A program made the translations under genes and the position numbers. A stretch of DNA of 64,000 nucleotides from NCBI RefSeq assembly GCF_004342225.1, contig NZ_SMAR01000001.1, forward strand, positions 186,001 to 250,000, in the 5' to 3' direction. This DNA comes from Martelella mediterranea (lineage in GTDB: Bacteria > Pseudomonadota > Alphaproteobacteria > Rhizobiales > Rhizobiaceae). Below are positions 1 through 64,000 of this stretch, one piece after another (within the stretch, counting starts at the first letter, position 1; each line of letters starts with the position of its first letter). The notes below the pieces were generated by a model. It ran no database searches and had not been told where the DNA came from. It was given only the letters and a program-made list of their open reading frames with translations.

Positions 1-742
1 TGCCGACCGAAACAATGCGGTCGAACGGTTTGGCTTTCATTGTCCGGTAGTCCTGAAGCTCGAAGCGGACACGATCGGAAATACTGCGCTTTTCCGCACG
101 CCGGTTTGAAATATTCAGCTGCTCATGGGAAAGCGTGATGCCGGTGCAGTCCACGCCTGCCATTTCCGCCAGATACATGCTGAGGCCGCCCCAGCCGGAG
201 CCGATTTCCAGCACGCGCTGACCCTCATTGAGACGAAGCTTGGCAGCGATATGCCGCTTCTTGGCCAGCTGCGCCTCATCCAGAGAAATATCCGGCGGAT
301 CAAAATAGGCGCAGGAATACTGCCAGTCATCATCCAGAAACAGATTAAACAGCGACGGCGTTAGATCATAATGGTGCGAGACGTTCTTGCGGTTCTTGTT
401 GATCGGCAGCCGCGTTTGCAGTTGCGCAAGACCGATGCGCCAGAACAGTCGCATCGCCATCAGCGGTGAAAAATTCGAGTGCTTGGTGTTTTTACGGACG
501 ATGGAGAGAAAGTCATAAATGTCACCTTCTTCCATAAGAAAGCGACCCTGCATGTACATTTCACCCAGAGTGAGGGCCGGGTCTGAAGCAATCAGCTTTT
601 CCGCTTCTTCGTCAGTAATGCGGACGCTGACACGTTTTCCGGTACCGTCACCGAAGATCGTGTCGCCACCGGCGGCCCACGTAATTTTCAAATCGCCTTC
701 TTTGACAATTCTTTCAACAAGGTTGGGTAGCGCTGAAGCCAT
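1..742 (-). CDS. cfa: Cyclopropane-fatty-acyl-phospholipid synthase, N-terminal part (truncated by window edge)
   Basis: SAM-dependent methyltransferase that adds a methylene bridge to unsaturated fatty acyl chains of membrane phospholipids. About 247 residues are visible, read leftward; the C-terminus lies outside the window. The protein begins MASALPNLVERIV. It has the Cfa family N-terminal domain, then VSHHYDLTPSLFNLFLDD (near residues 125-145) and the SAM-binding glycine motif VLEIGSGWGG (near residue 190), followed by GITLSHEQL. The ATG at 742 follows a GGGGG Shine-Dalgarno stretch. The gene stands alone, convergent with nothing in view. The family call is secure; completeness cannot be judged. 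Confidence 0.93.
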   Translation of the reverse strand, partial: MASALPNLVERIVKEGDLKITWAAGGDTIFGDGTGKRVSVRITDEEAEKLIASDPALTLGEMYMQGRFLMEEGDIYDFLSIVRKNTKHSNFSPLMAMRLFWRIGLAQLQTRLPINKNRKNVSHHYDLTPSLFNLFLDDDWQYSCAYFDPPDISLDEAQLAKKRHIAAKLRLNEGQRVLEIGSGWGGLSMYLAEMAGVDCTGITLSHEQLNISNRRAEKRSISDRVRFELQDYRTMKAKPFDRIVSVG

Positions 743-822
743 CACGATCCCCCAAATATCTGCTAATGTCACATAATTTATCGTACATTATTCAATTTCA
801 GCGCAGAAACAAGCGCCCCGAG

Positions 823-864
823 AAAAAGTTGAGCAACACGCAGGCCCAAGGCAAGCTGTTGCTC
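823..864 (-). terminator. Probable Rho-independent terminator downstream of tex
   Basis: On the minus strand an 8-bp stem (GAGCAACA / TGTTGCTC, 831-838 with 857-864) has an 18-nt loop and is followed by AACTTTTT. It lies about 60 bp beyond the tex stop codon and fits a transcription end for tex. The loop is large, so the call is moderate. Confidence 0.5.
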
Positions 865-923
865 TTTATGAATTTTCTTCTATCAGGCACTTTGGAAGAC
901 GATGTGTCAAGTATCTCTGGTTG

Positions 924-3227
924 CTACTTCTTACGCATTGCGTTGGCCAGTGCTGCGCCAAACGCGCCCTGATCCTGTTGCTTGCCGGAGGTGCTGCTTT
1001 TCTTCTTCGGTGAGCTGGTCCGGCTGTTGCCTCGTTCGGCAGGCGCACCATCATCACGGCGCATGGAAAGGCCAATGCGTTTGCGTTTCACATCCACATC
1101 AACGACACGGACTTTCACGACATCACCTGCCTTGACGATCTCATGAGGGTCTTTCACGAAACGGTCGGCCAGTTGGGAGACGTGGACAAGCCCGTCCTGA
1201 TGCACGCCGATATCCACAAAGGCCCCGAAAGCGGCAACATTTGTGACTGTTCCCTCCAGAGTCATGCCCGGCTTCAGGTCAGAAATTTCGTCAATACCCT
1301 CGGCAAAGCTGGCGGTTTTAAACTCCGGGCGTGGATCGCGTCCGGGCTTTTCCAGCTCTGCCAGAATATCGCGCACCGTTGGCAGGCCGAATTGCTCATC
1401 GACGAAGTTCCGCGCATCCACGGCTTTCAGGGTAGCACTATCGCCCATAAGCTCGCGCAAATCCCGTCCGCATGCGGCAACGATTTTCTTGGCAACATCA
1501 TAAGCTTCGGGATGCACAGCAGAGGCGTCCAGCGGTTCCTTACCGTCCCGGATGCGCAGAAAGCCTGCACATTGTTCAAACGCGCGCGGCCCCAGCCGCG
1601 CGACTTTGAGGAGTGCTTTGCGACTTTCAAAAGCACCATTGGTATCGCGATGCAGCACGATTGATTCAGCAAGCGATGGGCCAAGACCGGAGACACGCGC
1701 CAGAAGCGGCGCAGAAGCCGTGTTCAGGTCTACACCGACGCCGTTGACTGCATCTTCGACGACAGCATCCAGAGAACGGGACAATTTGAACTGATCGACA
1801 TCGTGCTGATACTGGCCAACGCCAATGGATTTTGGCTCAATCTTCACCAGTTCGGCCAATGGGTCCTGCAAGCGTCGTGCAATTGAAACCGCACCTCTGA
1901 GTGAGACGTCGAGATCGGGGAATTCTTTTGCAGCCGTTTCGGAGGCTGAGTAAACCGAAGCGCCGGCTTCCGAAACAATCACCTTGATCGGTTTGGGTTC
2001 AGGCACATCCTTCAAAACGTCAGCAACAAGCTTTTCGGTCTCGCGGCTGGCGGTGCCGTTGCCGATCGCGATCAGCGATACCTTGTGGCGAGCAATAAGG
2101 GCTTTAATCGCCGCTTCTGCACCGCGCACATCATTTCTTGGCTGGAACGGGTAGATTGTGGTCGTATCGAGCAGCTTGCCGGTGCCATCGACACAGGCCA
2201 CTTTGACGCCGGTGCGAATGCCCGGATCCAGGCCAAGTGTGACACGTGAACCCGCCGGGGCGGCCAGAAGCAGATCCTTCAGATTGCGGGCGAACACATT
2301 GATCGCCTCATCTTCGGCGCGCTCGCGCATTTCACGCATCAGATCAAGCGACAGTGTCGTGGAAAGCTTGACCCGCCAGCACCACCCGGCCACCTGCATC
2401 AGCCATTCATCCGCAGGTCCGCGTCCGCCAATATCGTAAAACCGTGCAATCATCTGCTGGGCCGGCTTTACCGGGGCAGGGTGGTCGCGATCTGCCTCTA
2501 TCGAAACCGTCAGCACTTCCTCATTAAATCCGCGCAGCATTGCCAGAATGCGGTGGCTCGGTGCTTTGGACCAGCTTTCACAATGGTCAAAATAGTCGGA
2601 AAACTTTGCTCCGGCTTCTTCTTTTCCATCAACCACTTTGGCGTAAACCACTGCATTATCGCGCATATACTGGCGCAGCCTGCCGACGAGGTCGGCGTTT
2701 TCCGCGAATGTCTCTGTCAGAATATCGCGGGCACCATCAAGGGCGGCCCGTATGTCTGCCACCTTGTCGCTGATATAAGCCTTGGCGAGCGTTTCCGGAT
2801 CCGCGGTGCGATTTTCGAAGATTGCATTGGCCAGCGGTTGCAAGCCATTTTCGCGGGCGATCATTGCACGTGTGCGCCGCTTCGGTTTGTAAGGAAGATA
2901 AAGATCTTCAAGTTCTGATTTTGTGGTGACGGCTGCGATCCTGTCTGAAAGCGCGTCTGTCATCTTGTCCTGGGCGGTGATCGATTCGATGATGGTTTTG
3001 CGGCGCGCTTCCAGTTCACGCAGATACGAGACGCGTTCGGAAAGAAGGCGAAGCTGACTGTCATCCAGACCGCCGGTGGCTTCCTTGCGGTATCGCGCGA
3101 CGAAGGGTACGGTCGCGCCGTCGTCCAAGAGCGACATGGCCGACTGCACCTGATCTGGCCGGGCCTTGATTTCATCTGCGACGATACGGGCTATGTGAAC
3201 CTGTTCTGAGGCCATGTCTTTATCCAT
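924..3227 (-). CDS. tex: Tex family S1 RNA-binding protein (transcription accessory factor)
   Basis: Nucleic-acid-binding protein related to Bordetella Tex, thought to help transcription or RNA turnover; about 767 residues, the usual family length. In order it has the helical Tex N-terminal region ([16 protein letters not shown]), a YqgF/RNase-H-like fold ([19 protein letters not shown]), helix-hairpin-helix repeats ([18 protein letters not shown]), and a C-terminal S1 domain ([20 protein letters not shown]) ending in a basic Lys/Ser-rich tail. The frame stays open further upstream, but homology starts at [13 protein letters not shown] chose the ATG at 3227 (MDKDMASEQ), and the one at 3215 is also possible. 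Divergent from purD. Confidence 0.93.
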
Positions 3228-3404
3228 TTCAAATCTCTCAAGGTGGATGAATTTAGCTCCGGGCCTCGCCGAAACAATGGCCGGATGGCCACTGATCCTG
3301 TCGATCCACAATATTACCCCAAAGGTTAAAGGCGTTCTGCCTTGACCTTTGCCGCAAGCCTGCTTACCCAACCGCCAGCAGGTTATAATCGGAGGAAATC
3401 CACA

Positions 3405-4676
3405 ATGAACGTCCTTCTGATCGGGTCCGGCGGGCGCGAACACGCACTGGCGTGGAAACTGGCACAGTCTTCAAGAATTGGCACGCTTTACGCTGCCCCC
3501 GGTAATCCCGGCATGGCCGGCCTTGCCGAATGCGTCGGTCTTGATGTCGCAGAACATGCCGGCGTCATCGCTTTTTGCAGGGACCATGAAATCGGACTGG
3601 TCGTTGTGGGACCGGAAGCGCCACTTGTGGCAGGGCTTGCTGATGATCTTCTTGCAGCGGGTATAAAGGTTTTCGGGCCGACAAAAGCCGCTGCGCAGCT
3701 TGAAGGATCGAAAGGTTTTACCAAGGATCTGTGCGCGCGCTACGATATTCCAACAGGGGCATATCGCCGTTTCACCAATGCAGAAGACGCTAAAGCCTAT
3801 GTTGCGGAAATCGGCGCGCCGATCGTTATCAAGGCTGACGGGCTGGCTGCGGGCAAGGGCGTCACAGTCGCCAGGACCAATGATGAGGCGTTTGCCGCTG
3901 TCGATGACTGCTTCTCAGGCATCTTCGGTGCAGCCGGTGCTGAAGTGGTCGTCGAGGAATTTCTGGTCGGCGAGGAGGCCAGCTTCTTTTGCCTTTCTGA
4001 CGGCAAAAACGCTCTGAAGCTGGTGACGGCCCAGGACCATAAGGCCGTTGGTGATGGCGATACCGGGCCGAATACCGGAGGAATGGGGGCTTACTCACCG
4101 GCTCCGGTGATGGATGAGGCGATGATTGCCCGCACCATGAGTGAAATCATCGAGCCGACCATCCGCGGCATGGCCGAGATGGGGCATCCATTCTCCGGCG
4201 TTTTATATGCCGGGCTGATGATCACGGCTGAAGGCCCGAAACTGATCGAGTATAATGCCCGTTTCGGTGATCCTGAGTGTCAGGTGATGATGATGCGCCT
4301 GCAAAGCGATCTTCTCGATATTCTGGAAGCCTGTGCCAATGGAGCGCTGGATCAGGCTTCCGCGGTCTGGAGCCGTGATACGGCTTTGACGGTGGTTGTG
4401 GCGACGAAGGGGTACCCGGGCACATACAAGAAAGGCAGTGAGATCAAAAGTTTGCCCGCTGACAGCGAAACGGCGCGCACCTTTCATGCCGGAACTGCCA
4501 TGCGCGATGGCAAACTGGTCGCCAGCGGCGGACGCGTTCTCAATGTCACGGCTCTCGGACATAATGTGACTGAGGCGCAGACACATGCCTATGAGATGAT
4601 TGAGCATGTCGACTGGCCGGAAGGCTTTTGCCGCCGTGATATCGGCTGGCGCGCCGTTGCCCGCGAAGAAGGGTAA
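3405..4676 (+). CDS. purD: Phosphoribosylamine--glycine ligase
   Basis: Second step of de novo purine synthesis: ATP-dependent joining of glycine to phosphoribosylamine to give GAR, in the cytosol. 423 residues, close to E. coli PurD. N-terminal [22 protein letters not shown]-grasp core with [15 protein letters not shown] and the [15 protein letters not shown] loop, then [14 protein letters not shown], which carries metal and ATP ligands. The start is fixed by GGAGGAAATCCACA just before ATG 3405, although the frame is open upstream. Single gene, divergent from tex. Confidence 0.97.
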
Positions 4677-4878
4677 TCTAAAAGGTGTTGGGTGCGCCGC
4701 TTGACTTTCTTGCGTTTCTGACATTGATTGCGCGCGGTTGCTGGCACCAGCCGCCCGTGCGCTTTCCTTGAAGGCGATGGTGAAGCCAGATGATTGTTCG
4801 TGTTCATTTTGTCTGCGACACTCAGAACTCCGGTAATGCGGGCCGCCGTTTCTTTATGAGTGTTCTTCAGGGACAGTT

Positions 4879-6276
4879 ATGAACACTTCCGACGAAGCCC
4901 GCGCCAATCCTTATCTAGCCGGCGCATTGGGCCCACTCTTCTTCAAAACCGCAGCGCCGATTGTGCTGCTGATGCTTGTCAGCGGACTTTTTACCGTCGT
5001 CGATGCGCTGTTTCTTGGCTGGTATGTTGGCCCGCTTGCGTTGGCCGCAGTGACGCTGGTCTTTCCGGTTTTCATGGCACTTAATGCGTGCACGACACTG
5101 GTGTCGTCCGGTATGGCCTCCATTCTGGCGCGGCGGCTTGGTGCTTCTGACCATGCCGGGGCCCAGTCGGCCATGCAATCGGCGACACTGCTGGCAATGC
5201 TTGTTTCCATTATTCTGATGGGAGTCTATCTACTCGCTGGCCCGTCATTCATTGCCTGGCTGGCCCAAGGCGACGAAGCACTTTCTGCAATGGCGAAAAC
5301 CTATATCGCCATCGTGATCTTTGGCAGTCCGCTTGCCTTTCTGATCGGCATTCAGGGGGATACGCTTCGATCGGAGGGAAAGCCCGGCGTGATGGCACTG
5401 ATCGGGGTTTTCGTTACGCTTGCCAATATTGGCTTCAACTATGTCTTTATCGCCCGTTTTGGCTGGGGTGTGTCAGGATCCGCTTTCGGAACACTTGCCG
5501 CGCAATGTGTGGCGCTTATGGCCGTTCTGATACTTCGGCTTTCCGGTAAAACGCCAATCCGGCTTTGGGCGAGAACCGGAAAACCATGGCATGAGGCCTG
5601 GCGCCGCACACTGGCTCTGGGGCTGCCGCAATCGCTGGCTCTCATCGGAACGAGCCTGACAACGGCGAGCTATCTGATTGCAGTGAAATACTGGGGTGGT
5701 GATAACTACGATGTGACGATTGCGGCTTACGGCATCGCGTCCCGTTTGTTGACCTTCGCCTTCCTGCCATTGATGGGATTGAACTTTGCCTGTCAGTCCA
5801 TTGTCGGAAATAATTTCGGCGCAAGGGCCTTTGCTCGTTCTGACCGTACACTGATGATCGGTCTTGCTGTCGGTCTTTGTTACGGCCTGACTGTGGAATT
5901 GACGTTTCAACTCGGTGCTGCACCGATCAGCGCGCTGTTTGTGAGCGATCCTGCGACTGTTGATGCCGCGGTTCGTATCGTTCGCATCGTCAGCGCAGCT
6001 TATGTTCTCGTTGCACCGCTGATGGTTTTGTCCGGATATTTTCAGGCGCTGGGGCAGGCTGCCAGTGCCGCAGCCATCAGCCTCGGCCGAACCTATCTTT
6101 TCACGATACCCCTTGTGTTTGTGCTGCCGCGCTTTTTGGAAGAGACCGGTATCTGGCTGGCCTCGCCGTTCAGCGATGTTGGTATGCTTATGCTGGCTCT
6201 GGCTGTATTGTTCGTCAACACACGGCGCACATTCGCCCGCTTCGGTGTGTTTTACACGGCCGGTATCAGGGCCTGA
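4879..6276 (+). CDS. MATE family efflux transporter
   Basis: Inner-membrane antiporter of the multidrug and toxic compound extrusion family; 465 residues with about 12 predicted hydrophobic helices in two six-helix halves. The N-terminal half shows GLFTVVDALFLGWYVGPLAL and SSGMASILARRLGA, typical of NorM/DinF-like proteins. The second half starts near residue 250 (GLPQSLALIGTSLTTASYLI) and carries LMGLNFACQSIVGNNFGA, a MATE signature. Substrate cannot be predicted. It stands alone and converges on the GT11 gene with only 4 bp between stops. Confidence 0.9.
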   Translation: MNTSDEARANPYLAGALGPLFFKTAAPIVLLMLVSGLFTVVDALFLGWYVGPLALAAVTLVFPVFMALNACTTLVSSGMASILARRLGASDHAGAQSAMQSATLLAMLVSIILMGVYLLAGPSFIAWLAQGDEALSAMAKTYIAIVIFGSPLAFLIGIQGDTLRSEGKPGVMALIGVFVTLANIGFNYVFIARFGWGVSGSAFGTLAAQCVALMAVLILRLSGKTPIRLWARTGKPWHEAWRRTLALGLPQSLALIGTSLTTASYLIAVKYWGGDNYDVTIAAYGIASRLLTFAFLPLMGLNFACQSIVGNNFGARAFARSDRTLMIGLAVGLCYGLTVELTFQLGAAPISALFVSDPATVDAAVRIVRIVSAAYVLVAPLMVLSGYFQALGQAASAAAISLGRTYLFTIPLVFVLPRFLEETGIWLASPFSDVGMLMLALAVLFVNTRRTFARFGVFYTAGIRA

Positions 6277-6280
6277 TTGG

Positions 6281-7150
6281 TCAGAGCCGCTCCCAGCTTT
6301 CAGGCACGACATGTTCTCCGTTCAGTTTTTGCGCTTCGGGGAACCAGCGCGCGGGCGCTATGACATGTTTTTCAGGACTGGGGTTCAGCCAGGCTCCCCA
6401 CCAGCTGAACGTGCTGTTGGGCAGGATATGCGAACCGCACCTGCTCATCAGCATCATATCTTCGCAGTCGCGGCCATCCGCATTCGGGTCGATAAAGATG
6501 ATCGGATAGTCCTCGCCGATAATTTCGCGGGCAAAGGGCGGGTGATCCGAAAACACAAAGAACGTCGGGTTTTCGATCCGCTCTGCCATCCGGCGCATGG
6601 CCTCGCGAAACCAGTCAGCATCGCAGACACCGAAAAGCGCACGCGAAGCCGGATCGTTCGGATCATCGCCGCAACGAATATGAACAGATACGGCGTTCAC
6701 AGCGTTCATTTGCCGGGCGATCGCGGCGCGTTCGGCGGTAAACGGGGCTTTAAGGGAGAGGTCGTTTCGAATGGTATCGGCGTAACCGGAGAAATAACGC
6801 TCGCATTGCCAGAACCCGCTCAGATAGACGTTACCGCGCAGTTGCGGGATGGCCGGATCAAAAGCCATGGATTGTTCAAGAATACGGCGTGGCATGCCAA
6901 ATGCGCCAAGAACGGCGTTGGCAATGGACTGCTGCAGCCCTGCACTGAATTTCGGCGGTCGCTTTTTGCGATCGGTGATCAGGCCGGCTTCAATATTGAA
7001 GTCGCCGAGGGCATAGTCGCGCAAAGGGTCACGCGAGAATCCCGTGATGTCGAGCATAAGTGGCTGCCTAAGTCGCAGTGACAGTGCCCGGCCTGTGGCA
7101 TACTCAAACATCTGGTTTCCCAGCCCGCCCATCAACTGACTTATTGTCAT
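6281..7150 (-). CDS. GT11 family glycosyltransferase (alpha-1,2-fucosyltransferase-like)
   Basis: 289 residues. The start MGGLGNQMFEYATGRAL is the GDP-binding signature of GT11 enzymes, which transfer fucose from GDP-fucose to galactose residues of surface glycans. The middle carries VSVHIRCGDD, a version of the HxRxGD motif whose usual second Arg is Cys, and the C-terminal part has ILPNSTFSWWGAWL. Its ATG overlaps the stop of the upstream FAD dehydrogenase by 4 bp (ATGA), so it is translationally coupled as the last gene of a three-gene operon. No other glycan genes are near. The donor sugar is inferred from family only. Confidence 0.85.
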   Translation of the reverse strand: MTISQLMGGLGNQMFEYATGRALSLRLRQPLMLDITGFSRDPLRDYALGDFNIEAGLITDRKKRPPKFSAGLQQSIANAVLGAFGMPRRILEQSMAFDPAIPQLRGNVYLSGFWQCERYFSGYADTIRNDLSLKAPFTAERAAIARQMNAVNAVSVHIRCGDDPNDPASRALFGVCDADWFREAMRRMAERIENPTFFVFSDHPPFAREIIGEDYPIIFIDPNADGRDCEDMMLMSRCGSHILPNSTFSWWGAWLNPSPEKHVIAPARWFPEAQKLNGEHVVPESWERL

Positions 7151-8604
7151 GACCGGTCATCCTTCAAAGTTGTGCGACTTTTCAGAACTTTATCCGGGTT
7201 CATGATGCCTTCGGGATCAAACGCCTGTTTGATGCGCTGCATGAGGTCGATCTCGATGGGCTCACGAATATCGGCCAGTTCGTCCCGCTTCAGGCGGCCA
7301 ATTCCATGCTCTGCGGAAATCGAACCGCCATGGGACAAGACAATGGCATGGACGATTTTGTTGACCTCGCCCCAGCGCGCCAGAAACGCGGCCTTGTCAG
7401 CGCCTTTCGGCTGGGAAATATTGTAGTGAATATTGCCGTCACCGATATGGCCGAAAGCGCAGATCCGCGCATCCGGAACAGCTTTCATGACGGCGGCATC
7501 TGCTTCATGCAGGAAGGCTGGTACGGACGAAACCGGCACGGACACATCATGCTTGATTGAGCCGCCTTCCGGCTTCTGCGCTTCTGACATGGTGTTGCGC
7601 ATATGCCAGAGTTCGTCGATCTCGCTTTGCGACTTGGCGATCACAGCATCTTCCACGACGCCCTGTTCAAAAGCGTCTTCCAGAAGGGACTGCATCATAG
7701 CGTCTGCCGCGTCCTGACTGTCAGACGTCGAAACGTCGACAAGTGTGTACCACGGGTATTTTGCCGTCAGCGGATCGCGCGCGCCATCAGTGTGCTTGAT
7801 GGTGAAGTCAAACGCCATCCGGGCCATGATTTCGAAACCGGTCAGAGCGGATGCACAGCGGTTCGAAGCGAGGTTGAAAAAGGCAAGTGCCTGCTCCGGC
7901 GAAGATGTTGCGGCAAAGGCCACCTGATGTCCGCGCGGTTTGGGGAAAAGCTTCAAGACCGCGCCGGTAATGATACCAAGCGTGCCTTCAGCGCCGATGA
8001 ACAGATCGCGCAGATCATAGCCTGTATTATCCTTTTTCAGGCTCCTGAGCCCGTTCCAGATTTCACCGGTTGGCAGAACGACCTCAAGACCAAGGCAGAG
8101 GTTACGCATGTTTCCGTAGGCCAGAACCGCCGTGCCGCCAGCATTTGTGGCAAGGTTGCCCCCGATCCGGCAGGAGCCTTCCGAGCCAAGCGAAAGTGGG
8201 AAGAGCCGGTCGATGCCGTCTGCTGCCTTCTGCACATCCGCCAGAATGGCGCCGCCATCGGCGATAATGTAATTCGCTGTTGCATCGATCCTTCTGATCT
8301 TATCCATGCGTTCCAGCGAGACGACGATATCTGTGCCGGATTCACGCGGAACATGTCCGCCAACATGCCCGGTTCGTCCTGCAGCGGGAACGACGGGCGT
8401 CTTTGTCTGGCTGGCAAGCTTCATGATGGCAGCAACTTCTTCTGTCGAAGCAGGCTTGAGAACCAGTGACGTATTACCCCTGTAAAGCCCCCGGTTTTCG
8501 GTCAGATAGGGTTCGATATCGGCTGGATCTGTCAGGGCGTGGGCCGGCCCGATGATCGCTTTGAACTGCTCAATCAGGGCTTTATCAGGCATTGAAATAC
8601 TCAT
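7147..8604 (-). CDS. FAD-binding oxidoreductase, GlcD / D-2-hydroxyacid dehydrogenase type
   Basis: 485 residues of the VAO/PCMH flavoprotein fold. The N-terminal PP-loop VVPAAGRTGHVGGHVPRES and the SLGSEGSCRIGGNLATNAGG segment bind FAD. The C-terminal FAD-oxidase domain has FGHIGDGNIHYN, whose His and Asp bind a divalent metal in D-lactate and D-2-hydroxyglutarate dehydrogenases, and SISAEHGIG. It most likely oxidises a D-2-hydroxy acid and passes electrons to a quinone or ETF. Start ATG 8604 directly follows the Sua5 stop (TAGATG) with GGAG inside the end of Sua5, so the two genes are coupled. Confidence 0.88.
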   Translation of the reverse strand: MSISMPDKALIEQFKAIIGPAHALTDPADIEPYLTENRGLYRGNTSLVLKPASTEEVAAIMKLASQTKTPVVPAAGRTGHVGGHVPRESGTDIVVSLERMDKIRRIDATANYIIADGGAILADVQKAADGIDRLFPLSLGSEGSCRIGGNLATNAGGTAVLAYGNMRNLCLGLEVVLPTGEIWNGLRSLKKDNTGYDLRDLFIGAEGTLGIITGAVLKLFPKPRGHQVAFAATSSPEQALAFFNLASNRCASALTGFEIMARMAFDFTIKHTDGARDPLTAKYPWYTLVDVSTSDSQDAADAMMQSLLEDAFEQGVVEDAVIAKSQSEIDELWHMRNTMSEAQKPEGGSIKHDVSVPVSSVPAFLHEADAAVMKAVPDARICAFGHIGDGNIHYNISQPKGADKAAFLARWGEVNKIVHAIVLSHGGSISAEHGIGRLKRDELADIREPIEIDLMQRIKQAFDPEGIMNPDKVLKSRTTLKDDRS

Positions 8605-9594
8605 CTATTCACTCTCCCCGGCAGCCGGGCGCGGTGCGGCGGCCCGTGCAAGCCGGTCATTGATCGCTTCACCAATGCCATCTGTCGGGATCGGCGTGAA
8701 GGCGATGGTCGCAGCGCCAGCCTTGTCGGCGCTTTTCATTGTATCGTAGAGGCGACTGGCCGCTTCAGCCAGGCTTTCTGTTTCGCTCAATTGATAAACC
8801 GCGGCTGCGCTTTCAATGCCGGTGATATCGGGCCGGCCGAACAGAACCAGCGCTTCACCCGAGGATACGCTTTTGGCATTCAGCCGCACAGCAGCATGCG
8901 GTGCATAGTGCGAGACCATCATCCCCGGCGCGACAATTGCGGTCAGGGCTTTATGCCGTTTCACATGCTGGCCGGTCAGGCCTTCGATTTCTGCAGCGGA
9001 GATGCCGCCGGGCCTTAAAAGTGTGATTGTGTCATCTTCAACCTTCACGATCGTGGACTCCACACCGACGCCTGCCGGGCCACCATCAAGAATAAGCGGT
9101 ATTTTGGCACCCAGATCCGCGTCCACATGGGCCGCTGTCGTTGGGCTGATTTGTCCGGATGTGTTCGCACTAGGTGCCGCAAGAGGGCGGTCGATATGGT
9201 CTATCAGCCGTCCGGCAAAACCCTGCGGCACGCGAATGCCAACCGTTGGCAGGCCGGCTGTCGCTGCAGATGCTATGCAGCAATCCGCCTTTAAAGGCAG
9301 CACAAGTGTCAAAGGTCCGGGCCAGAAGGCGTGTGCGAGCTTGCGCGCAAGAGGGGAGAAAATGGCGTAGCGTTCTGCCATGGCAAGATCGGACATATGG
9401 CAAATCAGCGGATTGAAGGACGGACGGCCCTTTGCGGCGTAAATTTTCGCGATAGCATCCGGGTTGGTTGCATCAGCAGCAAGTCCATAGACCGTTTCGG
9501 TCGGAATGGCTGTCAGCTCCCCGCCTTTAAGCACTCGACCGGCCTCGGTCAGTGCTGTCTGTTCTTCTGTTCTGATATGAATAATGCGTGCCAT
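8605..9594 (-). CDS. tsaC: L-threonylcarbamoyladenylate synthase (Sua5 type)
   Basis: Makes threonylcarbamoyl-AMP from threonine, bicarbonate and ATP, the first step of t6A tRNA modification. 329 residues: an N-terminal YrdC domain (AIPTETVYGLAADATN, then KGRPSFNPLICHM) and a C-terminal Sua5 domain after about residue 210 (MMVSHYAPHAAVRL), so it is the long Sua5 form and not short TsaC. The start ATG at 9594 (MARIIHIRTEEQ) matches the family. First gene of the operon with the FAD dehydrogenase and GT11 genes. Confidence 0.94.
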   Translation of the reverse strand: MARIIHIRTEEQTALTEAGRVLKGGELTAIPTETVYGLAADATNPDAIAKIYAAKGRPSFNPLICHMSDLAMAERYAIFSPLARKLAHAFWPGPLTLVLPLKADCCIASAATAGLPTVGIRVPQGFAGRLIDHIDRPLAAPSANTSGQISPTTAAHVDADLGAKIPLILDGGPAGVGVESTIVKVEDDTITLLRPGGISAAEIEGLTGQHVKRHKALTAIVAPGMMVSHYAPHAAVRLNAKSVSSGEALVLFGRPDITGIESAAAVYQLSETESLAEAASRLYDTMKSADKAGAATIAFTPIPTDGIGEAINDRLARAAAPRPAAGESE

Positions 9595-9878
9595 GATCTG
9601 CTGTCTGCGCCCTGTTTCAATCCCGTTTAAAACAAAGCGTGCAGTGAACAAAGGACTTTATGTTCCGCATCGAGGTTGCCGCGTGCGATTGGGCTTTGCT
9701 GCTCTGTTGCGTTTTCTGACCCACTGAACAGAGGACGTCTTTCGCAGGTCTGATGCCATGTCAGTTCTCAGTGTCGTCATTCTTGAACGTGATGTCGTAG
9801 ATGGAATGCAGGCTGTTATCGGTCGGTGCTTTAATGATGCTTATTGCCCGCTTTTTAACCGATTCTGCGAGGCCGCCG

Positions 9879-11123
9879 ATGACGATACGCCAGATGATAC
9901 TCGAACAACTGCAGGCCCGACGGCAGGGATATACTCTGGCCAGACCGTTCTATACGGACCCTGATTATTTCCGTGTCGATATGGAAACGGTCTTTTATCG
10001 CGATTGGCTGTTCGTCGGGCATGATTGTGAAATCGCGAAGCCCGGCAATTATCTGACACTTCAGATTGGCGACTTTTCCGTGATCCTCACAAGGGGGCGT
10101 GACCGGGAAATCCGCGCGCTGCATAATTCCTGCCGTCACCGTGGATCGCGTGTCTGCTCGGCGGAAAAGGGTACGACTGCCAAGCTTGTCTGCCCCTATC
10201 ATCAATGGACCTATGATCTGGACGGCACGCTCCAGTATGTGCGGCACATGGGCGATGATTTCGACAAGTCGAAGTTTGGTCTCAAGCCGATCCATTGCGA
10301 GAGCATCGAGGGCTATATCTTTATCTGTCTTTCCGACAACCCGCCTGAAATAGGGCCGCTGAGAGAGACCATTACCCCCTATATCGCCGCGCATCAGATC
10401 CGTGATGCCAAGGTGGCGTACAAGATGTCGATTATCGAAAAAGGGAACTGGAAGCTCGTCTGGGAAAATAACCGTGAATGCTATCATTGCGCGGCCAACC
10501 ATCCGGAGCTTTGCAAGACCTATCCGGAGGCCGCATCGGTTACAGGCGTTCAGGGAGTGATGGATGATCCGGAAATACTGGCGCACTGGGCACATTGTGA
10601 GGCTGCGGGGCTGGCCTCGAAGTTTGTGATCGATCCGGGCGGTCAGTTCCGGATTGCCCGCATGCCGCTGATTGCCGGGGCGGAAAGCTACACAATGTCC
10701 GGTAAGCGCGCTGTAAAAAAGCCGATGGGGCCGAATACCAAGATGCCGGGTATTGGTGCCCTGGTGCTGTTTCACTATCCGACGAACTGGAACCACTTTC
10801 TTGGCGATCACGCCATTTCCTTCCGCGTCACCCCCATTGGACCGGAGGAAACGGAAGTGACCACAACCTGGCTGGTGCCGAAGGACGCGGTTGAGGGCAT
10901 TGACTATGATCTGGACGAACTCACCCATGTCTGGAAGTTCACCAATGATCAGGACCGGCAGATCGTGGAAGAAAATGCCCGTGGCATTCGTTCGCCTGCT
11001 TATGAACCTGGCCCATACTCTGCTGAAGATGAAGGCGGTGTGATGCAGTTCGTCGAATGGTATGCGGCTACAATGGAAAGCCGTCTGCCGGAATGTGAAA
11101 CATCTTTATCGGTTGTTGCCTGA
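9879..11123 (+). CDS. gbcA: Rieske-type oxygenase alpha subunit, glycine-betaine demethylase (GbcA)-like
   Basis: 414-residue Rieske non-heme iron oxygenase. The Rieske centre is CRH (in NSCRHRGSRVC) and CPYH (in LVCPYHQWTYDLDG), near residues 90-110. The mononuclear iron site is NRECYHCAANHPELC. Overall it resembles GbcA and stachydrine or choline oxygenases, which remove N-methyl groups from quaternary amines. The gene for the matching reductase starts 1 bp after its stop (TGATATGG), so the two form an operon. Start ATG 9879 follows a GAGG ribosome site; the frame is open upstream. The exact amine substrate is inferred, not seen. Confidence 0.85.
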   Translation: MTIRQMILEQLQARRQGYTLARPFYTDPDYFRVDMETVFYRDWLFVGHDCEIAKPGNYLTLQIGDFSVILTRGRDREIRALHNSCRHRGSRVCSAEKGTTAKLVCPYHQWTYDLDGTLQYVRHMGDDFDKSKFGLKPIHCESIEGYIFICLSDNPPEIGPLRETITPYIAAHQIRDAKVAYKMSIIEKGNWKLVWENNRECYHCAANHPELCKTYPEAASVTGVQGVMDDPEILAHWAHCEAAGLASKFVIDPGGQFRIARMPLIAGAESYTMSGKRAVKKPMGPNTKMPGIGALVLFHYPTNWNHFLGDHAISFRVTPIGPEETEVTTTWLVPKDAVEGIDYDLDELTHVWKFTNDQDRQIVEENARGIRSPAYEPGPYSAEDEGGVMQFVEWYAATMESRLPECETSLSVVA

Positions 11124-11124
11124 T

Positions 11125-12210
11125 ATGGTCAGAAATCCGCTCTTCAAACATATCGATGAGATGGTGCCGTGGAATGCCCGCGAGCACATGCTGGAATGCG
11201 TGGCGTGGACACCGGAAGCACCGGATGTGATGACCTTCACCTTCCGCGCCGAGCATGAGCACATCTGGTTTCGTTACCTGCCGGGGCAATACATCACTCT
11301 GGAACTGCCTGTGGGACCGGAGCCGCTCTTGAGAACCTATACGATCTCATCGAGTCCGTCGCGACCGTTCACAATTGCCGTTACGGTGAAGGCCCAGAAA
11401 GACAGTATCGGCACGCGGTGGATGTTTGAGAATCTGCATCCCGGCATGAAGATCAGGGCGATCGGGCCGCTGGGCGATTTTTCTTATGTGAAGCATCCAG
11501 CGGATAAGTATCTGTTTATTTCTGCCGGTTCCGGCATAACCCCGATGATGGCGATGACACGCGATCTCGGTGATCGTGACCCTGATACGGATATCGCCTT
11601 TATCCACTGCGCCCGCTCGCCCAATGATATTATTTTTCGCTGGGAGCTGGAATACAAAGCCCGCTACATGCCGTTCTTCAATCTCGGCTTTATCGTGTCC
11701 GAGCTTGAACGAACCCAGCTTTGGTCTGGTCTTAAAGGCTTTATCGACCGTGCCAAGATCGGCCTCCTCGTTCCGGATTTTCTGGAGCGTCAGGTCTTTT
11801 GCTGCGGGCCTGAACCATTTATGGCGACCGTGCGGGAATCGTTGATCAGCTCCAGCTTCGATATGGAAAATCAGTATTTCGAAGAAACCTTCACGCCGGA
11901 ATTGCCTCCGCCGACCGTTGGCGTTGGCGACAGTGGGGAGGCTGAAAAGCTGTTCACGATTGCCTTTGCCGAGGCCGGTGTGCGTGTGGAAGCCGAACCG
12001 GGCTTTACGATCCTTCAGATGGCGCGCTCTGCCGGCGTGCGGATCCCGGCGGCCTGTGAGTCCGGGATCTGCGGCACCTGCCGTGTTAAATGCCGTTCCG
12101 GTAAGGTTGATATGCAGCACAATGGCGGCATCCTTGATGATGAAATGGATGATGGCTATATCCTCGCCTGCTGCTCACGCCCGCTGAGCGATGTCGAAGT
12201 CGAAGCGTAA
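11125..12210 (+). CDS. gbcB: Ferredoxin-NAD(P)H reductase partner of the Rieske oxygenase, GbcB-like
   Basis: 361 residues. An FAD-binding domain (LPGQYITLELPVG, LLRTYTISSSPS) is followed by an NAD-binding domain (FISAGSGITPMMAM, VFCCGPEPFM) and a C-terminal plant-type 2Fe-2S domain with cysteines in CESGICGTCRVKC and a later ACC. This is the arrangement of GbcB and other oxygenase reductases. It should pass electrons from NAD(P)H to the oxygenase encoded just upstream. Start ATG 11125 (MVRNPLFKHIDEM) was chosen over earlier codons that overlap gbcA. Confidence 0.87.
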   Translation: MVRNPLFKHIDEMVPWNAREHMLECVAWTPEAPDVMTFTFRAEHEHIWFRYLPGQYITLELPVGPEPLLRTYTISSSPSRPFTIAVTVKAQKDSIGTRWMFENLHPGMKIRAIGPLGDFSYVKHPADKYLFISAGSGITPMMAMTRDLGDRDPDTDIAFIHCARSPNDIIFRWELEYKARYMPFFNLGFIVSELERTQLWSGLKGFIDRAKIGLLVPDFLERQVFCCGPEPFMATVRESLISSSFDMENQYFEETFTPELPPPTVGVGDSGEAEKLFTIAFAEAGVRVEAEPGFTILQMARSAGVRIPAACESGICGTCRVKCRSGKVDMQHNGGILDDEMDDGYILACCSRPLSDVEVEA

Positions 12211-12350
12211 GCCTTTCACTCTCTGTGATCGCGAGCGGCAGAACGCAAACCCAAAGATACGCGCACCGCATGCGGCCTTCACGTCTTCGATGTGGTGGCC
12301 CCAAAATTGTTGTGTCAGCGTTATGTCATTTGACCTTCCCGCATTATTAG

Positions 12351-12367
12351 TTTAGAAAAATTCTAAA
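12351..12367 (+). promoter_or_regulatory. Irr box (iron control element) in front of mbfA
   Basis: A perfect 7-3-7 palindrome, TTTAGAA AAA TTCTAAA, ends 18 bp before the mbfA start codon. It matches the iron control element bound by the heme-responsive Fur-family regulator Irr in rhizobia and Brucella (TTTAGAA-N-TTCTAAA type). At this position Irr binding would block transcription, giving mbfA expression when iron is plentiful. Confidence 0.82.
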
Positions 12368-12385
12368 AAGTGTACGGGTGGTGTG

Positions 12386-13369
12386 ATGGCTTTTAATTTC
12401 TTTACGCGGGCACGGCGGGATTTTTCATCTCTTTCGGAACAGGAAGTTCTGGCACTTGCAATTTCGTCGGAAGAGGATGATGCGCGCATCTACAAAGCAT
12501 ATGCCGAACGCCTGAGAGGCGACTATGCCGGAACCGCAAAGATCTTTGATGACATGGCAATGGTCGAAGACCGGCATCGGCAGCTGCTGATCGATATGCA
12601 TAAGCGCCGGTTCGGAGATGTGATTCCGCTGATCCGCCGCGAGCATGTTCGTGGTTTTTATGAACGAAAGCCTGACTGGCTGATGAAGTCGCTGTCGTTG
12701 GAGAAGATCCGGGCTCAAACGATTGAAATGGAAGACCAGGCCTGCCGGTTCTATCGGGCTGCGGCAAGTCAGGTCGGTGATGCTGATACCCGCAAGTTGC
12801 TGGGTGATCTGGCGATGGCAGAGGAAGGGCATGAAGAAATAGCCCGGGAACTGACAGAGAAACACGCCCCGGAATCGGTTCAGCAGGAAGAGCAGGCCAA
12901 TGAGCGGCGTCAGTTTTTGCTGACCTGGGTTCAACCTGGTCTTGCCGGTCTGATGGACGGCTCCGTTTCGACGCTGGCGCCAATCTTTGCGGCCGCCTTT
13001 GCCACCCAGGATACCAAGCAGACATTTCTGATCGGCCTGTCTGCCGCCGTTGGTGCCGGTATTTCGATGGGATTCACCGAAGCGGCCCATGATGATGGCA
13101 AGCTTTCCGGCCGCGGTTCGCCACTGAAGCGCGGTCTCGCCTCGGGCATTATGACCACGGTCGGTGGCCTTGGTCATGCCTTGCCATATCTGATCCCAGA
13201 ATTTTGGACGGCGACGATTGTCGCCATCATTGTCGTTTTCTTCGAACTGTGGGCGATTGCCTGGATCCAGAACAAATATATGGAAACACCGTTTATGCGC
13301 GCCACTTTTCAGGTCGTGCTTGGCGGTGGTCTTGTGCTTGCAGCCGGGATGCTGATCGGCAGTGGCTGA
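12386..13369 (+). CDS. mbfA: MbfA-like membrane-bound ferritin, iron exporter (erythrin-VIT1 fusion)
   Basis: 327 residues. The N-terminal half is a ferritin/rubrerythrin-like domain with metal-binding Glu and His residues (ISSEEDDARIYKAYAERL, MVEDRHRQLL, EMEDQACRFY, AEEGHEEIARELT). The C-terminal half from about residue 180 is a VIT1/CCC1 membrane domain with about five helices (GLMDGSVSTLAPIFAAAFAT, SMGFTEAAHDDG). The family exports Fe(II) from the cytosol and protects against iron and peroxide stress. An Irr box lies directly upstream. A GTG codon at 12383 is an alternative start. Its stop lies 5 bp from that of the convergent ocd gene. Confidence 0.92.
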   Translation: MAFNFFTRARRDFSSLSEQEVLALAISSEEDDARIYKAYAERLRGDYAGTAKIFDDMAMVEDRHRQLLIDMHKRRFGDVIPLIRREHVRGFYERKPDWLMKSLSLEKIRAQTIEMEDQACRFYRAAASQVGDADTRKLLGDLAMAEEGHEEIARELTEKHAPESVQQEEQANERRQFLLTWVQPGLAGLMDGSVSTLAPIFAAAFATQDTKQTFLIGLSAAVGAGISMGFTEAAHDDGKLSGRGSPLKRGLASGIMTTVGGLGHALPYLIPEFWTATIVAIIVVFFELWAIAWIQNKYMETPFMRATFQVVLGGGLVLAAGMLIGSG

Positions 13370-13374
13370 TTGTT

Positions 13375-14427
13375 TCAGCTGCTGGCCGCTTCCTTTCGCA
13401 AAAGCATGCCAAACAGATCGCGCGGCTCATCGGGATCGGCCAGCATGTCGAGTTCCTGATAGAACGGTGCATCAGGCAGAACATCGTGCAGATAGCTCAG
13501 CGCTGAGAAATCCTCGGTGGCAAACCCGACGGAATCAAACAATGTGATCTGGCTTTCATTGCGTCGCCCTTCAGCCGCACCGGTCATCACCTGCCATAAT
13601 TCAGTGACAGGGTGATCGTTCGGCAGTTGCTGAATTTCTCCCTCGATCCGGGTTTGAGGCGGAAACTCAACAAAGATATCGGAACGCATCAGAATATCGG
13701 CATGCAACTCTGTCTTGCCGGGGCAGTCGCCACCCACAGCGTTGATATGCACGCCCGGACCGACCATGTTGTCTGTTAAAATCGTCGCATATTGCTTATC
13801 TGCAGTTACGGTGGTGATGATATCAGCGCCTTCGACCGCGTCTTCACCGCTTGAACAGACTTCAATATCAAAGCCGAAACGGCCCAGATTGGTCCGGCAT
13901 TTTTCGCTTGCCGTCCTGTCGATGTCGAAAAGCTTGAGTTTCTCGATACCGAGAAGTCCGCGAAATGCCATGGCCTGAAATTCAGACTGTGCACCATTGC
14001 CGATGATTGCCATTGTTTTCGCGTTCTTTGGCGCCAGATATTTCGCAACGACAGCAGAGGTTGCTGCGGTTCTTAGCGCAGTCAGAATGGTCATCTCCGA
14101 AATCAGGATCGGATACCCATTGCCCACATCAGACAAAACGCCAAAGGCTGTAACGGTTTGCAGGCCTTCGCGCATGTTCTTGGGATGGCCGTTGACGTAT
14201 TTGAACGCATAACGCTCGCCATCGCTGACAGGCATCAGCTCAATCACGCCATCTTTCGAGTGCGAAGCGATGCGGGCGGTCTTGTCAAAGCTTTCCCAGC
14301 GGCAAAAGTCGGTTTCAACTTTCTCCGCGAGCCCTTTCAGAAAGTCTTCAACGCCAATCGCGAGCACGATACGCATCATGTCATCAACGCTGACAAACGG
14401 GACGATATTCAGGTTTTCGCGGGACAT
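13375..14427 (-). CDS. ocd: Ornithine cyclodeaminase
   Basis: Converts ornithine to proline with release of ammonia, using bound NAD; 350 residues, normal for the family. It shows the mu-crystallin/OCD fold: GYPILISEMTILTALRTAATS (central catalytic region), the Rossmann motif AIIGNGAQSEFQAMAF, and HINAVGGDCPGKTELH near the C-terminal third with the likely catalytic Asp. Its ATG overlaps the arginase stop (TGATG), so it is translated right after arginase. The pair forms an arginine to ornithine to proline route. Confidence 0.93.
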   Translation of the reverse strand: MSRENLNIVPFVSVDDMMRIVLAIGVEDFLKGLAEKVETDFCRWESFDKTARIASHSKDGVIELMPVSDGERYAFKYVNGHPKNMREGLQTVTAFGVLSDVGNGYPILISEMTILTALRTAATSAVVAKYLAPKNAKTMAIIGNGAQSEFQAMAFRGLLGIEKLKLFDIDRTASEKCRTNLGRFGFDIEVCSSGEDAVEGADIITTVTADKQYATILTDNMVGPGVHINAVGGDCPGKTELHADILMRSDIFVEFPPQTRIEGEIQQLPNDHPVTELWQVMTGAAEGRRNESQITLFDSVGFATEDFSALSYLHDVLPDAPFYQELDMLADPDEPRDLFGMLLRKEAASS

Positions 14428-15350
14428 CAGCCGAAACTCCGTGTGGGACGGTCCATAACCTGACGCCCTAAAAGGCTGGCTGTCAGGTCAGTCAGAAGCA
14501 GGGCGGTTTTGCCACGCTCATCGAGAAACGGGTTGAGCTCGACCAGATCAAGGCTGGTAACAAGGCCACTGTCGTGGAGCATTTCCATAGCGAGATGCGC
14601 TTCCCTGAAAGTGGCTCCGCCGGGAACAGTGGTGCCGACGCCGGGTGCGATCGACGGATCAAGAAAATCCACGTCAAGACTGACATGCAGCATACCGTTG
14701 GCGGCGGCGACCTTCTCAAGAAAGGCAGAGAGCAGGACTGCGATACCATTCTCATCAATGGCCCGCATATCGTGCACGGTCACGCCCGCTTCGCGCAGCA
14801 AAATGCGTTCTGGTGGATCGACACTGCGGATACCGATCATGCATACATTTTCCGGAGATACTGCGGCATGAAGCTTCGGATAAATATCTTCAAAGCTGTC
14901 CTGACCGGTAAAATAGGCTGCCGGCGTGCCATGCAGGTTGCCGCTTGTGGTGCTGTTGAGCGTATGAAAATCCGGATGGGCATCCAGCCACAGCACGAAT
15001 TGCGGGCGGCCGACATCGTTCGCGTGGCGCGCGACACCCGAAACCGTCCCGGCAGCCATAATGTGATCGCCGCCAAGAAAAACGGGCATTCCTTCTGATG
15101 CCAGGGCGTAGGCTTTCTCACTGAGCGCATCAAGCCATGCGACAGTTTCGGGCAAGGCTTTCAGTACAGAATTTGGATGCGAAACCGGACGTAAAGGCGC
15201 TGGCTCAAGGTTTCCGGCATCGCTGACTGTATGTCCGAGGCTTTCAATGGCTTCTGTCAGGCCGGCGGCACGCAGACCGTCCGGCCCCATGTCACAGCCT
15301 CTGCGACCGGTACCGGACTGGACCGGGATACCCAGCAAGGTGCAATGCAT
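14427..15350 (-). CDS. rocF: Arginase
   Basis: Mn-dependent hydrolysis of arginine to ornithine and urea; 307 residues. Metal ligands are visible in FLGGDHIMAAGTVSG, LWLDAHPDFHT and VSLDVDFLDPSIAPGVGTTV, the three signature blocks of the ureohydrolase family. Start ATG 15350 (MHCTLLGIPVQSGTGRRG) matches arginases; the frame extends further upstream without a good match. First gene of the arginase-ocd operon. No urease or regulator gene is next to it. Confidence 0.93.
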   Translation of the reverse strand: MHCTLLGIPVQSGTGRRGCDMGPDGLRAAGLTEAIESLGHTVSDAGNLEPAPLRPVSHPNSVLKALPETVAWLDALSEKAYALASEGMPVFLGGDHIMAAGTVSGVARHANDVGRPQFVLWLDAHPDFHTLNSTTSGNLHGTPAAYFTGQDSFEDIYPKLHAAVSPENVCMIGIRSVDPPERILLREAGVTVHDMRAIDENGIAVLLSAFLEKVAAANGMLHVSLDVDFLDPSIAPGVGTTVPGGATFREAHLAMEMLHDSGLVTSLDLVELNPFLDERGKTALLLTDLTASLLGRQVMDRPTRSFG

Positions 15351-15638
15351 CAGATCAACTCCACTGTTTCGCTTTTCTGTCGAATCGCAAATCAACACGA
15401 CCTTTTCATGGAAGCACGGAAAGGCGTCATTTTGAATGCGTCGTATTGGTCAGACATGGTGACCGGGATATTCGCTGGAAAGGCGATCTGAAAAAATAGA
15501 CCCACTAATGCCGTCTTGGTTTACTTTCTGTTGTAAGCCTAATAATTTGCCATCAGGAATGCGGCCGCCAGATATTGTTCCCGTTGTTTGTTATGTTTTG
15601 GGGAGGGGCCGGAAAAACTACGGAAAAGACAATATCAA

Positions 15639-18632
15639 ATGCAGGCAATGGGTTATGATTATTTGAACGCGATGGCAGCGTGTTCACGGATGTGCGTTGC
15701 AATTATGCGCGCCCTGATTGTGATAGCGCTTTCATTTATCATCTTGTTTTCCTTTGTATTTCCGCCTTTTGCTTCCGAGGTAGAGGCGTCCCATCTTCGA
15801 CTCAGTGACGAGGAACGCCAGTGGATTGCTGAAAACCCCGATGTCAGTATCGGTGTTGTGGCGGATAACGAGCCTTACTCATTTTATGTAAACGGCCAGA
15901 TCATGGGCTGGACCATTGATGTGCTGGATCGCATCACGTTGATGACAGGGCTCAACTTTCAGCCCCGGATGGGGTCCTGGGCGCAGATTTATGGCCAGTT
16001 CAGGCAAGGTTCGCTCGATGCGGTTGCCGATATCTCGAAGACAGATGACAGGTCGCGGTTTATCGATTTCACCCCAGCCTATCATCTTCGCAATACTGTT
16101 CTGTTTCACAATATTGATCGACCGCTGGAAACCTCCGACAATCTGGATGCTTTAAAAAAACAGAGAATAGGCATTATCCAGAATATTTTCTACGAGAAAG
16201 CTCTGCGTTCTGCCGACTTCGATCTTGTGGAATATGCCACTTACCGTGATCTTGTGGCCGCTGTTGCCTTTGGCTGGGTTGATGCTGCTCTGGCACCGGA
16301 GATGACTGGCCAGTTCTTCATTCATGATAACGGCTTTTCGAATGTCGCCAAAGCTGGAAGTTTGCCGCTGGCAGCTGTATCGCTGGAGGACTTTCGAATT
16401 GGCGTTATCCGGGACAACGGCAATCCCGATCAGGCGCTGTTGCATAACATCTTGTCAAAAGCCATCGATGCTTTGCCCAATGAGGAACTGGAGTCAATTA
16501 CTGAACGCTGGCTGATATACAGAAGTGATCGACCGATGGGCAATGGATCGCTTCGGCTTTTGCCGGAAGAACAGGCCTTTCTGGAAGATGCGTCGCCGAT
16601 CAGGATCGGTTTTATGGCGGACTATGAGCCCTTCAGCTTTCTGGAGAACGGACGCGGACAGGGATTGGCCGTTGATCTGGCGCAGTATATCTCCTCGCGC
16701 ACTGGTCTTGTTTTTGAACCGGTGTTCGATAACTGGTCCAGGCTACTGGAGCAGTTCAGGAGTGGCGAGATCGATGTGATCACGAACATTTCCTACACGC
16801 CGGACCGCGCAGAGTTTACGCTGTTTTCAGATCTCTATCATCGCATTCCGAACGCTGTTTTTGTTCGCTCGGGTTTTGGGGTCTATAGCGGGCTGGAGGA
16901 CCTCGAAGGCCAGACGATCGGTATTACGCGCGATGTTTATTATGCGGACGCGGTGGCGGCCCGGTTTAAACATGTTGTCGAGTTCGGGACACAGGATGAT
17001 CTCATGCAGGCCCTTTCCGATGGACTGATCGATGCTGCGGTCACGTCCTTATCGAACGGCAATGCGATCGTGCGGCGTCTGGGTTTGATCAATATCGAAA
17101 TCGGTGGTGAGTTTACGATGGATGACGTCGAGCGCGAGGATCTTCGCTTCGGCGTTACGCCCGATTATCCATACTTGGCGAGTATCATCGATAAGTCACT
17201 CGAATCCGTGCCCTTGTCCCGCTGGCAACAAATGGAAGCGCGCTGGCTCGGCCCGCCAGTTGCGGGTGTGACCCGCCGTCATTCCGTTCTGACCCCGGAA
17301 GAACGAGCGTACTTGCGGGAGAAGGGCGTGATCAGGGTTTGTGTTGATCCGGTCATCCCACCCTATGTGCGCCGGTCTGAGAATGGCGAACTTGAGGGGG
17401 CAGTCGTCGATATCATGAACCTGATGGCTGAACGGGGTGGGTTTGAATGGCAGGCAGAGCCGGTTTCGTATCTCGGGAAAAACAACGCCGCGATTGACGC
17501 GACCGGCTGTGATGTTCTGCCATTTGCAGCACGGGCCAATATGGCGGGCGCGGCCTTCGATATTTCGTTGTCATATCTCGATGTACCGCTTGCTGTGGCG
17601 AGTGCTCTCGAAGCGCCATTTGTCGAGTCTTTGCGCGATCTGAATGGGCAGAAAGTTGGTATTGTTCCGGCACACGCCCCTCTGGATATGTTGCAGGTTC
17701 GCTATCCTTACGTTGAACTTGAAGCCATCCAAAGTGAGAGCGCGGGGCTGAATGCAGTGCTGGATGGACGGCTGGATGCCGTCGTCGGTCCGCTTGATGG
17801 TCTGGCTTTTCTGATCGCCACGATGGATACCAACGCGGTGAAGATTTCCGGAAGAATATCGGAGACGCTGGAGGTTGTTGTCGCAACCAGTGGTGAGCAG
17901 CCGTTTCTAGGAAGGATTTTCGACAAACTCGTTGCCGGTATCGATCGTCAGACCGTTGAAACAATACTCGCACGACAGAAATTGCAGCCCTTCCAGCGAG
18001 CCGTTGATTACCGGGTTCTGGCGGGGATCACGCTTGTTATCATCCTTGTCGTGGCGCTGGTTGTTTACTGGAACAGGAAACTGGCGCGCCTGAACAAAGC
18101 GCTGAATAATGCCAATCAGAGCCTCCATGAAATCAGTATTACAGATGGCCTGACCGGCTTGTTTAATCGTGGTCATTTCATGGAACGTGCTGCACGTGAT
18201 TTTGAACTTAGCCGGCGCAACAGCTGGCGTTTCACGCTTGCAATGATCGATGTCGATCACTTCAAGCCGATTAATGATCGTGAAGGGCATATATTCGGCG
18301 ACAGATGCCTTGGGCATCTCGGTGAGATCTTAAAAGCGCACTTCAGGCGTGGTGGTGATCTGGTGGCCCGCTATGGGGGCGAGGAATTTATTGCGCTGAC
18401 CCTTTCCGGTGACGCCGGGGAAATCGCCCGGCATCTGGAGCGGTTGCGGCAAGAGGTTGAAGCAAGTCCGGTAGCCTCAGAGCGAGGCTATGTCAGCCTG
18501 ACGATCAGCGTTGGTTTTTATTCTGCTGTGCCGGGCGAGGGGGACACACTTGATCATTTCACCGATCTGGCAGACCAGCACCTCTACGCGGCGAAAAAAC
18601 AGGGTCGCAACCGGGTTGTCGGCAATATCTGA
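15639..18632 (+). CDS. Diguanylate cyclase with three periplasmic SBP_bac_3-like sensor domains
   Basis: About 997 residues. A signal anchor (IVIALSFIILFSFVFPPFA) leads into three consecutive type-3 solute-binding-like domains, each opening with a related phrase (LRLSDEERQWIAENPDVSIG, LRLLPEEQAFLEDASPIRIG, HSVLTPEERAYLREKGVIRV). A second membrane helix near residue 795 (ITLVIILVVALVVYW) precedes a cytosolic GGDEF domain. The active motif GGEEF is intact near residue 913, and RGGD five residues before it is an inhibitory I-site, so the enzyme should make c-di-GMP and be product-inhibited. No EAL domain. The start is uncertain; ATG 15705 just before the signal is an alternative. Confidence 0.9.
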   Translation: MQAMGYDYLNAMAACSRMCVAIMRALIVIALSFIILFSFVFPPFASEVEASHLRLSDEERQWIAENPDVSIGVVADNEPYSFYVNGQIMGWTIDVLDRITLMTGLNFQPRMGSWAQIYGQFRQGSLDAVADISKTDDRSRFIDFTPAYHLRNTVLFHNIDRPLETSDNLDALKKQRIGIIQNIFYEKALRSADFDLVEYATYRDLVAAVAFGWVDAALAPEMTGQFFIHDNGFSNVAKAGSLPLAAVSLEDFRIGVIRDNGNPDQALLHNILSKAIDALPNEELESITERWLIYRSDRPMGNGSLRLLPEEQAFLEDASPIRIGFMADYEPFSFLENGRGQGLAVDLAQYISSRTGLVFEPVFDNWSRLLEQFRSGEIDVITNISYTPDRAEFTLFSDLYHRIPNAVFVRSGFGVYSGLEDLEGQTIGITRDVYYADAVAARFKHVVEFGTQDDLMQALSDGLIDAAVTSLSNGNAIVRRLGLINIEIGGEFTMDDVEREDLRFGVTPDYPYLASIIDKSLESVPLSRWQQMEARWLGPPVAGVTRRHSVLTPEERAYLREKGVIRVCVDPVIPPYVRRSENGELEGAVVDIMNLMAERGGFEWQAEPVSYLGKNNAAIDATGCDVLPFAARANMAGAAFDISLSYLDVPLAVASALEAPFVESLRDLNGQKVGIVPAHAPLDMLQVRYPYVELEAIQSESAGLNAVLDGRLDAVVGPLDGLAFLIATMDTNAVKISGRISETLEVVVATSGEQPFLGRIFDKLVAGIDRQTVETILARQKLQPFQRAVDYRVLAGITLVIILVVALVVYWNRKLARLNKALNNANQSLHEISITDGLTGLFNRGHFMERAARDFELSRRNSWRFTLAMIDVDHFKPINDREGHIFGDRCLGHLGEILKAHFRRGGDLVARYGGEEFIALTLSGDAGEIARHLERLRQEVEASPVASERGYVSLTISVGFYSAVPGEGDTLDHFTDLADQHLYAAKKQGRNRVVGNI

Positions 18633-18671
18633 CCCCGGAGACGGCCGTCCCGCTTGCAAAGGCGGTTCCCG

Positions 18672-19436
18672 TCAGAGGTTTTTTTCGCTCTCGCCGGGTT
18701 TGTTTTTGACCCAGTAGCCTGAAAGTTTCATCCAGCTTTTCGGAAAATCACGCTCCTCCAGAAGATATGCGCGCAACGCGCGAACGACATTTGCCTCTGC
18801 ACCAGCCCAAACCAGTGTTTCCGGTTCGAATGAAATGTCTTTGAGAATGCTGAGAAAAGGGGCGGCGTCGGTCGCCTGCTCTGCGGGGCGGTCGATCCAG
18901 CACAGCGTGACGTTTGCCTTGGTATCAAAAGTCTGATGATCTTGCGGGCCCGGAACTGCAATAATGGCTGTGATCTTTTTGGCCGCGGGCGCTTCCTCAA
19001 TCCGTCTTCCAATAGCAGGCAGCGCTGTTTCATCGCCGATCAGAACCCAGTGGTTCACCGGTTCCCTGATGACGGCAGAACCCCTCGGGCCGCCGATATC
19101 CAGCGTATCACCGGGTTGCGCTGTAATGGCCCATGCGGTTGCCGGACCTGCATCATGCAAGGCGAAATCGATCACCAGCGTTTTTTGCTCAATGTCGAAA
19201 TGACGCGGCGTGTAGTCCCGCATTTCCTGTTTTTCGCCGCCGGTATCGAAAAACAATTTGATGTGGTCGTCAGGTGCTGCACTGATGAAATCACCGAGAT
19301 CATCGCTTGTCAGATGAATGCGGCGCATCACCGGCGTGAGGGGTTCGCATCTGGTGACAGTCAGCGTCCGCCTTTTCAGTTCGTGACGCACGCGTTCGAT
19401 ATTGGGTGGGGTAATGTCTGATTGTTGAACGGTCAT
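18672..19436 (-). CDS. Siderophore-interacting protein (FAD-dependent ferric reductase)
   Basis: 254 residues of the SIP/ViuB family, which reduce ferric siderophores in the cytosol to free the iron. The FAD-binding barrel has MRRIHLTSDDLGDF and MRDYTPRHFD (the RxYTxR flavin motif). The C-terminal SIP domain shows LIGDETALPAIGRRIEEAP and TLVWAGAEANVVRALRAYLL, and a late KLSGYWVKNKPGE typical of SIP proteins. No siderophore genes or clear iron box lie around it. It converges with the diguanylate cyclase gene. Confidence 0.88.
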   Translation of the reverse strand: MTVQQSDITPPNIERVRHELKRRTLTVTRCEPLTPVMRRIHLTSDDLGDFISAAPDDHIKLFFDTGGEKQEMRDYTPRHFDIEQKTLVIDFALHDAGPATAWAITAQPGDTLDIGGPRGSAVIREPVNHWVLIGDETALPAIGRRIEEAPAAKKITAIIAVPGPQDHQTFDTKANVTLCWIDRPAEQATDAAPFLSILKDISFEPETLVWAGAEANVVRALRAYLLEERDFPKSWMKLSGYWVKNKPGESEKNL

Positions 19437-19560
19437 GAAACATCCTGTCAGGTCATTGCCATAAGGGGGTATCTGGCAACAAAGAGCTTCCTAAAATATG
19501 ACCATTGTTATCACGTTTTGTGGTGCAGTCGTCAATCGCCCCCGACAGTTGTACCGTTCG

Positions 19561-20274
19561 CTATCGGTTCAGGCCGGTAAGCAGGGATTCGACATATTCA
19601 GGAACGGCTGTTGCAGCTTTTCCTTCATAACACTCCTGAAAAAGTGTGTTGCCTGTGGCCTCCAGATTTATTTCGATCGTGTGGGCTTCATGCATGCCGG
19701 CTTCCATAACAAAGCCGGCCGCCGGGTAGACGGTTCCCGATGTTCCGATTGAGATAAAAAGGCCAGACTGCGCCAGCGCTTCACCGATATCTTCCATGTG
19801 GTAAGGAATTTCGCCAAACCAGACGATGTCGGGACGAAGGCCCGGACGCGAGCAGTTGGAGCAGATGGTGCCTTGATCAAGGTCTCCGCTCCAGCTCTGG
19901 CGGCTGCCACATTCAAAACAGAGCGCGGAATTCAGAGCACCATGCATGTGAATGATGTTTTTTGATCCGGCGCGTTCATGCAGATCATCGACATTCTGGG
20001 TCACCAGCAACACATTTCCGGGCCAGTCATTCTCCAGCCTGGCAAGCGCATAATGGGCCGCATTCGGCTGTGCCTTTCGGGCTTCGCGGCGGCGCATATT
20101 GTAAAAATCGAAGACCAGATCGGGATTGCGGGCAAAGCCCTCCGGTGTTGCCACATCGCGAATGTCATGATCGGCCCACAGGCCGCCCTGATCGCGAAAT
20201 GTTGCGAGGCCTGATTCGGCAGAGATACCCGCGCCCGTCAGAATAACGATTGATGCCTTGGGCGAAATGGACAT
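19561..20274 (-). CDS. cobB: NAD-dependent protein deacylase, CobB-type sirtuin
   Basis: 237 residues. Sirtuin motifs in order: VILTGAGISAESGLATFRD (NAD binding), LLVTQNVDDLHERAG, the catalytic His in IHMHGALNSALCF, zinc cysteines CFEC and CSNC, and RPDIVWFGEIPY. The FYNMRRREA segment carries Tyr and Arg in a YxxR pattern, the mark of class III sirtuins that prefer succinyl or malonyl lysine. Start ATG 20274 (MSISPKASIVIL) follows AGGTTTTATCC; an earlier start would add eight residues. Confidence 0.93.
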   Translation of the reverse strand: MSISPKASIVILTGAGISAESGLATFRDQGGLWADHDIRDVATPEGFARNPDLVFDFYNMRRREARKAQPNAAHYALARLENDWPGNVLLVTQNVDDLHERAGSKNIIHMHGALNSALCFECGSRQSWSGDLDQGTICSNCSRPGLRPDIVWFGEIPYHMEDIGEALAQSGLFISIGTSGTVYPAAGFVMEAGMHEAHTIEINLEATGNTLFQECYEGKAATAVPEYVESLLTGLNR

Positions 20275-20367
20275 GGATAAAACCTGTTCGCTGATCACTG
20301 CGATTGCATGTGCATATTATGACATGAAACGCATGACAGATATTTCAATCTGCGCACCTGAACGCGG

Positions 20368-20976
20368 TCAGCGAACCGAGGCAACCGGAAGGTCTGTACC
20401 CGTTTCAATCTTGACCCAGCGACCACTGTCAAAGGAAGCCTGACGTTTGAGGTAGGTATAGGGCGTTTCGTACCAGGGCAGAATTTCGTCACTCAGATTG
20501 TCGAGAACGTAATCGCCTTGCGTGCTCCGCAAGGTCAAAACGGCGTGGCCTTCACCATTGGGTTTGCGAACAACGGTGATGAGAAGGTCAGACGCAGGGA
20601 AGCCTGCCTTCATCAGGAGGCGCCGTTTTTCAAGGACGAAATCTTCGCAGTCCCCCGCACCTTGCGGGTAGGCCCAGACCTCGTCACGACCGAAAAGATC
20701 CTGATCTGTGACGGGTCTTACAGACTGATTTACATCGTTGTTGACAGTAATCACCTTGGACCAGCCAAATTTTGTCAACTTGGCGGCCTGGGTGTTGGTT
20801 GAGCGTTGCATGCATTCAGAGCGATGGCTCTGACAAAACTCATAATGGCCGATCGGTTGCGAGGTAACACCACCGACGGGCATGGCGCGTGGTTCAGCAG
20901 CTGTCGCCGGCAGGCATGCAAAAGCCCCTGCCATAACGCTGAAAATCAACAATGCGATGTTTTTTACGCGAAACAC
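20368..20976 (-). CDS. Exported transglutaminase-like cysteine peptidase (BTLCP family)
   Basis: About 202 residues with an N-terminal signal peptide (NIALLIFSVMAGAFACL then PATAA before EPR). The catalytic triad is visible: Cys in AGDCEDFVLEKR, His in GEGHAVLTL, Asp in YVLDNLSDEI. The family is the bacterial transglutaminase-like cysteine proteinases, periplasmic proteins common in alphaproteobacteria; some relatives (LapG) cleave adhesins under c-di-GMP control, but no partner LapD is seen here. I chose the GTG at 20976 because GGATGGG precedes it; a TTG at 21009 is the other option. Confidence 0.82.
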   Translation of the reverse strand: MFRVKNIALLIFSVMAGAFACLPATAAEPRAMPVGGVTSQPIGHYEFCQSHRSECMQRSTNTQAAKLTKFGWSKVITVNNDVNQSVRPVTDQDLFGRDEVWAYPQGAGDCEDFVLEKRRLLMKAGFPASDLLITVVRKPNGEGHAVLTLRSTQGDYVLDNLSDEILPWYETPYTYLKRQASFDSGRWVKIETGTDLPVASVR

Positions 20977-21097
20977 GTTGCACCCATCCGCCAATTCAAT
21001 CCTTAACAAAGAGTTAAGAAGAATTGGCCGGACGAGTCAATCAAATGGCGTGGTTGCTCATCACCTATCCGATGCGATGGTTAATATCCCAAACGCA

Positions 21098-21898
21098 TCA
21101 GGCCCCTGTCCCAGCCACGAGATTTGCCACTGCATTCAGCATACGTTCAATATCTGCTGGTTTTGAAAGGCGATGATCGCCATCCTGCACCAGCGTCAGC
21201 ACCACGTCGTCGGCGGGCAGGTGGGTCATCAGTCTCAGAGCGTGTTCATAAGGCACATCGTCATCGAGTTTGCCTTGAATGATATGGACCGGACATCCGG
21301 TTTCAATGATGCCGACCAGTACGCGGTTGCGGCGTCCGTCATCCAGAAGTTTCGAGGTGAAGATTGTCGGCTCGGGGCCGTACGGTGATTCTTCCTCAAA
21401 ATAGCCCTTTTCCGCCAGTGCTTTGCATTCGGCCTCTTTCAGGTCCGGTTCGATCAGTTCGCTGGTGAAATCCGGGGCCGGGGCGAGCAGCAGCAGGCCT
21501 TCCACTGAAGGTGCGTTAGCGCGCTTCTTCATCTCCTGCACGGCTCTCAGAGCGAGCCAGCCGCCCATCGATGAGCCGATGATGATAATCCGTTCCGGTG
21601 CGGCATGTTCAATCGCGGCCAATGCATCTTCCAGCCAGCGCGAGATGGTGCCGTCCTTGAATTCGCCTTCTGATTCACCATGTCCAGAATAGTCGAACCG
21701 GATCATTTCCAGGCCGTGCTCGGCGGCATAGGCATCGAGCGCTTCGGCCTTTGTTCCCAGCATGTCCGAGCCATAGCCGGAAAACCACACAAGCGCCGGG
21801 GACCTCTGCTTCTCGGCGGGGCGAATACGCAAAGCAAGCCTCAAAGGACCTTCGCCGTGGTCAATCTCAATATGTGTGAGTTCGGCTTCAGTGTGCAT
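21098..21898 (-). CDS. Alpha/beta hydrolase
   Basis: 266 residues, cytosolic. The nucleophile elbow is GSSMGG (in [17 protein letters not shown]), the acid is in the [13 protein letters not shown] segment and the catalytic His is in [11 protein letters not shown]. An early [11 protein letters not shown] is typical of the serine aminopeptidase/palmitoyl-thioesterase-like branch. Substrate unknown. It is divergent from infC, which starts 190 bp away. Confidence 0.85.
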
Positions 21899-22088
21899 GG
21901 CAGCCTCCGGTTTTCCTGCGGTTCACCCTGTCTTCGCGGACTTTAGCGTTTATACAGAGGTGATTTTCTTTTTGAACTGTGTTATTGACACGGCACGGGT
22001 TAAACAACCATTTGTGTTTCTAACGTGTGATCATTGTCGCACGTGGAGATCCGAAATAGAGATTTCAACAATTCAGGAGTTAACGACC

Positions 22089-22625
22089 ATTCGCAGACCT
22101 CACAGAGCCGCTCCCCCGACCAAAGAAGGTCCCCGCGCCAACCGCGATATCCGCGTGCGCGAGGTTCAGTTGATCACCGAGGAGGGGGATAATAAGGGTG
22201 TCGTGCCAACGGAAGAAGCTTTGGCACTGGCCGAACAGGCTGGGCTTGATCTCGTCGAGATCGCCCCGAACTCGGCCCCGCCCGTCTGCAAAATTCTCGA
22301 TCTTGGTAAGCTGAAATATGCAAACCAGAAGCGCGCTGCCGAAGCGCGCAAGAAGCAGAAAGTTGTCGACGTCAAAGAAATCAAGATGCGCCCGAACATC
22401 GATAGTCACGACTATCAGGTGAAGATGAAGGCGATGAACAAGTTCTTTGAAGGCGGCGACAAGGTGAAAGTCACGCTTCGCTTCCGTGGCCGCGAAATGG
22501 CGCACCAGGAGTTGGGCATGAAGCTTCTCGCGCAGGTTAAGGAAGACACGGCTGAAATCGCAAAGGTCGAAGCCGAACCGAAGCTTGAAGGCCGTCAGAT
22601 GCTGATGGTTCTTGCGCCGAGATAA
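22089..22625 (+). CDS. infC: Translation initiation factor IF-3 (AUU start codon)
   Basis: Binds the 30S subunit, blocks premature 50S joining and checks the start codon; 178 residues. N-domain from [20 protein letters not shown], then the linker [12 protein letters not shown] and C-domain [36 protein letters not shown]. No ATG or GTG fits the family start. An ATT at 22089 with AGGAG 8 bases upstream gives the expected N-terminus, so infC uses the rare AUU start known in other bacteria, where IF-3 represses its own translation. Heads the infC-rpmI-rplT block. Confidence 0.92.
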
Positions 22626-22942
22626 TCCCTTTCCCGGTGTGCCGGATGATGATGTGCCGCCCGCGAGAAATCGTTGTGGCGGCAACTCTTTTATTCGCGC
22701 CGGGAATCGGTTGCGCTTTGATAATAAAGCGCGTATAAGCGCGCCGTTCTTGCCTGTTGCTTTTGTGGCAATGTGTAAGGACAGCAGACATGGTGCTGAT
22801 CTTTCATCGGAAATCCTGTGATTTTTATGAAAAATAAGTGCCTGAACAGGCCGGCAGGGCATGCCGTGTCTGTTCCAAATGCCAGTGCTTTGAGGCGTTC
22901 GTCACCTCAAGGCTGAAATCAAAAACAATGGAGACAAGCAAA
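22626..22942 (+). other. infC-rpmI intergenic region
   Basis: 317 bp without a gene. It holds a good sigma-70-like promoter at 22711-22739 and a transcribed leader of about 200 nt before rpmI with several small hairpins (for example CGGCA/TGCCG near 22850). No recognisable L20 binding pseudoknot could be established by eye. Confidence 0.5.
22711..22739 (+). promoter_or_regulatory. Probable sigma-70 promoter for rpmI-rplT
   Basis: TTGCGC (-35, 22711-22716), a 17-bp spacer and TATAAG (-10, 22734-22739). It lies about 200 bp before rpmI in the gap after infC, so the ribosomal protein genes can be transcribed separately from infC. Confidence 0.55.
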
Positions 22943-23143
22943 ATGCCCAAGATGAAGACGAAGTCGTCGGTCAAAAAGCGTTTCAAAACGACCGCCAGCG
23001 GTAAGGTCAAGGTCGGTGCAGCTGGCAAGCAGCACGGCATGATCAAGCGCTCCAACAAGTTTATCCGCAATGCACGCGGCACGATGGTTCTGTCCGAAGC
23101 GGACGCAAAGATCGTCAAGCAGTTCATGCCTTACAGCAAGTAA
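22943..23143 (+). CDS. rpmI: 50S ribosomal protein L35
   Basis: 66 residues, the usual size of bL35: [20 protein letters not shown], then [19 protein letters not shown]. Component of the large ribosomal subunit. GGAGACAAGCAAA directly precedes the ATG at 22943. It is followed 48 bp later by rplT in the conserved order infC-rpmI-rplT. Confidence 0.98.
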
Positions 23144-23191
23144 CGCACGCGAAAACAACGCAAGCAGATAGATTTCAAGGAGACATAAGAT

Positions 23192-23596
23192 ATGGCACGC
23201 GTAAAACGTGGCGTTACCGCCCACGCAAAGCATAAAAAAGTTCTGAAGCAGGCCAGTGGTTACTACGGCCGCCGCAAGAATACGATCCGCACAGCCAAGG
23301 CCGCTGTCGACAAGTCCAAGCAGTACGCTTACCGCGACCGCAAGGTTAACAAGCGCAATTTCCGTGCGCTTTGGGTTCAGCGTATCAACGCAGCAGTGCG
23401 TGAACATGGCCTGACCTATGGCCGCTTCATCGACGGCCTGAACAAGGCTGGCATCGAAGTTGACCGTAAGGTTATGTCCGATATGGCGATCCATGAGCCG
23501 GAAGCATTCGCAAGCCTGGTTGCTGCTGCGAAGAAGGGCCTGGAGTACCTCAAGAAAGAGGGCACAGCCAACGAGTTTGAAAGCGCGGTTGCTTAA
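23192..23596 (+). CDS. rplT: 50S ribosomal protein L20
   Basis: 134 residues, slightly longer than E. coli L20 because of a C-terminal tail, as usual in alphaproteobacteria. [20 protein letters not shown] and [15 protein letters not shown] are the conserved rRNA-binding N-terminus. Needed for early assembly of the large subunit and a translational repressor of this operon in other bacteria. AAGGAGACATAAGAT precedes the ATG. A strong terminator follows. Confidence 0.98.
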
Positions 23597-23635
23597 AGCC
23601 AGCGCTTCCCAAGCTTTTATTTTTTACATTTTGGG

Positions 23636-23667
23636 AAACCCGCGCTGGCCGGACCAGTGCGGGTTTT
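23636..23667 (+). terminator. Rho-independent terminator after rplT
   Basis: A 13-bp stem (AAACCCGCGCTGG with CCAGTGCGGGTTT, one G-T pair) and a 5-nt loop, followed by a short T-run. It separates the infC-rpmI-rplT unit from pheS. Confidence 0.85.
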
Positions 23668-23754
23668 TCATTTTGAAGTCAGAAAAATCGCTTAACGGTT
23701 CCATATGAAACGGCGGGCAGCCGCGCGCCGGATAAAAGTAAGAGATTTGAGGAC

Positions 23755-24837
23755 ATGTCCGATCTTGAGGATTTGAAACAGAAGCTGATGGCCGATGTCG
23801 CCGCAGCTGAGGATGAAGCGGCAATCGAACAGGTCCGCCTGAATGCCATTGGTAAGAAGGGTTCGGTCTCCGAGCTTCTGAAAACGCTGGGCAAGATGGA
23901 TCCGGAAGAGCGCAAAACGCGTGGGGCGGCGATCAACCAGCTGAAAACCGAGGTGGCTGAAGCGATTGCGTCGCGCAAGGCGGCGCTGAAGGATGCAGCG
24001 ATCGAAGCGCGTTTGAAAGCCGAGACTGTTGATGTGACCCTGCCGGTGCGGCCTTCACCATCGCTTTCCGGTCGCATCCATCCGGTCAGCCAGGTGATCG
24101 ACGAAATCACCGCGATTTTCGGTGATATGGGCTTTTCGATCGCTGAGGGGCCTGAGATCGAAAGTGATTACTACAATTTCACGGCGCTGAACTTTCCCGA
24201 AGGACATCCTGCGCGTGAGATGCATGACACATTTTTCTTTAACCCGGATGAAAACGGCGAGCGCAAGGTTCTGCGCACCCACACCTCGCCGGTGCAGATC
24301 CGCACGATGGAAAGCCAGGAGCCGCCGATCCGCGTGGTTATCCCCGGCAAGACCTATCGGCAGGACAGCGACGCGACGCATTCGCCGATGTTTCATCAGC
24401 TTGAAGGACTGGTCATCGACAAGACCACGCATGTCGGGCATCTGCGCTGGACTTTGGAAGAGTTCTGCAAGACCTTCTTTGAGGTTGACAGCGTGACGAT
24501 GCGTTTCCGTCCTTCGTTCTTCCCGTTTACAGAGCCGTCCTTCGAAGTCGACATCCAGTGCGACCGCTCGGGTGATCAGGTGAAGTTCGGCACGGGCTCG
24601 GACTGGATGGAGATTCTGGGCTGCGGCATGGTGCACCCGAACGTGCTGCGCCACTGCGGGCTGGACCCGGACGTCTATCAGGGGTTTGCCTGGGGTATGG
24701 GGCTCGATCGCATCGCCATGCTGAAATACGGCATGCCGGATCTGCGTGATTTCTTCGCCGCCGATGAGCGCTGGACGAGCCATTATGGCTTCCGCCCGCT
24801 TGATATTCCCACACTCTTTGGAGGGCTGTCGTCATGA
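23755..24837 (+). CDS. pheS: Phenylalanine--tRNA ligase alpha subunit
   Basis: Charges tRNA-Phe as an alpha2-beta2 enzyme with PheT; 360 residues. N-terminal coiled coil (about residues 1-90), then class II catalytic motifs: motif 1 region [20 protein letters not shown], motif 2 [11 protein letters not shown] with the preceding [16 protein letters not shown], and motif 3 [18 protein letters not shown]. Its end overlaps the ASCH gene by 4 bp (ATGA). Confidence 0.98.
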
Positions 24838-25256
24838 GTGAACTCCCTGAACGCTACAAGGATGCTGTCCAGTTTGCCTTTGGCGATACGCCTGCGCTTA
24901 TGGATGAGCTTCTGGCGCTGGTTATTGCCGGCAGGAAGACGGCAACCTGCGGCGCACTCCGCGACGTGACCGAGGCCGGAGAACCGATGCCGCAAGTCGG
25001 CCGTCGCGATGTGGTGCTCGACGGCGCCGGCAAGCCCGCCGCCGTCATTGAGACGACCGAGGTGACGATCCGCCGGTTCGACGAGGTTGGCGAAGAGTTC
25101 GCCCGCGACGAAGGCGAGGGCGATCTTTCGCTGGAATACTGGCGCGAGGGCCACGAGGCCTACTTTACTCGCAATGGCGGCTTTTCGCCCGACATGGAGC
25201 TGATCTGTGAGCGTTTCCGGCTCGTTGAGCTCCTGAAATCTGACGAGACAGATTGA
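24834..25256 (+). CDS. ASCH domain protein inside the pheST operon
   Basis: 140 residues. ASCH fold with the GxKxxT signature as [13 protein letters not shown] near residue 34, then [19 protein letters not shown] and the closing FRLVELL. ASCH domains bind RNA or modified nucleosides; some family members (YqfB) hydrolyse N4-acetylcytidine. It starts inside the pheS stop (ATGA) and ends 72 bp before pheT, so it is co-transcribed and coupled to pheS. A role in tRNA or RNA metabolism is an inference from fold and position. Confidence 0.85.
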
Positions 25257-25328
25257 GAAAACAGAATTTGACCGTTGCTGCTGGCAACAATCCGCGCGAC
25301 GGTTGACCGAAACGGTGGGACGAGAGAC

Positions 25329-27770
25329 ATGAAATTCACACTGTCCTGGTTGAAGGATCATCTGGAAACTGAGGCGACGCTTGAGGAAATCTGCGCGCGT
25401 CTGACAACCATCGGCCTTGAGGTTGAAGAGGTTGACGACAAGGCGACCTACAAGCCTTTCACCATCGCCAAAGTGATCGACGCCAAGCAGCATCCCGATG
25501 CAGACCGGTTGAAGGTGCTGACGGTGGATGCCGGGCCGGCGGTCAATGGCGGCAAGCCGCTTCAGATCGTCTGTGGCGCGCCGAATGCGCGAAAAGGTCT
25601 CGTTGGTGCGCTTGCGCGTCCGGGCACTTATGTGCCTGGCATCGATGTGACGCTGTCCGTTGGCAAGATCCGCGGCGTGGAAAGCCACGGCATGATGTGC
25701 TCGGAAAAAGAACTGAACATTTCCGATGATCATGATGGCATTATTGATCTGCCGGAGGATGCGCCGGTCGGTACGAGCTATGCGGAATATGCCGGTCTGG
25801 ACGATCCGGTCATCGAAATCAACCTGACGCCGAACCGCCCTGATTGCACCAGCATTTTCGGCATTGCCCGCGATCTGGCAGCCTCCGGACTTGGCACGCT
25901 CAAAACGCAGGAAGCGCCTTCCTTTAAAGAGGCCGGCGAAACACCCGTGACGCTGTCCCTGGACTTCGCGCCCGAAGACAAGCACCTTTGCCCCGGTTTT
26001 GCCTACCGGCTTGTCAAAGGTGTGAAGAACGGACCGAGCCCGAAATGGATGCAGCAGCGTCTGCTGGCCATCGGGCTTCGCCCGATCAATGCGCTTGTCG
26101 ATGTCACCAATTACATGACCTTTGATCAGGGCCGGCCGATGCATGTCTTCGACGCCGCCAAGGTCAAAGGGGCCTTGTCGGTGCGTCGCGCAAAGGCTGG
26201 CGAGAAGATCCTGGCGCTTGATGAGCGTGAATATGAGCTGACGGAAAACAATGTCGTCATCGCTGATGAAAATGGTGTTGAGTCGATTGGCGGCATCATG
26301 GGCGGCGAACATTCCGGCTGTGATGAAAACACAACCGAGGTTCTGATCGAGTCTGCGCTTTGGGATCCGATGAACATTGCCCGCACAGGCCGTGATCTCG
26401 GCATCATCACGGATGCCCGTTATCGTTTCGAGCGCGGCGTTGATCCTGAATACATGGTGCCCGGTCTTGAACGCACGACTGAGCTTGTTCTGGACATGTG
26501 CGGTGGTGAAGCGCGTGAAAAGAAGGTCGTCGGCTATAAGGGCTATGAACCGAAGGTGATCGAATACCCGTTCTCCGAGGTTCAGCGTCTGACCGGTCTC
26601 GACGTTTTGGCGGAAGAAAGCCGTGATATTCTGACACGTCTTGGTTTTTCCGTTGAGGGCACTGGCGAGATTGTTTCGGTTTCCGTGCCATCATGGCGGC
26701 CGGATGTCGAAGGCAAGGCTGACCTCGTGGAAGAAGTGATGCGCATTCATGGCGTTGATGCCATCAAACCGGTTGCTCTGCCTGCGGCTGGTGCCGTGAA
26801 CGCGAAAATTCTGACCACGCTGCAGATCCGTTCGCGTTCAGCACGCCGGGAGCTTGCAGCCCGTGGCATGATGGAAGCCGTCACATGGTCCTTCATTCCG
26901 GAAGCAGAAGCAAAGCTATTTGGCGGCGGCGCACATTCTTTGAAGCTGTCCAATCCGATTGCAGCGGATATGTCGGATATGCGTCCGTCGCTGCTGCCGG
27001 GCCTGCTCGCAGCAGCCAAGCGTAATGCTGCCATTGGTCATGGCGACGTTGCTCTGTTTGAGGTGGCCGCCACCTATGAAAATGACACACCGAAGGGACA
27101 GCGCCGCGTTGCCGGCGGTCTGCGCCGTGGCTCGGCAACGCTTTCCGGATCTGGCCGCATGTGGTCCAACGCCGAGACGGGTGCGGGACGTGCAGTTGGC
27201 GTTTTCGATGCCAAGGCGGATGCACTGGCCGTTCTTGAAGCGTGTGGACTGCCGATGGGCAATGTCCAGATCGTCGCGGGTGGGCCGGACTGGTATCATC
27301 CGGGCCGTTCGGGAACCATCAAGATGGGACCGAAGATCGTACTGGGATATTTCGGAGAATTTCATCCGAAAGTGCTCGAGGCGCTGGACGTTTCGGGCAA
27401 ATTCGCCGGCTTCGAAGTGTTTATCGATGCCATGCCGGAGCCGAAGAAAAAGGCGACCCGCACCAAGGCGGCGCTTACTCTTTCGCCATTCCAGGCCGTT
27501 TCCCGCGACTTTGCTTTTGTTGTTGATCGCGATGTTGAAGCATCCGCAATCGAGCGTGCGGCGGCGGGGGCTGACCGCAAGCTGATCACCGGTGTGACTG
27601 TGTTTGACGTTTTTGAGGGCGCATCGGTGGGTGAGGACAAGAAGTCCGTTGCCATTGAGGTCGCAATTCAGCCAACCGAACGGACGTTAACCGATGATGA
27701 TTTCGAAGCGCTGATGAAAAAAGTCATCGCCAATGTTGAGAAATCAACCGGCGGCGTGATCCGTGGATAA
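25329..27770 (+). CDS. pheT: Phenylalanine--tRNA ligase beta subunit
   Basis: 813 residues, full length. N-terminal [20 protein letters not shown], tRNA-binding EMAP-like domain ([38 protein letters not shown]), B3/B4 editing domain, B5 region ([20 protein letters not shown]), the synthetase core ([19 protein letters not shown]), and the C-terminal anticodon-binding FDX-ACB domain ([16 protein letters not shown]). Start ATG 25329 follows GGGACGAGAGAC; a frame open from 25275 is not needed. Confidence 0.98.
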
Positions 27771-27783
27771 CCATTAAAATGTG

Positions 27784-27813
27784 AAAAGGCCCGCAGCCAG
27801 ACGGGCCTTTTTT
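27784..27813. terminator. Bidirectional terminator between pheT and the GH32 gene
   Basis: AAAAGGCCCG pairs perfectly with CGGGCCTTTT over 10 bp with an 8-nt loop and a T-run on the plus strand; the A-run on the other side makes it work for the leftward GH32 gene too. It sits between two convergent stops. Confidence 0.88.
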
Positions 27814-27843
27814 CAAGCTTGGAAACAAAGGCGGACGCCTGCC

Positions 27844-29559
27844 TTAAAGCGCCAGCCCCCAGACCTTCGCGGATTTCACACGGCCTTCGCGAATGCGGAT
27901 GGAGTGAACCGGGTCAAAACCTGCAATCCGTTTTGTGCCAGCCCAGCGGCCATTGTCGGCAAAAACTTCGACAGAGCCGATATCCAGAAAGACGCGGATG
28001 TGGCTTGGTTTTGCACCCGGCGCAACATAATCCGGTGACGGGCCCTGCGTGTCATCATGATAGACAAAGCGCAGCCCTTCCTGATCGACCTGCACCATCA
28101 TTTCAATGTTGTTGTGATAAAAATCGAGTTCGAAAGGTGCGCCTGGGTCATCCAGTTCAATGACGATTTCAACCTGGCCGGTTTCCAGCATTACGGCTTC
28201 ACCGCTTGCCAGTGTCTCCTCGTCGATCAGGTGATCGCGCAGCGTCTCAACGCCCTCAATTGGTGGGGTCAGCAGTGTTTCGTCTTCCTGATCGTAAACC
28301 AGATTGCGCGGAAGGGTCATCGCGGTCGGGAAATCGATTTCAGGCGCGGCGTCCGCCCAGTTTGCAAGCCAGCCAATGCCAACGGGGGTGCCTGAGTCAA
28401 GGAAGGCCTGAAAAGCATAGTTGTCGACGATGAAGTCGAGTTCCTGTTCGAATTCCGGCGTAAAGCTTTTGCCATCGAAGTGGCCGACTGTCGCCAGCGA
28501 CAGATTTTTCCGGCCGGTTTCTTCATGGTGGCTGTGCATCAGGCCGCAAATCAGCACCCAGCGGGTTGTCGGGTCACCGGCCGGGCCATCAAGCGGCAAG
28601 AGGCAGGGACATTCAATAACCTGGGTGTTGAACCGGTTTTCCGAATGCAGAACGTCCACAAACTCCCAGTCTCCGGACGCTGTCACATCTGAGGTTTGGT
28701 AGAGAAGAACCACGCCATCCTCACCGAGGCGGCTGCCCAGAAGCATTTTCCAGTAGCCATCGGGACCGCGGAAAACATAAGGGTCGCGGAAATCGAGCGT
28801 CAGGCCTTCAAGCTCCGGGCGCTTGTCAATCAGCGGTTTGGCTGCACCTGCAAAAATCAGTGACTGAGACGTCGCCATCATCTGAATTTCGCGTTCAGGT
28901 GCCCGCTCGATCACATGTTCTGTGAAGAAAACACGAATGCCGTTGGAATTATCAAGCGGTATGGCGGAGCCTGAGAATGCGCCACCGCGTTTGTCCGGCC
29001 GGTGGGTCAGGTCTTCTGAAGGAAAGAGGAAGATTGGCAAATGGCGCCAATGCAGAAAATCTTCAGAGATCGCATGGCCCCAGTGCATCGTGTTCCAGGT
29101 CAGGCCGTGCGAATAATGCTGATAAAACAGATGCGCTGAGCCATTGAAGCGGCCAAAACCATTCGGATCATTCATCCAGCCGAAGGGTGGACGGAAGTGA
29201 TAACTGCCCGGCGCAGGGGCGGGCGCATTGGCAGCATGTGTCCTTAGAACCGTGATGCCTTCTTCCAGAACACTGGCATCCGTGAACCAGTAGGCAACCG
29301 ATATCGTCGTCGTTTCGGGATCATAGGCACATTCAAGCTCGCCGCCATGCGGCATGAAGAACATGCGGAATTCGTATTCTTCGGAATTCTGAACAAAAAT
29401 ATTGCCGAAACGCTGGTCGTTCAACGACAGCTGCATCTCTCCGGGCGCATGCGGATGAATGGCCTTCAGCCAGACATGGAGGACCGCATTGACAGGCACC
29501 GTTCCACGCAGTTTGCGAAGATGAGTGTCGTCGGTGGTTCTCGGCTCTGGCAGTGTCAT
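27844..29559 (-). CDS. Glycoside hydrolase family 32 (sucrose/fructan hydrolase)
   Basis: 571 residues. GH32 motifs: FGWMNDPNG near residue 128 (nucleophile Asp), FRDPYVF (transition-state stabiliser) and VIECPCLLPLDG (acid/base Glu). A beta-sandwich domain follows to the C-terminus. An N-terminal extension of about 100 residues precedes the catalytic domain, with no signal peptide, so it acts in the cytosol on sucrose, kestose or short fructans. It has no sugar transporter or LacI regulator beside it. Confidence 0.9.
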   Translation of the reverse strand: MTLPEPRTTDDTHLRKLRGTVPVNAVLHVWLKAIHPHAPGEMQLSLNDQRFGNIFVQNSEEYEFRMFFMPHGGELECAYDPETTTISVAYWFTDASVLEEGITVLRTHAANAPAPAPGSYHFRPPFGWMNDPNGFGRFNGSAHLFYQHYSHGLTWNTMHWGHAISEDFLHWRHLPIFLFPSEDLTHRPDKRGGAFSGSAIPLDNSNGIRVFFTEHVIERAPEREIQMMATSQSLIFAGAAKPLIDKRPELEGLTLDFRDPYVFRGPDGYWKMLLGSRLGEDGVVLLYQTSDVTASGDWEFVDVLHSENRFNTQVIECPCLLPLDGPAGDPTTRWVLICGLMHSHHEETGRKNLSLATVGHFDGKSFTPEFEQELDFIVDNYAFQAFLDSGTPVGIGWLANWADAAPEIDFPTAMTLPRNLVYDQEDETLLTPPIEGVETLRDHLIDEETLASGEAVMLETGQVEIVIELDDPGAPFELDFYHNNIEMMVQVDQEGLRFVYHDDTQGPSPDYVAPGAKPSHIRVFLDIGSVEVFADNGRWAGTKRIAGFDPVHSIRIREGRVKSAKVWGLAL

Positions 29560-29681
29560 CGCTTTCTCCGCACGGTCTTCCGGTCAACAATTTCCCGCAA
29601 ACACCATTCGGCGATGCTTGCGGGACAAGACTAGACCTAAGGTTCTGAACGATGATGTAAAGGGCGAAACCGGAAACTGAT

Positions 29682-30263
29682 TCAGAAAGCTTCCATTTCA
29701 CCTTTCACTTTTCTCAGAAAATTCGCGCGTGTTTCCGGGGTGCAGTTGTTCATGTCGTAATGCGCCATGAACTTAATCGGCGCACCGATCTTGATCTGCG
29801 CGCGCATGGTCCGGGTGATGATCTTTTTCGGCGGATTGCCTGCCAGAAATGCCCGCATCGGAGTTGCGCCATAGGTTAAGACCGATGCCAGCTTGGTGAT
29901 GTGGCGCAGCGTTGGGGTCAGTTTTCCATCCTGAAGAGCAAAGGTCACGCCCGGCAGCCAGACACGGTCAAAATAGCCTTTCAGCATGGCCGGAAAGCCA
30001 AAATTCCACACCGGGGAAACAATCACCAGAGCCTCGGCTTTCTGCAAGCGCTCAACGTATCCAGCCACCGGCCCGGTATTTTCCGGGTAATCGTGATAGC
30101 GAATACGCTCTTCACGGGTCAGAACCGGCTGAAAGTTTTCAGCATAAAGGTCGCAGTCATCGACCTCATGTCCCGCTTTGGTGAGGCTCTCGACAACCTG
30201 CTTGTGAAGGGCCGCACCATAGCTGGTTTCTACCGGATGTGAAAAAAGAACAAGAACCCGCAT
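29682..30263 (-). CDS. NAD(P)H-quinone oxidoreductase, flavodoxin-like (NQO1/MdaB type)
   Basis: 193 residues with flavodoxin fold: MRVLVLFSHPVETSYGAAL (FMN/FAD phosphate loop), VIVSPVWNFGFPAMLKGYFD (the PxxxxxxPAxLKG family motif) and a middle GVTFALQDGKLTP. Two-electron reduction of quinones or similar compounds. It starts 2 bp after the upstream FAD oxidase gene stops and is the last gene of the ABC importer/amidohydrolase operon. Confidence 0.87.
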   Translation of the reverse strand: MRVLVLFSHPVETSYGAALHKQVVESLTKAGHEVDDCDLYAENFQPVLTREERIRYHDYPENTGPVAGYVERLQKAEALVIVSPVWNFGFPAMLKGYFDRVWLPGVTFALQDGKLTPTLRHITKLASVLTYGATPMRAFLAGNPPKKIITRTMRAQIKIGAPIKFMAHYDMNNCTPETRANFLRKVKGEMEAF

Positions 30264-30265
30264 GA

Positions 30266-31672
30266 CTATTCTGCTACCTCGGCGAGGCCTTTGAAGAGGA
30301 AGTTGCGCCCGGCTTTGAAATCGAAGTCCGGGTTTTCCCAGGCAATCATCTTGCCGGGGTTCAAAAGGCCCTTGGGATCGGTTTGCTTTTTGAAAGCGAG
30401 CTGCAGTTCATCGGTCTGCTTCATCCCGCCTTCTTCCAGAGTGTAGCGATGTGGATTGAAAATTGGGCAGCCGTTTTCTTCATGGATGCGGATGATTTCT
30501 TCCAGCCGTTCGGGTGTTGTGTAACGCACCAGCGGCAGGCCGGAGCATTGAATCCCGCCGTCGAAACGCAGGAACTCAAGGTGGCCGATCACCTCGTCAC
30601 CGAAGAGCTCGGTCATCTGCTGAACCTTGGCGACATGATCAGGTCCGGGATATTGGACCTGAAGATAGGTGAAGGATTCCGGCTCCATTTTGAGCGCGCG
30701 CAGCGTCGTGTGGTTCCAGCCCAGCTCATAGGCACGCGGCAGACCGCGCAAACTTTCAGCTTCATCGGCACGGAAGCGGATTTCGCCCTTGTGCATTTTC
30801 ACGAGCGCTTCAAACGGTGCCAGCGAATGCGGGGCGACCATGACGACGGAAACCGACTCGCCTTCTTTCAGATAAGGTTTGTGGCGGTTGAAATAGTCAT
30901 AGGGCACAGGTGCTGCAATGGGGGCGATTTCCTTGGTCAGAATACCGCTGGAAGACGCCAGCGCATCGGAGAATTTGACCGCATCCATGAAGGTGTCATG
31001 GCCGACAATGATGTCGACCCAGTCATAGGCAGGGGCCAGCGGCATTTCCACTTCGGTGATGATGCCATTGGTGCCATAGGCATGGCTGACCTTGAGAAGA
31101 TCGCGGGCGGTCAGTTCCATGACCCTTGGTTCAGCCTCCAGCGTGACAATGCGCAGTCGCAGAACATTGCCGAGGTCGCGCAGGCCACCCCATGTGACAG
31201 AGCCAACGCCGCCCGAACCACCGGCGACGAAACCGCCCAGTGTCGCCTGACCGGTTGTAGAGGGGTGGAAGCGCAGCTCCTGCCCGGAGTGCTCTTTCAG
31301 TTGTTTGTCCAGCTGGGCGCAGATAATGCCAGCTTCCGTGATGACGCGGCCCGGATGGATTTCCTTGATCCGGTTCATCCTGGTCATATCGAGAACGATG
31401 CCGCCGGAAAGCGGCATGCACTGACCATAATTGCCTGTTCCGCCGCCCCGGGCGGTGACGGGAACATCATGCTTGAACGCGACTTTGAGAACTTTGATCA
31501 GCTCTTCTTCACTGGCCGGTGATACCACCAGATCTCCGGTGACGTTTTCAAGCTGTTCTTTGAGGATCGGGGAATACCAGTAGAAATCCCGGCTCTTGCG
31601 CAGAACCATGTTCGGATTGTCTTCAATAGCGATGCCGTCAAGTTCGGCCTTGATCTGCTGATAGTCAGGCAT
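30266..31672 (-). CDS. FAD-binding oxidase (VAO/PCMH family) in the amidohydrolase operon
   Basis: 468 residues. The FAD loop is VTARGGGTGNYGQCMPLSGG near residue 75 and HPSTTGQATLGGFVAGGSGG near residue 140; the C-terminal part ends KKQTDPKGLLNPGKMI, common to GlcD/D-lactate dehydrogenase relatives. It differs clearly from the FAD dehydrogenase near 8 kb and lacks that protein's HIGDGN metal motif. It starts 2 bp after the amidohydrolase stop. It probably oxidises a product of the pathway, perhaps with the downstream quinone reductase; the substrate is unknown. Confidence 0.85.
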   Translation of the reverse strand: MPDYQQIKAELDGIAIEDNPNMVLRKSRDFYWYSPILKEQLENVTGDLVVSPASEEELIKVLKVAFKHDVPVTARGGGTGNYGQCMPLSGGIVLDMTRMNRIKEIHPGRVITEAGIICAQLDKQLKEHSGQELRFHPSTTGQATLGGFVAGGSGGVGSVTWGGLRDLGNVLRLRIVTLEAEPRVMELTARDLLKVSHAYGTNGIITEVEMPLAPAYDWVDIIVGHDTFMDAVKFSDALASSSGILTKEIAPIAAPVPYDYFNRHKPYLKEGESVSVVMVAPHSLAPFEALVKMHKGEIRFRADEAESLRGLPRAYELGWNHTTLRALKMEPESFTYLQVQYPGPDHVAKVQQMTELFGDEVIGHLEFLRFDGGIQCSGLPLVRYTTPERLEEIIRIHEENGCPIFNPHRYTLEEGGMKQTDELQLAFKKQTDPKGLLNPGKMIAWENPDFDFKAGRNFLFKGLAEVAE

Positions 31673-31674
31673 GT

Positions 31675-32985
31675 CTACTTTTCCATGAGCGGGTCAAGTT
31701 CACGATAATCCGGCAGGCTACGGTCGATGCCCATGCCATTCCGCATCACGATGCGGTCAGCCTGCGGACGGGATAGGAATTCGCTCCAGCGGCGGGCGCT
31801 GAACAGGACGAGGTCGCCTGGGCCTCCCTTTTTGATCAAGCCTCGCTCCGGGCGGCCAAGAATATCGGCGGGTGAGCGGGTCATGACCCGCGCCGCATCA
31901 TCCAGCGGATGATCGAGCTGGAGAATACGCACGGCTTCGCGGATCACCTCTACAGGGTCAAGGTCGCCGTACGCGTAAAACGGATCGCGGGTGTTATCAG
32001 AGGCAACAGCGGTTTTTACACCGGCCGCAGCAAGCTCCTTCAAAAGCGTAACCCCTCGCCAGCGCGGGGTTCTGCCTGCTTCACGGCCCTGAAGATACAT
32101 GTTGCACATTGGCAGGGAGACAACAGAAATCTCCGCCCTTGCAACCAGATCGATCGTGCGTTTGGCTGTTTCTTCATCCTGAACCGCCAGCGAACAGCAA
32201 TGGCCGACGGTGACTGCACCTTCAAAGCCGAGGCGCAGTTTTGCCTCTGCTATATCCTTCAGCGTCAGCACAGATGGATCGCCGGTTTCATCGACATGCA
32301 GATCGATGTTGAGGTCGTTTTCAGTGGCAGCGGAAAACAGCCGGTCAAGTTGTGGGACCAGGTCTGGTCCGGGTTGAGTCACGCCTCCAAGAAGTCCGTT
32401 GTGCTTTCTGAGGATGGCCAGAAGATCATCGAAGAACGGTTCAAAAATCTGATCTGTTGCGAACAGTGCCACGGCCTGAAGTTCGATCTTGTTCGCCCAT
32501 TTTTCTCTGATGTCGTCAAAGACTTCGAAGGAAATTTCATGCTGAGGCGGCAGGCTGTCGAGATGCGTGCGTAAAAGTGCCGTGCCATGGGCATAGGCAG
32601 TCTTCAGGGAAAACTCCATGCGTGCGGCCACATCATCGGCAGACCAGTTGGCCTGACGGTCCGCCATGACATTCTCCAGTGCGCCCATGAAGGTTCCATC
32701 CGGGTTGCGGCGTCGCTCCCAGATGTGCCCCTTGTCGATATGCGTGTGCATATCACAAAAGGTCGGCCAGATCATGCCATCGCGCATGTCAGCGTGCGGC
32801 ATATCCTTTGGCGCATGCCCGGCAGGAAGAATGTCGCTGATGCGACCATCCCTGACTGTGATGTCGACGGAAACAAGCCCCTCGCGAACATCAAGGTTTG
32901 GGATTTCTGCAATGCAGACTGCAGGAACAGTTGCTTTAGTCAGCGCAAAATGTGGCGCTTCAGGCAACTTCACAAACGGTATCAT
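31675..32985 (-). CDS. Cytosine-deaminase-like amidohydrolase
   Basis: 436 residues of the metal-dependent amidohydrolase superfamily, closest in motif style to cytosine deaminase (CodA). Metal ligands: FCDMHTHIDKGH (HxH plus Lys), LHVDETGD, VTVGHCCSLAV and ASDNTRDPFYAYGD (the Asp that acts as base, as in CodA VASDDVxDPWYPLG). A cytosolic hydrolytic deaminase or cyclic amidohydrolase is expected. It overlaps the permease stop by one base and is followed by the FAD oxidase, so it acts on whatever the ABC importer brings in. Confidence 0.85.
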   Translation of the reverse strand: MIPFVKLPEAPHFALTKATVPAVCIAEIPNLDVREGLVSVDITVRDGRISDILPAGHAPKDMPHADMRDGMIWPTFCDMHTHIDKGHIWERRRNPDGTFMGALENVMADRQANWSADDVAARMEFSLKTAYAHGTALLRTHLDSLPPQHEISFEVFDDIREKWANKIELQAVALFATDQIFEPFFDDLLAILRKHNGLLGGVTQPGPDLVPQLDRLFSAATENDLNIDLHVDETGDPSVLTLKDIAEAKLRLGFEGAVTVGHCCSLAVQDEETAKRTIDLVARAEISVVSLPMCNMYLQGREAGRTPRWRGVTLLKELAAAGVKTAVASDNTRDPFYAYGDLDPVEVIREAVRILQLDHPLDDAARVMTRSPADILGRPERGLIKKGGPGDLVLFSARRWSEFLSRPQADRIVMRNGMGIDRSLPDYRELDPLMEK

Positions 32986-33821
32986 CAGTTTTCCCTCTTG
33001 AGGCTGCTTTCATGCCAGCGGTGCAGGAAGAGCCAGGCAATGAAGGACGTCAGTGCAAAGATTGCGACACCGAGACAGGCCAGCATAAAGAGCGCTGCAA
33101 ACAGGCGCGGAATATTCAGCCGGTACTGCGATTCCAGAAGGCGGAAGGCGAGGCCCGAGCCTGCGCCGGCAGAGCCTGCTGCAAATTCAGCCACGACAGC
33201 GGCAATCAGTGCCAACCCTCCGCCGATTCTCAGACCGGTCATGAAGTATGGCAGTGCGGCGGGCATTTTCAAATGAATGAGTGTCTGCCAGCGGGACGCA
33301 CCATAGAGCTCAAACAGGTTCAGAAGATTATGATCAACGCTTTTCAGGCCTTGCGCCATGTTGGACAGGATCGGAAAGAAAGCAACCAGAAACGCACAGA
33401 TCAGAAGTGCGACCTGTGTCGTCGGTGTGTAAATCAAAATCAGCGGCGCAATCGCTACGATCGGGGTAACCTGCAGGATCACGGTAATAGGATAAAGTGC
33501 GGTTTCAATCCAGCGCGACTGGATCATGATCACGGCAAGGCCAACACCACCGACAAGGGCGAGGCCGAGCGAGATAAAGGTGATCTTTGTGGTGACCCAC
33601 AATGCAGGCGCCAGCGTTCCCCAGTCTTCGAAGAAGGCTTTCACCACGAGGGCAGGGCCGGGCAGGATGTAATGCGGCGTATCATAGATGACGACAATCG
33701 TCTGCCAGATGCCGACCAGAAGCGCCAGAACGCCGATCGGTATTGCGATCTTCAGGATTGTGTCACCGTGCCGGTTCCAGAAGCTGCGTTCGACGGTGAG
33801 TGGTTCAGTGCTGTCTGCCAT
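32985..33821 (-). CDS. ABC transporter permease (SsuC/ThiX-like)
   Basis: 278 residues, six or so membrane helices, first at residues 25-45 (IAIPIGVLALLVGIWQTIVV). The EAA loop that docks the ATPase is ELYGASRWQTLIHLKMPAALPYF. Family of taurine, nitrate and pyrimidine permeases. It shares single-base stop/start overlaps with the ATPase gene before it and the amidohydrolase gene after it. Confidence 0.92.
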   Translation of the reverse strand: MADSTEPLTVERSFWNRHGDTILKIAIPIGVLALLVGIWQTIVVIYDTPHYILPGPALVVKAFFEDWGTLAPALWVTTKITFISLGLALVGGVGLAVIMIQSRWIETALYPITVILQVTPIVAIAPLILIYTPTTQVALLICAFLVAFFPILSNMAQGLKSVDHNLLNLFELYGASRWQTLIHLKMPAALPYFMTGLRIGGGLALIAAVVAEFAAGSAGAGSGLAFRLLESQYRLNIPRLFAALFMLACLGVAIFALTSFIAWLFLHRWHESSLKREN

Positions 33822-34660
33822 CAGTGTTCACCCCCGGCGGCATGGATTGCGCCCTGAAGGGCATGGGAAACCTTTGCGCAAGCCTGATGATATTCTTCCG
33901 ACGAGCGGTAGTCCTCGTCACGTTCGGCACTGGTTACAAGCGGGAAGTCGTCAAAAACCTGGCCGGGCCGGGCTCGCATCACCACGATCCGGCTGGAAAG
34001 GTACGCCGATTCAAAAACAGAGTGGGTGACGAAGATCACGGTAATCCCGGTTTCGCGCCAGAGCTTGAGAACATCGTCATTCAGACGTTGACGGGTGATT
34101 TCATCAAGGGCGGCGAACGGCTCATCCATCAGCAGAAGCTTTGGCTTTGTCACCAGTGCGCGGGCAATGGAAACGCGCATCTTCATGCCGCCGGACAGTT
34201 CACGCGGATAGGCATCGGCGAACTGGTCGAGTCCGACCGTTTTCAGTACGTCCATAATGTCCGCGCGGGCAGCGGCTTTAGAAATACCACGCAGCTTCAG
34301 CGGCAGGTAGACATTGCCGAAGACGGTCGCCCACGGCATCAGCGTCGGCTCCTGAAAGACAAAGCTGATATCGCCTTCCGGTCTGCCATTGGCGGAAATG
34401 CGTGAACTTGGCCAGTCGATCTCGCCTTTGGTGATATCACCAAGCGCGGACATGATCCTCAGGGCGGTGGATTTGCCACAGCCCGATGGACCCAGCAGGC
34501 TCACGAATTGACCACGTTCCACTGTCAGCGACATGTTGGAAAGTGCGACCGTTCCATTTGAGAAAACCTTGCTCACATTCTTCATCGTGACCAGAGGTTT
34601 GGCCAGTGACGGCGGTGTGGCTGACGCCGGTTTGGCACCCGATTGAGACATTCGCTTCAA
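33821..34660 (-). CDS. ABC transporter ATP-binding protein (SsuB/TauB/ThiZ-like)
   Basis: 279 residues. Walker A GPSGCGKSTALR, signature LSGGMKMRVSIARAL, Walker B LLLMDEPFAALD and switch FVTHSVFESAYL are intact. Powers the importer with the permease encoded next to it. It is separated from the substrate-binding protein gene by 81 bp containing a hairpin, which would lower its expression relative to the binding protein. Confidence 0.93.
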   Translation of the reverse strand: MKRMSQSGAKPASATPPSLAKPLVTMKNVSKVFSNGTVALSNMSLTVERGQFVSLLGPSGCGKSTALRIMSALGDITKGEIDWPSSRISANGRPEGDISFVFQEPTLMPWATVFGNVYLPLKLRGISKAAARADIMDVLKTVGLDQFADAYPRELSGGMKMRVSIARALVTKPKLLLMDEPFAALDEITRQRLNDDVLKLWRETGITVIFVTHSVFESAYLSSRIVVMRARPGQVFDDFPLVTSAERDEDYRSSEEYHQACAKVSHALQGAIHAAGGEH

Positions 34661-34678
34661 TTCCGAAAAATGTTTGGG

Positions 34679-34712
34679 CCGACCGGATTACCGGAAAAAG
34701 GTATCCGGTCGG
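34679..34712 (-). terminator. Intercistronic hairpin between binding protein and ATPase genes
   Basis: CCGACCGGAT pairs perfectly with ATCCGGTCGG (10 bp), and the stem continues by three more pairs past a bulged T, with a loop of GGAAAAA. No T-run follows, so it is more likely an mRNA-stabilising or attenuating hairpin that favours the binding-protein transcript than a full terminator. Confidence 0.6.
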
Positions 34713-34741
34713 GATACTGTCATCTCGATTGAAAACCGGGA

Positions 34742-35749
34742 TTACTTCTTCAGATCGGCGCCGACATTCTTGCAGACGAATTCGGTGGTAAAGGCCTTGG
34801 TGTAATCCAGGTCGCTTTCAAACAGCCCGATCTCGACCATCTGATCAAAGAATTTTTTGTAATGTGCGTCGGTTATGCAGCCAATGCCGCCTTCCATCGC
34901 ATCACCTGATTCCACGATGCCATATTCCTTCATCTTTTCGATGGAGTAGGCGATCTGCTCATCCGTCATTTCCGGATTGTCTTTCTTGATCAGATCGTTG
35001 GCCGCGGTGTTGTCACCGTAGAGATAGTTGTACCACCCCTCGATGGAAGCATCGACAAAGCGCTGCACGAGATCGGGGTTTTCGTCGACAAGCTCCTGAC
35101 GTGTGGTGATCATGGTTGAGTAGGGCGCATAGCCTTCGTCCGCGAGAAGGAAGACCTTCGGTGCCCAGCCAGCTTCCTTTTCAACCGAATAAGGCTCTGA
35201 CGTCAGGTAGCCCTGCTGTGCAGACTTAGGGTCAGCGATGAATGGGGCCGGGTTGAAGGTGTATGGTTTGTACTGAGCATCGGAGAAGCCTTCGAAGTTG
35301 GTCTTCATCCACTCGAAGTAGCTCAGGAAGCCATCCTTGCCCATAAAAATGGTCGGAAGCTCGGCCAGATCCTCAAAATCTTCAATGCCCTGGTCGGGGT
35401 GAGCCATCAGGATTTGCGGATCTTTCTGGAAGATGGCTGCGACATCAAGTGTGGGGATGTCCTGCTTGACGGCATCCAGCTCACCCTGCGGGGAGCCCAT
35501 GTAAAAGTCGATCTTGCCAGCAATCAGAAGCGCGCTGTTGGCAGCCTGCGGACCGCCCTGAACGACGGTGACGTCAAGGCCGTATTTCTCGTAGGTTCCG
35601 TCGGCAACGGCTTGATAAAAGCCGCCATGTTCTGCCTGAGCGAGCCAGTTGGTGCCGTAGCTGACCTCATCCAGCGCAAAAGCCTGCGTCGTTGCTGCCA
35701 TTGTAAAAGCAGCACCGGCAAAAGCTGCCGTTTTCAGCAATGTTGACAT
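34742..35749 (-). CDS. ABC transporter substrate-binding protein, NMT1/THI5-like
   Basis: 335 residues with signal peptide (LLKTAAFAGAAFTMAATTQA, cleavage after AFA). NMT1/THI5-like core: VSYGTNWLAQAEHGGFYQAV, GLDVTVVQGGPQAANSALLI, GKIDFYMGSPQGELDAV. Relatives bind thiamine pyrimidines, formyl-aminopyrimidines, taurine or aromatic sulfonates. Next to a cytosine-deaminase-like enzyme, a nitrogen heterocycle is the most reasonable ligand, but this is inference. First gene of the operon and divergent from the LysR gene. Confidence 0.9.
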   Translation of the reverse strand: MSTLLKTAAFAGAAFTMAATTQAFALDEVSYGTNWLAQAEHGGFYQAVADGTYEKYGLDVTVVQGGPQAANSALLIAGKIDFYMGSPQGELDAVKQDIPTLDVAAIFQKDPQILMAHPDQGIEDFEDLAELPTIFMGKDGFLSYFEWMKTNFEGFSDAQYKPYTFNPAPFIADPKSAQQGYLTSEPYSVEKEAGWAPKVFLLADEGYAPYSTMITTRQELVDENPDLVQRFVDASIEGWYNYLYGDNTAANDLIKKDNPEMTDEQIAYSIEKMKEYGIVESGDAMEGGIGCITDAHYKKFFDQMVEIGLFESDLDYTKAFTTEFVCKNVGADLKK

Positions 35750-35820
35750 TTCACTATTCCCCTTCGCCTTATAAGCATTGTTTTAAGATTGCATTTGAGC
35801 GGCTTGACTGCGCTTTGGGA

Positions 35821-35847
35821 AGCATCAAATTTCGTCCGCATTGATGC
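35821..35847. promoter_or_regulatory. Candidate operator, copy A (AGCATC-N15-TGATGC)
   Basis: An inverted repeat AGCATC-N15-TGATGC followed by seven T, 72 bp upstream of the binding-protein gene and inside the divergent LysR/importer promoter region. The same element with identical spacing and T-run occurs upstream of the creatininase gene (37790-37816). It is a candidate site for the LysR regulator encoded next to it. Confidence 0.6.
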
Positions 35848-35925
35848 TTTTTTTGCATCGCACGCCTAATTGGTGTAATTGTCATCGAACTGCGCAAAAA
35901 ATGATCACTACACCTTGTTTCAGAC

Positions 35926-36867
35926 ATGCTTCATTCCAGAAAACTTCAGTATATCGACGAGATTGCGCGCTGCGGATCGATCCGCAAAGCGGCGGCCCGT
36001 CTCAATGTTGCATCCTCCGCCGTAAACCGCCAGATTCTGGCGCTTGAGGAGGAGTTTGGTGCGCCTTTGTTTGAGCGGCTGCCGCGTGGTCTTCGCCTGA
36101 CTGCCGCCGGTGAGATGTGCGTCGAGCATATCCGCGAGGTGCTGAAAGGCTATGAGCGCATGGAATCGCGTATTCGTGCGTTGAAAATGCCGCAGGCGGG
36201 CAAGGTTACACTCGTGACCACAGTCGGTCTCGCCGCCGGTCCGCTGCCGGATATTATCGCCCGTTTTGTCGAGAAAAACCCGCGGATCAAGATTCACCTG
36301 CGTTCCGATGGCGGAACGACCACAATTGCATCGGTGTTGACTGGTGAAGTGGATATTGGCCTCGGCTTTAACATCCCGCCGACACCGGGGTTGCGCACGC
36401 TGGCGACCTTTGATGTGCCCATCGGCGCCGTTTTGCCGCCGGATCACAAGCTGGCGGAGCAGGAGCAGGTGAATGTTTCGGATATCGTTCAGGAGCCGCT
36501 GGTTCTGGCGCAGCCCGGTACAAGTCTTCGCGATGTCATTAATCTTGCGCTGTCACCGCTCTCGTTACCCATTGAACCGGTCGTGGAAACCAACGCGTCT
36601 GAAATGCTGAAAGAGCTGGTCAAGCGCGGAACCGGACTGACCTTTCTGAACCCGCTGGATGTTTATGTCGAGTGTCAGCGCGGCACGCTGGTTTTCCGGC
36701 CGCTGGCTGATCCGCATATCCGTCATCAGCCGATGAAAGTGTTCTCACGCGCGCGCGCGCCGCTCGATGCGGCGACGAGCCTGTTCGTCGATTACCTGAT
36801 GCAGGAAATTGTCGCGATGATTGAGGATCTGCGCGAGCAGCGGCATGTGCCGCTGCCCTCGCCATGA
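35926..36867 (+). CDS. LysR family transcriptional regulator
   Basis: 313 residues. N-terminal winged helix with LQYIDEIARCGSIRKAAARL and ASSAVNRQILALEEEFGAPL (recognition helix), then the LysR substrate domain from about residue 90 (VTLVTTVGLAAGPLPDIIA). Divergent from the ABC importer operon with 176 bp between them, the classic position for a LysR activator of that operon. It converges with the creatininase gene. The inducer is unknown, probably the transported compound or its product. Confidence 0.93.
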   Translation: MLHSRKLQYIDEIARCGSIRKAAARLNVASSAVNRQILALEEEFGAPLFERLPRGLRLTAAGEMCVEHIREVLKGYERMESRIRALKMPQAGKVTLVTTVGLAAGPLPDIIARFVEKNPRIKIHLRSDGGTTTIASVLTGEVDIGLGFNIPPTPGLRTLATFDVPIGAVLPPDHKLAEQEQVNVSDIVQEPLVLAQPGTSLRDVINLALSPLSLPIEPVVETNASEMLKELVKRGTGLTFLNPLDVYVECQRGTLVFRPLADPHIRHQPMKVFSRARAPLDAATSLFVDYLMQEIVAMIEDLREQRHVPLPSP

Positions 36868-36877
36868 AGCAATTGCG

Positions 36878-37678
36878 TCAGACTGGCTGGTATAGCTTTT
36901 CCAGCGGATAGTTTTTCAGATCCTGCAGCAGTTCAATGAAACCAAGGGCTTCATGTTTTGAGATTGCCGCGCCTTTTTCAGCTGTGCCCGCGGCGGCATT
37001 GCCGAGTGCGCCCTTGGGGTTCAGGTCGTGGGCAATCCATGCCAGAGCGTGAGGTGGAGTGGGCTGAATGTGCTTTGTGGTTGCTTTCTGCCATTCGGCC
37101 AGCGATGTGAAATCCTCGGCATATTCCATTTTCACCAGTTCAGGGCGGAAGTGGAGCATCAGCGAGGTTTCGACCTCGCCGCCGTGAATGCCGAATGTCC
37201 GTTCTTTTTCGCTGATCATGCCTTCCGGATGGCCGAAACGGCCCCACTGGGTGGCAACCACAGCCAGCGAGAAACGCACGCGCATTTCACGGGCGACGAT
37301 GTTCATGATGTCGAGGTTGCCGCCGTGGCTGTTGACAATCACGAGCTTGCGCAATCCGGCCTCGGAAACTTTTTCGCCAATTGCGGTCCATGCCGGGATC
37401 AGAATATCTGCACCGAAAGACAGGGTGCCGGGACCGTAAACATGTTCATTGGCCTTGCCGATTTCCTGAACAGGCAGAACCAGAACATTCAGGTCATCCG
37501 GCAAATTTTCCTGTACCGCGTCCAGCATTCCCCGGGCTATGGCAACATCCGTTGCCACCGGAAGGTGCGGACCATGCTGTTCCGTCGAAGCAATCGGCAG
37601 GACAGCAATCGTTGTTTCGGGATCGAGTTCCTTGAATTCCGGGCTTGTCAGTTCGTTCCAGTAAAAGCGTTTCGCCAT
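36878..37678 (-). CDS. Creatininase family amidohydrolase
   Basis: 266 residues. The creatininase metal ligands are visible: Glu and His in ASTEQHGPHLPVATD, His in VNSHGGNLDIMN, and Glu in GIHGGEVETSLML. The family opens cyclic amides or removes formyl groups (creatininase, FAPy deformylase ArfB, MftE). It converges with LysR and carries upstream the same 27-bp motif as the importer operon, so I infer it belongs to the same pathway. True creatininase activity is not shown. Confidence 0.87.
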   Translation of the reverse strand: MAKRFYWNELTSPEFKELDPETTIAVLPIASTEQHGPHLPVATDVAIARGMLDAVQENLPDDLNVLVLPVQEIGKANEHVYGPGTLSFGADILIPAWTAIGEKVSEAGLRKLVIVNSHGGNLDIMNIVAREMRVRFSLAVVATQWGRFGHPEGMISEKERTFGIHGGEVETSLMLHFRPELVKMEYAEDFTSLAEWQKATTKHIQPTPPHALAWIAHDLNPKGALGNAAAGTAEKGAAISKHEALGFIELLQDLKNYPLEKLYQPV

Positions 37679-37789
37679 TTTTCTTCTGCCTGTCTGCTGT
37701 TCCCCGCCGTTCAGGCAGGGGCTTGGAGGATTTCAAGCGCTCTGCCATCGGCTCTCAGTCAGGTGTAGAAGAAGGAATAAACGGGCAAA

Positions 37790-37816
37790 AGCATCGATTT
37801 GTGTCTCTGCTGATGC
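37790..37816. promoter_or_regulatory. Candidate operator, copy B (AGCATC-N15-TGATGC)
   Basis: AGCATC-N15-TGATGC followed by CTTTTTG, 112 bp upstream of the creatininase start and in the same orientation to the gene as copy A is to the importer operon. Spacing is identical to copy A (27 bp overall), while the 15-bp centres differ, as expected for a protein-binding site. Confidence 0.58.
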
Positions 37817-37831
37817 CTTTTTGTGGTCGCT

Positions 37832-38725
37832 CTATGCGGGTTGGCGTGGTTTGCCGCGCTCGGCAATGGCAATGCCGACAATCGCAAGCCCCAGTGCGAT
37901 GCCGTGAAAGGCTTCCAGTCGTTCATTCAGGAACAGGACCGCCAGAATGGTTCCGAAAACCGGGATCAGGTTGATGAAAAGGCCCGCACGGTTTGGCCCG
38001 ATCAGCTCGACGCCGCGCATGAACAATGCCTGCGAGATCAGTGACGGGAAAAGGGCCGTATAGAGAATAGCACCAAAACCGGTGAAATCAGTCGGCAGGA
38101 TCATATGCCCCGATAAGGCTTCGCCGGCTGCCATCGGTATGGCGGCCAGAAACGCCCCGAAACAGCAGGCCATCATCATCGGGCGCCAGTCAAGCTTGGG
38201 CTTCCAGCGCAGGCTCACCGTGTAGGCGGAATAACACAGCACTGCCATCATGACGAGGAAATCACCGAAATTGATATCGAGCTGAAGAATGCGCAGCGGT
38301 GCGCCGTGTGACACGGCAATGACGACGCCGACCAGCGTAATTGCAAAACCGATGACCTGTGCCAGTGATGCATGGACCCGGAAGAGAACAAAGTTCAGGA
38401 TGAAAATCAGTAGCGGGATTCCCGTCTGATCAATGGCTGCATTGATGCCGGTTGTGAATTGCAGTCCGGCATAAAGAAAGGCATTGAAGCTGGCAAAGCC
38501 AATCGCGCCATAACCCAGAAAAAGCGGCCAGTGCTTTTTGATGACAGGCCAGTCCTTGCGGATCTGCGGCATCGAAACGATGGTCACGGCGACGGCAGCC
38601 AGCCCCCAGCGACACATGTTCAGCATCATCGGAGAGATGTGGCCCACAGCTAATTTTCCGACCGTCAGATTTCCGCCCCAAAGAAGTGTGGTGATTATAA
38701 GGAGGAAGTAAGCTTGTACCTGCAC
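37832..38725 (-). CDS. DMT superfamily (EamA) transporter
   Basis: About 297 residues with ten predicted helices in two EamA halves; first helix YFLLIITTLLWGGNLTVGKL, second half from about residue 150 (INFGDFLVMMAVLCYSAYTV), closing NLIPVFGTILAVLFLNERLE. Likely exporter of metabolites or amino acids. The start is uncertain: the GTG at 38725 has GGGACG upstream and suits the family, while a GTG at 38839 would add 38 polar residues. It may be co-transcribed toward the creatininase gene 153 bp downstream. Confidence 0.85.
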   Translation of the reverse strand: MQVQAYFLLIITTLLWGGNLTVGKLAVGHISPMMLNMCRWGLAAVAVTIVSMPQIRKDWPVIKKHWPLFLGYGAIGFASFNAFLYAGLQFTTGINAAIDQTGIPLLIFILNFVLFRVHASLAQVIGFAITLVGVVIAVSHGAPLRILQLDINFGDFLVMMAVLCYSAYTVSLRWKPKLDWRPMMMACCFGAFLAAIPMAAGEALSGHMILPTDFTGFGAILYTALFPSLISQALFMRGVELIGPNRAGLFINLIPVFGTILAVLFLNERLEAFHGIALGLAIVGIAIAERGKPRQPA

Positions 38726-38959
38726 AGGTGATTCGTCCCAGTTCTGGTTCAATTGCCGGAGCCTGGCTTTAAAAGCCGGGATGAATTGTTTTTGTTGCCA
38801 GCGCGCCTTCGAATAGACCGTGATATATGCGAGTGTCACGCGAAAACTTGATGCGCTCTTGCGCTCATGTCATGGCAATCGCCGGGATGAGCCGTTATAG
38901 AATGGCGCGGTTTGAGTAAAGTTATATTACTGGGGCATGGCCCCGAACAGGTAGGGAAG

Positions 38960-40258
38960 ATGACGAACGTTGTAGTGGTCGGCTCGCAGTGGGGCGATGA
39001 AGGCAAAGGTAAAATTGTGGACTGGCTCTCCGAGCGCGCCGATATCGTTGTGCGATATCAAGGCGGGCACAATGCCGGTCATACACTGGTGATCGACGGT
39101 ACCAGCTACAAACTTTCGCTTCTGCCGTCCGGTGTCGTGCGCTCTGGAAAGCTTTCGGTGATTGGCAATGGTGTTGTGGTTGATCCGCATGCCCTGATTG
39201 CTGAAATCGGCCGTCTTGCTGAAAAGGGTGTGGCCATCTCGCCTGAGAATCTGCGCATCGCTGACAACGCAACGCTGATCCTCTCGCTGCATCGCGAGCT
39301 TGATGGCATGCGTGAAGATGCTGCATCCGACTCCGGCACCAAGATTGGTACCACCCGCCGCGGCATTGGCCCTGCTTATGAAGACAAGGTCGGGCGCCGT
39401 GCGATCCGTCTTATGGATCTGGCCAATCTGGAAACACTGCCCGCGAAAGTCGACCGCCTGCTGACGCATCACAATGCCCTTCGCCGTGGCTTTGGTGAGC
39501 CGGAAATTGCCCATGAAACGATCATGGAAGAGCTGACATCGGTGGCGGACAAGGTTCTGCCGTTCCGCGATACCGTCTGGCTTCTTCTTGACCAGAAGCG
39601 TCGTTCAGGTGCCCGCATTCTGTTTGAAGGCGCGCAGGGCAGCCTTCTCGATATCGACCACGGCACTTATCCGTTTGTGACCTCTTCGAATACCGTTGCG
39701 GGGCAGGCTGCGGCCGGTTCCGGCATGGGGCCGGGCTCACTGGAATATGTGCTGGGCATCACCAAGGCTTACACGACGCGTGTGGGCGAGGGCCCGTTCC
39801 CGACAGAGCTTCATGACGAGGTTGGTCAGTTCCTTGGCGAGCGTGGTCATGAATTTGGCACGGTGACCGGACGTCAGCGCCGTTGTGGCTGGTTCGATGC
39901 TGTTCTGGTGCGTCAGGCTGTTGCAACCAACGGCATCACCGGCATTGCGCTGACCAAGCTTGATGTTCTCGACGGTCTTGATGAGCTTAAAATCTGCGTG
40001 GCTTATGAGCTGGATGGCGAGCGCATTGAGGCGCTTCCTGCAAGCCAGGGCGCGCAGGCGCGTGTCAAACCGGTCTACGTGACGCTTGAAGGCTGGAAAG
40101 AATCAACCGTCGGCGCCCGCAGGTGGGCAGACCTTCCGGCGCAGGCGATCAAATATGTACGCCAGGTTGAAGAGCTGATCGGTGCACCCGTCGCCCTGTT
40201 ATCCACAAGTCCGGAGCGTGACGACACCATTCTCGTGACCGATCCATTTGAAGATTAA
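38960..40258 (+). CDS. purA: Adenylosuccinate synthetase
   Basis: Joins IMP and aspartate using GTP, the first committed step to AMP; 432 residues. [20 protein letters not shown] contains the GTP P-loop and catalytic Asp, [10 protein letters not shown] the catalytic His, [14 protein letters not shown] the IMP loop, and LTKLDVLDG the guanine-binding motif. Start ATG 38960 follows AGGTAGGGAAG; an upstream in-frame stretch is not conserved. Confidence 0.98.
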
Positions 40259-40309
40259 CGAGAATTGCTGATAGTGTCGCACCAAGGCTCCGCACCATAG
40301 GGGAAATAT

Positions 40310-42262
40310 ATGGCGGATTTTACATCAGTCATTCGACGCGCGGTTGAAGGACTTCCGGAGAGTACGCCGGAAATGCGCGCACGCGTTTATGAAAAAGCGC
40401 GTGCGGCCGTTATCCGGCAAATGGAGAATATGAATCCAAAGCCGCCGGAAGCGCTGGTCAAGCGGCAGATCGACAAGATCGATACGGCTATTGCTGAGGT
40501 TGAGGCAGAATTTGCCGAAGCCTTGCCGCCGGAAGAGCCGGATGACGCAGCGGAGCCTGCCAGCGACAATATCGCTGATGTTGAAGACCGCCCGGACGTG
40601 CATGAGGACACTGTCCGGACGGAATATGATGATCGGGAACAGGACGAACCGGACCAGCAGATCCGCGACGAGGAACCGGTCGATGCACCGGAGCCGCAAA
40701 ATCACCGGTTTTTCGAGCCGCACGATCGTGAAGTCGAACAACAGCCCGAACCGCTTGCCGATGCTGCGAACAACCCCTCTGTTGATGACGAGGCGGATGA
40801 ATATGAGCATGATCGCTACGATTATCGCGATGCAGGCGTTGATGATCGGGATGATTTTACGCGCCACGATGATGCCACAGATGAAGCAGGCGATGACGCC
40901 GAGCTGAGTGATGACGACCTGCCGCGTCAGCCATCCGGGTCCTCTTATGGTGCGCTGCGCCAGTCCACATTTGAAATCGTCGGTCGCGATGGTCTGCGTG
41001 ATGAAGATCCGGCGATCGAAGCAGATGTCAGTGACGAACCGGAAGACGATGCCGGCTACCATTTCGAGACACCGGACGATGTCGATACGACCGGTCAGCG
41101 TGTGTCTTTCGGTGATGGCGAAGAACATTTCAACCAAGAAGACGAAGATGACCGGGCGCCGCGTTTTGAGCCAGCGCCGCCGCCGCCGCGTCGCCCCGTC
41201 CCGGAAAAAGACTGGGCACACGTCGATAGCCTTCTGGGGCTCGAGCCCGAAGATCAGCTCGGATCCTATGAGGATTACGATGAGGAGGATGACGATGTCG
41301 CCGACAACAAGGGTGACGGAGCATCCAGGCGCAGGCTGGTGCCTGCCCTGATCGGCCTTGTCGTCATTCTCGTCATCGCTGTTGGCGGGTATTTCGCCTG
41401 GACGAATATGGGTTCTATGCGTGATCTGGTCGCTGGATCATCGCAACCGGCAGATACCGAGGTTGCAGAGACAGACACACCTGCCCCTGGCGGGGACGCT
41501 GCCGAAGAGGCAGGTTCTGTTGACAAGCCCTTTACACAGCGCCTTCTGCCCGATGGGACAGAGGTTGTTGAGGGACTTCCAGCTGCTGGCAGCGCCACAG
41601 GCCCGGCCCGCACAGTTGCCAGCCGGACAGCTGCCGCGTCAGATTCCGCCACGCCGTCAACGTCGTCTCAGGAGGCTGCCGATCCTGCGCCACCGGTTGG
41701 TGCCGGACAGCTGATGTATCTTTACGAAGAGCAGCTCGGTCAGTCTGTTCCATCGTCCTTTGAAGGATCCGTTGAATGGGAGCTCAAGCAGGAAAACAAT
41801 GGGACCGCGGTTTCTGAGCCTGTGATCGAAGGGACCATGAACGTGCCGGACGTTGGCCTGAAGGGAACCATCACCTTCCGCCGGAATGATGACCCGTCGC
41901 TGCCCGCAAGCCATCTCGTGGACGTTTCGTTCGAGCTCTCCGACAATTTTGAAGGCGGTGCGATTGATAATGTCCAGCGTATGTCTTTGAAGAATACCGA
42001 GGCCTCACGCGGCGACCCACTGGTTGCCGTTTCTGCGAAAATCACAGACGATCTCTACATGCTGGCCCTGAATGATTATCAGCAGGCGCGCAAGCAGAAC
42101 ATGACATTGCTGCGTGACCGGAACTGGATCGATATTCCTGTAACCTATCGCAACGGGCGGCGCGCCTTGCTGACCCTTGAGAAAGGGACAACCGGAATGG
42201 CGATTTTTGATCGCGCTATTCAGGAATGGCAGGCGCTCGGCGATATCAATGACGGGAACTGA
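40310..42262 (+). CDS. Large acidic membrane protein of unknown function
   Basis: 650 residues. I do not recognise a named family. Residues 1-60 are helical and charged (MADFTSVIRRAVEGLPEST, ALVKRQIDKIDTAIAEVEAE). Residues 65-330 are low-complexity and very acidic, rich in Asp, Glu and Pro. A single membrane helix lies near residue 347 (LVPALIGLVVILVIAVGGYF), followed by a Thr/Ala/Pro linker and a folded C-terminal domain of about 170 residues (MYLYEEQLGQSVPSSFEGS to the end). It is probably cytosolic acidic N-terminus and periplasmic C-domain. It starts 51 bp after purA. Confidence 0.72.
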   Translation: MADFTSVIRRAVEGLPESTPEMRARVYEKARAAVIRQMENMNPKPPEALVKRQIDKIDTAIAEVEAEFAEALPPEEPDDAAEPASDNIADVEDRPDVHEDTVRTEYDDREQDEPDQQIRDEEPVDAPEPQNHRFFEPHDREVEQQPEPLADAANNPSVDDEADEYEHDRYDYRDAGVDDRDDFTRHDDATDEAGDDAELSDDDLPRQPSGSSYGALRQSTFEIVGRDGLRDEDPAIEADVSDEPEDDAGYHFETPDDVDTTGQRVSFGDGEEHFNQEDEDDRAPRFEPAPPPPRRPVPEKDWAHVDSLLGLEPEDQLGSYEDYDEEDDDVADNKGDGASRRRLVPALIGLVVILVIAVGGYFAWTNMGSMRDLVAGSSQPADTEVAETDTPAPGGDAAEEAGSVDKPFTQRLLPDGTEVVEGLPAAGSATGPARTVASRTAAASDSATPSTSSQEAADPAPPVGAGQLMYLYEEQLGQSVPSSFEGSVEWELKQENNGTAVSEPVIEGTMNVPDVGLKGTITFRRNDDPSLPASHLVDVSFELSDNFEGGAIDNVQRMSLKNTEASRGDPLVAVSAKITDDLYMLALNDYQQARKQNMTLLRDRNWIDIPVTYRNGRRALLTLEKGTTGMAIFDRAIQEWQALGDINDGN

Positions 42263-42276
42263 TCCCGGCTGAGGAG

Positions 42277-42318
42277 CCAGATCATCGGGCGGTTCAGAAT
42301 AACCGTCCGATGATCTGG
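42277..42318 (+). terminator. Long hairpin after the acidic membrane protein gene
   Basis: An 18-bp stem (CCAGATCATCGGGCGGTT with its complement, one G-T pair) and 6-nt loop CAGAAT, 15 bp after the stop codon. There is no T-run, so it may terminate weakly or protect the mRNA 3' end. Confidence 0.6.
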
Positions 42319-42355
42319 TTGTCTCGATTGCGATGCTTTTACGGGAGAACAGGCG

Positions 42356-42958
42356 ATGGGAATTTCACTGAATGAGGCGCTGACCCGTCGGCGGTCCGTT
42401 CGGGACTTTTCTGAGAAAGCGATTGATGCGCTGTCTCTGCGGAAGTTGCTGTGGGCAGCGCAGGGCGTTTCCGGTGACAATGGCAGGAAAACCGTGCCCT
42501 CCGCCCAGTCTCTCTATCCGCTGCGCCTGTTTGTCGTATCAGGCCGGATCGATGAACTGAATGTCGGCCTTTATTCTGTGAAATCCGAGACACTTGGTCT
42601 GGAAGCCGTTCATTCCGGTGATTTGCGGTTCTCGCTACGTAGCGCAGCGATTGGTGAGCCGGAATGGGTCGCGAAGGCTGCCTGTATTGTTGTGATTTGT
42701 GCCGATCTGGCAAGCCCGCTGCGCGCGTTTGCCGACCAAAGTCGCGACGGTGTTCGCGGGGTGCGATATGCCTATATGGAGGCAGGGGCCGCGGCCCAGA
42801 ATATTCAGCTTCAGGCTGTCGAGGAAGGGCTTGGAAGTGTCTGGGTCGGTGGTTTCAATGACGATGCCGTTGCAGAGGTTCTTGATCTGCAGGGGGCGCT
42901 AACACCGCTCATCTTATTGTGTGTCGGGGACCCGGTTTCCAAAAAGTCACCGGATTAA
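42356..42958 (+). CDS. SagB/ThcOx-type nitroreductase family protein
   Basis: 200 residues, FMN-dependent nitroreductase fold: LNEALTRRRSVRDFSEKAI at the N-terminus (FMN phosphate binding), LRKLLWAAQGVSG, PSAQSLYPLRLFVVSG, and YMEAGAAAQNIQLQAVEEGL, the typical SagB-like dehydrogenase helix. No TOMM biosynthesis genes are near, so it is probably a stand-alone flavin reductase or dehydrogenase of unknown substrate. GGGAGAACAGGCG precedes the ATG. Confidence 0.85.
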   Translation: MGISLNEALTRRRSVRDFSEKAIDALSLRKLLWAAQGVSGDNGRKTVPSAQSLYPLRLFVVSGRIDELNVGLYSVKSETLGLEAVHSGDLRFSLRSAAIGEPEWVAKAACIVVICADLASPLRAFADQSRDGVRGVRYAYMEAGAAAQNIQLQAVEEGLGSVWVGGFNDDAVAEVLDLQGALTPLILLCVGDPVSKKSPD

Positions 42959-43041
42959 AAAATGCCCCCGCAATAAATTGAAGAGGCATTGAGGCGTGTT
43001 CCGATCACACAAAACCTGGATAAGTGGGAGGGAAAAGACCT

Positions 43042-43959
43042 CTATTCTGAAGCGTTCCTGCCATCGCGGATTGCACGCACTGCACGTGCACTTTCGAGAG
43101 CCTGCTTCTGGACGGCCTCCTGAACTTTTTCGAAGGCGCGCACTTCAATCTGACGGACGCGTTCGCGGGAGATGTTGAATTCGCCTGAAAGTGCTTCCAG
43201 CGTTTCCGGGTTCTCGCTCAGTCTGCGCGCCTTGAAAATGCGCTTTTCACGATCATTCAGAACGTCCATGGCTGTCGCCAGCATTTCCCGGCGGCTTTCC
43301 AGCTCGTCCTGATTTACCAGCATTTCCTCCTGGCTGTCATTTTCATCGACAAGCCAGTCCTGCCATTGACCGGATTCGCCTTCCGTCGCACGGATCGGAG
43401 CATTCAAAGATGCATCGCCGGAGAGCCGGCGGTTCATGGAGACCACCTCTTCCTCGCTGACTTTCAGCTTGGTTGCGATCTCGCTCACCTGCTCAGGCTT
43501 CAGGTCACCGTCATCAATGGCCTGAATACGGCCTTTGAGGCGGCGCAGATTGAAGAACAGGCGCTTCTGGTTGGCGGTTGTGCCCATTTTGACGAGCGAC
43601 CATGAGCGGAGAATATATTCCTGAATGGAAGCTTTGATCCACCACATCGCGTAGGTCGCCAGACGGAAACCACGCTCGGGATCGAACTTTTTGACGGCCT
43701 GCATCAGTCCGACATTGCCTTCGGAGACAACCTCACCGATGGGCAGGCCATAGCCGCGATATCCCATTGCGATTTTTGCAACGAGGCGGAGATGGCTGGT
43801 TACGAGTTTGTGAGCCGCGCCACGGTCGTCATGCTCGTGAAACCGCTTGGCGAGCATATATTCTTCCTGCGGCTCCAGCATTGGAAATTTGCGGATTTCC
43901 TCAAGATAGCGGTTGAGGCCGTTTTCGCCGGCGCGGATGCTGGGTAGAGTATTGGCCAA
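43042..43959 (-). CDS. rpoH: RNA polymerase heat-shock sigma factor RpoH (TTG start)
   Basis: Sigma-32 directs transcription of heat-shock genes; 305 residues. Region 2 has KLVTSHLRLVAKIAMGYRGY and FRLATYAMWWIKASIQEYIL; the RpoH box is QKRLFFNLRRLKG; region 4 is LSGEFNISRERVRQIEVRAF. The family start (MANTLPSI) coincides with a TTG codon at 43959 preceded by AGGGGATTAAAGCC, so a weak start codon is used. It lies 174 bp downstream of rluD on the same strand, a conserved pair in Rhizobiales. Confidence 0.96.
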   Translation of the reverse strand: MANTLPSIRAGENGLNRYLEEIRKFPMLEPQEEYMLAKRFHEHDDRGAAHKLVTSHLRLVAKIAMGYRGYGLPIGEVVSEGNVGLMQAVKKFDPERGFRLATYAMWWIKASIQEYILRSWSLVKMGTTANQKRLFFNLRRLKGRIQAIDDGDLKPEQVSEIATKLKVSEEEVVSMNRRLSGDASLNAPIRATEGESGQWQDWLVDENDSQEEMLVNQDELESRREMLATAMDVLNDREKRIFKARRLSENPETLEALSGEFNISRERVRQIEVRAFEKVQEAVQKQALESARAVRAIRDGRNASE

Positions 43960-44133
43960 GGCTTTAATCCCCTGAATGAATGTAACCCTTTTCGGTCAAA
44001 CGCTCGGATTTAGCTTCTGTTCCTGAAGCGGCCGATCCTTAACGCTTTTCCGAGGGAGAAAAGTTCATATGGGTTTGCAAAGTGGCTGTTTCAAGATGGC
44101 TGAGCTTGTAAACGCGCAGTCACCCTCAGTCGG

Positions 44134-45162
44134 TCACACTGTTTTGAAGACGGCGCATAAAGACTGCATGTCAGCGGGAAGTGGCGCCTCAAAACGCATT
44201 GCAGCTCCGCTTGAAGGGTGCTCGATGGCCAGCAGAGCAGCATGGAGGGCCTGCCGGGGAAAGTCTTTAACGGCTGAACGGGCCGGTTCTTCCAGCAGGT
44301 TTGTCTTCGTTTTGAAGCCGGAGCCGTAGACGTCGTCTCCAATCAACGGGTGGCCGATATGCGCCATATGTACCCTGATCTGGTGGGTTCTCCCGGTTTC
44401 CAGCCTGCACTCAACGAGAGAGGCAAGGGCGGTGCCATCTGCCTTCTCGCCGAACCGCTCGTCGACCGTATAATGGGTGATCGCAAAATCCGCGTCAGAC
44501 GAGTCTCTTGATTTGACAGCGCGCCGCACGCGGTCAGCCGAGCGGCCAAGTGGCGCGTCAATCGTGCCGGTCAGCGCTCTGGGGCGTCCCCAGACAAGCG
44601 CTTTGTAAGCCCGTTCCAGAGGGCCTGTGCGCCCGTGATCGGCAAATTGCGCCGCCAGCGCCTGATGTGCAATGTCGTTTTTTGCAACGACCATCACACC
44701 GCTTGTATCTTTGTCCAGCCGGTGAACAATACCGGGGCGTTTAACCCCGCCAATGCCTGAAAGGGTTGTGCCGCAATGGTGGATCAGGGCATTGACCAGC
44801 GTGCCGGTCCAGTTGCCAGGGCCGGGATGAACGACAAGGCCGGGCTGCTTGTTGATGACAATCAGGTCGTCATCTTCATACAGAATTTCAAGCGGAATTG
44901 CCTCACCCTTGGGTTCTGGGTCTTCTGCTTCAGGCACTGCAAATGTGACAGTCTCACCGGACTGGATCTTGCGGCTTGGATCTTTTACCGGCACGCCATC
45001 TATCGAAACGGCGCCTGCAAGGATGAGCGCCTTGATGCGCGTTCGGGACAACCCCTCATCGGCACCGGCGGCAACGAATGCATCCAGCCGGCCTTTTGTG
45101 CCTTCCGGTACGGGAAGGACTTTCTTATTCGGCTCTGTTTGTTTAAAGGGGTCTTCTGTCAT
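44134..45162 (-). CDS. rluD: 23S rRNA pseudouridine synthase, RluD type
   Basis: 342 residues. An N-terminal S4 domain (GRLDAFVAAGADEGLSRTRI, LILAGAVSIDGVPVKDPSRK) is followed by the catalytic pseudouridine synthase domain with the active Asp in PGIVHRLDKDTSGVMVVAK. It modifies helix 69 uridines of 23S rRNA in the E. coli model. Start ATG 45162 (MTEDPFKQTEPNK) chosen over an upstream open frame. It is divergent from the small membrane protein gene at 45303. Confidence 0.94.
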   Translation of the reverse strand: MTEDPFKQTEPNKKVLPVPEGTKGRLDAFVAAGADEGLSRTRIKALILAGAVSIDGVPVKDPSRKIQSGETVTFAVPEAEDPEPKGEAIPLEILYEDDDLIVINKQPGLVVHPGPGNWTGTLVNALIHHCGTTLSGIGGVKRPGIVHRLDKDTSGVMVVAKNDIAHQALAAQFADHGRTGPLERAYKALVWGRPRALTGTIDAPLGRSADRVRRAVKSRDSSDADFAITHYTVDERFGEKADGTALASLVECRLETGRTHQIRVHMAHIGHPLIGDDVYGSGFKTKTNLLEEPARSAVKDFPRQALHAALLAIEHPSSGAAMRFEAPLPADMQSLCAVFKTV

Positions 45163-45302
45163 AAAAGGTCCGCCAGAGGGCTTTTCCGAGTGAGTTAATC
45201 TTCGCATGTCCGGACGGAAAGCCGGTTTCCGCTTTTGCTGGACATGCCGCAGAAACCCGGTACGCAAGACCGCGCTTTTAAGCGAAACAACGCCGTGGGG
45301 CA

Positions 45303-45692
45303 ATGAATATGTCGCAGAACAGCTTTGACGAGAATGAAGAAGAGCCGCTTGATCCGGCGGTCGAGATGGTTCGGCGGCGGATGCTGCGCTTGCAGATCGT
45401 TTCCGCGTTGATCATGATCGTGTCGCTGATGGCCGTCTTTGGTGCCATTCTCTACAAGGTTTTCAACAAACCGGATGCTGAAGAGGTTGTTTCTTCGGGC
45501 GCCATCGTGCCTTCGGATGCGCCCCGGGCTTTGACCGCGACGTTGCCGCGTGGCTTCGTTATCGCCGATATCAGCTATGGCAATGGTCAGGCCCTGATAT
45601 ATGGCACGAAAGAAAACGGCGAGCAGACGCTTTACCTCTACGACCTGAACACCGGCCGCATGGCCGCTGACGTTGAAATCCGCTTCGACTGA
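45303..45692 (+). CDS. Small single-pass membrane protein (DUF6476-like)
   Basis: 129 residues. An acidic N-terminus (SFDENEEEPLDPAVEMVRRR) and a membrane helix near residues 28-50 (LQIVSALIMIVSLMAVFGAIL), then a periplasmic domain with FVIADISYGNGQALIYGT and LYLYDLNTGRMAADVEIRF, a beta-propeller-blade-like turn. Conserved hypothetical beside RluD in many alphaproteobacteria; function unknown. The following methyltransferase gene starts 10 bp after its stop, so they are probably co-transcribed. Confidence 0.78.
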   Translation: MNMSQNSFDENEEEPLDPAVEMVRRRMLRLQIVSALIMIVSLMAVFGAILYKVFNKPDAEEVVSSGAIVPSDAPRALTATLPRGFVIADISYGNGQALIYGTKENGEQTLYLYDLNTGRMAADVEIRFD

Positions 45693-45702
45693 TCTTGAGC
45701 AG

Positions 45703-46536
45703 ATGACGCGGCCCGTTACTGCAATCAGTGATCCCGATGACGACCGGATTGCGCCGTTCAAGGCAATCCGGGAGAGGGACCTTGTTGGGCGCAGCGGGCG
45801 GTTCATTGCCGAAGGAACGGTGGTTCTACGAGTTCTGGCAGAGGCGCACGCAGAAGAAGAACGGTTTGTCGCCGACAGGATACTCGTTCTGGAAAACCGG
45901 CTGAAGGGTGTTGCCGATATTCTGGATCGGTTCCCGCAGGACGTGCCGGTTTATAGCTGCACCTCAGCGGTTCTCAACGCCATTGCCGGTTTCGACATGC
46001 ATCGTGGTGTTCTCGCGCTTGGCCGTATTGCACACGCACCGGATTTTTCGGCGCTGATCGCTGACCTGCCCGGGAACGCTCTGGTCGTCGTATGCGTGGG
46101 CCTCTCCAATCACGATAATGCAGGCAGTGTTTTCCGAAACGCGACGATATTCGGCGCTGATGCCGTGCTTCTTGATCGGACATCATGCGATCCGCTTTAT
46201 CGCAAGGCGATCAGGGTTTCTGTTGGGTCTGTGCTTAAAATGCCGTGGCACAGAGGCGGCGAAGCATCTGAGTTGCTGTTCACGCTCAGGGATGCTGGCT
46301 TTGATGTGATTACGTTGTCGCCCTCGGGTAAGACACCGCTCAATGCCCTGAAGCCCGCTCAGCGACGCACAGCACTCGTTCTGGGAACGGAAGGTGAAGG
46401 GCTGCCGGAGGATATTTTATCCGCATTTCAGCCGGTGCGTATTCCGCAATCCGGCAAACTCGACAGTCTGAATGTTGCAACGGCAGCCGGTATAGCGCTG
46501 TTTCAGATTGCCACCGCCAGCGGCCGTATCGTCTGA
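45703..46536 (+). CDS. TrmH/SpoU family RNA 2'-O-methyltransferase
   Basis: 277 residues with the SPOUT trefoil-knot motifs: motif 1 NHDNAGSVFRNATIFGADAV (catalytic Arg), motif 2 ALVLGTEGEGLPEDIL and motif 3 LNVATAAGIALF. An N-terminal RNA-binding substrate domain (GRFIAEGTVVLRVLAE) makes it closest to the 23S rRNA RlmB/TrmH-type subgroup with L30e-like domain. Methylates ribose of tRNA or rRNA; the exact site cannot be read. Start ATG 45703 preferred over an in-frame TTG at 45673. Confidence 0.92.
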   Translation: MTRPVTAISDPDDDRIAPFKAIRERDLVGRSGRFIAEGTVVLRVLAEAHAEEERFVADRILVLENRLKGVADILDRFPQDVPVYSCTSAVLNAIAGFDMHRGVLALGRIAHAPDFSALIADLPGNALVVVCVGLSNHDNAGSVFRNATIFGADAVLLDRTSCDPLYRKAIRVSVGSVLKMPWHRGGEASELLFTLRDAGFDVITLSPSGKTPLNALKPAQRRTALVLGTEGEGLPEDILSAFQPVRIPQSGKLDSLNVATAAGIALFQIATASGRIV

Positions 46537-46542
46537 GCGTTC

Positions 46543-46836
46543 TCAGTTGCGATGCAACTGATCCATGATTTTCAGTGCACGGTCTGCAAGGCTGAGCCGC
46601 GACCTATCGCGACCCTCTGTTTCACCCTGTTTACCAAGAGCATCTGAAATGGCCTCGCGTCCACCTGTCAGGTCGGTATAGGCGATCATCAATGCCGAGA
46701 GCTCCGCGATTTCATCACGAAGCTGGCTGTCTTTTTCGCCCGTTTCTGCATCAGCTTCAATTGCCGCGCATATGGCCTGATAGCGTCTTTCAATCGCGCG
46801 CTTCAGCTCGTCAGTGGTGTCGCTGCCATTCGTCAT
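46543..46836 (-). CDS. Small hypothetical helical protein
   Basis: 97 residues, all helical and charged (ELKRAIERRYQAICAAIEAD, LRDEIAELSALMIAYTDL), no membrane segment. I do not recognise a family. It follows eipA by 11 bp on the same strand and is probably co-transcribed with it. Confidence 0.6.
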   Translation of the reverse strand: MTNGSDTTDELKRAIERRYQAICAAIEADAETGEKDSQLRDEIAELSALMIAYTDLTGGREAISDALGKQGETEGRDRSRLSLADRALKIMDQLHRN

Positions 46837-46847
46837 GCAGTTGGCTC

Positions 46848-47459
46848 TCAGAAGGGATTCCAGGTGGGCTTCTGGGTGAGTTTCAGGTAGCCGATATTCA
46901 CACCGAGCCTAGCACCGACACCGGTTCTGACCGGAACCAGTATGACATTCTGGTTCTTGTAAACCTGCATGGAGAAACCTGCGACGACATATGCAGAACC
47001 GGAAACACCGCCATAACGGGCATAAAGTGCAGGAACAGACGGCAGGTTATAAACCAGCATCATCGAACGCGAACCATCGCCGCCGTAATCAATGCCCAGT
47101 GACGGGCCTTGCCAGAAAACCTGATGGCGCCCGGCATTTTTGGTATTCAGCCAGCCTTCGCCATAGGTCAGTCCTGCGATAAATGCGCCGGAGCCTTCCG
47201 AGCCGAGGATATAGCCGTTGGGAAGGCCGTATTTGGAAAATGCGTTTTGCAGCGCTTTGGCAAGGCCGGAACTGGCCGAGCCGAAGAAGGTGTTGCCCGC
47301 GTCAATGATTTCCTGTGCGCTGTAGCTTCCGTCCTGCTGTTGTTGCGGGGGCTGTTGTTGCATTTGTGTTTGCGCTGACGCCTGAGGCGCGATAAGCGCA
47401 AGCAGAAAAAAGGCGAAAAGGACCGCTGGACCGCTCCGGTAAAATGATCTGGCACGCAT
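46848..47459 (-). CDS. eipA: EipA-type periplasmic envelope integrity protein (DUF1134)
   Basis: 203 residues. Signal peptide (GPAVLFAFFLLALIAPQASA) then a Gln-rich stretch and the DUF1134 barrel: SAQEIIDAGNTFFGSASSGL, NGYILGSEGSGAFIAGLTYG, SLGIDYGGDGSRSMMLVYNL, and a close with PVRTGVGARLGVNIGYLKLT. In Brucella EipA is a small periplasmic barrel needed for envelope stress resistance and its promoter is bound by CtrA. Here it is divergent from chpT with a CtrA-like box between them. Start ATG 47459 follows AGGAA; the longer frame lacks a sensible N-terminus. Confidence 0.9.
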   Translation of the reverse strand: MRARSFYRSGPAVLFAFFLLALIAPQASAQTQMQQQPPQQQQDGSYSAQEIIDAGNTFFGSASSGLAKALQNAFSKYGLPNGYILGSEGSGAFIAGLTYGEGWLNTKNAGRHQVFWQGPSLGIDYGGDGSRSMMLVYNLPSVPALYARYGGVSGSAYVVAGFSMQVYKNQNVILVPVRTGVGARLGVNIGYLKLTQKPTWNPF

Positions 47460-47549
47460 GGCGTTTTCATTCCTTTTGTTCTCGGGCCTTGCCGGATATG
47501 AACAAAATCCGGCATGCATAAAAATCTGTCCCATTGTGACCGCGACCTC

Positions 47550-47564
47550 TTAACAATGGATTTA
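47550..47564. promoter_or_regulatory. CtrA-like box between eipA and chpT
   Basis: TTAA-N7-TTTA, one mismatch from the CtrA consensus TTAA-N7-TTAA, about 91 bp upstream of eipA and 96 bp upstream of chpT. It could serve either divergent promoter. Confidence 0.5.
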
Positions 47565-47659
47565 CCAAATATGGTGTTTTTGGTGAAAACGCTTTTACGC
47601 AAAACATGGCCATCAAGTCACGGCGTCCGGTGAGCCTGAAACAACGAGGAAATCCGATC

Positions 47660-48304
47660 ATGGAAAAAAATCCTAATCTGACGCTGAGTGCAGCCGATCT
47701 GTCCGCGCTTCTTGCAAGCCGCATATGCCACGATGTGGTCAATCCGATCGGCGCATCTTCAAATGGTCTGGAGTTGCTCGATGAAGGCGGGATGGATGAG
47801 GATGCTCTGAACCTGATCCGGCAAAGCACGCTCAGTGCCGCGACCCACTTGAAGTTCGCGCGACTGGCCTTCGGTGCATCGGGGACACTCGATACCCCGC
47901 TGGATACCGGAGAAGCGGAGACGGCGGTGCGTGATCTGATCGGGCTTGGCAAACGGATTACGCTGAACTGGGTCGGGCCCCGTATCAGCGCCCCCAAGGA
48001 TCGGGTCAAACTGCTTTTGAACCTTGTGCTTATTGCCCAGTCGTCGATCCCGCGCGGTGGCACGATTGATGTCGGTCTGGATGCGGCTGGCGATATCTTT
48101 GCATTTATCGTCCGCGCCCGCGGGAACTATATCCAGTTTCCTACGGATTTCTCACGGATTTATGGTGGCGTGATGGATGATCCCATCACGTCGCATAATG
48201 TGCAGGCCTATTACACGGCGCTGATGGCCGAGGAGGCGGATATGAATGTTGAATTCGTTGTCAATGACGGTGAGGTCGTCTTCGAGGCCAAACCGGTTGC
48301 TTGA
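47660..48304 (+). CDS. chpT: ChpT histidine phosphotransferase
   Basis: Relays phosphate from CckA to CtrA and CpdR in the alphaproteobacterial cell-cycle circuit. 214 residues: a DHp-like hairpin with the phosphorylated His24 in LASRICHDVVNPIGASSNGL, then a degenerate HATPase-like domain that does not hydrolyse ATP (GLGKRITLNWVGPRISAPKD, LLLNLVLIAQSSIPRGGTID). Start ATG 47660 follows ACGAGGAAATCCGATC. It lies in front of the adaptor/OMF pair and 3 kb from ctrA, its target. Confidence 0.93.
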   Translation: MEKNPNLTLSAADLSALLASRICHDVVNPIGASSNGLELLDEGGMDEDALNLIRQSTLSAATHLKFARLAFGASGTLDTPLDTGEAETAVRDLIGLGKRITLNWVGPRISAPKDRVKLLLNLVLIAQSSIPRGGTIDVGLDAAGDIFAFIVRARGNYIQFPTDFSRIYGGVMDDPITSHNVQAYYTALMAEEADMNVEFVVNDGEVVFEAKPVA

Positions 48305-48343
48305 CGCCAGACGTTGACTTTAGACGGACAAAGCATGATGAAC

Positions 48344-48370
48344 CGCCCGGCGCATCCACCGGGCGTTTTT
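48344..48370 (+). terminator. Rho-independent terminator after chpT
   Basis: CGCCCGG / CCGGGCG 7-bp stem with an 8-nt loop and TTTTT, 40 bp after the chpT stop codon. Confidence 0.85.
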
Positions 48371-48435
48371 CATGAAGGGCTGAACGGTTCCGCCTAAATG
48401 CTATGTCTCGTTCTGCTTTTCTTATTCTTGCCAAG

Positions 48436-48453
48436 CTTTCGCGTTAGCGAAAG
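48436..48453. repeat. Small hairpin in the chpT-adaptor interval
   Basis: CTTTCGC-GTTA-GCGAAAG, a perfect 7-bp stem with a 4-nt loop, flanked by AAGCTT on both sides (48433-48438 and about 48456-48461). It may be an operator or part of a leader of the adaptor gene 140 bp downstream. Confidence 0.4.
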
Positions 48454-48593
48454 AGAAGCTTTGGCCGTGTTTGCAGCTGTTGTTGTGAAAACGTTGCTGT
48501 TGTGTGCAGATGCGAAACCATTTCAGGTTTACCGCGTTGCATAAAAGATAAGAGTCCCGCTCAGACCGCCTGACCTCTCCGGGGAGTTGTCAC

Positions 48594-49814
48594 GTGAAAT
48601 CCTGTATTCAGTCTATCAAACTGATGCCGTTTGCCTTGCTTCTGGCTGCCGCTTCGCCTGCTATCAGCCATGCGGAGGATGTGCAGGCATCTGCAACCGT
48701 CGATCAGGCACCGGGCAACGCCAAAAATGCCGTGCCGGTTGAAATCCGCCCCTTTCGCAAGGCTCTCGAAAGACGCTGTGAGATCGGCTATGGCGGTGCG
48801 GTGCCTCTTCTGGCGCCGATGAAAGGCGCATTGCGACTTTCAGTCGAGCAGGGCGCGCAGGTTAAAAAAGATGATGTGATCGGTACATTTTCGACAGACA
48901 CGCTTGAGCCCAAACTTGCCGAAGCAAAGCGCTCTGTGGCTTATGTGAAAGCCCGGCTCGATTACAGGGCTGGGGTTTATCTGGAAAATCTCTCAGCCAT
49001 TCACACGCTTGATGAAGCGGGGAAATCCGCAGCCCGGGATCATCTGGCCGCGCAGGTGGCTGATATGAAACGGCTTTATGGAAAAGGTCGTTTGGCGCTT
49101 GGGCGTTTTCAGGACGCCCAGCGAAGGCTGGATGCGGCTGATGCTGCGCTGGAGCAGGCCCGCCGCCGCCACCAGATGGAGATGCGGGAGGCAAACCTGA
49201 ATGTGATCAGTTTGCAGAATGACCTTGCCAGACAGGAAGCGGAACTGGGGCGTCTGCAGCAAGAAAAGCACGAAGCGACATTTCTGGCGCCGACCGCCGG
49301 GCGCCTGATTGACATTGAAACGGCGAGCGTGTCGGGGCGCTCACTCAATGTGGAGGAAGGTGAGCGGCTTGCTCTTGTTGTCGACCCAGGCATGATGGGG
49401 GCGCGATTGACCTTTGACCGGCGGGAAATGCAGCTGGTGAGAAATGCCGATATTCAGGTGACGCTTGAGAACAGCGGCGAACAATACGATGCGCGCATTC
49501 TGTCTGTTCAGGCGGTCGAAAGTGAAGCAGAGCGGCGCCTTGGTCACTTCAGAAATGAAATTGAGATTGGGTTTGCAGCGCGCGAAGGCGCGGTACCCGT
49601 CGGTGCTGATGCGACCTGCCGCTTTACCCGTCCGGAAGCCGAGACTGCCCCGGCGGTTCCCGTTGCTGCCATTCGTATGGGCAATGGCGGCAATTATGTT
49701 GAGAAGGTGAAAGAGGGCGGTAGCGAGCGCGTCAAGGTGGAGCTGGGAGAAGTTTCAGAAAACTATGCACGCGTCCTCTCCGGCCTGAAACCGGGCGATC
49801 GGGTGCTTGAATAG
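48594..49814 (+). CDS. Periplasmic adaptor (HlyD/RND membrane-fusion type)
   Basis: 406 residues with signal peptide (LMPFALLLAAASPAISHAE). The biotinyl-lipoyl half (LLAPMKGALRLSVEQGAQVK) is followed by a long coiled-coil hairpin (about residues 100-230, FQDAQRRLDAADAALEQARR), the second lipoyl half (ATFLAPTAGRLIDIETASVS) and beta-barrel and membrane-proximal domains to VLSGLKPGDRVLE. It should bridge an inner-membrane pump to the outer-membrane channel encoded 5 bp downstream, but no pump gene is present. Confidence 0.86.
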   Translation: MKSCIQSIKLMPFALLLAAASPAISHAEDVQASATVDQAPGNAKNAVPVEIRPFRKALERRCEIGYGGAVPLLAPMKGALRLSVEQGAQVKKDDVIGTFSTDTLEPKLAEAKRSVAYVKARLDYRAGVYLENLSAIHTLDEAGKSAARDHLAAQVADMKRLYGKGRLALGRFQDAQRRLDAADAALEQARRRHQMEMREANLNVISLQNDLARQEAELGRLQQEKHEATFLAPTAGRLIDIETASVSGRSLNVEEGERLALVVDPGMMGARLTFDRREMQLVRNADIQVTLENSGEQYDARILSVQAVESEAERRLGHFRNEIEIGFAAREGAVPVGADATCRFTRPEAETAPAVPVAAIRMGNGGNYVEKVKEGGSERVKVELGEVSENYARVLSGLKPGDRVLE

Positions 49815-49819
49815 TCAGA

Positions 49820-51211
49820 ATGATGCTGCCGAAACCGAAGTCCTGGGTTTTTAAAGCCAGTATGCGCAGACATATGACCGCGGGTGTGGCTGTGTGCGTG
49901 TCTATGCTGGCTGCTGGGTGTGTATCGCAGCAACTGGAGGAGACCGTCGGGCGTATCGATGTGATGGAGGCGGAGCTCAATACGTCACCGCCGCCGCCAC
50001 CGAAGCCGGGTAAGACCCTTGGCCCCGAGGCCCTCCTGGAAACCGCTGAAAAGCGAGGTCGCGACTTCTTGCAGGCGCGGATCAGCCGCGCGCGTGCTGT
50101 GCTGGAACTGGATGAAACCAAGTCAGGCCGATATCCGCGCATCTCTGCCGAAGCGCGTAGTGTTTCCACTTACACCGGTCATGGTGACGATAGTGCGGAG
50201 ACCGTTTCCAATATCGTGCTTGGCGTGAACTGGGATGTTTCGCGCGCGCTTTTGAGGCTGGACCAGAACGAGGTGAAAATCGCCGGAGAGCTGATCCCGG
50301 TTCAGTATCAGATCGCACAGCGAAATGCGACGCGCGGGCTTATTGATGTCTATGACGAATACACTGCACTTGATTTCAAGCGCCACGACGTATCGCTTGA
50401 GAAGCAAGCGCTGCAGTGTGATGTGGATGGCACAGAAGTGGAGGTCGCGCTTGGCAATGCAAGCGAGTCGGAACTCGATGCACTGAACGAGCAGATTGAT
50501 GCCGCCGAACGGGAGGTGCTGGCCGTAAGCAGGGCTTTAAACTCAAAGCGGAACGAGCTTTTGGGGCTGGTCGGCCTTTCTGAAGGTGGCTATGACGTTT
50601 CTGCCGGTCGTTCACCGCAGGAGGCGTTGTCTGCTTATTCTTCTGTCGGGGTGGATGATGCTGATGTCTGTTTTGATCGGTCCGGTCAGAAGCGCCTGGA
50701 AAATCTGCTGGTTGAGGCTGCGGGCGCTCAGCTGGATCGGGCCAAACAATCGCGTCTGACAAAGCTGACCACTTCCATCCCAAGCTTCATGACGCAAACA
50801 GGCGGCTTCAATCTGCAATTTTTAGTGTCATATGTCTTGCCGCTCGTTGACCAGGGGGATGCCTTGCGTATCACCCAGACAGCGCGGCTGGCCTTGCTGG
50901 AAACGATCTTGACGGCGCGCGACAACCGACGCTCCTTCATGAGTACATTCGATGACCTGCAGGTGTCCCTGGCTTCTGCCGAAAGTGACCTTGCTGCTGC
51001 TCGGACCGCGCGCGCAAAAGCCGAAAGTACAGTGCAGAACGCCGGGCCGACGGATCGCTGCACGGCCAATGTCGATCTTCTGAAAGCGCAACATGCAGTG
51101 AAGCGCGCTGAATACAAAATCGAGGTATTGCGCGGGAAACTCAGGCTTTTGTGCGCGCCGCTCAGCGAGAAAACAATCGATACGGCCGGTCTGGCGGCGA
51201 ATGCAAAATAA
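49820..51211 (+). CDS. TolC-like outer-membrane efflux lipoprotein
   Basis: 463 residues with a lipobox (CVSMLAAGC, lipidated Cys near residue 34). Long amphipathic helices follow in two repeats (YDEYTALDFKRHDVSLEKQA, NEQIDAAEREVLAVSRALNS; later AARTARAKAESTVQNAGPTD, LLKAQHAVKRAEYKIEVLRG), the hairpin coiled coils of OEP/TolC-family channels. The beta segments are poorly conserved. The start is uncertain; ATG 49862 would shorten the signal. Operon partner of the adaptor gene; the substrate is unknown. Confidence 0.78.
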   Translation: MMLPKPKSWVFKASMRRHMTAGVAVCVSMLAAGCVSQQLEETVGRIDVMEAELNTSPPPPPKPGKTLGPEALLETAEKRGRDFLQARISRARAVLELDETKSGRYPRISAEARSVSTYTGHGDDSAETVSNIVLGVNWDVSRALLRLDQNEVKIAGELIPVQYQIAQRNATRGLIDVYDEYTALDFKRHDVSLEKQALQCDVDGTEVEVALGNASESELDALNEQIDAAEREVLAVSRALNSKRNELLGLVGLSEGGYDVSAGRSPQEALSAYSSVGVDDADVCFDRSGQKRLENLLVEAAGAQLDRAKQSRLTKLTTSIPSFMTQTGGFNLQFLVSYVLPLVDQGDALRITQTARLALLETILTARDNRRSFMSTFDDLQVSLASAESDLAAARTARAKAESTVQNAGPTDRCTANVDLLKAQHAVKRAEYKIEVLRGKLRLLCAPLSEKTIDTAGLAANAK

Positions 51212-51237
51212 AAAACCCGGTCAGAGCCGGGCTTTTT
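51211..51237. terminator. Terminator between the TolC-like gene and ctrA
   Basis: AAAAACCCGG / CCGGGCTTTTT stem (one bulged C) with loop TCAGAG and T-run, starting at the last base of the TolC-like stop codon. With its A-run it can act for both convergent genes. Confidence 0.75.
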
Positions 51238-51258
51238 GTCATTATCATCTGAACGTGT

Positions 51259-51960
51259 TCAGGCGCGTTGTTGCATTTCCTGGCTGGACGGATCACGCAG
51301 CACGTAACCGCGGCCCCAAACCGTTTCGATGAAATTGGTGCCGCCTGCGGCGTTCGCCAGTTTCTTTCTGAGCTTGCAGATGAAGACGTCGATGATCTTC
51401 AGTTCAGGCTCATCCATGCCGCCATAAAGGTGGTTCAGGAACATTTCCTTCGTCAGTGTTGTGCCCTTTCTCAACGAAAGAAGCTCCAGCATCTGATATT
51501 CCTTGCCCGTCAGATGAACGCGCTGACCGCCGACTTCAACCGTCTTGGCGTCGACGTTTACGGAGAGCTCTCCGGTGTTGATGATCGACTGCGCGTGACC
51601 CTTGGAACGGCGCACGATCGCATGAATGCGCGCCACAAGCTCTTCCTTGTGGAAGGGCTTGGTCAGATAATCATCCGCACCCGATCCGAAACCACGAACC
51701 TTGTCGTCCGTTCCGGACATGCCGGAGAGAATCAGTATAGGTGTTGCGATTTTTGAAACCCGCAATGCCTTGAGAACCTCATAGCCGGACATATCCGGCA
51801 AGTTGAGGTCAAGGAGGATAATATCATAGTCGTAGATCTTGCCCAGATCCACGCCTTCCTCGCCAAGATCCGTCGTGTAGACGTTGAAATTTTCGCTCTT
51901 GAGCATCAGCTCGATGCTGCTTGCTGTGGCGCTGTCGTCTTCGATTAAAAGAACCCGCAT
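51259..51960 (-). CDS. ctrA: Cell-cycle response regulator CtrA
   Basis: Master regulator of cell-cycle and flagellar genes in alphaproteobacteria; 233 residues. Receiver domain [20 protein letters not shown] with phospho-acceptor Asp51 in [20 protein letters not shown] and Lys in [15 protein letters not shown]. The OmpR-type winged helix is [20 protein letters not shown] and [18 protein letters not shown]. The C-terminus is MQQRA, not the AlaAla end used for ClpXP turnover in Caulobacter. Start ATG 51960 follows GGGGAAAGAC. Confidence 0.97.
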
Positions 51961-52385
51961 GTCTTTCCCCTTGAACCGCCGCAATGAAAGGTCTTGTGTC
52001 GCCCCCGACGCGATACGGACTCAGTGATGACCTGATCTGGAAGCTGCCATGGAATGGTTAACAAATTCTGATTCTCTTTGGCAAGATGGTCAGAATTTAT
52101 TAATGGTTCTCGTCATCATTCTGATTTTTAAGCTTTTTCAAGTAGATAAAAAACTAGAAAAAGGTTTAAGAAAAGAGCTTAAGCGACTCATCCGACTCGC
52201 AAGTTTTTCTCCGTATCACTGTGGGAATTTACCGACCCTTAAGTGATGAGGCCTATGATCGGTCATGACTGTAAACGAAAGGTTACCAGCGTTTGGTTTT
52301 TGTTAAGCCTTTTTGGCTGGCAAAAACGAATCATGTGCGGGGGGAGCCTTTTGGTCAGGCGTTTGTAAGCCGGGGAGTTTTGCGT
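51961..52385. promoter_or_regulatory. ctrA / FliJ-like divergent regulatory region
   Basis: 425 bp without a convincing gene, AT-rich. It carries five GANTC (CcrM methylation) sites at 52018, 52070, 52185, 52194 and 52328, an ATGGTTAA element at 52054-52061 (complement of the CtrA half site TTAACCAT), and a TTTA-N7-TTAA box at 52228-52242. This looks like a cell-cycle promoter region controlled by CtrA and DNA methylation. Confidence 0.6.
52228..52242 (+). promoter_or_regulatory. CtrA-like box upstream of the FliJ-like gene
   Basis: TTTA-N7-TTAA, one mismatch from the consensus, about 145 bp upstream of the FliJ-like start codon. Confidence 0.48.
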
Positions 52386-52736
52386 ATGAAGGCACGAAAC
52401 AGTCTGTTGCGTCTCAAGGCGTTTCAGGTGAAAGAAAAGAAGCGTCAGCTTCAGCAGCTTCAACTTATGATGGATGAATTCAGCCGCATGTCGGATGAAC
52501 TCAAGCGTCAGATTGAAGCAGAAGAGCAGAAAACGGGAATCACCGATCCCGAACATTTTGCCTATTCAACCTTTGCCAAATCCGCGCGTCAGCGGGCTGA
52601 AAATCTCAGCGTGTCTGTTCAGGATTTGCTGGAGCAACGTAACGTGGCTGAAGCTGAATTGGCGGAAATTGAGCTTGACTATCAGCGCGTTGAAGCGATG
52701 GAAGAGCGCGACAGCGCGGGCCGTAAGCGCGCCTGA
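52386..52736 (+). CDS. FliJ-like coiled-coil protein
   Basis: 116 residues, almost entirely coiled coil: LLRLKAFQVKEKKRQLQQLQ, FSRMSDELKRQIEAEEQKTG, then VQDLLEQRNVAEAELAEIEL. Size, start (MKARNSLLRLKAFQVKEKK) and helix pattern resemble FliJ, the chaperone/escort of the flagellar type III export ATPase. No other flagellar gene is in the window, so this is a probable, not certain, call. Start ATG 52386 follows CCGGGGAG. Divergent from ctrA. Confidence 0.68.
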   Translation: MKARNSLLRLKAFQVKEKKRQLQQLQLMMDEFSRMSDELKRQIEAEEQKTGITDPEHFAYSTFAKSARQRAENLSVSVQDLLEQRNVAEAELAEIELDYQRVEAMEERDSAGRKRA

Positions 52737-52811
52737 TGTGAGCCCGAGGGGTATAAGCTGCGGCTTTTAAGGAAGCCGCAGGGGGCTCTTAACAACACGG
52801 TTTTTCAAACT

Positions 52812-52849
52812 AAAACGGCCGCAACGTGTGATAACGCTGCGGCCGTTTT
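52812..52849. terminator. Terminator after the FliJ-like gene
   Basis: A perfect 12-bp stem (AAAACGGCCGCA / TGCGGCCGTTTT) with a 14-nt loop, A-run before and T-run after, so it works on both strands. Confidence 0.85.
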
Positions 52850-53016
52850 GGATCTTGTGTGCACAGGGGAATGTGTTGCCGGAATAATGCTTACTGCTTC
52901 CTGCCGTCGTTGTGACGCTCATAACCAGCCACTTTCGGGGCGCTCAATCATTGCCACGCCAGCGCATCAGCAGATGCGATGACGTGAAATATCCGGCAGG
53001 CAACTTCCTGGAAAGT

Positions 53017-53093
53017 TAGTGGAATAAACTTGACATTTGAATCCCGCCTGCCGCCAGTGATAGTTTCAAATGTCAAATTCGAAAATTCCACTA
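53017..53093. repeat. Inverted-repeat element IR1
   Basis: Arms TAGTGGAAT (53017-53025) plus TTGACATTTGAA (53030-53041) match the complements TTCAAATGTCAA (53065-53076) and ATTCCACTA (53085-53093). The arms are joined by short unequal linkers. It shares the terminal TAGTGG / CCACTA words with IR2. Confidence 0.75.
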
Positions 53094-53108
53094 GAAATAT
53101 AGACTTGG

Positions 53109-53185
53109 CTAGTGGTTCTTTTGATTCCGGCATTTGGATAAGCGCGTGCGGAAAAGGGAACCAAATGCCGGAATCGAACCACTAG
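53109..53185. repeat. Inverted-repeat element IR2 overlapping the sciP stop
   Basis: The left arm CTAGTGGTTC (53109-53118) plus GATTCCGGCATTTGG (53123-53137) is interrupted only by TTTT. The right arm (53161-53185) is the exact complement of both parts without the insertion, 25 bp in all. The last bases include the sciP TAG stop (53182-53184), so sciP mRNA ends in this hairpin. Confidence 0.85.
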
Positions 53186-53457
53186 TTTCGGTACTGCTGA
53201 ATGCGCGTCGTTCGCAAACCAGCAAGTCCATGATCATCAATCGATGCCTGCCATGAAAGAAACTCTTCAACTGTGAGGCAGTAGCGTTCACAGGCTTCTT
53301 CAAGGCTTAAGAGCCCACCACGCACAGCTGCGACCACCTCGGCCTTTCGGCGAATAACCCATCGCCTGGTGTTGGTGGGGGGAAGGTCTGCAACCGTCAG
53401 CGGACTGCCGTCTGGACCTATGACATATTTCGCGCGTGCGCGGGCTAGCTCGGTCAT
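53182..53457 (-). CDS. sciP: SciP-like CtrA inhibitor (DUF1153)
   Basis: 91 residues, a small helix-turn-helix protein. YVIGPDGSPLTVADLPPTNT, RRWVIRRKAEVVAAVRGGLL and YCLTVEEFLSWQASIDDHGL match the DUF1153/SciP family across alphaproteobacteria. In Caulobacter SciP binds CtrA and blocks its activation of promoters in new swarmer cells. It lies 1.5 kb from ctrA here. A CtrA-like box (53510-53524) and two GACTC sites (53607, 53614) lie upstream. Confidence 0.92.
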   Translation of the reverse strand: MTELARARAKYVIGPDGSPLTVADLPPTNTRRWVIRRKAEVVAAVRGGLLSLEEACERYCLTVEEFLSWQASIDDHGLAGLRTTRIQQYRN

Positions 53458-53509
53458 CGTACTCTCTACTTAAACTCACAACCTACTTTGCTAACCTAGC
53501 GCCACACTT

Positions 53510-53524
53510 TTAAAATTTGACTAA
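53510..53524 (-). promoter_or_regulatory. CtrA-like box upstream of sciP
   Basis: TTAA-N7-CTAA on the plus strand, one mismatch from consensus, 53-67 bp upstream of the sciP start. sciP is CtrA-activated in Caulobacter, so a site here is expected. Confidence 0.48.
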
Positions 53525-53686
53525 GGCACAGGTAACGCTCTGGTAACCAAAAATACCGGGGTTTTCAGCGATTTTCCGGTGCGACCGGCGTGCTGTCTAC
53601 CCTTGCGACTCCCGACTCTTTTAAGTTGTGCAGGTCAAACACCAGGACAGTGTTGGCGTGGCTTGGCTTAATCGGGCCGTCAGCCT

Positions 53687-54724
53687 CTAAATCATGAAGG
53701 CAGAAACCTCGGTTGCGCCATAGCCGAAGAGGTGAGTCGGAGTGCCCGAACTCAAAAAGGTGAGTTTGTCGCCGATTGACATGTACATGATGGCTGAGGC
53801 TCCGATTGTCGTATTCGTGTCGCCATTTTGGCCCGCTGCGATGCGCAAAACGGTCTCTGTACCGTTCTTTCTCAATTCCAGAGCGTAAAATGCGGAGGCC
53901 GCCGCCGTCGAAACCATATGGATCGCATAGTAGCCGCTGGTCGGAAAAACGAGCGATTGTCCGCCTGCTGTCGCCGGATCACCCAAAGCAAAGTCGCCTT
54001 GATTACTAAAAATAGTGTCAAAGCCGAAGGTCTCGCCGTCACCCACGGTAACGGCACCTCCCGTTGGTGCAGCCCGCACGATGGGCTTTTGTGGTTGATG
54101 CACTGCACCTGATGGATCAAGCCGCAGGGCCTCGAACCAGTTTGAACCGTCAGGGCTGGTTTTGATTGCAAAGGAATCCGAGCCAGCCAGCCCCATTTCT
54201 GCACGGCCGGACCAGCCTGTCTGGAACAGAAGAGATGCCGTGTCATCAGGCGATTGCTTGTTGACCTTGAGCTGGTGGCCTCCACCATCATTGTTGAAAA
54301 GCGTGGACGGTGCGGCCACAGCAAGACGGTTATTCAAATCGGCAGTGGCATTAATGCCCAGTGTTGCAACGCTTGAATCTTGCGGGAAAGCGGGGACTGT
54401 CCAGGCGGCGCCATCAAAAAAACGGTTCTGCTGCACGGCTGAAAACCATGCCGACCACCCGGCAGCAGGCTGGATAAACTGCCAGAGCCCGTCCTGAAAC
54501 AAGGCGATCTGACCATCATGGCCGGACCAGCTTGCTGACGCGCCTAGGCCGACAAGATAACAAACCCCTTCGTCTGGTTCGTCTGGCGGAGATATCAGCT
54601 CATCAGCGATCGCGATGTGAACAAGAGCATCGAGGCGTTGCAGAGCCTCGTTATGGGTGACGTGTTTCTGTGCCTGTGCTGGCAGAATGAAAGGCAGGCC
54701 AAGCTTTTGTGTCGTATCGGTCAT
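53687..54724 (-). CDS. DUF2793 domain protein, phage/GTA tail- or head-fibre-like
   Basis: 345 residues. The N-terminal 110 residues are DUF2793: LGLPFILPAQAQKHVTHNEA, LDALVHIAIADELISPPDEP, CYLVGLGASASWSGHDGQIA. The middle resembles phage fibre repeats (VNKQSPDDTASLLFQTGWSG, SGAVHQPQKPIV) and the end a C1q/TNF-like jelly roll (YYAIHMVSTAAASAFYALEL). DUF2793 occurs in alphaproteobacterial prophages and gene-transfer-agent-associated loci. No other phage genes are near. Start ATG 54724 was chosen at the domain edge; the frame is open upstream. Confidence 0.8.
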   Translation of the reverse strand: MTDTTQKLGLPFILPAQAQKHVTHNEALQRLDALVHIAIADELISPPDEPDEGVCYLVGLGASASWSGHDGQIALFQDGLWQFIQPAAGWSAWFSAVQQNRFFDGAAWTVPAFPQDSSVATLGINATADLNNRLAVAAPSTLFNNDGGGHQLKVNKQSPDDTASLLFQTGWSGRAEMGLAGSDSFAIKTSPDGSNWFEALRLDPSGAVHQPQKPIVRAAPTGGAVTVGDGETFGFDTIFSNQGDFALGDPATAGGQSLVFPTSGYYAIHMVSTAAASAFYALELRKNGTETVLRIAAGQNGDTNTTIGASAIMYMSIGDKLTFLSSGTPTHLFGYGATEVSAFMI

Positions 54725-54881
54725 TTGTAAACCCTTCGTAGTGGCGGATCGGGTGCCGCGTCTCAAACGAAGAATACATCTGCCTTGCTGCCACGAGGAA
54801 AATGGTGGGTCAGATTGTAGCGCAGTACGAAGTGCTGATTTCAATATTTTCTGACTGATGATCGTCTGTTGCGGGAAAATA

Positions 54882-56432
54882 TCACATCGCATGCGTTGCT
54901 CCGGTGGTGTCGTTCTGGTGGCCCGGCGTGGCTCGGTAAGCAATCGCTTCACCGATATGCATTCGCCCAACCTGTGCTTTTCCATCAAGGTCTGCGATCG
55001 TGCGCGCAACTTTCAAGATGCGATGATAGCCGCGGGCTGAAAACTTCATCTTTTCGGCCGCCTCGCGCAGCAGCGCCAGCCCAGCGGCATCCGGCTCGGC
55101 CAGTTTTTCGATCAGGTTTGCCGAACAATGCGCATTCACGGTTGCCGCATATGAAAGACCGGCAAAACGCTCTCTTTGTGCATCCCGGGCGCGCGCGACG
55201 CGCTTCGCGACACTGGCACTGCTTTCCCGCTGCTCCTGCGCTCCAATCAGGTCAAGGGCACTGACAGCAGGTACATCGATGCGGATATCGATACGATCCA
55301 TCAGCGGGCCTGAAATACGAGCCTGATAGTCGGAGACACAGCGGTGGCCGCGTGCACAGCTGTGGCCGGGTTCGCCCGCCATCCCGCACCGGCATGGGTT
55401 CATCGCGGCGACAAGTTGAAATCTGGCGGGATAGCTGACCCTGTGATTGGCGCGGGCGATGACACATTCCCCGGTTTCAAGCGGTTGCCGGAGTGCATCG
55501 AGAACCTGGGGCGGAAATTCCGGAAATTCGTCGAGAAACAACACACCATGATGTGCAAGCGATGCCTCGCCCGGCATCGCCTTTAAGCCACCACCTACCA
55601 GCGAGGCCATACTCGCAGAATGATGCGGTGCGCGAAAAGGCCGGCGGTCAGAAAGTTTGCCACCGGCCAGCTTGCCTGCGATTGAATGCACCATCGACAT
55701 GTCCAGCAATTCATGCGGCAGCAGCGGTGGCAAAATGGAAGGCAGGCGCGCCGCCAGCATCGATTTTCCAGCACCGGGCGGCCCCACCATAAGAAGATTA
55801 TGTCCTCCGGCCGCGGCGACCTCCAATGCTCTTTTTGCGCTTTCCTGTCCTTTGATGTCGGCAAGGTCTGGCAGTTCACCGGAGCCAGTCCGAATGGCTG
55901 CCTGTGGTCGCGACAGAACCTGCGTGCCCTTGAAATGGTTTGCAATGGCAATCAGGCTGCGGGGCGCCAGAATATCGAGGTCGGCACTGGCCCATGCCGC
56001 TTCGGGGCCGCAGCCTGCAGGGCATATAAGCCCCTTATCGTCTGCGTTGGCGGCCATCGCGGCAGGCAGAGCGCCTGCCACATTGGCAATGGTTCCATCA
56101 AGATTGAGCTCACCGATCACCACATAGCCGGAAATGGCGTCCGCCGGTATCGCACCCATGGCCGCCATCAGCCCGAGCGCAATCGCCAGATCAAAATGGG
56201 ACCCTTCTTTGGGAAGATCGGCAGGTGCAAGGTTCACGGTGACGCGTTTTGCAGGAAGCGCAAGACCCGTGGCATGAAGTGCTGCCTGAACCCTTTCACG
56301 GCTCTCTGCAACGGCCTTGTCGGGCAGTCCAACGATCTGCATGCCGATCTTGCCGGGCGCGATCATGATCTGGACATCGACCGGCACCCCTTCGACGCCA
56401 TGAAATGCAACCGTTGAAACCCTCGAAACCAT
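54882..56432 (-). CDS. comM: YifB/ComM family Mg-chelatase-like AAA+ ATPase
   Basis: 516 residues. An N-terminal ChlI-like domain (KIGMQIVGLPDKAVAESRER, VTVNLAPADLPKEGSHFDLA) is followed by an AAA+ core with Walker A LMVGPPGAGKSMLAARLPSI and Walker B HHGVLFLDEFPEFPPQVLD, then a C-terminal Mg-chelatase domain with a Cys cluster (AAMNPCRCGMAGEPGHSC). ComM is a branch-migration helicase that helps DNA integration during natural transformation. Start ATG 56432 (MVSRVSTVAFHGVEG) matches the family. Confidence 0.93.
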   Translation of the reverse strand: MVSRVSTVAFHGVEGVPVDVQIMIAPGKIGMQIVGLPDKAVAESRERVQAALHATGLALPAKRVTVNLAPADLPKEGSHFDLAIALGLMAAMGAIPADAISGYVVIGELNLDGTIANVAGALPAAMAANADDKGLICPAGCGPEAAWASADLDILAPRSLIAIANHFKGTQVLSRPQAAIRTGSGELPDLADIKGQESAKRALEVAAAGGHNLLMVGPPGAGKSMLAARLPSILPPLLPHELLDMSMVHSIAGKLAGGKLSDRRPFRAPHHSASMASLVGGGLKAMPGEASLAHHGVLFLDEFPEFPPQVLDALRQPLETGECVIARANHRVSYPARFQLVAAMNPCRCGMAGEPGHSCARGHRCVSDYQARISGPLMDRIDIRIDVPAVSALDLIGAQEQRESSASVAKRVARARDAQRERFAGLSYAATVNAHCSANLIEKLAEPDAAGLALLREAAEKMKFSARGYHRILKVARTIADLDGKAQVGRMHIGEAIAYRATPGHQNDTTGATHAM

Positions 56433-56696
56433 CGTCCGTCTGCCCCAAACCAAGATGAAATATGATGAAATGTATCTTATGGTTGTAAAGGTTGCACACT
56501 TGGATTAAACAATCAAGAACAAAATAGGAACAAGTCTGAATGGGATGGACAAGCTTCTCCATCGGCCTTAATCCGACGAAAACCGCAGCCTGTCGGCGAC
56601 TGAACGGCAGGATGTTGAATTTTTGACATGGTGGAACGGGCCAACGGGCAGCTGTCGGCTTCATGTATGGAAAGCGTGCCAGCGGAGAGGCAGAAT

Positions 56697-57029
56697 ATGG
56701 GACTTACGACTGAAGAGCAGATCCTGATCGAACAGCGGGTGACAAATGAGGCCAAATCGACGGCTGCGACCTATCTTCTTTGGTTCTTTGTCGGCTGGGC
56801 CGGCGCACATCGGTTTTATCTGGGGCGTAACGGCTCGGCGATCGCCATGCTTTTGCTGAACATCGTTGGCTGGATGACGTTCGCTTTTCTGATCGGTATA
56901 CCGCTTGTCGTGATCTGGGGCATCTGGTGGCTTGTCGACCTGTTCCTGATCCCCGGAATGATTGACGCACAGAAGAACAGTGTCCGCAATTATCTGACGC
57001 AGGAAGCACTCGTCCGGCAGAAGTCATAA
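56697..57029 (+). CDS. TM2 domain membrane protein
   Basis: 110 residues. A charged N-terminus, then two helices with the TM2 signature (YLLWFFVGWAGAHRFYLGRN, ending LVDLFLIPGMIDAQKN). Inner-membrane protein of unknown function. Start ATG 56697 follows GGAGAGGCAGAAT. Convergent with the cyd operon across a strong terminator. Confidence 0.88.
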   Translation: MGLTTEEQILIEQRVTNEAKSTAATYLLWFFVGWAGAHRFYLGRNGSAIAMLLLNIVGWMTFAFLIGIPLVVIWGIWWLVDLFLIPGMIDAQKNSVRNYLTQEALVRQKS

Positions 57030-57122
57030 TAGATATGCGCTGACGAAGCGTATTATTGCCGTGAGGTCGAAACCGCACGAGGTGTGCGTTTTGGGTATTG
57101 CCGGAAAACTGTCAAAAAAAAC

Positions 57123-57160
57123 CAAAAGCCCGGATGCTGTTGTCAGCATCCGGGCTTTTG
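57123..57160. terminator. Bidirectional terminator between the TM2 gene and cydX
   Basis: A perfect 17-bp stem (CAAAAGCCCGGATGCTG and its complement) with loop TTGT. A-rich and T-rich sides allow use by both convergent units. Confidence 0.9.
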
Positions 57161-57193
57161 TTTGTCAGGTCAGAGCGTGATCGGTCGGCCTTG

Positions 57194-57319
57194 TTAAAGG
57201 TCGCCGGACTGCGCCTGTTCCTGCTTTGCCTTGTCGTCCATCAGTTCATACCACATGGCGTTCAGCACTGCGAAAAGTGCGGCCAGCGGCAAGCCCAGGA
57301 TCCATGCAAAATACCACAT
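57194..57319 (-). CDS. cydX: Cytochrome bd small subunit CydX
   Basis: 41 residues: MWYFAWILGLPLAALFAVLN, then AMWYELMDDKAKQEQAQSGD. One membrane helix with the conserved WYFAWILG start and the WxE region of CydX/YbgT. It stabilises hemes of the CydAB oxidase. AGGAGATTTCA precedes the ATG at 57319. It follows cydB by 66 bp and is the last gene before the terminator. Confidence 0.93.
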   Translation of the reverse strand: MWYFAWILGLPLAALFAVLNAMWYELMDDKAKQEQAQSGDL

Positions 57320-57385
57320 TGAAATCTCCTTTATGGATTTCTTGACCCTTTCAGTGGAGGGGCCGCATGCGGCCCCGTCCTGTGA

Positions 57386-58537
57386 TCAGTAGGCGTGTCC
57401 GTCGCCGGTAACATCCTTATCCGTAACCTTGCCCCACATGATGTGGTAGACCCAACTCGTATAAGCGATGATCAGCGGAACGAAGATCACTGCACATACC
57501 AGCATGATGAACAAGGTGAGTTGGCTTGAAGACGAATCCCACACTGTCAGGCTGCTCGACGGATCCTGCGAAGACGGCAGAATGAACGGGAACATGGCTA
57601 CGCCGGGCGTGGCCACAACGCCGAAAACCGAGGCTGAGCTGGATAGCATGCCGAGGATTTCCTTCTTCGTCTTAAAGCCGATCAGCGCACCGATAGCACC
57701 AAGAAAGCCGAGAGCAGGTGCCAGCATCATCCACGGATATTTGCCGTAGTTTGTGAACCAGGCTCCGGGTTCGCGCGCCACGTCGCTCATCAGGGGATTG
57801 GACGGGCCACTCGCATCGACAGCACCGGTGAAGGCATAGCCCTGAATGCCGTAGTAGAGCCAGACGCCGGCGAGTGCGAACAGGACGATCAGAGCAACGG
57901 CCGAGATGCTGCCGAATGCACGTGAGCGTGCTGCAACCGGCCCTTCGGTCTTCAGTGCCAGCCACGATGCGCCATGCATTGTCAGCATGGCAACGCAGAC
58001 GAGGCCGGTCAGAAGTGCGAAGGGGTTCAGGAGTGCGAAGAACGAGCCGTCATAGAACATCCGAAGATCATCATCGAAGCGGAAAGGCACACCCTGAAGC
58101 GTGTTGCCCAATGCGACGCCGATGATCAGCGTCGGCACAAAGCCGCCAATGAACAGCATCCAGTCCCAGGTCGTGCGCCAGGTCTGGCTTTCCCGCTTGG
58201 AGCGGTATTTGAAGCCCACCGGACGCAGGATGAGCGCGAACAGGATCGCAAACATCGCCAGATAGAAGCCGGAAAAGGATACCGCGTAGACGAACGGCCA
58301 GGCGGCAAAGATGGCGCCGCCACCAAGGATCAGCCACACCTGGTTGCCTTCCCAGACGGGACCGACTGTATTGACGACAATGCGACGTTCAACATCGTTC
58401 TTGCCGACGAAGGGCAAAAGCGTCGCCGTGCCCAGATCGAAGCCATCCATGACGGCATAGGCGATTAACAGCACGCCGAGCAACAGCCACCAGATAACTC
58501 GGAGGACTTCGTAGGATATAAGATCGTGTAGTACCAT
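57386..58537 (-). CDS. cydB: Cytochrome bd ubiquinol oxidase subunit II
   Basis: 383 residues with about nine membrane helices. VIWWLLLGVLLIAYAVMDGF at the start and GLVCVAMLTMHGASWLALKT in the middle are family hallmarks. With CydA and CydX it forms the high-affinity oxygen reductase of the inner membrane, used at low oxygen. It starts 6 bp after cydA stops. Confidence 0.96.
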   Translation of the reverse strand: MVLHDLISYEVLRVIWWLLLGVLLIAYAVMDGFDLGTATLLPFVGKNDVERRIVVNTVGPVWEGNQVWLILGGGAIFAAWPFVYAVSFSGFYLAMFAILFALILRPVGFKYRSKRESQTWRTTWDWMLFIGGFVPTLIIGVALGNTLQGVPFRFDDDLRMFYDGSFFALLNPFALLTGLVCVAMLTMHGASWLALKTEGPVAARSRAFGSISAVALIVLFALAGVWLYYGIQGYAFTGAVDASGPSNPLMSDVAREPGAWFTNYGKYPWMMLAPALGFLGAIGALIGFKTKKEILGMLSSSASVFGVVATPGVAMFPFILPSSQDPSSSLTVWDSSSSQLTLFIMLVCAVIFVPLIIAYTSWVYHIMWGKVTDKDVTGDGHAY

Positions 58538-58543
58538 GATGAT

Positions 58544-60139
58544 TTACTCCGCAGGTGCAGCCATCGTGCCGTGCTGGCGGCGGAAGCCGAGCGTTGGCAT
58601 TTCAGGCCCGTTGTCGGGTTGCGGTCCTTTGCGGATCGCGGCGAGCATCAGGCCCATTTCGACAATGAACAGCACCGTGTAGATTGCGACAAACGCGACA
58701 ATCGTCAGCAGAACAGTGGATGCACCGAGGCTTGATACGGCAGCTGCCGTGGGCAGAATACCTTCGATAATCCAAGGCTGACGGCCAAACTCGGCAACAA
58801 TCCAGCCGCATTCGGCAGCAATCCAGGGCAGTGGGATGATCCAGACTGCGAGCTTGAGAAGCCACGGATAGTGGTCGAGACGGCGCCGTGCCGAAAGGTA
58901 GAAGAATGCCCCCATGACCGCGATAAACAGGAAGCCGCAGGCAACCATGATGCGGAAGGTCCAGAACAGGATCGGGACATCCGGAACGAGACTGTTGGCG
59001 GCCATGTCGATCTGTGCCGGGGTTGCATCGCGCGGGTCATCAACCCAGCGCTTCAGCAGGTAGGCATAGCCGAGGTCATTGCCATACTGTTCAAGGCGCT
59101 GCTGATCAGCAGTGTCTGCGACGCCCGTTCCCATGTTTTCACGCACTTTGACGAGAGCGTCATAGGCAATGATGCCGTTTTCAATCCGGGTCTTGCCCTG
59201 TTCGACAAGCTGATTGATCCCCTCGATCGGCGTGTCCAGAGAGCGGGTCCCGATCAGGCCCATAACCCATGGAATGTGAACGGCGAAATGGGTTTCACGG
59301 TCCTGCATATCCGGAATGCCGAAGAGGGTAAACGACGCCGGTGCCGGTTCGGTATCCCACATGGATTCGATTGCGGCGAGCTTCATCTTCTGATGTTCGG
59401 TGGTCAGGTAGCCGCTTTCGTCACCGAGAACGACCACTGAAAGAGCGGCCGCAAGGCCGAAGGAACAGGCTACAGTCATCGACCGTTTGGCCAGTTCCGA
59501 ATGGCGGCCCTTGAGAACATACCAGGCAGAAACGCCCAGAACGAACACAGCAGCCGTCACATAACCTGCTGAAACTGTGTGGACAAACTTCGCCTGCGCA
59601 ACCGGATTGGTCAGCACTTCAAAGAAGTTCGTGACTTCCATACGCATGGTTGCCGGGTTCAGCTGCGAGCCCACCGGGTTCTGCATCCAGCCATTGGCGA
59701 TCAGGATCCACAGAGCCGAAAAGTTTGAGCCGATTGCCACACACCAGGCGGTGATCAGGTGGGCAACCTTCGACATGCGATCCCAGCCAAAGAAGAACAG
59801 GCCGACGAAGGTGGCTTCCAGGAAGAAGGCCATCAACCCTTCGATCGCCAGCGGTGCACCGAAGATATCACCGACATAGTGGCTGTAATAGCTCCAGTTC
59901 ATACCGAACTGAAACTCCATCACGATGCCTGTGGAAACGCCCAGCACAAAGTTGATGCCGAACAGGGTTCCCCAGAATTTGGTCATCTGCCGCCATATGC
60001 GGCGACCCGTCATGACGTAGACCGTTTCCATGATCGCTACGATCACGGAAAGGCCCAGCGTCAACGGCACAAACAAAAAGTGGTAAAGTGCCGTCATAGC
60101 AAATTGAAGGCGCGATAGCGCCACGATATCCAGTTCCAT
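58544..60139 (-). CDS. cydA: Cytochrome bd ubiquinol oxidase subunit I
   Basis: 531 residues holding hemes b558, b595 and d. MELDIVALSRLQFAMTALYH carries the heme ligand His20 (E. coli His19). The Q-loop region follows FAVHIPWVMGLIGTRSLDTP, and EFGRQPWIIEGILPTA contains the GRQPW motif. Start ATG 60139 with CGGGAGAGACGCA upstream; the frame is open beyond. The gap of 197 bp after cydC may hold its own promoter, but no FNR box is evident. Confidence 0.96.
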   Translation of the reverse strand: MELDIVALSRLQFAMTALYHFLFVPLTLGLSVIVAIMETVYVMTGRRIWRQMTKFWGTLFGINFVLGVSTGIVMEFQFGMNWSYYSHYVGDIFGAPLAIEGLMAFFLEATFVGLFFFGWDRMSKVAHLITAWCVAIGSNFSALWILIANGWMQNPVGSQLNPATMRMEVTNFFEVLTNPVAQAKFVHTVSAGYVTAAVFVLGVSAWYVLKGRHSELAKRSMTVACSFGLAAALSVVVLGDESGYLTTEHQKMKLAAIESMWDTEPAPASFTLFGIPDMQDRETHFAVHIPWVMGLIGTRSLDTPIEGINQLVEQGKTRIENGIIAYDALVKVRENMGTGVADTADQQRLEQYGNDLGYAYLLKRWVDDPRDATPAQIDMAANSLVPDVPILFWTFRIMVACGFLFIAVMGAFFYLSARRRLDHYPWLLKLAVWIIPLPWIAAECGWIVAEFGRQPWIIEGILPTAAAVSSLGASTVLLTIVAFVAIYTVLFIVEMGLMLAAIRKGPQPDNGPEMPTLGFRRQHGTMAAPAE

Positions 60140-60336
60140 TGCGTCTCTCCCGCGTTCAAACCGGGTCTTAATTGACCGGCTGCGCCACCCTCTCCGGCAG
60201 CGAAGCCGCATTCTTTTTATTTTCAGCCGCGTGGCCTGATGGGGCCGTTCACTGCTGACTTCGGTTCGCGCACCGTTCCGGGGGAAAGCCGGAAACCGGG
60301 TTTCACCCGGAACAGTGCGCTGTCACGACCAGACAC

Positions 60337-62040
60337 TCAGTCTGGCCGAAGGGCGGCCAGTGCTGCCTGAAAGGCAGGTTCGCCGCGTTTCGGGGCGGCA
60401 ATAATCCGCCCGGAATTCATGATCAGAAGCCGGTCGGCAATTTCTGCCTCGCGGCGGATGTGTGTCGCGATCAGGAGCGTGCGTTCATCAACAGCGCGCT
60501 CATCAATCCGCGCCATCACATCGCGCGCCGTCGGGCCATCAAGGCCCTCGGTCGGTTCATCGAGAAGCCAGACCGGCGTGTCACGCAGCAAAAGCCGCGC
60601 CAGTGCCAATCGCCGCGCCTGACCACCCGACAGTCCAAGACCTTTTTCGCCAAGCTCTGTATCCAGGCCTGCCGGCAATCCGCGCACCGTCTCGTCAAGT
60701 CCGGCGGCATCAAGCGCGTTCATCAGGGTTTCGTCGCCGGCAGCTGGCAGGGCAAGCTTCAGATTGGCGCGCAGCGTGTCCTGAAAAAGCTCTGTGCGCT
60801 GGGTGAGAAGTGTCGTTGGCAGTGCCGAAACAGAACCTGACACAGGGGCAGCTTCTCCTGCGAAAAGTGCCATGATCGAGGATTTTCCAGTGCCACTTGC
60901 ACCGATCAGCGCGACCTTTTCACCTTTTGCGATTGAAAGTGAAAGTGCGCTGACAGCAGGTGCACTGCGACCCTCATATTGCATCGTCACAGCATCAAGG
61001 CTCAGAGCTAAACCGGGCCCGGGCGTGGCTGGCTGAAATTCGGTCGTATCCGGTGTGCCTTCAAAGCGTGGTGCGAGCCTGCGCGCAGCCAGAAGCGTGC
61101 GTCCGAGCTCCAGAGCACCCCGTCTCAATGCTGCAAATGGTTCAAGCGCTGCAAAGGCAATCAGCAGAGCAAGAGCGGCGAGCGGTGCGGAAATTGTCCC
61201 GGCTTCACTGAGGCTCGCACCCGCCAGCAATACGCCCGCGAGGATGCAGGCTGTAACAAGGTCGAAACCAAAGCCGGTATTGGTCTCGATACGGTTCAGC
61301 GCAACATCGGCTTCCCTTTCGCGCGTATCGGCGTCAAGGACACGTCCACGCTGAGCGTGAAGTTCGCCTGCGAGTGCCAGCTCACTCTGACCGGCAACCA
61401 TATCTACAGCGCGGGCGCGAAGCGCTTCCTGTGCGTGTGCCCGGCGACGCGCCGGAACCTCAGCGCGACGAGCGGCGAGAACCGGCATCATAATGCCCGG
61501 GATCATAATGGCAGCGGCAACAGCCAGTGCCAGTGGCCACGAGAGAAAGCCAAGCACGATCATGGTCGTCAGACCTGCGATCACAGCCACTGCGCCTGGA
61601 ACGAGAACGCGCAGGTAAAGCGTATCCAGTGCGTCTACATCAGCTGTCAGTCGGAAAAGCAGGCGTGCCGGGCGGAAACTCAGCGCCTTGGCGGCTCCTG
61701 GCGCTGCAAACCCCTTGAACAGGCGGACGCGCAAATCCGCCAGCACTTTCAGCGTGGCATCATGGGTCTGCAGGCGTTCACCATAGCGCGCTGCAGTTCG
61801 TGACATGGCAAGAAAGCGGATGGCCGCCGAAGGGGCGAACACGTCAAAGGCCAGCGCGGTCGCACTCGTCAGACCGGCAATTGCCGTTGCTGTGACAAAC
61901 CAGCCGGAGACACCAAGAAGGGCAACGCCTGCCAGCACAGTCGCTGCAGCAAGTGCTGCGCCGGCCAGCAGACCTCTGCGCTGCTCCGACCAGAACAGTC
62001 GGATCACCGGTTTCAGATATGAAAGGCCATGCCGTCTCAT
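60337..62040 (-). CDS. cydC: Heterodimeric ABC exporter subunit CydC
   Basis: 567 residues: a six-helix membrane domain (AAATVLAGVALLGVSGWFVT) and an ATPase domain with Walker A IGASGTGKSSIMALFAG, signature LGLSGGQARRLALARLL and Walker B PVWLLDEPTEGLD. With CydD it exports glutathione and cysteine in the E. coli model and is needed for bd oxidase assembly. Its ATG overlaps the cydD stop by 4 bp. Confidence 0.95.
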   Translation of the reverse strand: MRRHGLSYLKPVIRLFWSEQRRGLLAGAALAAATVLAGVALLGVSGWFVTATAIAGLTSATALAFDVFAPSAAIRFLAMSRTAARYGERLQTHDATLKVLADLRVRLFKGFAAPGAAKALSFRPARLLFRLTADVDALDTLYLRVLVPGAVAVIAGLTTMIVLGFLSWPLALAVAAAIMIPGIMMPVLAARRAEVPARRRAHAQEALRARAVDMVAGQSELALAGELHAQRGRVLDADTREREADVALNRIETNTGFGFDLVTACILAGVLLAGASLSEAGTISAPLAALALLIAFAALEPFAALRRGALELGRTLLAARRLAPRFEGTPDTTEFQPATPGPGLALSLDAVTMQYEGRSAPAVSALSLSIAKGEKVALIGASGTGKSSIMALFAGEAAPVSGSVSALPTTLLTQRTELFQDTLRANLKLALPAAGDETLMNALDAAGLDETVRGLPAGLDTELGEKGLGLSGGQARRLALARLLLRDTPVWLLDEPTEGLDGPTARDVMARIDERAVDERTLLIATHIRREAEIADRLLIMNSGRIIAAPKRGEPAFQAALAALRPD

Positions 62041-63836
62041 TGTGCATCCCTCCGGAAGCGATCATTGAGGTCGATAACCCTGTCCATGCGCTCCGCCAGA
62101 ACCGGATCATGGGTTGCCACGATCAGCGTGCGGTCCGTTGCAAGTGTGAGCAGCGATTCTGTTATATCATTCGCGGTATGGTTGTCCAAATGCGCCGTTG
62201 GCTCATCGGCGAGAATGAGGCCGGCGTGATGATTGGCCGCAGCGCGTGCAAGTGTCAGGCGCAATCCTTCGCCGCCGGAAAGCCCCGCGCCATTTTCACC
62301 GATCATCGCGTTGCCATGCGCATTGGCGGCGTGCTCAAGCGAGGCCAGTGACAGCGCCGCTTTGATATCGTCAGGGCGGATATTCCTGCGATGGAGGCGG
62401 ATGTTTCCGGCAATGGAACCGGCAAAGAGGTGCGGATCCTGCCCGATCCAGGCGATGCGTGCGCGCAAGGCCGACGCTGTTTCGGGTGAGAGCGTTTCGC
62501 CATCAATGATAATGCGACCATGGCGGATTTCAGCGAGTCCTGCGATCAGCGCCAGAAGTGTTGATTTCCCGCTGCCTGATGGTCCCAGCAGTGCCACATG
62601 CTCGCCGGGTTTGACTGAAAGACCGAAGCTGTCGAATACGGCTTCAGCGCTCCCCTGATGGGTGAACGAGAGGTCTCTGATTTCCACAGCAACAGGGCCA
62701 TGCGAAATTGCATCCGTGCTTATCGAGCCAGACGGCTTCTGGTCCACCATGACGAGACCGTCTTCGGCGAGGCCGTCAAGCGCCAGAAGGGCTGCATCGC
62801 CCGACGCGCGATCATGCCAGACGGATGACAGCATCCGCAGCGGATCGAAGAATGCGGGCGCCAGCAGAAGAATGAAAAGACCTTCGGAGAGCGACATTTT
62901 GGTGCCCCAGGCGCCGAAGTTGATCTGGCCGAGAAGGTGAAAGCCGATATAGGCAGCGGCCATCGCCACACCAAGCGCAGAAAAAAGTTCAAGCACGGCA
63001 GAGGTGAGAAACGCCACCCGCAAAACTGCCATTGTCCGCTTGCGCAGGTTTTCGGCTCTGAGGCGAAGGCGCCGTGAAACCTGTTCGACGGCATCAAAGG
63101 AGCGAATAGTTGAAAGGCCCCGCAGCCGGTCCAGCAGGAACGCATTGAGCGTGCCCATGTCGGCCATGTGTTTTTCGCTGGCCGACTGCGCACTCCATCC
63201 GATCAGGGCCATGAAAACCGGGATCAGTGGTGCTGCAATCAGGAGTACCAGGCCTGCAATCCATGAAATCGGAAAGACAACAGCCAGAATGGCAAGCGGT
63301 ACAACCGATGCCTTGAAACGTGCCGTCTGAAAGCGCGAGAGATACGGGACGATGTATTCGGCCTGCTCGGCAAGAATGCTGGCTGCTTCGCCGGATGCAG
63401 CACGGCTGCTATCCAGCGGAGAACGCATCGCCATGGCCGAAAGTGCGGCTTCCCGCTTTTCGCTCAGGATATTTCGGGCCGCCCGGTATGCACGCCGGCT
63501 GCCGGCCTTTTCCAGCACAGCCTTGAGAAAGCCAAGGGCAAGCACGCCAAGAGCAAGCGGCCAGACGGCAGACACACCCTGTCCTTGCGCGATCAGCCCG
63601 ATCCCGTGCGCCAGACAGGCGGCCTGCGGCAGCCACATCAGTTCGGCGAGCGTCTGAAGCCAGGCTGCTGTCTTCAGGTCCCGGCTTTTTGGCACTGGCG
63701 CACGTTGGCTTTTGCGTGTTGCGCGTGTTTGAAGCGGCTTTTTCGACTGAGGCCGGGTCTCAGATGCATGCATGCCCGTTCGCGGTGTTGAACCCACGTT
63801 CTTTAGCCTGCTTTTGTCACGAACAATCTGGTCCAT
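62037..63836 (-). CDS. cydD: Heterodimeric ABC exporter subunit CydD
   Basis: 599 residues. The N-terminal 50 residues are basic and poorly conserved, then the membrane domain (IGLIAQGQGVSAVWPLALGV onwards) and the ATPase: Walker A LLGPSGSGKSTLLALIAGLA, signature AGLSGGEGLRLTLARAA, Walker B GLILADEPTAHLD. Partner of CydC. It starts 3 bp after the stop of the partial gene at the window edge, so an upstream gene is co-transcribed. Confidence 0.94.
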   Translation of the reverse strand: MDQIVRDKSRLKNVGSTPRTGMHASETRPQSKKPLQTRATRKSQRAPVPKSRDLKTAAWLQTLAELMWLPQAACLAHGIGLIAQGQGVSAVWPLALGVLALGFLKAVLEKAGSRRAYRAARNILSEKREAALSAMAMRSPLDSSRAASGEAASILAEQAEYIVPYLSRFQTARFKASVVPLAILAVVFPISWIAGLVLLIAAPLIPVFMALIGWSAQSASEKHMADMGTLNAFLLDRLRGLSTIRSFDAVEQVSRRLRLRAENLRKRTMAVLRVAFLTSAVLELFSALGVAMAAAYIGFHLLGQINFGAWGTKMSLSEGLFILLLAPAFFDPLRMLSSVWHDRASGDAALLALDGLAEDGLVMVDQKPSGSISTDAISHGPVAVEIRDLSFTHQGSAEAVFDSFGLSVKPGEHVALLGPSGSGKSTLLALIAGLAEIRHGRIIIDGETLSPETASALRARIAWIGQDPHLFAGSIAGNIRLHRRNIRPDDIKAALSLASLEHAANAHGNAMIGENGAGLSGGEGLRLTLARAAANHHAGLILADEPTAHLDNHTANDITESLLTLATDRTLIVATHDPVLAERMDRVIDLNDRFRRDAQ

Positions 63837-63839
63837 GGC

Positions 63840-64000
63840 CTATGCGCCTGCCTTGTTGCGCTTGGATGCTGACGTTTTGCCGAGCGAGACCACCTTGTCT
63901 GCTGTGTCCAACAGTTTTGTGACTTTCGAGCCAAGCCCAAGCAACATCACCAGCCGCTCTGTCTCAAGGTCCTTCACGTCGTCATACCAGTTGGAGAGCT
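63840..64000 (-). CDS. C-terminal fragment of the gene upstream of cydD (regulator?)
   Basis: Only 53 residues are visible (LSNWYDDVKDLETERLVMLL, then LGSKVTKLLDTADKVVSL and a basic tail, stop TAG). Helical, no membrane segment. Rhizobial cydDCAB operons often start with a MarR/GbsR-type regulator, which this could be, but too little is present to identify it. It stops 3 bp before cydD. Confidence 0.5.
   Translation of the reverse strand, partial: LSNWYDDVKDLETERLVMLLGLGSKVTKLLDTADKVVSLGKTSASKRNKAGA

Follow-up and report, generated by a model that had tools for sequence, protein, structure and literature searches.

A conserved inverted-repeat element before two transcription units of an importer and creatininase-family gene cluster suggests a small regulon around a LysR-type regulator

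Why should one interrupted inverted repeat stand before two separate transcription units on either side of a lysR-type gene? Within the window, that is, the whole 64-kb stretch of DNA analysed here, a first-pass annotation had placed two copies of AGCATC-N15-TGATGC at 35821-35847 and 37790-37816, and both coordinates were confirmed. That motif matched the window three times, one match being site 1 on the opposite strand, so two distinct sites remain. In 100 shuffles of the window, the mean was 0.05 matches and the maximum was 1, and the observed count was never reached. The whole genome of origin contained one additional exact match, which sits within the coding sequence of a PhoU-family gene and was taken as chance. 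The annotation had read the pair as sites of a regulator, most simply of the LysR-type protein encoded between them; comparative tests supported this reading, in which LysR is the probable binder as judged from sequence. The elements and genes concerned are as follows, with bit scores of the elements taken from model R1 (described below).

29682..30263, minus strand: flavodoxin-fold NAD(P)H oxidoreductase (flavoreductase) gene; Pfam Flavodoxin_2
30266..31672, minus strand: FAD-binding oxidase gene; Pfam FAD_binding_4
31675..32985, minus strand: cytosine-deaminase-like amidohydrolase gene; NCBIfam NF005759, 653 bits (cut-off 403)
32985..33821, minus strand: ABC transporter permease gene; Pfam BPD_transp_1
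33821..34660, minus strand: ABC transporter ATPase gene; Pfam ABC_tran
34742..35749, minus strand: NMT1/THI5-like binding-protein gene, first of the importer operon; Pfam NMT1, weak PDB matches 4nmy, 3ix1 and 4h65
35792..35801, minus strand: -10-like block of the binding-protein operon, CGCTCAAATG, conserved at site columns -18..-9; putative promoter element
35817..35854, plus strand: site 1, a 38-bp operator-like element in the divergent lysR/binding-protein region, enclosing 35821-35847; 38.0 bits
35852..35879, plus strand: possible lysR promoter as read from the sequence, with -35 TTTGCA, where the T-run of site 1 ends, and -10 GTGTAAT
35926..36867, plus strand: gene of the LysR-type regulator to which the sites probably belong; Pfam HTH_1 and LysR_substrate, orthologues 62-88% identical
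36878..37678, minus strand: creatininase-family hydrolase gene, the second target; Pfam PF02633, 230 bits
37761..37770, minus strand: -10-like block of the creatininase gene, TTCTACACCT, at the same columns relative to site 2; putative promoter element
37786..37823, plus strand: site 2, the other copy of the element, preceding the creatininase-family gene; 31.1 bits

The LysR protein carries an N-terminal HTH_1 domain followed by a LysR_substrate domain (Pfam). The creatininase-family protein matched four NCBIfam equivalogs, creatininase and MftE among them, and scored below the cut-off of each.

The closest named relatives belonged to Martelella (Rhizobiaceae), except for one record titled Marinicella (among the best 80 of 258 relatives). 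LysR orthologues with 84-88% identity were present in 11 of the 12 other genomes of the genus, and 27 of 297 family genomes, the genome of origin included, held an orthologue at E <= 1e-100. A total of 114 loci were collected, and after dropping 16 with identical upstream sequence we retained 98 distinct loci, all of them chosen by the presence of lysR. The lysR gene was divergent from the binding-protein gene in all 98, giving a shared regulatory region, and eight traced genes, from the flavoreductase to the creatininase, stood in the same order in 94. The exceptions were L042 and L046, which have two copies of the binding-protein gene and end before the flavoreductase, L138, which is broken by a contig end, and L044, whose creatininase gene, with a site of its own, is found on a different contig. 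Site 2 was readable in 96 loci, L138 (contig end) and L044 (creatininase outside the locus) being left out.

Weight-matrix refinement on the lysR/binding-protein and pre-creatininase regions yielded a 38-bp consensus, GAAAAGCATCAAwTTnCGnnCGnnnCGATGCCTTTTTG. The matrix score exceeded 40 for site 1 in 96 of 98 loci (the degenerate copies in L042 and L046 scored 3.5 and 14.7, respectively) and was at least 24.5 for site 2 in all 96 readable loci; these values describe the sites and do not test them, since the matrix was refined on the scored regions themselves. Information per column in the core was 1.65 and 1.36 bits for sites 1 and 2, respectively, with 0.60/0.47 and 0.33/0.14 bits in the corresponding 60-nt flanks. 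In both site classes the best dyad centre was 24.5 (score 10.65 vs 6.25 for the next centre in site 1, and 8.3 vs 3.6 in site 2), which describes an interrupted inverted repeat in the lysR-target region. The motif as originally defined proved too strict and out of register with the dyad, which is GCATC-N16-GATGC; exact AGCATC-N15-TGATGC was retained in 66 of 98 copies of site 1 and in 11 of 96 copies of site 2. The first-pass annotation had proposed looking for the motif upstream of orthologues in related genomes, and there it was indeed conserved before both target genes.

Facing the target gene, both site classes had a conserved block at an equal distance from the GATGCTTTTC arm. The block before the binding-protein gene, with the family consensus CGcTCAAATG, is separated from the GATGCTT arm of site 1 by about 17-18 nt in the window, and the block before the creatininase (family consensus CCTAnnCC) was moderately conserved and less strict than the former. 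The two sites had been described as having the same orientation and spacing to their genes; the orientation held, while the spacing did not, being 72 and 112 bp by the annotation's own figures. Across relatives, the site core lay a median of 81 nt from the start codon of the binding-protein gene and 56 nt from that of the creatininase, and the constant feature of both sites was the distance to the -10-like block, unlike that to the start codon. This constant distance between block and GATGCTTTTC arm suggests that the proximal arm occupies the -35 position of the target promoters, and from two sites so placed LysR would probably activate both units. Within Martelella, the T-run of site 1 sits at the would-be -35 of lysR, with TATAAT or a similar sequence approximately 16 nt further on; the lysR -10 reads GTGTAAT in the window and TATAAT in several other Martelella.

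The specificity of the element was assessed with R1, a model built from sequence alone on 80 sites (34 copies of site 1 and 46 of site 2, out of 141 distinct). Its training set was obtained from 105 sites drawn at random, of which 25 were removed by hand, including the degenerate site of L046; it includes site 1 of the window and excludes site 2. Many of the genomes later scanned had themselves contributed training sites, and the E-values of the model are rough. The cut-offs, E <= 1e-100 for a LysR orthologue and 23.6 bits for a site, were chosen with the scores in view. In the family and order scans, 22 of several thousand first-look candidates were scored per genome under stricter filters, and weak sites were possibly missed.

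In the genome of origin, R1 gave 38.0 bits for site 1, 31.1 bits for site 2, and 14.6 bits at the best position elsewhere. In the family sample (297 genomes), all 55 matches of at least 23.6 bits fell in the 27 genomes with a LysR orthologue, two in each and three in G007, and none of the 270 genomes lacking the orthologue had such a match. The order sample (297 genomes, partly overlapping the family sample) gave matches of at least 23.6 bits in 8 of 8 genomes with a LysR orthologue and in 0 of 289 without one, where the best score was 23.0 bits (G516), a narrow margin. Three genomes of the order sample, from two other families and outside the training set, revealed both sites when their lysR loci were searched, with scores of 44.6/28.4, 29.7/20.3, and 25.3/22.0 bits; the second sites below 23.6 bits were those of G501 (22.0) and G588 (20.3). 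The seven remaining Martelella genomes with a LysR orthologue each had at least two matches of at least 23.6 bits. Martelella genome G012, which has no LysR and neither a closely related binding protein nor a closely related creatininase, gave no match above 16.5 bits. Likewise, the 92 family genomes with a creatininase homologue just 48-58% identical had no LysR orthologue (E <= 1e-100) and no site of at least 23.6 bits. A spread over many unrelated loci, which the annotation had named as contrary evidence, was thus seen neither in the genome of origin nor in the family or order samples. Matches in G013 (22.2 bits) and G283 (22.4 bits) were rejected; they fall inside FHIPEP-family (flhA-like) genes. 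The sequence surrounding a 20.7-bit match in G286 resembles that of these two, and a further match, in G102, scored 20.8 bits.

The element was also found with its genes where these are arranged differently. In G003, the creatininase and lysR lie on different contigs and the creatininase retains its site (26.4 bits). In five loci the gap between lysR and the creatininase exceeds 150 nt, and the site stands before the creatininase in all five. G007 has a second binding-protein gene, heading transporter genes, with its own site of 25.8 bits, and the site at its lysR-adjacent copy is decayed; G004 has a match of 26.7 bits corresponding to the 25.8-bit site of G007.

Two side observations concern the structure of such loci. 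In L208 (G003:C2), a block of purA, EamA, and creatininase genes lies off the contig of the lysR cluster. In L042, L046, and L210, which show the binding-protein gene duplicated in two Martelella, the site of the lysR-adjacent copy is degenerate.

We consider it likely, with a rough probability of 0.8, that both elements serve as operators within a single small, pathway-specific regulon made up of two transcription units, with the LysR-type protein encoded between them as the most likely binder. Conservation, orientation, the fixed distance to the -10-like block, and restriction to those sampled genomes that have LysR were observed directly, and as comparative evidence they make a solid case for a predicted, conserved two-promoter regulon. 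The first unit would comprise the genes for the binding protein, ATPase, permease, deaminase-like protein, FAD oxidase, and flavoreductase, divergent from lysR, and the second the creatininase-family gene alone. A LysR dimer or tetramer would contact the GCATC and GATGC arms, whose centres are 21 bp apart, or two helical turns, on one face of the DNA, and the GATGCTTTTC arm would overlap the -35 region in each target promoter. With a substrate or intermediate present, LysR would activate both units jointly; when bound to site 1 it would, in addition, cover the promoter of lysR and so limit its own synthesis. We infer LysR as binder, the activation, the autoregulation, the extent of the operon, and a single catabolic route in which these enzymes would act on an imported N-containing ring compound. 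A two-copy motif of one genome would thereby be extended to a predicted regulon that is conserved in many genera, and an orphan creatininase-family enzyme would be assigned to an importer/oxidase pathway outside its own operon. With such a regulon, the substrate can be sought through a small set of enzymes and with a reporter. Nothing on this LysR, site, or cluster was found among the titles and opening parts of abstracts covered, a body of literature in which subscription journals lay mostly outside the scope.

In its layout, the predicted system resembles known LysR-type systems in part. PMC5002191 gives the LysR-type box as T-N11-A, extended to CTATA-n9-TATAG, and describes, as seen here, an interrupted dyad within a divergent lysR-target region; the dyad common to both sites here, in contrast, has arms spaced 21 bp apart about an even centre, and it is wider than the classical 15-bp LysR box. 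T-N11-A was conserved in site 1 (0.99) and was not conserved in site 2 (best frequency 0.38) or in both sites together (0.31); the sites were therefore not filed as canonical LysR boxes. IlvY of E. coli (ilvC-ilvY) is, according to the same source, likewise divergent from its target, with 27-bp operators, one of which overlaps the -35 regions of the target and regulator promoters; the system combines activation with autorepression (PMC5002191). IlvY differs in having tandem operators in one region, with TTGCA-n5-TGCAA dyads (PMC5002191), whereas here each promoter has a single wide GCATC-N16-GATGC dyad and the second target promoter lies elsewhere. The arrangement may work in the manner of IlvY (PMC5002191), though with non-canonical sites.

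The chief competitor to the local LysR is a different regulator, either that of a second pathway or a global one, to which the operators might belong. We assign this a small share of the probability. The dyad is unusually wide and contains no T-N11-A box common to both sites, which would fit such a regulator. LysR was never seen apart from the cluster in the genomes sampled; since the two are always found together, co-occurrence alone cannot single out LysR, and any factor dedicated to the cluster fits equally well. A global regulator, however, would be hard to reconcile with just two sites well above background in the genome of origin and 55 in the 27 positive family genomes. Moreover, lysR is the sole regulator gene among the ten traced genes and is present in all 98 loci, which were selected by lysR.

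Far less probable, in our judgement, is that the elements are intrinsic terminators, with a stem and T-run that at site 2 would end the EamA gene and at site 1 would stop stray transcription. The annotation had dismissed terminators on the ground that no plus-strand gene upstream needed one; it had overlooked the EamA gene on the minus strand. The stop codon of that gene ends at 37832, 15 bases past the motif, a position that suits a terminator. Site 2 was nevertheless kept in 80 loci without an adjacent EamA gene (28 with EamA elsewhere in the locus and 52 with none within the fetched stretch), compared with 16 with an adjacent one. The plus strand of site 1 folds into a 12-pair hairpin ending in U's, yet 20 of 200 shuffles folded equally well (z -1.23); the minus strand of site 2 folded better than 198 of 200 shuffles (z -2.76), whereas site 2 of two relatives folded no better than shuffles (z -0.12 and 0.58). 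Over 80 sites, hairpin pairing was found in 74.6% of cells, against 73.9% in shuffles, of which 21 of 500 were as high, but four of the ten arm pairs were broken in 33-66 of the 80 sequences. The covariation score of the hairpin was reached by 8 of 500 shuffles, a level that related sequences can exceed without any structure, and the counts of covarying pairs and of pair types were no higher than in shuffles. It is the retention of site 2 in the 80 loci without an adjacent EamA gene, together with the broken arm pairs, that disfavours an EamA terminator. A terminator scan listed neither site; its loops were limited to 3-8, so site 1 was undetectable and the scan is uninformative here.

We give even less credence to a cis-acting, riboswitch-like RNA in the leaders of both units. 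The NMT1/THI5-like family includes riboswitch-controlled members, and the binding protein of the importer is NMT1/THI5-like; the hairpin covariation score, equalled in just 8 of 500 shuffles, points the same way. However, no Rfam match up to E = 1 was found in 34600-39000, double-change pairs and pair types were not above shuffles, and the -10-like block is downstream of the element, which would place the element outside the transcript of that promoter.

The centres of the two window copies differ, as the annotation had remarked and as those of unrelated sequences would, but chance or recent duplication of one intergenic piece is refuted as far as sequence goes, given conservation in 96 loci, a centre that each site class keeps as its own across genera, and a within-genome identity between sites 1 and 2 (0.704, n = 95) that lies within the range of shuffled pairs (mean 0.699, sd 0.003, maximum 0.706) and thus shows no sign of recent copying. 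Each has its own conserved centre, and the copies within a genome resemble each other no more than some shuffled pairings do, so they look like old sites, each separately maintained.

Returning to a LysR-controlled regulon, a broader reading can be put forward tentatively, although we would lean against it: the site would mark the genes of an undescribed catabolic route of Rhizobiaceae, a LysR subfamily would run it and read the wide GCATC-N16-GATGC rather than T-N11-A, and LysR paralogues encoded next to a Rieske-oxygenase gene in two Martelella would recognise this dyad as well. On this tentative view the route would hold an NMT1-type importer, an FAD oxidase, a flavoreductase, a deaminase-like enzyme, and a creatininase-family ring-opening or amide hydrolase. 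Irrespective of this reading, the importer is comparable to NMT1/THI5-like pyrimidine importers (3ix1, an N-formyl-aminopyrimidine-binding protein) in having an NMT1-family binding protein, as indicated by a sequence match. That match is weak, however (E 1.5e-6 for 3ix1; 4nmy matches better, at E 1.8e-10, though still weakly), and the neighbours here are oxidase, flavoreductase, deaminase-like, and creatininase-family enzymes. As a clue to the substrate, the apparent likeness to pyrimidine-binding 3ix1 is only a lead.

Among LysR paralogues, L219 (44% identical) had no site in the search. The 17 paralogue loci L018-L034 contained one strong site, in L025 and identical to that of L209, and weak ones in L025, L026, and L033; 13-14 of the 17 were without any match up to E = 1. 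In L209 (G007:C48), a 29.9-bit site copy at 6640-6672 lies in the usual orientation, flanked by the end of a LysR paralogue (35-36% identical) on one side and a Rieske-type oxygenase gene on the other, and a weak 16-bit copy stands approximately 80 nt before a TauD-family gene. An equal-scoring copy occurs at G004:C23:280340-280372, near that genome's own LysR paralogue. A related LysR may read the same dyad. Separately, two records labelled 'Marinicella sp. W31' (L091) and 'Arenimonas' MAG (L124) carry the cluster, with LysR proteins 89% and 74% identical to that of the window, respectively; either the organism names may be incorrect or the contig may have been misbinned.
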